A stretch of DNA of 34,410 nucleotides from Spirochaetaceae bacterium (GCA_003552185.1 PUOW01000456.1:1-34410), one strand, 5' to 3'; counted from the stretch's first letter, positions 1 to 34,410 are shown. Notes: generated by a model not told the origin, from the letters alone. Program-made: numbers and translations.

Positions 1-172
1 CCCGGCGGTGCCCCGGCTATGAGGCGACGGTGATTGTTAGCTGGGCCCGGAGGTGATATAGTGAAGCGCAAAGGTGAATGCGTGACTATGGGCTCTTGCT
101 CACGGTCGCGATATCGTGCGCAGCGCCTCTCGGAGATTCGGCCAAAGCAAAAAAAAGGAATCAACCCGCACC
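1..172. other. upstream flank of the first kinase gene
   Basis: No complete gene is recognisable here. One + frame is open from the window edge to a TGA at 54-56 and would encode a 17-residue tail (last residues VIVSWARR). It could be the end of a gene outside the window, but it is too short to call. The A-rich run at 149-156 followed by AGGA (156-159) lies 13 nt before the kinase ATG and is its only ribosome-site candidate. I see no convincing promoter. Confidence 0.3.
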
Positions 173-2422
173 ATGAACGCACTTGCGCTCGTAGCGTATA
201 CCTTAACTCTCGCGTTCAGCGCATTGGGCGTGTACGCGCTCCATCAGAACGCTTACTCGATGCAAAACCGGCTGTTTGCAACGGTGTGCGGACTCATGGC
301 GCTCGCCAACGGGATGCATGTGCTGTTCTACGAGGCCGATACCGCCGAGTCGGCGATGCAGCTCTACCGGGTGGCGCATGTCTTCGTGGTGCTCACCCCG
401 CCGGTGCTGGCGCTGTACCTGCTGCGTTTGGCCGAGCGCGCTGAGCTAACACGACGCGTAACGGTGCAACTCGCGTTGTGGGCCCCCACCGCGGCGTTCA
501 TCGCTCTGTTTCTGGTATTCGATATCGGCTTTCCGTACCGGAGTTTCGTCTTGACGGTTCGGGGCTGGGTAGGCATTCATACCGCTCACCCGGTATCGGT
601 TGCGTACTCGGTTTTCGCTTTGGGTGCGATGTTGATACCGGCGTTTATCCTCAGCCGCTTTACTCAGCACCGCAACCGCACGATCACACGATACGCGCAT
701 ATTGTGTTCGGTACCTTGCTGTTGGTGGGGCTCGGCGCCACCGCGCTTGAGTACATCGCGCTCACGGTGCCTCCCATGTTCCCGGTCGCGCTCTCCCCGG
801 CAGCGGCCGTGATCTGGGTGGTGGTCGTGAAGTACCGCGTGCTCCGGGTGTCGCTTCAGACTGCCGCCGACGTGGTGCTCGGCAACCTCAACGTCGCCGC
901 GATCGTGCTCGATGAACGATTTCGCATTCGCGATCTTAACCCAGCTGGTGAGCGGTTGCTGAACACGCGCGGCTCGTACGCGTACGGCACCCCGATCGAG
1001 AGTTTTATCATTCCGCCGCACCGAGACGCCTTCATCGAACAGTTGGTGAGCGGGAGGGGCGCCCCGCACGGAAGCCCGGCCGAGTTTCAATTGATGCGCT
1101 CCGATATGTGTTTCCCGGTGGTGTGTTCCTCCGCGGTCCTTCTCTCGAGTCGTGACGACGTTATCGGATACGCGTGCCTGCTCGCCGATAACCGAGAACG
1201 CCGTGCGATAGAGATGCGGCTTCAAAGCGCGTTACGACGCGCAGACCGTGCGAATGAAGCGAAGAGTGAGTTCATCGCGAGTCTCAGCCACGAGATTCGA
1301 ACGCCCTTGAACGCTATCCTCGGATCTACCGAGCTTCTGCTGGAGGCCGACTCGATCGAGGCCTCGGCAGCGAGGGAGCACGCGCGAACGGTGCGCGCCG
1401 CTACCGATGCGGCGCTCGAGATCGTCAACGACATTCTCGATTTGGCCAAGATCGAGGCAGGGCACGCCGAGTTGCGTCAGGAGGAGTTCGACCTCACCGA
1501 GGTGCTCGAGAACATCGAGCAGGTGTTTCGGGCGCAGTCTGAAGGCAAGGGAATTGCGTTTCGGATCGATCTTGCCGAGGACCTGCCTCGTGTCGTGCTC
1601 GGCGACCGCACCCGGGTTCGACAGGTGCTGTACAATCTCGTTTCGAACGCGGTCAAGTATACCGCGCGGGGCGAAATCACGGTCTCGGTCGCGCGCGCCG
1701 CAGACAGCGGGTCGGCGCAGGTATGTTTTACGGTTCGTGACACCGGCATCGGAATCCCCTCCGCGAGCCTCCCAACGCTGTTCGATCCGTTTTTCCAGGT
1801 AGAGGGGCGCCACGGGGTCGGCCCGGCGCGTACCTCATCGCGCGGTCACCAAGGCAGCGGACTCGGCCTTTCGATTACTCGTGGGCTGGTGACGCGCATG
1901 GGGGGGCGCATTCAGGTCAACAGCGAGGAGAACCGCGGGAGCGAGTTCCGGGTCTTGATACCGCTACCGCCGGCCGACACCAGGCCGGGCGACTCGGTTG
2001 AGACCGAGAGAGCGCGCAGCGGGCGAGAACCCGGCGAGTTACGAGCGGGGGTTCGGGTGCTTCTGGTTGAGGACGATACGCTCAACCGGCGAGTTGTGGC
2101 TCGACAACTCGAGAGCCTGGGATGCGTCGTCGAGACTGCCGGCGACGGGCGCGAGGTGCTCGCGCGCGACGACCTTGCCGGCTTCGAGATCGTGTTGATG
2201 GATCTGCAGATGCCGCAGATAGGGGGAGTCGAGACCGCGCGCAGGCTTTCTCAGCGAGGTGCTGCGCTGCCTCCGATCGTGGCGCTGAGCGGAGCGGGTC
2301 TGGAGCAGGACGTTCGAGACGCATTGGCCGCCGGAATGGTCGACTACGTGACCAAGCCGGTTACCTCAGAGAAGCTCAAAGACACGATCGTTCGTTGGAT
2401 AGGCGCCGAGGACGGTGGGTGA
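173..2422 (+). CDS. 7TM hybrid sensor histidine kinase with PAS and receiver domains
   Basis: A 749-residue membrane-bound hybrid kinase. Residues 1-222 contain seven hydrophobic segments, matching the N-terminal 7TM module of histidine kinases. A PAS-like domain follows at about 225-335. The HisKA helix carries the H-box SLSHEIRTPLN with phospho-acceptor His373. The ATPase domain shows an N-box (LYNLVSNAVKYT), G1 (DTGIGIP), F-box (FDPFF) and G2 (GSGLGLSI). The C-terminal receiver has LLVEDD, acceptor Asp677 in LMDLQMP, and Lys728 in VTKP. All catalytic parts are intact, so a phosphorelay from sensor to receiver is expected, presumably on to a separate Hpt protein and output regulator. I chose ATG 173 over the in-frame upstream ATG at 116 because the hydrophobic segment begins right after it. 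The ligand is unknown and no partner regulator is adjacent. It converges on yqgE with a 7-nt gap. Confidence 0.93.
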   Translation: MNALALVAYTLTLAFSALGVYALHQNAYSMQNRLFATVCGLMALANGMHVLFYEADTAESAMQLYRVAHVFVVLTPPVLALYLLRLAERAELTRRVTVQLALWAPTAAFIALFLVFDIGFPYRSFVLTVRGWVGIHTAHPVSVAYSVFALGAMLIPAFILSRFTQHRNRTITRYAHIVFGTLLLVGLGATALEYIALTVPPMFPVALSPAAAVIWVVVVKYRVLRVSLQTAADVVLGNLNVAAIVLDERFRIRDLNPAGERLLNTRGSYAYGTPIESFIIPPHRDAFIEQLVSGRGAPHGSPAEFQLMRSDMCFPVVCSSAVLLSSRDDVIGYACLLADNRERRAIEMRLQSALRRADRANEAKSEFIASLSHEIRTPLNAILGSTELLLEADSIEASAAREHARTVRAATDAALEIVNDILDLAKIEAGHAELRQEEFDLTEVLENIEQVFRAQSEGKGIAFRIDLAEDLPRVVLGDRTRVRQVLYNLVSNAVKYTARGEITVSVARAADSGSAQVCFTVRDTGIGIPSASLPTLFDPFFQVEGRHGVGPARTSSRGHQGSGLGLSITRGLVTRMGGRIQVNSEENRGSEFRVLIPLPPADTRPGDSVETERARSGREPGELRAGVRVLLVEDDTLNRRVVARQLESLGCVVETAGDGREVLARDDLAGFEIVLMDLQMPQIGGVETARRLSQRGAALPPIVALSGAGLEQDVRDALAAGMVDYVTKPVTSEKLKDTIVRWIGAEDGG

Positions 2423-2429
2423 GACCGGC

Positions 2430-3059
2430 CTAGTTCATCGACGGCATGTACCCGGTATCGGCGACGATGCGGTAGAACGCGCCTTTTTCGCCGAGTGCAT
2501 CCTTCCACCCCGCTTCGGGATTGGGATGAAACACGATCCCCGCATTGGCCGGATGAACAAACCAGGCATCCTGTTGCAGCTCGGTCTCCAGCTGGCCGGG
2601 CCCCCAGCCGGAGTAGCCGGCATAGATGCGGAACGGAGGGCGCTGTGCCGCCGGCAGACCGGCCCACGCCGAGCCGAGGTACTCTACCAGCGGTTCGGTA
2701 GCGGGCTCGAACACCACGCCTTCGGCGGGATGGGTGGCGTGTTCCGAAGCACGGTATCCCGGAAGTTCCGCGTGCAACACGAATAAGTACTCTTGCTGTA
2801 GTGGACCTCCGATCTGAACCAGGATGTCCTGAGCCGGGCTGTCCTCGAGTTCGGTAAGGAGCGTCCCGAGACGAACGTCGGATTGACGGTTTACGACCAA
2901 CCCGAACGCACCGTCGGCGTTGTGCTCAACGATCAAGACCACGGTGCGATAGAAATTAGGGTCGCTCAGATCGGTGCTGGAGATCAGAAAGTAGCCCGCC
3001 AGATTCTCGGGAAACGAACGGCCGCTCGGGTTTTCGGCGTTACGGTCGTCTTTGCTCAT
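2430..3059 (-). CDS. yqgE: YqgE/AlgH family protein (DUF179)
   Basis: A 209-residue member of the YqgE/AlgH family, widespread in bacteria but with no firmly assigned molecular function. The diagnostic core is clear: NLAGYFLISSTDLSDPNF near the N-terminus, then VVLIVEHN and GAFGLVVNR, a GGP motif mid-protein, and IYAGYSGWGPGQLE followed by AWFVHP near the C-terminus. The usual length is about 185-200 residues; the extra part is a charged N-terminal tail of about 15 residues. The ATG at 3059 is preferred over an upstream in-frame start at 3104 because the longer version would run through the promoter at 3069-3098. It lies downstream of hemB on the same strand with a 105-nt gap and its own likely promoter, so it is probably expressed at least partly independently. 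Confidence 0.93.
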   Translation of the reverse strand: MSKDDRNAENPSGRSFPENLAGYFLISSTDLSDPNFYRTVVLIVEHNADGAFGLVVNRQSDVRLGTLLTELEDSPAQDILVQIGGPLQQEYLFVLHAELPGYRASEHATHPAEGVVFEPATEPLVEYLGSAWAGLPAAQRPPFRIYAGYSGWGPGQLETELQQDAWFVHPANAGIVFHPNPEAGWKDALGEKGAFYRIVADTGYMPSMN

Positions 3060-3068
3060 ACCGCTCTC

Positions 3069-3098
3069 AGTATACGACGCCGGAAAGCGCGGACGCAA
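3069..3098 (-). promoter_or_regulatory. predicted promoter of yqgE
   Basis: Reading the minus strand, TTGCGT (3093-3098), an 18-nt spacer and TATACT (3069-3074). Only nine bases (GAGAGCGGT) separate the -10 box from the ATG at 3059, so a normal start site gives a leader of about 3 nt. The GAGAG could act as a weak ribosome site only if transcription begins earlier. Confidence 0.55.
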
Positions 3099-3164
3099 CC
3101 TCAACCTGCGCCGAATCCTGCTCCGGGCCTGCGCCCGGGCGGGTGCGCACGGGGCTGCCGGTCG

Positions 3165-4205
3165 TCAATCTGCTCCCGAGTGCCGGTCGCGCATCTTGCG
3201 TGCGAGCTCGTAGGCTGCGTATGTAACGATAAGGTCGGCACCGGCGCGTTTGATTGCGGTCATCACTTCCCACTGCGCCGCGCTTCCGTCGAGTCTGCCG
3301 TGTTCATCGGCGCTCTTCACCATGCTGTACTCGCCGCTGACGTTATAGGCGGCGAGGGGCAGTTCCGGGAAGCGTTGTTTGATGCGATAGATGACGTCGA
3401 GGTACGCGAGGGCGGGTTTGACCATCAGAAAGTCGGCGCCTTCGCGCCTGTCGAGATCGGCTTCTCGGAGCGCTTCGGCGGCATTGGCCGGATCCATTTG
3501 GTGTGTTCTACGGTCGCCAAACCGGGGCGCGCCGTCGGCTGCATCGCGAAACGGCCCGTAAAACGCAGACGCGTACTTCACCGCGTACGACATGACGCTG
3601 CGGTCCTGGAAACCGCCGGCGTCGAGCGCGGTTCGTATCGCCGCAACCATACCGTCGATCATGCCCGAGGGCGCCACAATGTCTGCGCCGGCCTCGGCAT
3701 GCGAGACCGCGATGCGCTGCAAGAGCTCGAGCGTGTCGTCGTTGAGGACGTAATCGTATGGCAAACCGCGCAGCGGCTCCGGCGCCCGATCGCGGTTCAA
3801 GACGCCGCAGTGCCCATGGTCGGTATACTCACAGAGGCAGACATCGGTAATGACCACGAGCTCGGGACAGCGTCGCTTGATCGCGGAAACGGCTTGCTGC
3901 ACCACACCGTCCTCGGCGTAGCTCCCGCTTCCGAATGCGTCTTTCTCGCCGGGAATACCAAACAACAGCACCGCCGGCACCCCGAGCTCATACGCTGCAG
4001 CGGCGTGTGCGGCGGCGTCGAGCGGTGCGCGCCGCGCAACCCCCGGCATCGAGTCCACAGGCAGCTCGCGATCGAGCCCTTCCTGCACGAACAGGGGATA
4101 TATGAGATCGCTCGGGCGAAGCTCGGTTTCGCGAACCATGTCTCGGACGGTGGCGCTGCGACGCAGGCGCCGTGGTCGTTCGGGAGTATCCGGTGCGTAT
4201 CCCAT
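3165..4205 (-). CDS. hemB: delta-aminolevulinic acid dehydratase (porphobilinogen synthase)
   Basis: HemB condenses two molecules of 5-aminolevulinate to porphobilinogen in cytoplasmic tetrapyrrole synthesis. At 346 residues it is slightly longer than typical (about 325-340). Both active-site lysines are visible: Lys210 in the motif VKYASAFYGPFR and the Schiff-base Lys263 in LMVKPALAYLD. The metal loop DVCLCEYTDHGHCG has three cysteines (Cys123, Cys125, Cys133), the signature of zinc-type enzymes as opposed to the Asp-rich magnesium type. The ATG at 4205 is fixed by a strong AGGAGG seven bases upstream on the minus strand; a longer open frame to 4457 lacks conserved sequence. No other haem genes are in the window, so pathway completeness cannot be judged. 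Its presence suggests tetrapyrrole synthesis, since many host-associated spirochaetes lack it. Confidence 0.96.
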   Translation of the reverse strand: MGYAPDTPERPRRLRRSATVRDMVRETELRPSDLIYPLFVQEGLDRELPVDSMPGVARRAPLDAAAHAAAAYELGVPAVLLFGIPGEKDAFGSGSYAEDGVVQQAVSAIKRRCPELVVITDVCLCEYTDHGHCGVLNRDRAPEPLRGLPYDYVLNDDTLELLQRIAVSHAEAGADIVAPSGMIDGMVAAIRTALDAGGFQDRSVMSYAVKYASAFYGPFRDAADGAPRFGDRRTHQMDPANAAEALREADLDRREGADFLMVKPALAYLDVIYRIKQRFPELPLAAYNVSGEYSMVKSADEHGRLDGSAAQWEVMTAIKRAGADLIVTYAAYELARKMRDRHSGAD

Positions 4206-4471
4206 GGGAGCCTCCTGACGGTGAGAGATTGGGGTGCTCGAGCCGCATGGGCTGCATGGGCGCACGGGCGCATTCGCGGATGGGCGCCTGGGGCGCCTGG
4301 GAGGCCCGAGCCGCTCCCGAGGTCTTTTGTACCACAGAACTCCGCCGAGCTCAAACCCGGCACCGGCTACGAACCGCCGACGCACCGTCGGGCGTTGCCG
4401 GCGGGCGACTTCGTCGGGCGATGTGGCGCACGTGACGAACGAGGCGAACTGTGACATAGTATGGGGTACCT
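4206..4471. other. divergent intergenic region, hemB / PrcB-like lipoprotein
   Basis: This 266-nt region separates two divergent genes. It holds the hemB Shine-Dalgarno and a cluster of four GGGCGC hexamers at 4258, 4266, 4282 and 4291, next to a GCATGGGC direct repeat near 4245-4260. A weak promoter toward the lipoprotein may be GTGACG (4432-4437), 16 nt, CATAGT (4454-4459), again only 12 nt from its ATG. I see no clear promoter for hemB and no riboswitch fold. Confidence 0.35.
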
Positions 4472-4978
4472 ATGAAGTCGTTTTTTGTAGCCGCGGCCGT
4501 GTTGTTTGTTGCGGGTTGCGTCGCAGCCGACGGTCAAACCGGTAATGCGCCGCGTGGTGAACAGCATAATAGATCCGGAGACGCAGTGGAGTTTGAGACC
4601 TTAGAGCGAGGTAGCAACGCGGGCTACGATGAGCCGTGGTGCACGGTGGTGCGCTCGCATGAGGAGTTTGAAGCGCTATGGGATCGCCTCCATAGGCGAA
4701 GAACGCCGAAGCCGCAACCGCCCGAGCTCTCGTTCGAGGAGGGTGTGGTGATCGGGGCGTTCATGGGGCGTAGACCGACCGGCGGCTACGCGATCGAGGT
4801 GAGCTCTATCGTCCATAGCGGTGATGAGCTGGTCGTGGAGATAACCCGCCGCGAACCCGGTCCGGACGAGATCGTAACGCAGGCGCTGACCTCGCCCTAC
4901 CATGTAGTGTGGGTCGAGCTCGGCGATCCCGAGGTAGCGGTTCGGTTTCTCGACTGCCCGAAACAACCCGGTTCGTAA
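4472..4978 (+). CDS. PrcB-like C-terminal domain lipoprotein
   Basis: A 168-residue predicted lipoprotein. A short positive start and hydrophobic stretch end in the lipobox VAGC (Cys16), followed by a polar linker. From about residue 55 to the end it resembles the PrcB C-terminal domain: FEEGVVIGAFMG, then GGYAIEV, alternating strands around residues 112-122, and a closing PYHVVWV strand. In Treponema denticola PrcB is a lipoprotein accessory to the dentilisin protease complex, but this domain also occurs in many unrelated lipoproteins, so I infer only surface or periplasmic location and fold. No protease gene is adjacent. There is no clear Shine-Dalgarno. The radical SAM gene follows 12 nt later, so the two may be co-transcribed although their products act in different compartments. 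Confidence 0.75.
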   Translation: MKSFFVAAAVLFVAGCVAADGQTGNAPRGEQHNRSGDAVEFETLERGSNAGYDEPWCTVVRSHEEFEALWDRLHRRRTPKPQPPELSFEEGVVIGAFMGRRPTGGYAIEVSSIVHSGDELVVEITRREPGPDEIVTQALTSPYHVVWVELGDPEVAVRFLDCPKQPGS

Positions 4979-4990
4979 CGCCCGTCCGCT

Positions 4991-5980
4991 ATGAGCACGC
5001 CGTTTCCCGAACGGGTAACCGAGTACTACGCGGCGCTTGCCCGTAGGCGCGATCCTGCCTGCGATCCCATCGCTGCACAGTTTGTCCCTCAGCCGAGCGA
5101 GACCGATAGGGCTCCGGCCGAGACCGATGATCCGCTACAGGATCACCGATACGCACCGCTCGATCGCCTGGTACACCGCTACACCGACCGAGCGTTGATT
5201 CTTACCACCGACCGGTGTGCGGTCTACTGCCGGCATTGTTTTCGCCGGCACTTCACCGAGCGCGGCTCCGGGGCGATCAGCGAGGAGCAACTGAACGCGA
5301 TTCTGGAGTACCTTGCGCGGCAACCTCAGGTTACCGAGCTTCTGCTCTCGGGTGGCGATCCGTTGACGATTGAGCCGGAACGGTTTGAGGCCATTCTGGA
5401 ACGGCTCTATCGTGTGAACGCGTCGTATATCGTGCGCGTCTGTACGCGAGTGCCGGTCGTGATGCCGAGTCGGGTAGATGAGCGTCTCGCCGCCGCACTC
5501 GGGCGCCGGGAGGGGTTGTGGCTCGTGACGCAGGTAAACCATCCGCGCGAGCTTACTCCTGACTGCGCCGCCGCTCTGCGTCGGCTGCAACGGCACGGGG
5601 TTCCGGTGCTGAATCAGAGCGTGTTGCTCCGCGGTGTCAACGACGACCTCGAAACGCTCACTGCGCTGTTCAAGGGGTTGCTGCAGCTGCGTGTAAAGCC
5701 GTACTACCTGTTTCAGGCCGACCTCGCGGCCGGTACGCGTCATTTGCGGGTCTCGATCGAGGAGGGGCTGGAACTGATGCGCCGGCTGCGGATGCGCGTC
5801 TCGGGGCCGGCGTTGCCGGTGTACGCGCTCGATCAACCGGGGGCCGGCGGGAAACTGAACCTCGAGATCGCGTTTCACGGCATCGAGGGAGAGAGCTACA
5901 TCCTGCGCGACGGGGAGGGGCGCGAGTATCGCTACCCGAGGGAGCTGCCGTCCGCGGTGTACCCGAGTTCCGAGTTGTGA
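4991..5980 (+). CDS. kamA: KamA/EpmB-type lysine 2,3-aminomutase (radical SAM, PLP)
   Basis: A 329-residue radical SAM enzyme of the lysine 2,3-aminomutase family. The iron-sulfur cysteines are Cys76, Cys80 and Cys83 in CAVYCRHC, followed by the SAM-contact motif LLSGGDPL. PLP Lys288 sits in DQPGAGGK. The two acidic residues that hold the lysine side-chain amine in clostridial KamA appear conserved as Asp244 (ADLAAG) and Asp281, arguing for lysine rather than glutamate as substrate. It is closer in length to EpmB (about 340 residues) than to free-lysine KamA (about 415), because the C-terminal extension is missing. It may therefore make beta-lysine on elongation factor P, or free beta-lysine as an osmolyte; the sequence does not decide. 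No ribosome site is visible before the ATG. Its last 49 bases overlap the convergent thioesterase gene. Confidence 0.88.
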   Translation: MSTPFPERVTEYYAALARRRDPACDPIAAQFVPQPSETDRAPAETDDPLQDHRYAPLDRLVHRYTDRALILTTDRCAVYCRHCFRRHFTERGSGAISEEQLNAILEYLARQPQVTELLLSGGDPLTIEPERFEAILERLYRVNASYIVRVCTRVPVVMPSRVDERLAAALGRREGLWLVTQVNHPRELTPDCAAALRRLQRHGVPVLNQSVLLRGVNDDLETLTALFKGLLQLRVKPYYLFQADLAAGTRHLRVSIEEGLELMRRLRMRVSGPALPVYALDQPGAGGKLNLEIAFHGIEGESYILRDGEGREYRYPRELPSAVYPSSEL

Positions 5981-6387
5981 TCGGCAGTGGTGAGCCGGCT
6001 GCGTAGCCAATCCGGCACGCGGGTCGGGCGGCCGGACCTCGAGTCTACCGTCACCATCACGGTTTCGGCCCGGGCATACTCGGTGCCGTCGCGGTCGCAG
6101 AGCCGATAGCCGAGCCGAAAACTGCTGCTTCGAAGCTCCTCGAGATGCAGCTCGATGTAGATCCGGTCGAGCAGCGGGATCGGACGCTTGTACTCGCACT
6201 CGGCGCGTTTTACCAAGTACAACGGCTCGTCATCCTGAGGCTCAACCGTGAAGTGTTCTCCGAGAAACCGCACTCGTGCGACCTCTAGGTAGTTGAATAC
6301 GACGGCGTTGTTCACATGTCCGTAAGCGTCGAGATCGCGAAACCTCATCTCGATCCCGACGCGGTAGAGCGGCTCAGCTGTTTCCAT
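5932..6387 (-). CDS. acyl-CoA thioesterase, 4HBT hotdog fold
   Basis: A 151-residue hotdog-fold thioesterase of the 4-hydroxybenzoyl-CoA thioesterase / YbgC group, expected to hydrolyse acyl-CoA thioesters in the cytoplasm. The active-site stretch FRDLDAYGHVNNAVVFNYLE is at residues 16-35, with Asp20 as the likely catalytic acid and the conserved GHVNN turn. The helix continues into EVARVRFL as in the family, and the rest is alternating strands (CEYKRPIPLLDRIYIELHLEE). The exact substrate cannot be told from sequence. The ATG at 6387 follows a GGAG about ten bases upstream. The gene starts 15 nt after the msrA stop on the same strand, so the two are probably one operon. Its C-terminal 16 codons overlap the opposite-strand end of the aminomutase gene. 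Confidence 0.88.
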   Translation of the reverse strand: METAEPLYRVGIEMRFRDLDAYGHVNNAVVFNYLEVARVRFLGEHFTVEPQDDEPLYLVKRAECEYKRPIPLLDRIYIELHLEELRSSSFRLGYRLCDRDGTEYARAETVMVTVDSRSGRPTRVPDWLRSRLTTADHNSELGYTADGSSLG

Positions 6388-6402
6388 ACCCCATTGCTCC
6401 GT

Positions 6403-7200
6403 TCAAGGCTCGAAATCTCTCCAGAGTTCGGCTAAGCGCGGGTCGCGACCGCAACGCGAGCGGTAGAAGTTGTAGCGCACAGGGTTTCTTCGGGCATACC
6501 CTTGGTGGTACTGCTCGGCCGGATAGAACTCCTCGTACTCCCGAATCTCGGTGACGATAGGCGCATCGAACCTGCCGGACTCATCGAGCCGGCGCTTGTA
6601 TTCCTCGGCGATGCTGCGCTGTTCGTCGTTGTGATAGAAGATTGCGCTTCGATAGATCTCCCCACGGTCGCAGAACTGCCCCCCGTCGTCGAGAGGGTCG
6701 ACATTCACCCAGTAGATATCGAGGATTTCAGAATAGCTTATCAGCTCAGGATCGTAAATGAGCTGCACCACCTCGATGTGACCCGTTCCGCCGGCGGTCA
6801 CCTGACGATACCGAGGGTGCTCGAGATCGCCTCCACTGAAGCCGGAGGTGATCTCGATGATACCTTCGAGTTCCTCATACGGAGGCTCCATGCACCAGAA
6901 ACAGCCCCCGGCGAGTGTAGCGGCTTCGTAGCCGAGTTCGGCGGCCTCATCGGCGGTCATGTAGTTGATCTCGAGCGGCACTTGACCGGAATGCACCGTA
7001 ATGTTTCGCTCGCGCTCCTCGTCGCCGGCCGCGGGATCGGCGCTTTCGGAGCGGGTTTCCGCTCCTCCCGCGCCCCAGGCCGGAGCCCCGACGCCGAACA
7101 AGGCCGCGATCATCACCAGAGCCACGATCGCACGAAGAAACGCAGCGCGAGTGTCGTCGAACAGCGAATACGAGCAGGTATATGAGGGGGTATGAGACAT
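6403..7200 (-). CDS. msrA: exported peptide-methionine (S)-S-oxide reductase MsrA
   Basis: MsrA repairs oxidised methionine in proteins. This 265-residue form has a hydrophobic segment (about residues 18-43, ending GAPAWG) followed by a polar linker, consistent with secretion to the periplasm. The catalytic motif is GGCFWC with nucleophile Cys100, then SGFSGGD and GHIEVVQ. The C-terminal QYHQGYARRNP and a cysteine in YRSRCGRD (Cys250) are candidates for the resolving step. The hydrophobic domain 20-40 could also act as a membrane anchor. ATG 7200 is set by AAGGAAGG on the minus strand; a longer frame to 7239 is less likely. A periplasmic MsrA needs an electron donor from across the membrane, and none is encoded here. 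The leader contains two dyads (7227-7241 and 7256-7275). Confidence 0.93.
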   Translation of the reverse strand: MSHTPSYTCSYSLFDDTRAAFLRAIVALVMIAALFGVGAPAWGAGGAETRSESADPAAGDEERERNITVHSGQVPLEINYMTADEAAELGYEAATLAGGCFWCMEPPYEELEGIIEITSGFSGGDLEHPRYRQVTAGGTGHIEVVQLIYDPELISYSEILDIYWVNVDPLDDGGQFCDRGEIYRSAIFYHNDEQRSIAEEYKRRLDESGRFDAPIVTEIREYEEFYPAEQYHQGYARRNPVRYNFYRSRCGRDPRLAELWRDFEP

Positions 7201-7226
7201 GGTATCCCTTCCTTTTTCGTTCGCAT

Positions 7227-7275
7227 GCGTGCGGCGCACGCGGTGCGAAGCATGTTTTGCTAAAATATAAGCAAA
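7227..7275 (-). promoter_or_regulatory. two dyad symmetries upstream of msrA
   Basis: Two perfect inverted repeats lie between the esterase stop and the msrA start. The proximal one is GCGTGCG-G-CGCACGC (7227-7241). The distal one is TTTGCT-AAAATATA-AGCAAA (7256-7275), the most AT-rich stretch nearby. The distal dyad could be an operator with a promoter -10 inside it (TATATT on the minus strand); the proximal one could be a leader hairpin or a second operator. No regulator gene is adjacent. Confidence 0.4.
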
Positions 7276-7308
7276 GCAGTCATGAAAAGGCGAGATCGAT
7301 TCGGCGCG

Positions 7309-8931
7309 TTAGAAGCTGTACTCGAGCATAAGGTTCCAACTCGGCCGGTACGCGAACTCTCCGTCAGGCAGCGCGCGCTCGGCCGTTCCGCGGTGGCCGA
7401 CGCGCCACAAAAACGGAGCGGGCGCCCGAACTCCGAAGCCGAGTTCCCATTCCAGACGATGGTCGAGCGCCTCGGTGAGTGCGCCGGCGTCGGACACCGA
7501 GCGGTTCTGCAGGGTGTACGAACCGGCCCCGAGATCGATCACGACGAACTCCGCGAGCCGCAGAAGATAATGCGCTCGAAGGTTAAAGACATGCGGGGCG
7601 AGAAACTCCGTGCCGCTTCCGCGCGGAATGGTGTAGCGTAGCGTCAAGAGCGAATCAACGCGCCGATCGCCGTGCCAACGCTCCGGAAGCATGCCGAGAT
7701 TTCGGTCGCCTCGCACCAAGAGAATATCGAACTCGCGCAGCGCCTCGCGGTCGTCGTCGAATGTCCGAAGCCAGTCCCACCCGAGGCCGGCGGCGAAAAA
7801 GCCGCCTTCGCTGTCCGTTGTGCTTTCCGGGCCGAGGCCGAACACGAGCTCTTGTGAAATCCGCCGATTACGCAGTCCGGTTGAGAGTTCACTGCCGGCG
7901 AACGTGGCCATGGTTCCGAGGTAATAGCGCGACCACGGCCACTCTACGCGGAGTCGCAGTTCGTTCTCGCGGGCGGCTTGCCAGCCCTCCGACCCCACCT
8001 CGGCCGGCAGACCGAAACGAACCCCGACGCGGTCGCTACTGGGGCGCGTGAGGTGGTGCTGCAGAACCTCGGTCGGGATCGGCTGGGGTTCGCGGCCCGG
8101 GGCCGGTCGCCCCGGACGAGAGCTGCTCGCGTCCGATGTCGAGCCGGCTGCGGTCGCGGTGCGGAGTTCGTCGCTGCTCGGGAGATCGTCGACCTCGGTC
8201 ACGTACGCGATTTTTGCCTGCAAGCGAGAGGTCGGCGGCATCACATGCGCGCCGGGATACTCGGCGTAGCGATTCTCGACGCCGGCGCGCTCGAGCCGAT
8301 TGCGCACGTAGTTTATGCCGTCGTAGCGCGCCCGATCCTCACGGGTGCCGATCAGAAACGCCCCGCGGTACCCGCTTTCGCGCATTCGTTGAAGCGTCGC
8401 GTCGTTTACCGGGTATGAAGTGCGCGTGCCGGCCATCACCGCGCCGGCGAAGCGGTCCGGGTTACGAGCCGAGAGCGCCCAGCTGAGATCGCCTCCGAGC
8501 GAGTAGCCCCCTAGATAGACCTCCGAGGGGTTCGCGTTGTAGTTGTCGAAGACTCGGTCGAGATCGGCAAAGAGTCGCTCCTCATACCACTCGACGAAAC
8601 GAACAAAATCCGGAAGATACTCGCTTCGAAGCGGCCGGCCGGCGGGGAACACCAGAATAAACTCGCTTTGCCGCTCGGGATCCAGCCCCATCCGCCGAGC
8701 CATGTGCGAAGCGCGCGCCCCGGTCGGCGGCAATACCACAAAGACCGGGTACTGTCGATCGGAGCGGTAGCCCACCGGAAGCACAACCTCCGCGGAACGG
8801 TCGAAGTATACCGGGCGAACCTGCGACGCAACCGCGGTGGTGGCGGCCGGAAGTACGAGGAGAGCGATAATGATCAGCCACACTCGCGACAGGGAGCCGC
8901 TTCGAGCGGGGTAGCCATACGGGTTATGCAC
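7309..8931 (-). CDS. secreted alpha/beta-hydrolase (esterase) fused to a C-terminal predicted outer-membrane beta-barrel
   Basis: A 540-residue two-part protein. Residues 17-36 form a signal peptide. Residues 40-245 are an alpha/beta-hydrolase of the esterase/feruloyl-esterase-like type: opening strands (YPVFVVLPPTG), nucleophile elbow GGYSLGG with Ser144, a candidate acid near Glu198/Asp199 (GTRED), and His229 in GAHVMP. A Ser/Pro-rich linker covers about 255-285. Residues 300-540 have no enzyme motifs but show alternating hydrophobic/polar strands with aromatic girdle-like residues, and end in LMLEYSF, a C-terminal Phe typical of outer-membrane barrels recognised by BAM. I infer a periplasmic or surface esterase tethered by a barrel of perhaps 8-12 strands. 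The start is GTG 8931 behind a weak AGAGA. It begins 18 nt after the dus stop on the same strand. The substrate is unknown. Confidence 0.7.
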   Translation of the reverse strand: MHNPYGYPARSGSLSRVWLIIIALLVLPAATTAVASQVRPVYFDRSAEVVLPVGYRSDRQYPVFVVLPPTGARASHMARRMGLDPERQSEFILVFPAGRPLRSEYLPDFVRFVEWYEERLFADLDRVFDNYNANPSEVYLGGYSLGGDLSWALSARNPDRFAGAVMAGTRTSYPVNDATLQRMRESGYRGAFLIGTREDRARYDGINYVRNRLERAGVENRYAEYPGAHVMPPTSRLQAKIAYVTEVDDLPSSDELRTATAAGSTSDASSSRPGRPAPGREPQPIPTEVLQHHLTRPSSDRVGVRFGLPAEVGSEGWQAARENELRLRVEWPWSRYYLGTMATFAGSELSTGLRNRRISQELVFGLGPESTTDSEGGFFAAGLGWDWLRTFDDDREALREFDILLVRGDRNLGMLPERWHGDRRVDSLLTLRYTIPRGSGTEFLAPHVFNLRAHYLLRLAEFVVIDLGAGSYTLQNRSVSDAGALTEALDHRLEWELGFGVRAPAPFLWRVGHRGTAERALPDGEFAYRPSWNLMLEYSF

Positions 8932-8949
8932 GATATCTCTACTATAGCA

Positions 8950-10035
8950 CTATAGCCCATGTCGCGACGGCGTCACACCCGACGCGTGTCGAGCTTTGTC
9001 GAACTCGCCGAGCTCGCCGAGCTCGCAAAGCGCAACGTCGGAACCGGCGCCGACGCCCGGGAACCGCTCCTCGGGATGCTGCTCGAGGTATTCGTGTACC
9101 TGCATTCGGATTTCGGCAAGTGAGGCGCATTTCTTTAGCGTCTGAAACAGGCGCGCACCCCAGCGTAGCGGCTGGGTGTAGTACTGAAAGAAGCGCTTGG
9201 CGCGGGTGGCGTGAAACTCGGGCGGCTGGTGCTGCACCAGGAGTTCGAGGAACCGGTCGGCTGCAACTCGGCGATCGACCTCTATCCGCCGGCCGCGCGC
9301 GTGCGCGAAGATCCACGGTGAGCGTATCGCCTCGCGGCCGATCATCACCGCGGCCGGCCGGAACCGGTCGATTCTTCGGTGAAGTAGCTCCACGCTCGTG
9401 ACGCCGCCGGAGGCGTTCACCGGCACCGGTACCCGTTCCTGCAGCTCGGCGATGAAACGCCAATCGGCCGGACGCGACTCCGGCTCGCTGCGGGTCTTGG
9501 GATGCAGCGTGATCTCATCGAGGCCTTCACGACAAAGCGCTTCGGCGAACTCCGCGACCGGTTCGACCGCGCGCCGCTCGCCGAGTCGCAGCTTAACCGA
9601 GAGCTTTGCGCGCGGTGCGGTCGCGCGCGCCGCCGCCACGGCGCGCCGAGCCTCATCCGGCCGCTGCATCCAGGCTATCCCGCCGCCGCCTCGCGCGATA
9701 TGCGGAGCGCTGCAGCCCATGTTCAGATCGATCCCCAGCGCGCCAAGCTCGGCCACCTCGGCCGCCACCCGCGCGATCGCCTCGGCGTCCCGGAACAGAA
9801 ACTGGTAGATCGTGCGTTCCGGCGCGGGCTGCAGATCGAGGTACCAGCTCCTGAACTCGCTGTGAGCCGTGATCGCCTCGGCGCTGATCATCTCGGTGTA
9901 GTAGCGGTCGCACCCACCGTACTCCTCTATGAGATGTCGTACCCCGGCGTGGGTGAGCGTAACCATCGGTGCGAGGTAAAGCGGCGTTTCAGGACCCTGC
10001 GGTCGGGTAGCGGTGTGAGGTGCATCACGGCTCAT
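8950..10035 (-). CDS. tRNA-dihydrouridine synthase (Dus family)
   Basis: A 361-residue flavin enzyme of the Dus family, which reduces uridines in tRNA D-loops using FMN and NADPH. The N-terminal LYLAPMVTLTHAGVR strand-turn is the family's FMN-contact start. The catalytic cysteine is Cys108 in DLNMGCSAPHI; the usual residue after GC is Pro, here Ser. LSVKLRLG, EITLHPKT, VNASGGV and VMIGREAIRSPWIF follow in the order expected of the TIM barrel and its phosphate-binding end. The subgroup (DusA, B or C) cannot be assigned with confidence. The C-terminus has a short Leu-Gly-Glu repeat (LCELGELGEF) and a basic tail. ATG 10035 lies 11 nt from the -10 box of a good promoter, with no Shine-Dalgarno. 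The esterase gene follows 18 nt after. Confidence 0.88.
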   Translation of the reverse strand: MSRDAPHTATRPQGPETPLYLAPMVTLTHAGVRHLIEEYGGCDRYYTEMISAEAITAHSEFRSWYLDLQPAPERTIYQFLFRDAEAIARVAAEVAELGALGIDLNMGCSAPHIARGGGGIAWMQRPDEARRAVAAARATAPRAKLSVKLRLGERRAVEPVAEFAEALCREGLDEITLHPKTRSEPESRPADWRFIAELQERVPVPVNASGGVTSVELLHRRIDRFRPAAVMIGREAIRSPWIFAHARGRRIEVDRRVAADRFLELLVQHQPPEFHATRAKRFFQYYTQPLRWGARLFQTLKKCASLAEIRMQVHEYLEQHPEERFPGVGAGSDVALCELGELGEFDKARHASGVTPSRHGL

Positions 10036-10046
10036 GAGTACGTGAC

Positions 10047-10075
10047 ATCGTAGCGTCTGCTTGTCGCTCGATCAA
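10047..10075 (-). promoter_or_regulatory. predicted promoter of dus
   Basis: On the minus strand: TTGATC (10070-10075), a 17-nt spacer, TACGAT (10047-10052), then 11 nt to the ATG at 10035. The boxes are nearly identical to those before murC (TTGATA / TACGAT). No Shine-Dalgarno lies between the -10 box and the start codon, so the predicted leader is about 5 nt. Confidence 0.6.
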
Positions 10076-10106
10076 GTCCGGCTTCTGTCGGTAGCCTCCG
10101 GCCGAC

Positions 10107-10140
10107 ACTGAGTACGACACTGAGTCACTGAGGAACTGAG
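10107..10140 (+). repeat. four ACTGAG iterons upstream of fprA
   Basis: ACTGAG occurs four times in one direction within 34 bp (10107, 10119, 10127, 10135; spacings 12, 8 and 8). The array ends 13 bp before the -35 box of the predicted fprA promoter, a position suited to activator or repressor binding. It is too short and irregular to be a CRISPR array. Confidence 0.5.
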
Positions 10141-10153
10141 TAACGCGTTGTCC

Positions 10154-10182
10154 TTGAAATTGTCGCGTGGCGGTATTATTCT
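10154..10182 (+). promoter_or_regulatory. predicted promoter of fprA
   Basis: TTGAAA (10154-10159), 17 nt, TATTCT (10177-10182). The start codon is 21 nt further on, with GAGGA (10193-10197) in between, so this transcript should carry a short conventional leader. An overlapping alternative -10 (TATTAT at 10174) has a poor 14-nt spacer. Confidence 0.55.
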
Positions 10183-10203
10183 CACAGCAAGCGAGGAACT
10201 ACT

Positions 10204-11448
10204 ATGCGAACCACAAAAGTAACCGACGGAATTTATCGTCTATCGGCCAACGTCCATGACATTCTCTTCGAAGGCTTCTGGCCGATTCCGAACGGCGTAT
10301 CGCTCAATTCCTACGTTGTGAAGGGCGAGAAGTGCGCGATTATCGACGGCGTGTGCGACTGGGACGGCGTTCCCGAGACCTTGTTCGCGCAGCTCGATGA
10401 AATGCAGGTCAAACTCGAGGATATCGATTACGTGATCATCAATCATATGGAGCCCGATCACTCCGGCTGGCTGGACGCGTTCCGTAAGCTTCGTGGCGAG
10501 TTCACGGTGTACTGCAGTGAGCGCGCGAAGCCGTTGCTCGAGGCGTTTTACGGCATTGTCGACAACGTACACACCGTGAAGTCGGGCGACACGCTCGACC
10601 TCGGCGACGGTCGGGTACTGGCATTCGAAGATATTCCAAACGTACACTGGCCCGAGACGATGGCGACCTACGACACCAAGAGTAAGACGCTCTTCCCCTG
10701 CGACGCGTTCGGCTCGTTCGGCGCGGTCTCGGACGACGCCCCGTACGACGACACGCTGCAGGAAGAGCACATTGAGTTCTTCGAGCGCGAGATGGAGCGC
10801 TACTACGCGAACATCGTCTCGGCGTTTTCGGCGCCCACTCAGAAAGCGATCGAGAAGGTCGACGCACTTGATGTGCGGATTATCGCTCCGGGCCACGGCA
10901 TTGTGTGGCGCCGCGATCCGCAGCGCGTGGTCCGCGACTATAAGCGCCTCACCTCGTACGCGAAGGGGCCGGCGAAGCCCGAGGTCACGGTTGTGTGGGG
11001 AAGCATGTACGGCATGACCGAGCAAGCGGTAAGACCCTTGGTAGACGCAATCGAGGCTGAAGGTGTGCCGACGCACGTTCACCGCGTTCCGGAGACCGGG
11101 CTGAGTTTCGTGCTCGAGTCGGCGCTGCAGTGTTCCGGCATCGTGCTCGGGATGCCTACCTACGAGTACAAGATGTTCCCCCCGATGGCGGCCGCGCTCG
11201 ACGAGATCGGTAAGAAGAAGATCCAGAACCGCGTCTGCTTGCGCTTCGGGTCGTACGGCTGGTCCGGCGGCGCGCAGAAGGAGCTCGATGAGATCAATGA
11301 ACGACTCAAGATGAACTGGAAGTTCATAGAGCCGGTCGAGTTTCACGGACGTCCGCGCGAAAACGATATCGAAACGCTCAAGGAGCGAGGCCGTGAGCTC
11401 GCGCGCGCGGTGAAGGAGTGGTCACTCGGTGCGCGTCCCGCGAAATGA
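10204..11448 (+). CDS. fprA: flavodiiron protein (FprA/Roo-type O2 or NO reductase)
   Basis: A 414-residue cytoplasmic class A flavodiiron protein, which reduces O2 to water or NO to N2O and so protects anaerobes from brief exposure. The N-terminal metallo-beta-lactamase-like half keeps all diiron ligands: His81, Glu83 and Asp85 in HMEPDH, His148 in NVHWPETM, Asp167 in PCDAFG and His231 in APGHGIVW. The C-terminal flavodoxin half starts near residue 260 with the FMN phosphate loop WGSMYGMTEQ and ends with SYGWSGGA. Electrons would come from a rubredoxin or a flavorubredoxin reductase, neither encoded here. It has its own promoter and upstream iterons. The pseudouridine synthase gene follows 12 nt later. 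A hemerythrin chemoreceptor lies just beyond, pointing to an oxygen-response neighbourhood. Confidence 0.96.
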   Translation: MRTTKVTDGIYRLSANVHDILFEGFWPIPNGVSLNSYVVKGEKCAIIDGVCDWDGVPETLFAQLDEMQVKLEDIDYVIINHMEPDHSGWLDAFRKLRGEFTVYCSERAKPLLEAFYGIVDNVHTVKSGDTLDLGDGRVLAFEDIPNVHWPETMATYDTKSKTLFPCDAFGSFGAVSDDAPYDDTLQEEHIEFFEREMERYYANIVSAFSAPTQKAIEKVDALDVRIIAPGHGIVWRRDPQRVVRDYKRLTSYAKGPAKPEVTVVWGSMYGMTEQAVRPLVDAIEAEGVPTHVHRVPETGLSFVLESALQCSGIVLGMPTYEYKMFPPMAAALDEIGKKKIQNRVCLRFGSYGWSGGAQKELDEINERLKMNWKFIEPVEFHGRPRENDIETLKERGRELARAVKEWSLGARPAK

Positions 11449-11460
11449 GTAAGGCACGCG

Positions 11461-12198
11461 GTGGGTGATCGTGACCTGGAGCACGGGCTCCGTGTTGTGT
11501 TCGAGGATGAGTATCTCGTGGTGCTCGATAAGCCGGCCGAGCTCATGGTGCACCAAAACGAGTTCGAGCGCCACGAGCCCACCTGTCTCGGCATCCTGCA
11601 GAAGCAGTACGGCGCGCGTTTCTTCACGGTGCACCGGCTCGACCGGAAGACATCGGGGCTCTTAGTGTTTGCGCGAAGCGCCGAGGTCGCCGGGACGCTT
11701 TCTAAGCTCTTTCGCTCTTTGGAACTGGAAAAACGCTACCTCGCGCTCGTACACGGCCGGCCGCAACCCGACCACGGCACGATCGACCGGCCGCTGAAGA
11801 AGCGCCAAGGCAGGCGTGGGCAAACCGACGCCGTGACGCGATATCGTGTTCTTGCTGCAGGGCTGCTTGATCTCGAGGTGTTGTCGTCCGACGACGCAGC
11901 GGTTTCAATTCTCGAACTAGAGCTCGTCACCGGCCGACAGCATCAGGCGCGCCTGCATACGCGCGCGCTCGGCAGCCCGATCGTCGGCGACCGCCGCTAC
12001 GGACATCGCCGATTCAACCATGTGATCGAGGATCACTTCGGTGCTCGTGATTTGTTTCTGCACGCCGCGTTACTGCGGTTTCGACACCCCGTAACGGGTG
12101 AGCAACTCGAGTGCACGCTACCGGTGCCGGCCGCATGGGCGCCGGTTTTGGCGGCGGCGGGGCTGGAACCGGCCGAGCTCCGTGGCGGAGCCTGCTAA
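11461..12198 (+). CDS. RluA-family pseudouridine synthase
   Basis: A 245-residue RNA pseudouridine synthase that isomerises uridine in rRNA or tRNA. The catalytic motif is [15 protein letters not shown] with Asp61. The leading strands [19 protein letters not shown] and the late [10 protein letters not shown] segment (usually GRTHQIR) also match the family. It lacks the N-terminal S4 RNA-binding domain of RluD, so it is a compact form like RluA or TruC; which site it modifies is not predictable. The start is GTG 11461 with AAGG six bases upstream; no ATG fits. It is 12 nt behind fprA and probably co-transcribed with it. The stop overlaps the stop of the opposite-strand chemoreceptor gene by three bases. 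Confidence 0.9.
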
Positions 12199-14057
12199 AC
12201 CGCGCCCGCTTCCTCTCCCGTTGCGGTGCTGTTTTGTGTCTCGCGCTCAAGGAACGGCTCAACCGGCTTGTCTGCGAAGAACGAGCGATACCGTTTGTCG
12301 CACTGCTTGATATGATCAAGCAGCCAACTGCGCAGTAGCTGCAAGGTCTCCAACACAACCGAGATGCTGCCCTGTTCGTAGCGGCGCTTGAGTTCCTCAA
12401 CTCGCTCCACGAGTTCGGCGTGTTGCTGCTTGTGATGCTCGCACTCGGGATACCCAAACTGCTCGAACGCGCGTTCCTCGCACCCGAAATGATAGCCCGC
12501 GTATTCGGTCAAACGCTCGAGAATAGGACCCACATCGGCTTCTCCTCGCTCTTCCTGTACCGCGAGGTAGAGCTCGTTCAGCATATTAATGATGTTCTGG
12601 TGGTGCGCGTTGAAGGTTTCAACCGATACCGAGAGTTCATCGGTCCAGGACATCACCTTGTCGGCGTGCGTCCACTGCTCCGCCACCTGCAGTGCACCGA
12701 GGGAGTTACCGATCTGATGAACCTGTTCCTCGTTGTGCATCGCGAGCCCGGCCGCGCGTTCCACCGAGGTACGTAACGCGTCGGTGGCGCTGCGGATGTG
12801 CTCGGTCTTTTGCTGAATCTCGCGACTGAAGCCCTGTAGATTGGCGAACTGTTCTCGCGCTTGGTTCGACTCGCGGTCGATCGCGTCGGAGCGCTCCTGG
12901 ATCTCGTGAATCGAGTTGTTGAGCACCTCCAGCGCCGAGAGCGTTTGAGCGCTGCCCTCGCGTTGCTCTACCATGGCGCTCTTGATGTGTTGCTGGAGAT
13001 CGTTTGCCGAGTGAATACTGCTGAGGACTCGTTCAAACGCCCTCTCGGTGCGGCCGAACGACTGCACCATGTCGTCGATTCGGTTTTTAACCTCTTTGAG
13101 CTCGCGCGCCGTTTCGCCCGCTTGCCCCGAGGAGCGTTGTGCGAGTTCGCGGATCTCGTCCGCGACAACGGCAAACCCTGCGCCGGCTGAGCCGGCGTGA
13201 GCCGCCTCGATCGCGGCGTTCATCGCGAGTAGATTTGTCTGCGCCGCGATATGCAAGATAACCGAGTTGGCCTCGAGCAGTGTTTCGGATTGCTCGGCTA
13301 TTTGTTTGATCTCGGAGGTAACCTTCGCGAGTTCCTGCTTTCCGTCCTCGGCGGTTGATACAAGCCCGGCAAACTCCTTCTCGAGGTTTTCGGTATGATC
13401 GGTGACCGAAGAGATGCTTTGAATCATCTCCTCAACCGCCGCGGAAGACTCGGTGGTCGCCGAGGTTTGCTCCGAGATCTCGTGGTTGAGATTGCTGATG
13501 TTGGTGCTGATCTCGCTCACGGCTTCCCCGGAGGTATCGAGCCCCTCGAGCTGGCGGCGAATATTGTCGTCGGTGTCACGAATACTGTCGGCAATCCGGT
13601 TCAGTTCTCCGGTGGTCTTGAAAAGCGTTTCTCGTAGCTCGGTCATGCTCTCGCCGGCCGATGAGCTACCGCCCTTAATGGTGCCGAGAACACCGCCGAG
13701 CTTCTCGACAAAATGGTCGATACGTGCCGCCGGCGTGCCGAGTATCTTGTGATGAGAAGGCTCGAAAACGGAGTGAAACTCACGCTCTCCGTTCTCGATC
13801 TCCGCGAACGCGGTGCTCAGCTCTACAAGCGAGCGCTGCGCACCGGCGAGACGCCCATGAACTACAAGTGCGGCTGCGAGCGCGACCACGAGCGCAGCCC
13901 CTCCCGCGGCAAGGGTGAGCCTAAGCGCGTCTACCGACGGAATCTCGTTTGCCAAGGCAAAGCCGAACACAACCGCCCCGATCGTGACCGTCCCGAGCGC
14001 AAGAATCGCGAGCAGCGGATAGACCGCACGACGTTGAAGATTAGGTGTAGAACTCAT
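12195..14057 (-). CDS. methyl-accepting chemotaxis protein with C-terminal bacteriohemerythrin domain
   Basis: A 620-residue receptor. Two membrane helices (about 12-37 and 46-67) are joined by a loop of only about ten residues, so there is no extracytoplasmic ligand domain. A long coiled coil follows, with the MCP hairpin tip intact ([33 protein letters not shown]; about 270-306). Residues 460-595 form a hemerythrin domain with all seven diiron ligands placed as in the family: His486, His523, Glu527, His542, His546, His582 and Asp587 (HFGCEE, HHKQQH, HIKQCD). The sensing end is therefore the cytoplasmic C-terminus, probably binding O2 or NO, as proposed for DcrH of Desulfovibrio. ATG 14057 is chosen over GTG 14075. 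It lies convergent to fprA-rlu, which encodes an O2/NO reductase. Confidence 0.95.
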
Positions 14058-14070
14058 AGGATGTAATCCT
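14058..14070 (-). promoter_or_regulatory. dyad overlapping the chemoreceptor ribosome site
   Basis: AGGAT-GTA-ATCCT (14058-14070) is a perfect inverted repeat ending directly against the start codon. The AGGA on the minus strand, the only Shine-Dalgarno candidate, lies in one arm. A small hairpin or a bound repressor could block initiation here; the five-base arms may also be chance. Confidence 0.3.
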
Positions 14071-14099
14071 AACACAGACCGACCGGTTTCGTCGCGAGT

Positions 14100-14123
14100 G
14101 TCGTGCAGCCCGTCGTGCAGCCC
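14100..14123 (+). repeat. tandem 12-mer duplication
   Basis: GTCGTGCAGCCC occurs twice back to back, with a partial third copy (GTGCAGG) after it. It lies in the divergent region between the chemoreceptor and PHP lipoprotein genes. No function is evident; replication slippage is enough to explain it. Confidence 0.5.
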
Positions 14124-14201
14124 GTGCAGGTTCGCGGGAAGTACGGCGGAGATGAGAGGTATGGGGTGCTGGAGAAAACGGTTTTCGCTCGAGATCCGGT
14201 C

Positions 14202-15293
14202 ATGGCGATGAGCCGGTTTCGCCGGAGCCGGGCGTTATTGATCGTGGCCTTAGCTGTGTTGCCGACGGTGGTGCAGGCGTGCCGTTCAACGGTGGAGCCC
14301 ACGGTGCCGGAACCGCCGGAGCCGATCAGCGAGGTATTGTCGCCGGCGCGGCCGGATGCCGTCCTGCAGAATCCGTATTCCGCGGTGGAGTGGGGAAGCG
14401 CAGAGCAACATAAGGCCAACCTTCACACGCATACGCGCAACAGCGACGGATGGCACGGCGTGCGGCGGGTGATCGACGAGTACCGTGAAGCGGGCTACAG
14501 TATTCTCTCGATCACCGACCACAACTACGTCACCTGGCCCTGGATAGAGTACGGTCGTGACCCCGAGGAGTTGGGCATGGTCGCGATTAAGGGCAACGAG
14601 ATCTCGGACACGCACCATCTCGGGAGCTACTTCAGCGAGTATAACATCAACGGGCGCACCTATCGTCCGTTTATCGGACGTATGGGCTTGCCGCCGACCG
14701 CGGTAACCGAAGAGGAGGTGCTGGACGGCATCGCCGCGAAGGGCGGGCTCTCGGTTCTTTTTCACCCGGGTCGTTACGATTACCCGGCCGAGTGGTATGC
14801 GGCGCTTTATCGAGCGTATGATCACCTTGTGGGTCTCGAGGTGGTGAACCAAAACGATCGCTACGCAATGGACCGCGCGCTATGGGACGAGATCCTCACC
14901 GAACTGATGCCGCAGCGGCCCGTCTGGGGGTTCGCGAACGACGATTTTCACCGGATGGCGCATTTCGGGGGAGCGTATAACGTCTTTCCGCTCGAGGAGG
15001 CGACAGAGTCGGCGGTTCGCCGAGCGATGGAGACCGGGAGCTTTTACTTCAAAAACGGCGGTGGCGCGCCCGCGATTGCCGAGGTTCTCCACGACCGAGC
15101 GGCCGGAACGCTCACGGTGCGCGGGACGGGAGAGTACACCGTTAGGTGGGTTTCCGACGGCCGCTATATCGCGCAGGGTGCAGTGATCCCGTACCGTGAA
15201 ACACCCAACCTCGGCAGCTACCTTCGGGCGGAACTCTACGGCCCGAACGGCGTTGCGTATACCAACCCGTTCGGGATTTGTGTTGATTCGTAG
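14202..15293 (+). CDS. PHP-domain phosphoesterase lipoprotein
   Basis: A 363-residue protein with a basic, hydrophobic N-terminus ending in VVQAC (Cys27), a plausible but imperfect lipobox, then a Pro/Glu-rich linker. The rest is a PHP (polymerase and histidinol phosphatase) metal-dependent hydrolase: [11 protein letters not shown] (His75, His77), SITDHN (Asp106, His107), KGNEIS (Glu133), LFHPGR and a final ANDDFH. These are the usual PHP metal ligands, so a phosphoesterase acting outside the cytoplasm is likely; the substrate is unknown. A C-terminal beta-rich tail of about 80 residues follows. The frame is open from 14103, but that part has no conserved sequence. ATG 14202 (or 14208) puts the signal at the N-terminus. 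Neither has a strong ribosome site. Confidence 0.85.
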
Positions 15294-15318
15294 CGAGGGG
15301 TGCCGACGGGAATGATAC

Positions 15319-15392
<74 letters not shown>

Positions 15393-15407
15393 TCTTGAAT
15401 AGCCTGC

Positions 15408-15436
15408 ATGATGCCCGAAAATATTTCCGCCGTCAA
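15408..15436 (-). promoter_or_regulatory. predicted tRNA promoter
   Basis: On the minus strand: TTGACG (15431-15436), 17 nt, CATCAT (15408-15413), then 15 nt to the tRNA 5' end. The expected leader is about 8 nt, usual for a single tRNA gene. Confidence 0.45.
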
Positions 15437-15566
15437 CTGGCCGCGCGCAGGCGCAGCTCAGGCGATGCGTACCTGTGGGATGCGTAACTGTTGCTTGACG
15501 GTTCCCGGTTTATGGCGACACACTAGAGCATAGTGGTATTAAACTACACAGGCGAGGAGGTTTCGC

Positions 15567-16763
15567 ATGCTGCAGTTTTCGATTGCCGAGGCGATGGATG
15601 CAATATCGGGCGATGCGCGGGCGCCGTGCGTGACGCTTGTGCTGCCGATTGAGCATAACACAAAGCGTGAGACCGAGAACCTGATCGGGCTCAAGAACAT
15701 GGTTCGCGAAGCTGAGGATATTCTGGTGGCGCGCGGCTATACCGCCGGCGAGATCCGTGAGCTCATGCAGCCGGTGCATCGGGAGTTGGAGAAACCTGCC
15801 CCGTGGCAGGGAGGCGCGCGGGGATACGCCGTGTTTGTGAACCCCGAGATGTTCCGAACCTTTAGTCTGCCGGTGCGGCCGTTGCGCGTATGCCGCGTCG
15901 ATGAGCAGTTTGCCTTGGCCCCGATACTGCAGCTGCAGCGCGCCGACGGGCGATTTGCCGTGCTGGCGATCAACCTCAAAGACGTTAGACTCTACGAGGC
16001 GACGCGCTACTCGTTTTCGCCGGTGCGACTCAACGGAGTGCCGAAGAATCTCGAAGAGTATCTCAAACCGCTTGAGTTCGAGCGTAACCTGAGTTCGCAT
16101 ACCTCGAGCAGCGGAACCGGGAAGGCCCCCGGGACGGTGGCGCACGGGCATTTCCCCGGTGACGAGCAGAACAAGAAGTACGTGCGCGAGTTTCTCGAAC
16201 AGGTAGACTCGGTGGTACGCTCTCGACTATCCGAGAGCGGGCTGCCGCTGGTTCTCGCAGGTGTCGAGTATCTCGTGGGCTTTTATCGTAAACACAGTGG
16301 GTACTCGGTGATCCACGATCAGTATGTGCCGGGAAGTCCCGAGCGAATCGACGAGCCCGATCTGCATCGACGCGCCTGGGAGCTGATAGAGCCGGAGATC
16401 GGTCGCGATCTGGAACAGGCGCTCGAGAGATTCGAGAGAGAGCTCGGCCGGAATCAGTCGAGCGTCGATCTCCGCGACATCGTGATTGCCGCCGGGCGCG
16501 GCCAGGTCGATACGCTGTTCGTGGATCCGTCTAAGCCGGTTTGGGGTAGTTTCGACCCGGTTACCGAAGACATAGAGCTCAGCGATCATGCACCGACAGA
16601 CACTGTCGCTGCTCAGAAGGCGGGGATGAGCGACTTGGTTGAGTTCGCGATCCGTGAGGCCTGGAAACACCGAGGCGAGGTGTACTTCATTAACACCGAG
16701 CAGCACCCGAAATACACGCCGCTCAGCGCGGTTTTGCGCGCCGGCGCGGTGGTAACCGCTTAG
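15567..16763 (+). CDS. bacterial archaeo-eukaryotic release-factor-like protein (baeRF)
   Basis: A 398-residue protein that I place in the baeRF group, bacterial relatives of eRF1/Pelota described by comparative genomics, most like family 3. The N-terminal PCVTLVLPIEHNTKRETEN, the following lysine/glutamate helix with MVREAEDIL, and the central FAVLAINLKDVRLYEATRY strand-turn match that layout. A third domain with DIVIAAGRGQVDTLFVD resembles the eRF1 C-terminal or L7Ae-like part. I see no GGQ peptidyl-hydrolysis motif, so ribosome rescue or peptidyl-tRNA cleavage is possible but unproven. AHGHFPGDEQN in the middle may be the substitute loop. GAGGAGG sits six bases before the ATG, one of the strongest ribosome sites in the window. 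The stop overlaps that of the convergent transporter gene. Confidence 0.65.
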   Translation: MLQFSIAEAMDAISGDARAPCVTLVLPIEHNTKRETENLIGLKNMVREAEDILVARGYTAGEIRELMQPVHRELEKPAPWQGGARGYAVFVNPEMFRTFSLPVRPLRVCRVDEQFALAPILQLQRADGRFAVLAINLKDVRLYEATRYSFSPVRLNGVPKNLEEYLKPLEFERNLSSHTSSSGTGKAPGTVAHGHFPGDEQNKKYVREFLEQVDSVVRSRLSESGLPLVLAGVEYLVGFYRKHSGYSVIHDQYVPGSPERIDEPDLHRRAWELIEPEIGRDLEQALERFERELGRNQSSVDLRDIVIAAGRGQVDTLFVDPSKPVWGSFDPVTEDIELSDHAPTDTVAAQKAGMSDLVEFAIREAWKHRGEVYFINTEQHPKYTPLSAVLRAGAVVTA

Positions 16764-18982
16764 GGATTGTACTCCGAGTGCTCGAAGAGGTAGTACAGGA
16801 AGTATAGAGCCGCGACCGCATCCGACGGGTCGGTAACCCCCGGGTGCGGCGCGGTCAGCGCGTCGCGTAACGCACGCGACGCGGCCGAATACTCCTGCTC
16901 AACAGGCAGAACAACAGGCGAAAGCGCTGCGGCGATACCGGCGTAGATCGCGGAGAGTTCGGTGTAGCGGCCCTCCTCGTAGAGCCGGCTGAGTTGCTCC
17001 CGTGCGCGGTCGATCGGCGCAAAGTGACGGGCCTCCTCGAGGAGTTCGCGAAATCCCGAGCCGGGTTCCTGATTCTCGAGATACAAGAGTTCGTACAACC
17101 CCGTGTCCGGTTCCACGCTGCGTGCGGCAATGCCGTACACCGCTTGTTTGTACCGTTGTGTCGGATGCCGGGCGGCGATCGTGAACACATTCGCGAGCCA
17201 GCCCCCGCTTTCGTCCATGATCGAGAGCGCAACCACCAGATCCAACTCGGCCGGAACCGGAAGCGACCGGCCGGAAAGAAACCGCTGCACGGTACCTAGC
17301 TCGCTGCGCGAGCCGATCCGCGCGAGAGACTTCAACGCCACCGCAACCGTCTCGACCGGCTCCTCGTTTGCAACGAGCTCTCGCAGCACCGGTGCGATCG
17401 ACGGGTCGGAGTACGCCCCGAGCGCGAAGATTGCGACTCGTTGGGTATATGAATCCGCGTCTTGGGCCTCATCGAGTACCTGTCCCAGAAGCTCGGGCCG
17501 GGGGTACGAGTACAACGAGCGCAAGACACGCTCCCTATCCGAAACGCGCGGCGAGCGCAGCCGTTTGCTGAGTTCGCCGGTTGCGACGAGCGTGTCGCTG
17601 CGCTCCAGCGAGAGTAGCGTAGCTTCGCGCTTGACCGGGTCTTCGCTGGATTCGAGCTGGTAGATATCGAGAAAGGCCTTTAGGTTCTTGGCCGAAAGCA
17701 GAATCGCGGTACTCTCCTTTAGCGACAAACTGCCTCGCTCTCGCATCTTCAGTCCAAAGGCGAGGTTCGCACCCGCGATCACGACGAGCAGAAGGTACGT
17801 CAGGCTGAACATGTGCAGCCCGGCCGGGGCGGCGCGCATCACCGGTAAGTCGGCGAGTCCTCCGCCGATAAGGCCTACCACAAGCGCCCCGGCGGCGGTG
17901 AAAAACTGCGCCATCGCGGAGTAGCTGATTCGCTCATGTTCCGGAATCGATTTCACGAACACGCTGTTCTGAATAATCAGCAGCAGCTTGTAGAGGAAAA
18001 AGGTTGCAAAGCCCATCGCGTAGTAGAACTGGTACGGCAACTCTCCCGGTAAAATGGTCCAGACAAGCGCGAGTACGATAGTGGAGACACTCGCGAGTAT
18101 CACGATCGGGCGATCGCCGAAGGTATCCGCGAACGGCTTGAGCACGACTCCCGCCGCTATCGAGGCAACTCCGCCGAACAACATGTACAAGAACACCAGG
18201 TTGTCCGGCATGCCGACCACTCGTCGAAGATACGGGATATGGAATCCGAACAGCACTACGATCGCCATACTCAGCCAGTGAATCCAGAGCGCGTGCGCGC
18301 GACTGCGCTTCTGCAGTGCTTCTCGCACGGTCGGGATCACACCCCGCCCCGGCTGATACTCAACGGTTTCGCGGCTCGGGATCCGCCTGAGGTACGAAGC
18401 GGCGACGGTGTTCATGGTTGCGCCGATATAGGTGAGGCCTACGAGCCCCAGCAGCCCGCTGAAGGCCTGCACCGATAGCAGTAAAAAACTCAGCAGTTGC
18501 GACAGCATCTGCGTGATCGAGAGCCGAATGTTGATTCCCACTACCACGCCGCCGGCCTCGCGGTCGTGAACGATGGTGCGCTGAACAGGGTGTACCATCG
18601 CGATCCCGACCGCACGCGTTACCGCGAACGCGGTGAAGACAACCATAACGGTAACGACCGCGACCTGGCCTTCAAGAAAAAACAGCGCGCCGTAACCGAG
18701 GCAGATCACGCCGCGGAGCATCCATGCTCCGAAATACACGCGGCCGATGTTTCTCCCGGCCAGCAAACGCGGCACCAACAACGCGGCGAGTCCGGCGATA
18801 TGAAACGCCGAGGTGATATAGCCGAGCTGAAGGTTGCTCGCGCCGAAATGAATCGCAAGCAGCGAGGCGACGGTGTGGTTCAGGAGATACACCCCGAGCC
18901 CGTTCCATAGGATATGCCGACGGTAGGCAGCGAGCCCGCGGTCTCGTTCGCTGCGTGAAAGGTGTTTAGTGCGCGGCTCCAC
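16760..18982 (-). CDS. MFS-type membrane protein with C-terminal HEAT-like repeat domain
   Basis: A 740-residue fusion. Residues 28-410 contain about 11-12 hydrophobic helices arranged like a major facilitator transporter, with basic loops between some helices (for example RLLAGRNIGR and DTFGDRP, similar to the MFS loop motif). From about 430 to 740 the protein is soluble and helical, with repeating units such as VKREATLLSLE, RERVLRSLYSYP, TQRVAIFALGAYSDPSIAPVLREL and VAVALKSLARIGS that look like HEAT repeats. A HEAT tail could couple transport to a cytosolic partner; the substrate is unknown. The start is GTG 18982, overlapping the rlpA stop by one base (TAGTG), with GGGAG just upstream inside rlpA, so translation is probably coupled. 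The stop overlaps that of baeRF. Confidence 0.8.
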   Translation of the reverse strand: MEPRTKHLSRSERDRGLAAYRRHILWNGLGVYLLNHTVASLLAIHFGASNLQLGYITSAFHIAGLAALLVPRLLAGRNIGRVYFGAWMLRGVICLGYGALFFLEGQVAVVTVMVVFTAFAVTRAVGIAMVHPVQRTIVHDREAGGVVVGINIRLSITQMLSQLLSFLLLSVQAFSGLLGLVGLTYIGATMNTVAASYLRRIPSRETVEYQPGRGVIPTVREALQKRSRAHALWIHWLSMAIVVLFGFHIPYLRRVVGMPDNLVFLYMLFGGVASIAAGVVLKPFADTFGDRPIVILASVSTIVLALVWTILPGELPYQFYYAMGFATFFLYKLLLIIQNSVFVKSIPEHERISYSAMAQFFTAAGALVVGLIGGGLADLPVMRAAPAGLHMFSLTYLLLVVIAGANLAFGLKMRERGSLSLKESTAILLSAKNLKAFLDIYQLESSEDPVKREATLLSLERSDTLVATGELSKRLRSPRVSDRERVLRSLYSYPRPELLGQVLDEAQDADSYTQRVAIFALGAYSDPSIAPVLRELVANEEPVETVAVALKSLARIGSRSELGTVQRFLSGRSLPVPAELDLVVALSIMDESGGWLANVFTIAARHPTQRYKQAVYGIAARSVEPDTGLYELLYLENQEPGSGFRELLEEARHFAPIDRAREQLSRLYEEGRYTELSAIYAGIAAALSPVVLPVEQEYSAASRALRDALTAPHPGVTDPSDAVAALYFLYYLFEHSEYNP

Positions 18983-19662
18983 TACGGCTCCCGAACCAGC
19001 ACCTCGGCGTGCCCGAGTTCCGCAAGCCGGGTTCTATAGTCTTCGAGCTCGTCGAGGGAGACCTCCGGAAGTACGACGCGATGGAGTCCGCTCTCGCCGG
19101 TTTCAACACGCGCCTCGAACCCCGCGTCGGCGAGGCGCGAAATCAGTGCGTCGGCGTTACTCCGGCTTCCGAAAGAAGCTATCTGAATGATCCGGTAGTT
19201 CTTGATCTCGGGATACTCCACGATCTCAAGCAGCACCGGAGCAACGCCACGTCCGGCGATCCCGATGGCCTCGGCGGCCGCGCGCGAGAGGTCGATGATT
19301 CTCCCCTCGACGAACGGGCCTCGATCGTTGATGCGTACCGTTACCTCGGCGTCGGTCTCGGGGTTGACGACGCGCACGATCGTGTCGAACGGTAGGGTGC
19401 GATGCGCCGCGGTGAGCTCGTTGGTGTCGAAGATCTCGCCGTTTGCGGTCATGCGCCCCTGAAACTTGCCCCCGTACCACGACGCCAACCCTTTCTGAGA
19501 CTCATGCTGCTCGTACTCGTGAGCGCTGCGAGGCTCGCTCGGCGCGCCGGAAACGCGCGTTGCACTCGGTATGCGCGGGTCGGGCAGCGCTCCGAGCGTT
19601 GAATGCAGGCCGACAAGCAAGACCATCAGCAGCGGTAAGCACGTGAAAGGCGAACGACTCAT
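18982..19662 (-). CDS. rlpA: RlpA septal lytic transglycosylase with SPOR domain
   Basis: A 226-residue exported cell-wall protein. The signal peptide covers residues 1-25 (PLLMVLLVGL core); there is no lipobox, so it is probably soluble rather than a lipoprotein. The RlpA double-psi beta-barrel spans about 57-148: GLASWYGGKFQGRMTANGE, then TAAHRTLPF with catalytic-type His87, and RINDRGPF with Asp113. A SPOR domain covers 155-226 (IIQIASFGSRSNADALISRL), which in this family binds denuded glycan at the septum. ATG 19662 is placed directly behind the promoter; a longer open frame to 19815 would include the promoter and lacks conserved sequence. It overlaps the downstream MFS-HEAT gene by one base, so both probably form one unit. 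Confidence 0.93.
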   Translation of the reverse strand: MSRSPFTCLPLLMVLLVGLHSTLGALPDPRIPSATRVSGAPSEPRSAHEYEQHESQKGLASWYGGKFQGRMTANGEIFDTNELTAAHRTLPFDTIVRVVNPETDAEVTVRINDRGPFVEGRIIDLSRAAAEAIGIAGRGVAPVLLEIVEYPEIKNYRIIQIASFGSRSNADALISRLADAGFEARVETGESGLHRVVLPEVSLDELEDYRTRLAELGHAEVLVREP

Positions 19663-19668
19663 ACCGGA

Positions 19669-19697
19669 AGTATCGGCGGAGCGCGGAAGGCTGTAAA
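19669..19697 (-). promoter_or_regulatory. predicted promoter of rlpA
   Basis: On the minus strand: TTTACA (19692-19697), 17 nt, GATACT (19669-19674), then six bases (TCCGGT) to the ATG at 19662. A normal start site would fall on the A of the start codon, so the mRNA is predicted leaderless. No Shine-Dalgarno is present. Confidence 0.55.
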
Positions 19698-19796
19698 GCC
19701 GTATCTGCCGACACGAGTTCTGCGGGTGCGAGCTCGGCAGCGCACAGAGTTTGGCGAGGGGTGCGCCACGCTGCGGGCGGCGGCGTGGCGGCTTCG

Positions 19797-19825
19797 TTGC
19801 ATCGCGGTTGGGCATCGACTATAAT
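19797..19825 (+). promoter_or_regulatory. predicted promoter of lysS
   Basis: TTGCAT (19797-19802), 17 nt, then a perfect TATAAT (19820-19825). The ATG is at 19837, leaving 11 nt between the -10 box and the start codon and no Shine-Dalgarno. The predicted leader is about 5 nt. Confidence 0.65.
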
Positions 19826-19836
19826 GCGCAACCATC

Positions 19837-21486
19837 ATGAGCAGCTCGAACAATAAAGCAAACGCACAGCCGGTGCATTGGGCCGACATAAACGCCGAGA
19901 AGATCGTTCGCGAGAAGGGCGCGCCGCCGGATCGGCCGCATGAGCACTATACCTGTGCTTCGGGTATTACACCGTCCGGTACGGTGCATATCGGCAACTT
20001 TCGTGAGATCATCTCGGTTGAGCTCGTTGTACGCGCCCTGCGGGACCGGGGGTACCGTGCGCGCTTCATCTACTCCTGGGACGACTACGACGTATTTCGA
20101 AAGGTTCCTAGCAATGTCCCGAACCGCGCCGAGTTCGAGCAGTATCTGCGCATGCCGATTACCTTAGTGCCCGACCCAGCCGGACTAGACGAGAGCTTCG
20201 CGCGCGCCAACGAGCGCGAGCTCGAGGCATTGCTCGAGGTCGTGGGTGTGGAGCCGGAATACATCTATCAGGCCGAGCGTTACCGCGCCTCAAGGTACGC
20301 CGACGGCATACGAACCGCGCTCGAGCGCCGCGATCGCATTCGCGAGCTCCTGAACGAACACCGCAGCGATCCTTTGCCCGAAGACTGGTGGCCGGTCTCG
20401 GTGTTCAGCGGGTTTACCAATAAGGATACGACTACGGTCCTCGATTGGGACGGCGAGTGGGGACTCACGTACCGCTGCGACGAGACCGGAAATACCGAGA
20501 CGGTGGATCTTCGTTCAACCGCCCTCGTAAAGTTGCCATGGCGGATCGACTGGCCGATGCGCTGGGCTTTTGAGACAGTTGATTTTGAGCCGGCAGGAAA
20601 GGACCACCACTCCGAAGGAGGCAGCTTCGACACCGCGCGCGGTGTGGTACGCGAGATCTACGAGTTTGAACCGCCGGTGACGTTCCAGTACGACTTTCTC
20701 AGCATCAAGGGGCGGGGAGGGAAGATCTCTTCCTCGAGTGGAGAGGTGATCGGGCTGCGCGAGGTGCTCGAGGTGTATCAGCCCGAGCTCGTGCGCTATC
20801 TCTTCGCCGGAACGCGCCCAAACAGCGAGTTCGCGATCTCGTTCGATCTCGACGTAATCAAGATCTATGAAGACTACGACAAATGTGAGCGAATCTATTT
20901 TGGGCTCGAGGAAGTAAACGAGAAGCGTCGCAACAAAGAGGCCCGTATCTACGAGTTGTCGCAGGTTCGCGAGATTCCCGAGCGCCCTGCGCCGCAGCTT
21001 GCGTTCCGCCATCTCTGCAACCAGGTGCAGATTACCGACGGCGATATCGGGAAGGCTCTCGAGCTGGCGCTCGGTACCGAGCGGCTTGCGAGCCTCACTG
21101 CCGCCGAGCGCCGGAGGCTCGAGCGGAGGGCGAAATGCGCCCTGTTCTGGGTGCGGCGGTTCGCGCCGGAGGATTACCGCTTTGAGTTGGCTCGCTTCGA
21201 TAGCGCTCCGGTGGCGCTTGACGAGAACGAGCGCGCGGCGGTGCGCGGCGTGGCCGAGCTCATAGATGCTCGCTTCGAGGAGCTCGATGAGAAGCAGCTG
21301 CAGCAGGAGCTCTACGATCTTGCCCGAGAGCTCGAGATCGAGCCGAAGGCGATGTTTCTCGCGATGTACCGGGTGCTCATCGGTAAAGAAAAAGGACCAC
21401 GATTGGCGGGCTTTCTCAAGACGATCGGACGCGAACGATGCCTTGAGATTCTGAATCAGTATCGAGCGGAGACAGGAACGGCGTGA
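19837..21486 (+). CDS. lysS: class I lysyl-tRNA synthetase
   Basis: A 549-residue class I (archaeal-type) lysyl-tRNA synthetase, which charges tRNA-Lys. The HIGH motif is HIGN at residues 51-54 in SGTVHIGNFRE, and the KMSKS loop is KISSS at 296-300. The opening HWADINAEKIVREK and the central PVSVFSGFTNKDTT region are typical. Class I LysRS is characteristic of archaea, alphaproteobacteria and spirochaetes, whereas most bacteria use the unrelated class II enzyme; this is one of the better taxonomic hints here. ATG 19837 follows a consensus promoter by 11 nt; an in-frame GTG (residue 13) is an alternative start but also has no ribosome site. The stop overlaps the rpiA start by one base. Confidence 0.96.
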   Translation: MSSSNNKANAQPVHWADINAEKIVREKGAPPDRPHEHYTCASGITPSGTVHIGNFREIISVELVVRALRDRGYRARFIYSWDDYDVFRKVPSNVPNRAEFEQYLRMPITLVPDPAGLDESFARANERELEALLEVVGVEPEYIYQAERYRASRYADGIRTALERRDRIRELLNEHRSDPLPEDWWPVSVFSGFTNKDTTTVLDWDGEWGLTYRCDETGNTETVDLRSTALVKLPWRIDWPMRWAFETVDFEPAGKDHHSEGGSFDTARGVVREIYEFEPPVTFQYDFLSIKGRGGKISSSSGEVIGLREVLEVYQPELVRYLFAGTRPNSEFAISFDLDVIKIYEDYDKCERIYFGLEEVNEKRRNKEARIYELSQVREIPERPAPQLAFRHLCNQVQITDGDIGKALELALGTERLASLTAAERRRLERRAKCALFWVRRFAPEDYRFELARFDSAPVALDENERAAVRGVAELIDARFEELDEKQLQQELYDLARELEIEPKAMFLAMYRVLIGKEKGPRLAGFLKTIGRERCLEILNQYRAETGTA

Positions 21487-22187
21487 TGGAAAGCGATAAT
21501 CTGAAACAGCGGCTGGGCGCTCGTGCGATCGATGATTTCGTGCAGAGCGGGATGCGCGTAGGTCTTGGAACCGGGTCAACCGCGATCTGGGCCGTCAAGC
21601 GACTTTCTGAGAAGCTGCGCGGTGGAGAGCTCGAGAGCGTCGTCTGCGTGGTTACCAGCAGTCAAACCGAGCTCGAGTGTGAGACGCTCGGGATTCCGAT
21701 CTATAGTCTAAACCACGCCTTCATCGGAGGTATGCTCGACGTCACGATCGACGGTGCCGATGAGATCGAGCCTTCGGGCTGCTTGTGCAAGGGTGGTGGT
21801 GGCGCGCTCGCGCTCGAGAAGGTGGTGGCGTATAACTCGAAACGGGTCGTGATCGTCGCCGAGGAGCGCAAATACGTCGCGGAGCTCGGCAAGACCTTCC
21901 CGATTGCGGTCGAGGTGTTACGCGAGGCGCGGCTCACCGTGACACGAACGCTCGAGGCAATGGGCGCGCAGGTGCAGCTTCGCATGGCCGAGCGAAAGAT
22001 GGGGCCGGTGATCACCGACAACGGACATCTCTTGCTCGATATCACGATTCCGCACGCGTTCGACTCCACCGCTCTCGAGCGCGAGCTCAACGCCGTTCCG
22101 GGAGTGGTAGAGAACGGTCTGTTCGGCGGAGGACGGTTCACGGTGTACTTGATGAAGTCGGACGGCTCGCTTCGCGTGCTGGAGTAG
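21486..22187 (+). CDS. rpiA: ribose-5-phosphate isomerase A
   Basis: A 233-residue enzyme interconverting ribose 5-phosphate and ribulose 5-phosphate in the non-oxidative pentose phosphate pathway. The phosphate loop GLGTGSTA is at residues 27-33. The catalytic acids are Asp89 and Asp92 in DGADE, followed by Lys102 in CKGGGGAL and Glu111; their spacing matches E. coli RpiA exactly (Asp81, Asp84, Lys94, Glu103). The end GLFGGGRFTVYL is also typical. ATG 21486 overlaps the lysS stop (TGATG), with AGGA upstream, indicating coupled translation. An in-frame GTG one codon earlier is a less likely start. A link between lysS and rpiA beyond co-transcription is not obvious. Confidence 0.95.
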   Translation: MESDNLKQRLGARAIDDFVQSGMRVGLGTGSTAIWAVKRLSEKLRGGELESVVCVVTSSQTELECETLGIPIYSLNHAFIGGMLDVTIDGADEIEPSGCLCKGGGGALALEKVVAYNSKRVVIVAEERKYVAELGKTFPIAVEVLREARLTVTRTLEAMGAQVQLRMAERKMGPVITDNGHLLLDITIPHAFDSTALERELNAVPGVVENGLFGGGRFTVYLMKSDGSLRVLE

Positions 22188-22221
22188 CACCGGCACGAGC
22201 CGGCAGGTGGGGCGGGCCGCG

Positions 22222-23172
22222 TTACCGCACGAGGCGCGTCAGGAGGTGCTCCTGACGCCGCCAGCCGGGGTTCACCTTGACACGCAGGTCTAGATATACG
22301 CGATAGGGAAACACGCGCCCGATCTCGCGTTGTGCGGCCTGTCGGATCTCCTTAATGCGCCGTCCGGCTTTGCCGACGAGCATACCCTTCTGGCTTTCGC
22401 GTTCCACGATCAAGAACGCACGTATCCAGAGTTGCTCCTCCGGTTCATCCTCCACGGACTGTTCGCTCGCCGGCCGGTTGGGGCCGCGTGTCGGCCCGCG
22501 CTCACGTAGCTCCATATCGCCGATCTCAACGTAGAGCGCGTGCGGAAGCTCCTGTCGTGTCTGGAGTACCGCCTGCTCGCGAATCAACTCCGCGACGCGG
22601 AACTCAGGGTCTTGGTCGGTGTAGAACTCCTCGGGATACAACGGTTCGCCTTCCGGCAGTAGCTCGAGCACCGCGTCGAGCAGCTCGGTAAGCCCCTCGC
22701 CCCGCAATGCCGAGGTCTGCACCGTTGTTGCCGCAGGAAGCTCGGCTGCGATGAACGTTTCGTGCGCCGTCCCGCCTGCTGCACGAGGCAGATCGGTCTT
22801 GTTGAGGCATGCCGTGGTCGGCAAGCCGGTTTCCTTGAGTAGCCGCGCGATGAACTCTTCCTCGTGCCCAACCGGCCGGGAGCGATCCAACACGTAGAGC
22901 GCCGCATCGACCTCTTCGAGCCCGCCGAGTACCAGCTCGCGCATGTGACGGTTGAAGCGCTTGCGCGAGTTGTGCAGCCCGGGCGTGTCGAGAAACACCG
23001 CTTGTCCGCGCGGCTCGGTAATGATTCCGCGGATCTTGTTGCGCGTAGTTTGCGGGGTCGGCGATACGATCGCAACCTTGTGTCCGCACAGCGCGTTTAT
23101 CAGGCTGGATTTACCGGTGGAGGGCCTTCCCACCACCGCAACAAACCCAGATTTGACCCCGGCTTCTTTCAT
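22222..23172 (-). CDS. era: GTPase Era
   Basis: A 316-residue Era GTPase, which binds the 3' end of 16S rRNA and helps mature the small ribosomal subunit. GTPase motifs: G1 GRPSTGKS (15-22), G2 Thr43 in TTRNKI, G3 DTPG (62-65), G4 NKTD (124-127) and G5 SAL. The C-terminal KH domain has the GxxG-type turn VGKAGRRIKEIR. Two deviations: the P-loop reads ST where most Era proteins have NV, and an insertion of about 25 polar residues (starting RGPTRGPNRP) lies before the KH core. Neither removes a catalytic residue. The ATG at 23172 has AGGA 11 nt upstream, at the far limit of useful spacing. It is convergent with rpiA and divergent from clpP. Confidence 0.94.
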   Translation of the reverse strand: MKEAGVKSGFVAVVGRPSTGKSSLINALCGHKVAIVSPTPQTTRNKIRGIITEPRGQAVFLDTPGLHNSRKRFNRHMRELVLGGLEEVDAALYVLDRSRPVGHEEEFIARLLKETGLPTTACLNKTDLPRAAGGTAHETFIAAELPAATTVQTSALRGEGLTELLDAVLELLPEGEPLYPEEFYTDQDPEFRVAELIREQAVLQTRQELPHALYVEIGDMELRERGPTRGPNRPASEQSVEDEPEEQLWIRAFLIVERESQKGMLVGKAGRRIKEIRQAAQREIGRVFPYRVYLDLRVKVNPGWRRQEHLLTRLVR

Positions 23173-23239
23173 CGCGAGATAATTCCTAGTATATTAGCGC
23201 GTATAACGCAATACCGATGCAACAAGGGAGCAGTCTACT
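23173..23239. promoter_or_regulatory. divergent promoter region era / clpP
   Basis: This 67-nt AT-richer gap must drive both genes. Toward era the minus strand shows TATACT 15 nt before the ATG, without a good -35 box. Toward clpP, TATAAC is present near 23202, again with no clear -35. AGGGAG precedes the clpP ATG by nine bases. Confidence 0.3.
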
Positions 23240-23857
23240 ATGCAGAACCGAGTGAGGTCTACGATGAGGGCCGGCGACGAAGATACGCAGGATCATGACA
23301 ACGAGCGCGCAGGCGAGGCGCTCGTGCAGAAGATGCTCAAGACCCGCACCATTCTGGTCTCAGGCGAGATCAACAAGAGTCTCGCCGAGCGCGTGGTGCG
23401 TCAGTTGTTCTTGCTGGAGGATGCCGGCGATGACCCGGTGCGCGTCTTTATCGATTCTCCGGGCGGTGATGCCGATGCCGGATACGCGATCTTCGATATG
23501 CTGCGCTTCATCACGCCGCCGGTTTACACCGTGGGCATGGGGCTGGTTGCGAGCGCCGGTGCGTTGATCTTGCTCGCGGCCGAGAAAGAACGCCGCTTCG
23601 GTTTACCGAACTCGCACTACTTGATTCACCAGCCCAGCTCCGGGATGCGTGGGGTTGCCACCGATATCGAGATCCACGCCCGCGAGATTGAGCGTACGCG
23701 CGAGCGAATCAATGTTCTCATTGCTGAAGAAACCGGCCAAGCTATAGAGAAAGTCGCGAAAGATACCGACCGCGATTTCTGGATGGGCGCCGAAGAAGCT
23801 AAAGACTACGGCTTGATCAATCGTATCGTTACCGCAAGGGCGGAGATCGAGGAATGA
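23240..23857 (+). CDS. clpP: ATP-dependent Clp protease proteolytic subunit
   Basis: A 205-residue ClpP-type serine peptidase. The N-terminal strand RTILVSGEINKSLAERVVRQL and the DSPGGDADAGYAIFD loop are standard. The catalytic triad is Ser105 in GLVASAGAL, His130 in HYLIHQP and Asp179 in KDTDRDFW. The segment around the serine is usually GQAASMGA; here GMGLVASAGA, so it may be the divergent second ClpP paralogue that many spirochaetes carry. No clpX or trigger-factor gene is adjacent, unlike the classic tig-clpP-clpX order. The ATG at 23240 has AGGGAG nine bases upstream; a second in-frame ATG at 23264 with GAGG six bases upstream is an equally possible start. It overlaps purC by four bases (ATGA). 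Confidence 0.9.
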   Translation: MQNRVRSTMRAGDEDTQDHDNERAGEALVQKMLKTRTILVSGEINKSLAERVVRQLFLLEDAGDDPVRVFIDSPGGDADAGYAIFDMLRFITPPVYTVGMGLVASAGALILLAAEKERRFGLPNSHYLIHQPSSGMRGVATDIEIHAREIERTRERINVLIAEETGQAIEKVAKDTDRDFWMGAEEAKDYGLINRIVTARAEIEE

Positions 23858-24816
23858 ACGAAACGCGGATGCCGGCCGATGAGGCGGTCCCGTTTGCGGG
23901 CCTCGAGGCGCTCGACCTCCCGCATTACGTGCGCTACCACCGCGGCAAGGTCCGCGACGTCGTGGAGCTCGAGGATCATCTGCTCATTACCTGCAGCGAT
24001 CGTGTCTCGGCGTTCGACCGCGTGCTCGACCTCGTTCCGGACAAGGGAGAGGTTCTCTCACGGCTCTCGAGCTTCTGGTTTCAACGCACCGCCGAGATCA
24101 TCGAAAATCACACCGTGCGAGAGGTTACCGGTCGTAGCACGCTCGTGAAGCGCTGCCGGCCGCTGCCGGTGGAGGTTGTAGTGCGTGGATACCTGACCGG
24201 GTCGGCCTGGCGCGATTATCGTGCGGGCAGGCCGGTTTCCGGTGTGCGTCTGCCCGAGGGGTTGCGGATGAACGAGCGCCTCCCGGAGCCGATCCTGACG
24301 CCGTCCACCAAGGAGCAGCACGGCGGGCACGATCGGCCGATCTCGCGCGAGGAGCTTCTGAGCTCGGGGCTGGTGGCGGCCGATGTCTGGGAACAGGTCG
24401 AGCAGACCGCGCTGGAGCTGTTTTCGGCCGGAACACGCTTCGCCGGCGAGCGCGAGCTGATACTGGTCGATACGAAGTACGAGTTTGGGCTGCGCGACGG
24501 TAGACTACTCTTGATCGATGAACTGCACACGCCCGATTCTTCGCGCTACTGGCGCGCCGAGAGCTATGAACGCCTCCTCGAGGTCGGCGAGCCGCAGCAG
24601 ATGCTCGACAAAGAATACCTGCGGTCCTGGCTGATGGAACGAGGGTTCCAAGGCGACGGCGAAGCACCCGCAATTGCTCCGGAGGTGATCTCGGAGCTCA
24701 GCCGACGCTACCGTAGCGTCTACGAGCGACTTACCGGAGAAAAATTTGTACCAATTTCACGCTCAAGCGAAGCAGAACGCGCCGCAATCCTGTGTGTACT
24801 AGATGAGGGGGCATAA
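23854..24816 (+). CDS. purC: phosphoribosylaminoimidazole-succinocarboxamide synthase
   Basis: PurC (SAICAR synthetase) joins aspartate to CAIR with ATP in purine synthesis. The signature YHRGKVRDVVE (GKVRD at 31-35) and SDRVSAFDRVL open the ATP-grasp-like fold. VVRGYLTGSAWRDY, ILTPSTKEQHGGHD and ILVDTKYEFG follow in family order. At 320 residues it is longer than the common bacterial form (about 240) and nearer the roughly 300-residue type seen in yeast and some bacteria, with a C-terminal helix region including SRYWRAESY. It starts inside clpP (ATGA overlap) and is probably translationally coupled. No other purine genes are nearby. The last codons and the stop lie in a hairpin that may affect the next gene. 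Confidence 0.94.
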   Translation: MNETRMPADEAVPFAGLEALDLPHYVRYHRGKVRDVVELEDHLLITCSDRVSAFDRVLDLVPDKGEVLSRLSSFWFQRTAEIIENHTVREVTGRSTLVKRCRPLPVEVVVRGYLTGSAWRDYRAGRPVSGVRLPEGLRMNERLPEPILTPSTKEQHGGHDRPISREELLSSGLVAADVWEQVEQTALELFSAGTRFAGERELILVDTKYEFGLRDGRLLLIDELHTPDSSRYWRAESYERLLEVGEPQQMLDKEYLRSWLMERGFQGDGEAPAIAPEVISELSRRYRSVYERLTGEKFVPISRSSEAERAAILCVLDEGA

Positions 24817-24839
24817 CCGAGCTCCCTCATACAGGGAGG
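24803..24839 (+). promoter_or_regulatory. two mutually exclusive hairpins at the purC stop and the next ribosome site
   Basis: Stem 1 pairs ATGAGGG (24803-24809) with CCCTCAT (24824-24830) and extends to about ten pairs with one G-T; the purC stop (24814-24816) lies in its loop. Stem 2 pairs CTCCCT (24822-24827) with AGGGAG (24833-24838), which is the Shine-Dalgarno of the downstream lipoprotein gene. The two share CTCCCT, so they cannot form together. There is no T-run, so stem 1 is not an intrinsic terminator. Confidence 0.45.
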
Positions 24840-24845
24840 TGCGGT

Positions 24846-25922
24846 ATGCTGACACTCAAAACGGCGGCTTCGGCTCTGATCGGGGCTGCGGTCGTAACGG
24901 CGCTTTCGCCGCTGGTGGGCTGCGATCTGCTCGAGGCGCGTGGATCCGGCGTTACGAGCTTCACCGTGATGAACTACAACGTCGAAAACTTGTTCGACGA
25001 TGTCTCGGACGGAACCGAGTTTCGCGGCTTCGACCCTGCCCACGACGACTGGGACACGCGTAGCTATCACGCCAAGCTCGACAACATCGCTGCGGTGGTT
25101 GAGGCCGCCGTTTCCGGTGGGCCGGATGTTTTGGCGCTCCAGGAGATCGAAAATCCGCGCGCGTTGCAGACCTTGGCCGAGGAGTATCTGGGGCGCTTCG
25201 GGTACGAGGAAGTGGTGATGGTGCAGGTGCCGGGAATCGCGTTCAATGTGGCGCTGCTGTCTCGGTTCCCGGTTCGCCGAGTGGCTTCGCATCGCCTGCG
25301 CCCCGATCCTCCCGCGCGGCTTCGAAACATCCTCGAGGTTGAGCTCGCGGTGGAGTATCAGCGCTTGATCGTGTTCGTGAATCACTGGAAATCGAAGTAC
25401 GGCGGGGGTGGCGAGCTCACCGAGCCGTTACGGATTGCCGCCGCGGAGCTGCTTCGACTGCGACTGTTCGAGCTGCTTTCGGAGGATCCTGAGACGCATA
25501 TTATCGTGCTCGGCGATCTGAATCTAAGCTACGACGAGTACCGGCGCGTCGAGAAAGCCTATCAGACCGCGCTTATCCCAAAGAGCGCCTCCTATCCCGA
25601 GGAGTATCACCGCTCCAGCCTGTTTGTCACCGATGAGGTGGAACGTGCCGGGATACGCGGCGACAAAGTGGTGCTCTACAGCCCGTGGAAGAGCGCGCCC
25701 GAGCGCGGCAGTTACGTGTATCAGCAGAGCTGGTATACCATCGACCACATGCTGTTTAGCCCGGCTATGCTACGCCCGGACGGACTCGAGCTCGAAAGCT
25801 TCTCGGTTGTGAAGGAGGAGTTCATGCTGAACCGTTTCGGAGAGCCGCTGCGATGGGATAGCGCAACGCGGAGCGGCTTCTCCGACCACCTACCGCTGCT
25901 GGCACGAGTACGAAAACACTGA
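24846..25922 (+). CDS. endonuclease/exonuclease/phosphatase family lipoprotein
   Basis: A 358-residue predicted lipoprotein: hydrophobic N-terminus ending in LVGC with Cys26. The remainder is an endonuclease/exonuclease/phosphatase (DNase I-like) domain with the usual metal and catalytic motifs in order: MNYNVENLFDD (Asn45), LQEIEN (Glu), VNHWKSK (His), LGDLN (Asp, Asn), TIDHML (Asp) and SDHLPL (Asp, His). An extracytoplasmic nuclease or phosphodiesterase is likely; DNA scavenging and lipid or nucleotide phosphoester cleavage are all possible, and the sequence does not decide. GGGAGG six bases before the ATG is a strong ribosome site, but it can be paired in a hairpin with the sequence after the purC stop. 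It is convergent with the glycosylase gene. Confidence 0.85.
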   Translation: MLTLKTAASALIGAAVVTALSPLVGCDLLEARGSGVTSFTVMNYNVENLFDDVSDGTEFRGFDPAHDDWDTRSYHAKLDNIAAVVEAAVSGGPDVLALQEIENPRALQTLAEEYLGRFGYEEVVMVQVPGIAFNVALLSRFPVRRVASHRLRPDPPARLRNILEVELAVEYQRLIVFVNHWKSKYGGGGELTEPLRIAAAELLRLRLFELLSEDPETHIIVLGDLNLSYDEYRRVEKAYQTALIPKSASYPEEYHRSSLFVTDEVERAGIRGDKVVLYSPWKSAPERGSYVYQQSWYTIDHMLFSPAMLRPDGLELESFSVVKEEFMLNRFGEPLRWDSATRSGFSDHLPLLARVRKH

Positions 25923-25937
25923 TATCCGAGGCTCTCG

Positions 25938-25974
25938 CCGGCCCCGCCGCGCGCGCAGCTGCGACGCGGGCCGG
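25938..25974. terminator. GC-rich dyad between convergent genes
   Basis: CCGGCCC (25938-25944) and GGGCCGG (25968-25974) form a seven-pair stem around a GC-rich loop, in the 53-nt gap between the lipoprotein nuclease and the glycosylase genes. It could slow polymerase from both sides. No T-run follows on either strand, so it is at best a weak or factor-assisted terminator. Confidence 0.3.
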
Positions 25975-25975
25975 G

Positions 25976-26755
25976 TCACCACAGCCCGAGTGCTTGCATG
26001 CTGTGCTCGAGTTCGATCTCCCAGCCCCGGTTTGCTCGCGGATTTGCCGGGCTCGGGTGCAGCACCTCGGCAACCGCCGGTGCGATCCCGCCGCCGACCG
26101 AGATCTGCTCAGCCACCGCCTGCGCGCGCATGCGCGCGTAGCGCCCGATACCGATCACGATCCGCGGCTCGAGCGCGCGAACCACGGCCGCAGCGTGGCG
26201 ATCGCAGGCGGCGGTCAGCGCGGCGCGCTCTGCGGGTGCGAGTTTGTCGGGAGTACGGTTACGCCCGGACTCCTCGATGAACAGCAGCGGGCAGTAGTTC
26301 GCCACAAAATGGCGTTCAAAGAAACGCTCGGGAGTCTCGAATCGTCGTTGAAACGCGCCCCAGAGGCGGCGCCCGCTCACCTCGCTACGGTGGGAGGCGA
26401 GGCCTTCGATCGGGCGTTTGGGGTGCTGTACCGGCTTCTCGGGGCTGGGTGTAATCGGCTCTTCTATCCGCAGCCAGCGGCGTACCGCGGCTACCTCGCC
26501 GAACGGAATACCGGTTTGAGCCATTCCCCAAGGTCCCGGGTTCATGCCGAAGAACACGATTTCTTTCGGACCGGCTCCGAAGCGTTCGAGATACGCCCTA
26601 TGCATCGCAAACGCGTACTCGAGCGGATTGTAGACATGCGTGACCGGGGCTGTAAATCGAAGCTCCGCAACCTCATCTCGCAGCGCAGCAGCGGCCGCGA
26701 CGAGCTCTGCGGTACGGTCGGGAGACGAGAGGGTGGTTTCTCGGCGGTGGTTCAT
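25976..26755 (-). CDS. SMUG1-type uracil-DNA glycosylase
   Basis: A 259-residue glycosylase of the SMUG1 branch, which removes uracil and oxidised pyrimidines such as 5-hydroxymethyluracil from DNA. The active-site motif GMNPGPWGMAQTGIPFGEV (70-88) contains Asn72, equivalent to the SMUG1 water-positioning Asn. The second motif, LHPSPANPRANRGW (from 232), supplies His233. Both match vertebrate SMUG1 closely, which is striking because this branch is sporadic in bacteria. The open frame runs upstream to 27166 but conserved sequence starts after ATG 26755. Seven bases before it is TACCAT, a possible -10 box with CTGTCA 18 nt further up, so this too may be a short-leader mRNA. It is divergent from rsmE, whose -35 overlaps. 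Confidence 0.92.
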   Translation of the reverse strand: MNHRRETTLSSPDRTAELVAAAAALRDEVAELRFTAPVTHVYNPLEYAFAMHRAYLERFGAGPKEIVFFGMNPGPWGMAQTGIPFGEVAAVRRWLRIEEPITPSPEKPVQHPKRPIEGLASHRSEVSGRRLWGAFQRRFETPERFFERHFVANYCPLLFIEESGRNRTPDKLAPAERAALTAACDRHAAAVVRALEPRIVIGIGRYARMRAQAVAEQISVGGGIAPAVAEVLHPSPANPRANRGWEIELEHSMQALGLW

Positions 26756-26785
26756 GCCTCGAATGGTAGCACGCGCAAGCCCGGA

Positions 26786-26814
26786 TTGACAGCGCGGTGC
26801 GGCGCACCTATAGT
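26786..26814 (+). promoter_or_regulatory. predicted promoter of rsmE
   Basis: A perfect TTGACA (26786-26791), 17 nt, TATAGT (26809-26814). The ATG is at 26829, 14 nt after the -10 box, with no Shine-Dalgarno. The -35 box overlaps, on the other strand, the weak -35 (CTGTCA) of the divergent glycosylase gene. Confidence 0.65.
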
Positions 26815-26828
26815 TGGCGCTCGAGTCT

Positions 26829-27575
26829 ATGAATACCGTGTTATTTCGTCGCGATGAGTTCGAGTCGAGTTCCGAGTACGAGCTGCGGCTTCCGGTACGC
26901 GACGCGCGCGCGAAGCATATCCTTGAGATCTTGAGGCGCGGGCAACACCAGCGCTTCCGTGCCGGCGTCGTGAACGGTGAACTCGGCCACGGTGAGGTGC
27001 TGCGTCGCGAACAAGAGATACTCCTGCTGCGGTTCCACCCTGAGACGGCCGCGCCTGCGCTGTACCCGGTTACCGTTCTGCTCGGGCACCCTCGACCGAT
27101 ACAGTTGCAGCGTATTCTCCGAGACCTCGCCGCGATCGGTGTTGCTCGAGTGGTAGTGACGCACACCGAGCTCGGGGAGCGCTCGTATTTTCAAAGCACC
27201 ATATGGAGCGGCGACCGCGTTGAGCGCAGCCTCGTAGAGGGGGCCGCGCAAGGCGGCAACTCCAGGCTGCCGGTGGTGGTGCGCGAGCATACCCTCGAGC
27301 GGGCCATAGACCGCATCGAACGCAACGAGCCGCGGCCGAGAACGCGCGTTGTGTTCGATATCCGCGAGACCGCGGCGCGTATCGCCGAGTTCGGCGAGTT
27401 CGCGCCCCCGGTGGTGCTTGCGGTCGGCTCGGAACGCGGCTGGGTTGCGCGCGAGCGCGAGCTCCTGGCGCGGGCGGAATACCGGAGCGCACGCTGCGGA
27501 ACGCAGGTGTTGCGCACCGAGACCGCTGCAGTAGCGGGTACGGCATTGGTGCTCTCGAGGTTGGGGCTGATGTAG
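26829..27575 (+). CDS. rsmE: 16S rRNA (uracil-1498-N3)-methyltransferase
   Basis: A 248-residue SPOUT-class methyltransferase that methylates U1498 of 16S rRNA with SAM. The N-terminal PUA-like part includes DARAKHILEILRRGQHQRF. The SPOUT part has LLGHPRPIQLQRILRDLAAIGV, THTELGERSYFQS, EGAAQGGNSRLP (usually EAAEQS.R), the SAM loop VGSERGW (usually GPEGG) and the knot end LRTETAAVAGTALVLS. Both loop deviations are modest and the overall match is good. ATG 26829 is used rather than the in-frame TTG at 26814, which lies in the -10 box. The gene stands alone under a strong-looking promoter, followed by a 180-nt gap. Confidence 0.92.
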   Translation: MNTVLFRRDEFESSSEYELRLPVRDARAKHILEILRRGQHQRFRAGVVNGELGHGEVLRREQEILLLRFHPETAAPALYPVTVLLGHPRPIQLQRILRDLAAIGVARVVVTHTELGERSYFQSTIWSGDRVERSLVEGAAQGGNSRLPVVVREHTLERAIDRIERNEPRPRTRVVFDIRETAARIAEFGEFAPPVVLAVGSERGWVARERELLARAEYRSARCGTQVLRTETAAVAGTALVLSRLGLM

Positions 27576-27755
27576 GCGGCGCGGTCCGGGCGTGCCGGGG
27601 TCCCCGCGCATGGTCGTCACGGTGCACGGCCGGTCTCGAGCGCATAGTGTCGTAGAGACCTGGGGTTGGCGGTTGTGCGTGGTGGGCGGCCGGCTTTCTT
27701 TTCATCCATAGAGGCGCTGTGGTAGTATGGGCCTTAAAACCGGAGGAGGCCGTGG
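27576..27755. other. intergenic region before the che operon
   Basis: A GC-rich imperfect stem follows the rsmE stop: GCGCGG (27579-27584) with CCGCGC (27604-27609), and CCGG (27586-27589) with CCGG (27595-27598) inside. There is no T-run, so it is not a classic terminator. Further on I see no convincing promoter; TAGTAT (27723-27728) is a possible -10 box with a weak upstream partner. GGAGGAGG at 27742-27749 is the ribosome site of the next gene. Confidence 0.35.
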
Positions 27756-29012
27756 TTGAGCTCGATATTGGTTGTCGATGACGACGAAATGAGCCTCGTC
27801 GTGATACGAAACGCGCTCCGCAAAGAGGGGCATGAGGTTCAAACATACGACTCGCCGCAGGCCGCGTTGGCGGAGTACGAAGCGGGGCGCTACGATCTCG
27901 TAATTTCCGACTACTTCATGCCGGAGCTGAACGGGGACGATCTGCTCGAGCGTGTTCGGCGGCTGGACGGCGAGACGCCGTTTGTGTTTCTCACCGCAAA
28001 CACCGATATTAAGCTGGCGATCGAACTGGTGAAGTCCGGCGCCGACGACCACATCGTTAAACCGATTGTGGCCGAGGAGTTGGTGTTTCGCGTCAACAAG
28101 AACCTCCAGGAGCGCGAGAACCGGCGGGTGCGTGAGGAGGCCGAACGCGAGCGGCAGTTGCTGGAGCTCGAGAACCAACGGCTTGTGAACTGGCGCAACC
28201 TGTACGCTACCAAGGACATCAAGCAGACCGAGCAAATGATCGATCTGTTGGGACGCACCGTTAATCAATCAGGCGGCTATCTCTGGTTGGATCTGCTGAA
28301 GGGCGATCTCGAGGAGGCCGACGACGAGCATTACAAGGTCGGCAAGGAACTCGTGCAGATGATCGTTACCGCAGCCGAAAGTCAAAAGCAGATCTTCGAC
28401 TACATCACCTTCATAGGCCGCATCGACGAGCTCGAGATGGAGTTCGAGGAGCATGATCTCGCGCAGTTCATCAAACAGCTCGATGAGTACATGCGGGCCG
28501 AGCTTGCCGCGATCTCGAAACACGACCCGCGACGATACGTTCCAATGACGCCCAAGCAAAGGCCGTCGGGCGTTATCTCGGTTTCGGAGCAGTACTTTCT
28601 CAAAGTGGTACGCGAACTGCTCATTAACGCCGTGAAGTACTCTCTGCCCGGGACGCGAATCATCACCTCGTTCGACACGGTAGCTTCCGACGGCGATACG
28701 CGGCTCGAGATCACGGTTCGAAACGTTCCTCGTCCGTTACAGGCAAAGGACTCGGAAGGCCGCCAGGTTGTCGGCGTGCCGTACGAGTATTGCGAGCTGG
28801 TGTTCGATCTGTTCTATACCATCGAGGCGTTCCCAACCTACTTCGAAGGCGAAGACTGGAGCGACGGAACCGGCTTGTACCTAGCGCGCAAGCTAATCGC
28901 GAAACACGGTGGGTGGATGCAAGCGGCCAACGCGGTGAATTATACCGGTGACTCACCGGAGACATTTACGAAGTTTACGGTGACGGTCCCGTACAAGCAA
29001 AGGAGTTCCTAA
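27756..29012 (+). CDS. receiver domain fused to a degenerate GHKL ATPase-like domain
   Basis: A 418-residue first gene of the che operon. The N-terminal receiver is intact: VVDDDE, acceptor Asp52 in VISDYFMPE, Thr80 and Lys102 in HIVKP. A charged coiled coil (about 110-150) leads to a helical region without any H-box. The C-terminal domain has a recognisable N-box (ELLINAVKYS, Glu287 and Asn291) and a partial G2 (DGTGLYLARKL, about 370-380), but where G1 (DxGxG) should be it reads TVRNVPRPLQ. It therefore resembles a histidine kinase turned around, receiver first, with neither phospho-acceptor His nor a standard nucleotide lid. It may sense or gate instead of phosphorylating. The start is TTG, set by GGAGGAGG six bases upstream; no ATG or GTG fits. 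cheY follows after one base. Confidence 0.8.
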   Translation: MSSILVVDDDEMSLVVIRNALRKEGHEVQTYDSPQAALAEYEAGRYDLVISDYFMPELNGDDLLERVRRLDGETPFVFLTANTDIKLAIELVKSGADDHIVKPIVAEELVFRVNKNLQERENRRVREEAERERQLLELENQRLVNWRNLYATKDIKQTEQMIDLLGRTVNQSGGYLWLDLLKGDLEEADDEHYKVGKELVQMIVTAAESQKQIFDYITFIGRIDELEMEFEEHDLAQFIKQLDEYMRAELAAISKHDPRRYVPMTPKQRPSGVISVSEQYFLKVVRELLINAVKYSLPGTRIITSFDTVASDGDTRLEITVRNVPRPLQAKDSEGRQVVGVPYEYCELVFDLFYTIEAFPTYFEGEDWSDGTGLYLARKLIAKHGGWMQAANAVNYTGDSPETFTKFTVTVPYKQRSS

Positions 29013-29013
29013 C

Positions 29014-29388
29014 ATGAGCGATACCATACTCATCGTCGACGACTCGGTCTCGATGCGACAGATGACCTCCATGATTCTTAAGGGCGGTGGATACCAGGTT
29101 CTCGAAGCCTCGGGCGGCGATGAAGCACTCAAGCAGCTTTCAAACGATGTGAAGGTGGTGATCACCGATTACAACATGCCCGGCATGAACGGCGTGGAGC
29201 TGATTCGAGCGATCCGTTCCGGGAGCACCAATAAATCGGTGCCGATCTTGATGCTCACGACCGAGAGTGAGGAAGCGAAGAAGAACGAAGGCCGGGATGC
29301 CGGCGCCACCGCCTGGATCACCAAGCCGTTTGAGAAAGATACCTTGCTGAAAACCATCAAAAAGATTTCCGGTGAGGTATCGTTTTAG
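29014..29388 (+). CDS. cheY: CheY-like single-domain response regulator
   Basis: A 124-residue stand-alone receiver. Acidic pocket Asp9/Asp10 in LIVDDS, phospho-acceptor Asp52 in VITDYNMPGMNG, Thr82 in LMLTTE and Lys104 in ITKPF are all present. The aromatic switch position near residue 101 is Trp (AWITKP) instead of the Tyr of enteric CheY. Phosphorylation by the CheA encoded 330 nt downstream is the obvious expectation; the target may be the flagellar switch or another output. AAGGAG nine bases before the ATG gives a good ribosome site. The gene follows the receiver-ATPase gene by one base and precedes the STAS gene by two. Confidence 0.95.
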   Translation: MSDTILIVDDSVSMRQMTSMILKGGGYQVLEASGGDEALKQLSNDVKVVITDYNMPGMNGVELIRAIRSGSTNKSVPILMLTTESEEAKKNEGRDAGATAWITKPFEKDTLLKTIKKISGEVSF

Positions 29389-29390
29389 CG

Positions 29391-29714
29391 ATGCTCGAAA
29401 CCGAGACCACTGTTGCGGACGGCGAGACCCTCGTCGCGCTCCGGGGCGAGTTATCGTTGGCCGAAGCCCACGCAATTCGCGACGCGTTGCTCGCCGCGTT
29501 CGAAGACGGGAGATCGGTGCGTGTGGACCTGCGCGAGGTTAGCACGCTCGAGCTCCCGGGACTGCAGTTGTTGCACGCCGCGCGGGCCGAAGGGGTCAAA
29601 CGCGGGGTCGGTGTTTCGTTCGATGCCGGCGACAACAAGACCCGGCTCGACCGCATGTGCGAGTTCGCGGGCCTCGCAGCGATTAGCGACGTAGCGCCGG
29701 CAGGTCAGGAATAG
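29391..29714 (+). CDS. STAS-domain protein
   Basis: A 107-residue single STAS domain, the fold of anti-sigma-factor antagonists. Features: an N-terminal strand TLVALRGELSLAEAHAIRD, the core VRVDLREVSTLELPGLQLLHAA, and a final FAGLAAISDV. In SpoIIAA-type proteins the loop after the core strand reads D-S-S-G-L, with Ser as phosphorylation site. Here it is E-L-P-G-L: a Pro stands where the acceptor Ser would be. Regulation by phosphorylation at that site is therefore unlikely, and it probably acts as a binding module. STAS proteins in che clusters are rare compared with CheW or CheX, and I do not know a partner. It starts two bases after the cheY stop. Confidence 0.85.
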   Translation: MLETETTVADGETLVALRGELSLAEAHAIRDALLAAFEDGRSVRVDLREVSTLELPGLQLLHAARAEGVKRGVGVSFDAGDNKTRLDRMCEFAGLAAISDVAPAGQE

Positions 29715-29721
29715 GAACACG

Positions 29722-31869
29722 ATGAGCCCATCTACCGATCCCTTAGAGACGTTTCGCGAAGAAGCGAAAGAGCTGCTGGTAACGCTCGAAGAGAGCCTTA
29801 TGGCGCTCGAGGAGGAACCCCAAGACCAGGAGCTGATAGATACCGCGTTTCGGGCCCTGCACACCATCAAAGGGTCGGGCAACATGTTCGACCTCAAGCG
29901 ACTGGTATCGTTCGCGCACACCGTAGAGACGGTGTTCGCTGCGCTTCGCGACGGCACGCTCGAGCTGGACCGTTCACTCACCGATCTCTCGCTCAATGCG
30001 AAGGATCACCTCACCGACCTGTTGGCCCTCGGTGAAGGGTCGGATCCTGAGATCGAGCAACGCGACCGCGAGTTGAGCTCCCGGTTCGAGGCCTATCTAA
30101 CCGAGGGCGAGTCGCAATCGGGTACGCCAAGCGAGACAAACGAGGCGAACGACGCGAACGAGACCGAGTTGAGTCTGTCCGAATCACCGGCGGACGACGA
30201 ACCGGAACCCGAACCGGAAGAAGCGAAGGACTCGACCTATCGAGTTATCCTGAAGCCCTCGCTCGAGACGTTCCGCATCGGCGGAAATCCGCTTCTCTTG
30301 ATCAGCGAGCTGCAAGAGCTCGGTCAGACGCTCGTGATGGGGTTTGTGGCCGATGTTCCTCCGCTCTCCGAGATCGATCCGGAGGGCTGTTATCTGCATT
30401 GGGATATTCTCGTGACGACCGCCGCCGGTGAGGGTGCGGTTCGAGACGTGTTTTTGTTCGTCGACGGGGAGCTCGATATCAGCGTCGTCGACGAAGGCGG
30501 CTTCTTCGACACCGATATCAACTACAAACGCCTCGGCGAAATTCTCGTCGATCGCGGCGAGATCAACCCTGAGGATCTCGAGCACGTGATCGGTTCGAAA
30601 GACTACCTCGGCGATGTCTTGGTGCGGTCGGGTTATGTGACACAGGAGCAGGTGCAGTCCGCGCTCAAGGAGCAGAACTATGTCCGCAAGATGCGCGAGA
30701 CTCGCCGACAGACCGAGAGCAGCTCAACCATCAAGGTGCAGACCGAAAAGCTCGATGAGCTCGTTAATCTTGTCGGTGAGTTCGTGTCGCTGCACGCAAA
30801 CATCGCGATGCTTGCCGATCAGAAGGGAGACCAAGACTTCCGCTCGGCGGCCGAGCAGATGGAAGGCTTGATCAGGCAGGTTCGAGATCTTTCGATCGAT
30901 CTCCACATGGTGCCGGTCGACCTGTTGTTTAGCGGCTTTCGGCGGCTGGTGCGCGATCTCTGTGCCAACCTCGACAAGGATGTGAGCCTCGAGTTGGAAG
31001 GAACCGAGACCGAGCTCGACAAGAACGTCGTGGATGCGCTCAAGGATCCGCTTATGCATCTGATTCGAAACAGTATCGATCACGGCATAGAGACACCGCA
31101 GGAGCGCAGCGCCGCCGGGAAGCAGCCGGCCGGTCGGCTTAAGCTCGCGGCGTACTACGCCGGCGCGCATGTGGTTATCGAGATAGACGACGACGGCGCC
31201 GGGCTGAATACCGAACGGATTCGGGCGAAGGCGGTCGAGAGGGGCCTGATCTCTCCCGACCTCGAGCTCAGCGAGAGCGAGGTTCAGGGGCTGATCTTTG
31301 AGCCCGGCTTCTCCACCGCCGAGAACGCAACCGATGTTTCCGGGCGCGGCGTGGGAATGGATGTTGTCAAGCGCAATATCGAGAACCTCGGCGGCAGCGT
31401 ACGGGTACGCTCGCAGCAAGGCGTCGGGACGAACATGAAGATTCGCATTCCTCTCCCCCTCGCTATTGTCGAGGGATTGCTCGCGCGTATCGGAGAGGGC
31501 ATGTACTTGATCAATCTCGCCTATATCGTCGAGTGTCTTGAGCTCGCGGATGTCGTCGACGGCGGCGGCGATCAAATCATCGATTTCCGCGGGGAGATCG
31601 TGCCGTACCTCGACCTGAGACGGTTCTTCCGCCTCGAGGCCGGCGAAAACGACGGAGGACAGGTGATCGTAGTTTCGGTAGACGACCGGAAGGTAGGACT
31701 CGTAGTGGACGGGATTCTCGATAAGTATCAGAGCGTTATTAAGTCGCTCGGCAGGGTTTACGAACGCGTACAGGGCATATCGGGCGCAATTATTCTCGGC
31801 GACGGTCGCCCGGCGCTTATGCTCGACGTTGACCGGCTGGCGCGCGTAACGCGCGAGGAGCTGCGCTGA
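29722..31869 (+). CDS. cheA: chemotaxis histidine kinase CheA with an extra GspE-N/MshEN-like segment
   Basis: A 715-residue CheA. P1 (1-105) has phospho-acceptor His47 in LHTIKGSGNMF. An acidic low-complexity linker spans about 130-170. A P2-like alpha/beta domain covers 172-262 (YRVILKPSLETFRIGGNPLLLISEL). Residues 270-318 contain two copies of an LG-x-x-L-V-x-x-G unit (RLGEILVDRGEI, YLGDVLVRSGYV) ending in ALKEQ, resembling the N-terminal domain of GspE/MshE ATPases. P3 dimerisation starts near 334 (KVQTEKLDELVNLVGEF). P4 has N-box HLIRNSIDHG (446-455), G1 DDDGAGLN, F-box FEPGFSTAE and G2 SGRGVGMD. P5 is CheW-like and completes the protein. All catalytic motifs are intact. ATG 29722 has AGGA upstream. 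It overlaps cheW by one base. Confidence 0.95.
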   Translation: MSPSTDPLETFREEAKELLVTLEESLMALEEEPQDQELIDTAFRALHTIKGSGNMFDLKRLVSFAHTVETVFAALRDGTLELDRSLTDLSLNAKDHLTDLLALGEGSDPEIEQRDRELSSRFEAYLTEGESQSGTPSETNEANDANETELSLSESPADDEPEPEPEEAKDSTYRVILKPSLETFRIGGNPLLLISELQELGQTLVMGFVADVPPLSEIDPEGCYLHWDILVTTAAGEGAVRDVFLFVDGELDISVVDEGGFFDTDINYKRLGEILVDRGEINPEDLEHVIGSKDYLGDVLVRSGYVTQEQVQSALKEQNYVRKMRETRRQTESSSTIKVQTEKLDELVNLVGEFVSLHANIAMLADQKGDQDFRSAAEQMEGLIRQVRDLSIDLHMVPVDLLFSGFRRLVRDLCANLDKDVSLELEGTETELDKNVVDALKDPLMHLIRNSIDHGIETPQERSAAGKQPAGRLKLAAYYAGAHVVIEIDDDGAGLNTERIRAKAVERGLISPDLELSESEVQGLIFEPGFSTAENATDVSGRGVGMDVVKRNIENLGGSVRVRSQQGVGTNMKIRIPLPLAIVEGLLARIGEGMYLINLAYIVECLELADVVDGGGDQIIDFRGEIVPYLDLRRFFRLEAGENDGGQVIVVSVDDRKVGLVVDGILDKYQSVIKSLGRVYERVQGISGAIILGDGRPALMLDVDRLARVTREELR

Positions 31870-32396
31870 TGGACGAGCAGGGCGCAAGCCGGGCCGCGAT
31901 GGGCGCCGAGGAGCTGGTGGCGCATATCGAGGAGGAGCGCGATAAGTACCTCGTTTTTCGGGTCGCGGACGAGCTATACGCGATAACGGTGTCGGCGGTG
32001 GATGAGGTGGTTGAGGCTATGCCGGTTACCTTCGTGCCGCGGGCGCCGGATTTTCTGCAAGGCATCATCAATCTGCGAGGGCGCATTATCCCGGTGATGG
32101 ATCTACGCACACGGCTCGGACTCGAAGAGCACCAGCAGGATCAGGACAGCTGCTTCATGGTTGTTCGGTTCGAGCTCGGCGACCGCGAGGTGGCCCTGGC
32201 GGTAGTACTCGATGCGGTTGAAGGTGTGCTCGACCTCTCGCCCAACCAGATCGACCCACCGAGCTCGATCGGAGATCGCGCCGAGGACACGATCGTGAAC
32301 GGGCTCGCGCGCGACGGCGAGCGGATCCTGCTGCTGGTGGATGCACGGAAGCTTCTCACCGAGGAACTGCTCGAGTCGGCGTTTGGAGCGATTTAA
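31869..32396 (+). CDS. cheW: CheW coupling protein
   Basis: A 175-residue CheW, the adaptor joining CheA to chemoreceptors. After an N-terminal extension of about 25 charged residues, the core runs YLVFRVADELYAITVSAVDEV, then PVTFVPRAPDFLQGIINLRGRIIPVMDLR with the conserved NLRG and DLR. The second half has VALAVVLDAVEGVLDL and closes with ILLLVDARKLL. Nothing suggests loss of function. The ATG overlaps the cheA stop (TGATG), so synthesis is coupled at a fixed ratio. It is the last gene of the operon; the murC promoter begins within 20 nt of its stop. Confidence 0.95.
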   Translation: MDEQGASRAAMGAEELVAHIEEERDKYLVFRVADELYAITVSAVDEVVEAMPVTFVPRAPDFLQGIINLRGRIIPVMDLRTRLGLEEHQQDQDSCFMVVRFELGDREVALAVVLDAVEGVLDLSPNQIDPPSSIGDRAEDTIVNGLARDGERILLLVDARKLLTEELLESAFGAI

Positions 32397-32414
32397 CGCG
32401 ATTTGGGCGTCTGA

Positions 32415-32443
32415 TTGATAAATCGGCCCGCTTCTACTACGAT
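32415..32443 (+). promoter_or_regulatory. predicted promoter of murC
   Basis: TTGATA (32415-32420), 17 nt, TACGAT (32438-32443), then only six bases to the ATG at 32450. The predicted transcription start is the A of the start codon. The boxes are nearly the same as those before dus. Confidence 0.6.
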
Positions 32444-32449
32444 ACAAGC

Positions 32450-34003
32450 ATGGCGGCAACGGCAGATCCGGCCTCGTTATTGCAGCAGCCCGCGTACATC
32501 GTCGGCATAAAGGGTTCCGGGACCGCGGCGCTCGCCGAGTTGTTGACGCAGCTCGGCGTTTCGGTGAGCGGCTCCGATACCGCGGAGGAGTTCTTCACCG
32601 ACGCGATGCTGCAGCGCGCAGGTATTCCGGTGCGCGAAGGTTTTGCGGAGGAAAACCTCCCGGCCGAAGCCGAGACCGTGATCTACTCGGCCGCGTACGA
32701 TCCCAACACACACCCCGAGCTTCTCGCCGCCCGCCGCCGCGGGTTACCGCTGCTGAGTTATACCGAAGCTCTTGGAGCGTTCTCGGCGGGCCTCCCGTCG
32801 ATCGCGATCGCCGGTGTGCACGGCAAGACGACGACCACGGCGCTCGCGGCTACGCTTCTGCGCGAGACCGGGCTTCCGGGGGCCGCTTTGGTCGGCAGCT
32901 CGGTTCCGTCGCTCGGTGATCGCGCGGTTCACGTCGGGGGAAACCGCTTCTTCGTAGCCGAGACCTGCGAGTACAAGCGCCATTTCTTATCGTTTCATCC
33001 ACGCATCGTGGTCATAACGAGCGTCGAACCCGATCACCTCGATTACTACCGCGACTACGAAGACATCCGCGACGCGTTTCTCGAGCTGGTAGCACGGCTG
33101 CCGCAACGCGGGATCTTGTTGTACTGCGCCGACGACCCCGGGGCCCGTGACGTCGCCGAGCGCTCCGGCGCGCGGCGCGCCGACCTGCGGATCATCGGGT
33201 ACGGCGAGCGCGCCGCGGGAGCCTACGCGGTACGGTCGGTGGAGCAGGACGCCGGCGTTCTGCGGTTTAGCGTCGGGATTGAAAGGTCGGGCTCGCGCGT
33301 GGACGACGCCGGCGGCCGATCGGCCGGCGAGAGCGCCCGGGCGCTCGAGGGCGGCGCGGCCGACGAAGGTGAAGCTGCGTCGCTGCAGCTGCGCCTCAGC
33401 GTGCCCGGGCGGCACAACGCCTTGAACGCGGCCGCCGCGCTCGCGGCGATAGAGCTCGCCGCCGAGGAGTTTGGGCTTGCGGCGCGCGGGGAGGTACGCG
33501 ATCGCGCTCCGGCGGCGTTTGAGCTGTTTCGTGGCAGCGCGCGACGGAGCGAGCTCGTCGGCGAGGCCGGCGGCATCACGATCATCGATGATTACGGCCA
33601 TCATCCGACCGCGATCCGTACCACGATCGCGGGTTTGCGCGCGTTTTACCCGGGACGCCGAATCGTGGTGGACTTCATGTCGCACACCTACACGCGAACC
33701 GCGGCGCTGCTCGATGAGTTCGCCACGGCGCTGCAGGAGGCCGATGCGGTGCTGCTGCACAAGATCTACGCCTCGGCTCGCGAGCAGTACACCGGGAGCG
33801 TCGGGGGCACCGACTTATTCGAGCGGGTTGCCGAAAAGCATCCCGGGCCGGTGCGATACAGCGATGAGGTCCTCGATGCGCTTCCGATCTGCCGTTCGCT
33901 GCTCGAGCCGGGCGATGTATTCGTCACCATGGGGGCCGGCGACAACTGGCGACTCGGCCGCGCGGTGCTTGAAGAGCTCAGCTACAAGAGGAGTACGCGA
34001 TGA
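32450..34003 (+). CDS. murC: UDP-N-acetylmuramate--L-alanine ligase
   Basis: MurC adds L-alanine to UDP-N-acetylmuramate in peptidoglycan precursor synthesis. The first domain opens with YIVGIKGSGTAALAELL and GSD. The ATP loop is GVHGKTTTTA. AETCEYKRHFLSFHP and SVEPDHLDYY match MurC of clostridia and spirochaetes, where the acidic residue stands in a CEY context. The final domain has IDDYGHHPTAI and ends with TMGAGDNW. At 517 residues it is longer than usual (about 450-470). Part of the surplus is a Ser/Gly/Ala/Glu-rich insert at about 280-308 in the central domain. Mpl, a related recycling ligase, is a less likely identity. There is no Shine-Dalgarno; the promoter suggests a leaderless mRNA. 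The stop overlaps the yicC start (ATGA). Confidence 0.88.
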   Translation: MAATADPASLLQQPAYIVGIKGSGTAALAELLTQLGVSVSGSDTAEEFFTDAMLQRAGIPVREGFAEENLPAEAETVIYSAAYDPNTHPELLAARRRGLPLLSYTEALGAFSAGLPSIAIAGVHGKTTTTALAATLLRETGLPGAALVGSSVPSLGDRAVHVGGNRFFVAETCEYKRHFLSFHPRIVVITSVEPDHLDYYRDYEDIRDAFLELVARLPQRGILLYCADDPGARDVAERSGARRADLRIIGYGERAAGAYAVRSVEQDAGVLRFSVGIERSGSRVDDAGGRSAGESARALEGGAADEGEAASLQLRLSVPGRHNALNAAAALAAIELAAEEFGLAARGEVRDRAPAAFELFRGSARRSELVGEAGGITIIDDYGHHPTAIRTTIAGLRAFYPGRRIVVDFMSHTYTRTAALLDEFATALQEADAVLLHKIYASAREQYTGSVGGTDLFERVAEKHPGPVRYSDEVLDALPICRSLLEPGDVFVTMGAGDNWRLGRAVLEELSYKRSTR

Positions 34004-34410
34004 ACACAACCATCAAGAGTATGACCGGGTTTTCGGTGCGCGAGTATCAGAGCGAGGCAGTCACGTTCATGCTGGAGCTCAAGGGCTACAACAACCGGTA
34101 TCTCGATATTCAGCTCAACCTGCCGCCGTATCTTGGGGCGGTCGAGCAGGAGTTGCGCGGTCTGGTGGGCGAGTACGTGGCTCGCGGGCGCGTAGAGCTC
34201 ACGCTGCGAGTGCGCGAGATAGCCTCCGATCTCGATGTGCGCGTCGACGGGGCGGCCGCGCAACGCTACGCCGCGGCGCTACGCTCGTTAGCGGACGCTG
34301 CCGGGGTGTTGCCGGAGTTCGGACTCGCCGAGCTGCTGCAGTTCGAGGGGCTGTACCAGGTCGAGCGGAGTCGTGATCCTGAACACTATCTCGAGCTCGT
34401 CCGGCCGGTA
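34000..34410 (+). CDS. yicC: YicC/YloC family endoribonuclease (3' end cut by the window)
   Basis: The first 137 residues of a YicC-family protein; the gene runs off the window. The start IKSMTGFSVREYQ is the family hallmark (usual SMTGFG), followed by ELKGYNNRYLDIQLNLPP, matching the conserved E-x-K-x-x-N-x-R-x-L-D core, and then GRVELTLRV. Full-length members have about 290 residues. E. coli YicC has been described as an endoribonuclease acting on small RNAs, but its general role is not settled. The ATG overlaps the murC stop by four bases and has GAGGAG six bases upstream, so it is coupled to murC. Family members often sit next to gmk, which would be outside this window. Confidence 0.92.
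   Translation, partial: MNTTIKSMTGFSVREYQSEAVTFMLELKGYNNRYLDIQLNLPPYLGAVEQELRGLVGEYVARGRVELTLRVREIASDLDVRVDGAAAQRYAAALRSLADAAGVLPEFGLAELLQFEGLYQVERSRDPEHYLELVRPV

Follow-up and report, generated by a model that had tools for sequence, protein, structure and literature searches.

A conserved accessory chemosensory operon of Spirochaetales with a stand-alone STAS gene and a predicted receiver-pseudokinase

The che operon of Sinorhizobium meliloti encodes CheS, a protein consisting of a single STAS domain that lacks the canonical phospho-Ser and whose gene adjoins cheY and cheA. As summarised in PMC12654446, CheS reportedly binds CheA and affects CheY phosphate transfer, wherein it helps CheA shift phosphate from one CheY to another. 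Among spirochaetes, the LvrB protein of Leptospira (PDB 8vc9) joins an N-terminal receiver through a helix linker to DHp-like and CA-like domains; it has a catalytic histidine (H161) and phosphorylates LvrC. The F2 chemosensory system of spirochaetes has been described (PMC7666581), and the F7 and F8 classes are both known in Spirochaetota as well (PMC7666581).

The locus described here lies in a 34,410-nucleotide stretch of DNA from a Spirochaetaceae bacterium (GCA_003552185.1 PUOW01000456.1:1-34410), hereafter called the window. Five genes, all on one strand, occupy positions 27756 to 32396 with intergenic gaps of 1, 2, 7, and -1 nt, and the ORF calls agree in coordinates and spacing with the tight packing (gaps of -1 to 7 nt) proposed in a first-pass annotation. 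That annotation had also proposed a non-standard spirochaete che operon to which genes for a receiver-ATPase and a STAS protein are added, which is borne out by the ORF calls and by Pfam domain calls that exceed the curated cut-off for each of the five genes. A scan of the locus for promoters and terminators gave matches at chance level. The operon and its flanking genes are as follows.

26814 to 27575, + strand: RsmE-type rRNA methyltransferase gene; conserved upstream syntenic neighbour, outside the pathway
27756 to 29012, + strand: REC-HATPase gene (product called REC-pHK here); TTG start 3′ of GGAGG; Pfam Response_reg 92 bits and HATPase_c 34 bits; receiver, coiled helix, degenerate DHp (no His), degenerate CA that retains the N box and G2 but not G1
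29014 to 29388, + strand: CheY, one receiver domain; Pfam Response_reg 93 bits
29391 to 29714, + strand: single-domain, CheS-like STAS protein; Pfam STAS_2 40 and STAS 28
29722 to 31869, + strand: CheA; Pfam Hpt, H-kinase_dim, HATPase_c, and CheW; domain order P1 (Hpt), P2-like (residues ~168-260), degenerate MshEN-like repeat (~269-317), P3, P4, P5
31869 to 32396, + strand: CheW coupling protein; Pfam CheW 116
32450 to 34003, + strand: Mur ligase family gene (Mpl/MurC-like); conserved downstream syntenic neighbour, outside the pathway

The initial observation that receptor, CheR, CheB, and CheX genes are absent holds for the operon but not for the genome. Indeed, the host assembly, broken into 457 contigs with 92% completeness and 7% contamination, encodes 12 or more MCP genes, including one inside the window (12195 to 14075, - strand), and four CheR-domain genes. 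CheB is encoded in a cheA-cheR-cheB-kinase cluster on contig C113, and a divergent CheA is encoded on contig C428. The cheA-cheW genes of contig C299 and the CheW-CheR-like/cheX/cheY genes of contig C338 together match the F2 system as described (PMC7666581). Although the operon has the CheA/CheW/CheY logic in common with this F2 system, it has neither the CheX nor the CheW-CheR-like protein found on C338, a fusion that, together with CheX, marks the F2 class, and the two CheA proteins are only about 40% identical. The operon is an accessory chemosensory system, additional to the standard F2-type system, and thus must rely on receptors, and on any adaptation enzymes, that are encoded elsewhere in the genome. 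Because CheR and CheB are encoded on other contigs, there is no need for the non-standard adaptation that had been suggested from the operon itself.

The gene set is not a product of chance, as its content and order recur in many relatives. Neighbourhood comparison recovered the order rsmE-(REC-pHK)-cheY-STAS-cheA-(cheW)-mpl across the order, and the operon is a conserved accessory module of Spirochaetales, usually with rsmE on one side and a Mur ligase gene on the other. Most hosts with a name are MAGs of uncultured Spirochaetaceae and Spirochaetales; Alkalispirochaeta alkalica DSM 8900 is also among them and carries orthologues of REC-pHK, cheY, STAS, and cheA. The operon CheA proteins form a well-supported clade (100/100, 22 sampled sequences) separate both from F2 CheA and from a second spirochaete clade whose members are sited with STAS, CheR, and CheB. 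REC-pHK occurs in 21 of the 26 genomes of the order with operon-type CheA and in none of the 20 without it (Fisher 1e-8, with kinship ignored), such that every genome of the order with REC-pHK (21/21) also carries the operon CheA clade.

The two extra genes differ in how regularly they are retained. At least six orthologous operons keep cheY and cheA without REC-pHK, wherein rsmE is followed directly by cheY (G017, G036, G040, G035, G045, and G031), and in a further genome (G026) the REC-pHK gene is not adjacent to the operon. Three of these genomes (G026, G035, and G045) have a REC-pHK homologue elsewhere. REC-pHK is thus an optional add-on rather than a fixed partner of STAS. The STAS gene is present in nearly all operons of the CheA clade (it could not be made out in one genome, G035) and is gone from two broken or deleted copies (G003 and G004); operons of the second spirochaete CheA clade and che operons of proteobacteria have it too, and its presence does not depend on REC-pHK. 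The first-pass annotation would have been refuted if the extra genes were absent from the orthologous operons of close relatives, and the neighbourhood search reveals that this is partly so for REC-pHK and not so for STAS.

The system is undergoing loss within the window's own genus. One congeneric genome (G001) has an intact copy (CheY 94%, CheA 89%, and STAS 79% identical to the window copy), whereas a second (G002) lacks both the operon CheA and REC-pHK, a third (G003) has a broken copy, and in a fourth (G004) a cheY-cheA deletion with a junction different from that of G003 has removed STAS. The F2 CheA is retained in G001 through G003, which argues against the operon as the main motor control. 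Although these losses are what might be seen if the operon were simply decaying and had no selected function, the copies in the window and in G001 are intact and no catalytic residue varies within the order, and we consider this explanation highly improbable. Indeed, P1 His47, the N box, the G1 motif DDG.G, and the G2 motif GRGVG are invariant among 11 CheA orthologues, and CheA is predicted from these residues to be catalytically complete. Residues D9, D52, T82, and K104 of CheY are likewise invariant (15 orthologues).

The STAS protein resembles CheS in being a single STAS domain encoded by a stand-alone gene beside cheY and cheA and in lacking the canonical phospho-Ser, whose position is held by Ala, Pro, or Thr in all aligned orthologues. 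This Ser is also missing from the STAS proteins of proteobacterial che operons, where the orders CheY-STAS-CheA or STAS-CheY-CheA occur on Pseudomonas and Methylosinus plasmids as well as in S. meliloti. The cluster on a Pseudomonas sp. HR96 plasmid has the same CheY-STAS-CheA order as the operon, and its CheA is 38% identical over 98% of the length. However, the proteobacterial CheY-STAS-CheA clusters include MCP, CheR, CheD, and CheB genes and have no REC-pHK, and in S. meliloti the cluster further contains cheR, cheB, cheD, cheT, and an additional cheY, none of which are present in the operon. Moreover, sequence similarity between CheS and the operon STAS protein is very low, and the likeness is chiefly positional. 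That the STAS protein works like CheS would be the economical reading, and it is a putative member of that group.

The receiver of REC-pHK is intact, with D9, D52, T80, and K102 invariant among 19 homologues, whereas the kinase-like half is degenerate. In every homologue the H-box position lacks a His and is occupied in the alignments by Arg, Asn, or Gln, and G1 is lost in all of them, with DxGxG replaced by RN.P and an insertion. The N box (E287, N291, and K294) and the G2 glycines are invariant. When its profile is compared with those of HisKA kinases, DHp helix 2 and CA match with 98.7% probability in a local alignment that begins past the H box, and a global alignment places R167 in the position of the His and a conserved NQ motif near H+4 with low confidence. 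The H-box register is uncertain, as the AF2 model (pLDDT 76, pTM 0.51) has pLDDT below 50 for residues 144 to 165 and 167 to 170. The stretch from 165 to 181 nevertheless ranks 12th in conservation among 402 17-residue windows, wherein R167 and N170 are invariant, Q171 is present in 18 of 19 sequences, and G173, G174, and W177 are conserved. This high conservation of a former active site without its His indicates selection for something other than autophosphorylation.

Foldseek finds LvrB (8vc9) as the closest full-length match to the REC-pHK model, with E 8e-22 over 436 columns and the next match at E 3e-11; LvrC (E 1e-9), DivL, and RetS are among the other matches. Sequence searches of the PDB are less specific, yielding only receiver matches among the best 60 for the whole protein and ordinary kinases for the C-terminal half. 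REC-pHK thus shares with Rec-controlled kinases a receiver and, in the model, the REC-helix-DHp-CA fold, but it has neither the phospho-His nor the complete set of N, G1, F, and G2 boxes. From its sequence and model, we assign it as a predicted pseudo Rec-controlled histidine kinase with the shape of LvrB. Since it lacks the H-box His and the G1 box, it cannot relay phosphate in the manner of LvrB. Kinase activity through some other acceptor residue, or in trans on a different DHp protein in the way of some atypical kinases, would be in keeping with the invariant N box and G2 glycines and with the fold matches to DivL and RetS, but is very unlikely given that G1 and a conventional acceptor are missing from every homologue.

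REC-pHK belongs to a rare, undescribed family. When 84,980 species were scanned with a peptide pattern, a method that may overlook distant relatives, the 20 loci found were all in records of Spirochaetota, and in a sample of 198 genomes from across that phylum 6 carry the gene. Outside the order, the gene lies directly 3′ of a lone Hpt gene (L092) or directly 3′ of, and overlapping, a gene for a PAS-kinase-REC-Hpt hybrid (L122). Within the order, it follows MCP genes at two loci (L089 and L090). At further loci it follows a REC-HD-GYP gene (L086) or a PAS-GGDEF-EAL gene (L091), directly in each case. A partner with an Hpt is thus found in three contexts that are unrelated, which suggests an Hpt as the phosphate source of the receiver; in the operon this would be P1 of CheA. 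At L092 and L122 no cheY adjoins REC-pHK, and thus CheY is not its universal partner.

No STAS gene neighbours a stand-alone copy of REC-pHK, and thus the two extra genes dissociate. Their earlier treatment as a pair does not survive, as each occurs in neighbourhoods without the other. This separability also bears on the possibility that REC-pHK and STAS constitute a partner-switching pair like RsbW/SpoIIAB and RsbV, through which the pathway would control a sigma factor. A Bergerat-fold ATPase and a STAS protein do share the operon, and the LvrC protein matched in the fold search is itself a receiver fused to an anti-sigma-like fold. However, the ATPase domain matches HATPase_c rather than HATPase_c_2, the fold match to LvrB is 12 orders of magnitude better than that to LvrC, and STAS remains where REC-pHK is absent. 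Furthermore, the STAS orthologues do not have the conserved phosphorylatable Ser of the anti-anti-sigma proteins SpoIIAA and RsbV. We therefore give partner switching very little credence, and the suggestion that the output runs through a STAS partner is, in the anti-sigma sense, disfavoured because the phospho-Ser is absent.

The best-supported scheme, to which we assign a probability of about one-half, is one in which CheA passes phosphate to CheY and to REC-pHK while the CheS-like STAS protein tunes CheA. CheA would be coupled through CheW to receptors encoded elsewhere and would phosphorylate two receivers, that of the operon CheY and that of REC-pHK. The STAS protein, judging from its position and sequence, may bind CheA and shift either the distribution of phosphate or the turnover of CheY~P, without phosphorylation of a canonical Ser. 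Phosphorylation of the REC-pHK receiver would rearrange its LvrB-like body of coiled coil, DHp, and CA. Because REC-pHK has no His and cannot autophosphorylate, its output must be either partner binding or phosphatase action on a partner, and in the operon that partner is most likely CheY~P. REC-pHK is thus most likely a second, CheA-fed response regulator that acts via its pseudo-kinase.

A less elaborate role, in which the receiver is a mere phosphate sink for CheA, as with S. meliloti CheY1, and the kinase-like half serves as a scaffold for dimerisation and localisation, is suggested by the placement of an intact receiver beside CheA and a CheS-like STAS protein, and by the CheS-aided phosphate shift between CheYs in S. 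meliloti (PMC12654446). We regard this role as unlikely, though deserving of attention, since few parts of REC-pHK are as conserved as its former active-site region and since a sink makes little sense where a homologue adjoins an Hpt protein and is the only receiver in the vicinity. With regard to the preferred role as a CheA-fed regulator, the amide residues near the HisKA phosphatase position invite the idea that REC-pHK is a receiver-gated CheY~P phosphatase. In this tentative and rather doubtful proposal, REC-pHK would be a chemotaxis signal-termination protein of a new kind, derived from a histidine kinase by loss of the His; R167, N170, and Q171 would form the active site, and switching by CheA through the receiver would provide a feedback termination that replaces CheX, CheZ, or CheT in this pathway. 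Two points count against it: the CrdS-N375Q substitution abolished HisKA phosphatase activity (PMC3510030), so that finding a Gln at H+4 is not enough to predict a phosphatase, and the homologues at L092 and L122 have no neighbouring cheY.

Most of the operon follows a known logic, in which a CheS-like STAS protein accompanies a second chemosensory kinase, and CheS-type STAS proteins appear to extend to spirochaetes. The REC-pHK family comprises Hpt-associated response regulators, not described before, in which the part predicted to act as effector is a dead histidine kinase that keeps its active-site region conserved. Should REC-pHK dephosphorylate or sequester CheY~P, evolution would have found one more way to end a chemosensory signal, and the family would offer a natural test of the roles left to Rec-controlled kinases once kinase activity is gone.

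The region of CheA between P1 and P3 has features of its own. Residues 269 to 317 score above the NCBIfam cut-off as an MshEN-like repeat. The MshEN c-di-GMP receptor carries two RLGxx..LxxxLxxQ motifs 5 residues apart, and MshEN-CheA fusions have already been noted (PMC5013675). Control of CheA by c-di-GMP through this repeat was considered and rejected: in every orthologue the motif I Gln is Lys or Arg, the motif II Arg is Tyr or Phe, and the spacer is about 1 residue, and a fold search of the linker gave no MshEN match. With binding residues and spacing degenerate, binding of c-di-GMP by CheA is not predicted. The preceding residues 168 to 260 are P2-like, with a weak Foldseek match to 1u0s (E 7e-3). 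In CheY, Trp101 lies near the usual position of the Tyr switch.

The che operon is present as a broken copy in each of two congeneric genomes, G004 (locus L029, 6440–6666) and G003 (locus L048, 9890–11770). Because the junctions of these two broken copies differ, our comparison of the two genomes points to separate losses of the operon in G003 and G004.

A CheA with 75% identity to that of the window is found at locus L096 of G019, a genome from another family, where its gene adjoins cheR and cheB. Either this CheA was transferred horizontally or the sequence was misbinned.

A second spirochaete CheA clade is represented by loci L105, L106, and L107, along with L051 on contig C113 of the window's own genome. 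At all four loci cheA belongs to a cheA-cheR-cheB cluster, close to genes for kinases or receivers, and in L105 to L107 the cheA gene is preceded by a STAS gene. The window's genome also encodes a divergent CheA-like protein (L054, 5745–7772), whose operon partners are DnaK-, DnaJ-, and FapA-like proteins, as judged by visual assessment of their domains.

Two additional genes were noted in the window:

10204–11448, forward strand, ODP-family protein with metallo-beta-lactamase fold and flavodoxin-like portions

12195–14075, reverse strand, MCP with a C-terminal hemerythrin domain

The MCP gene lies upstream of the che operon at a distance of approximately 14 kb, and its product is likely an oxygen- or redox-linked receptor.
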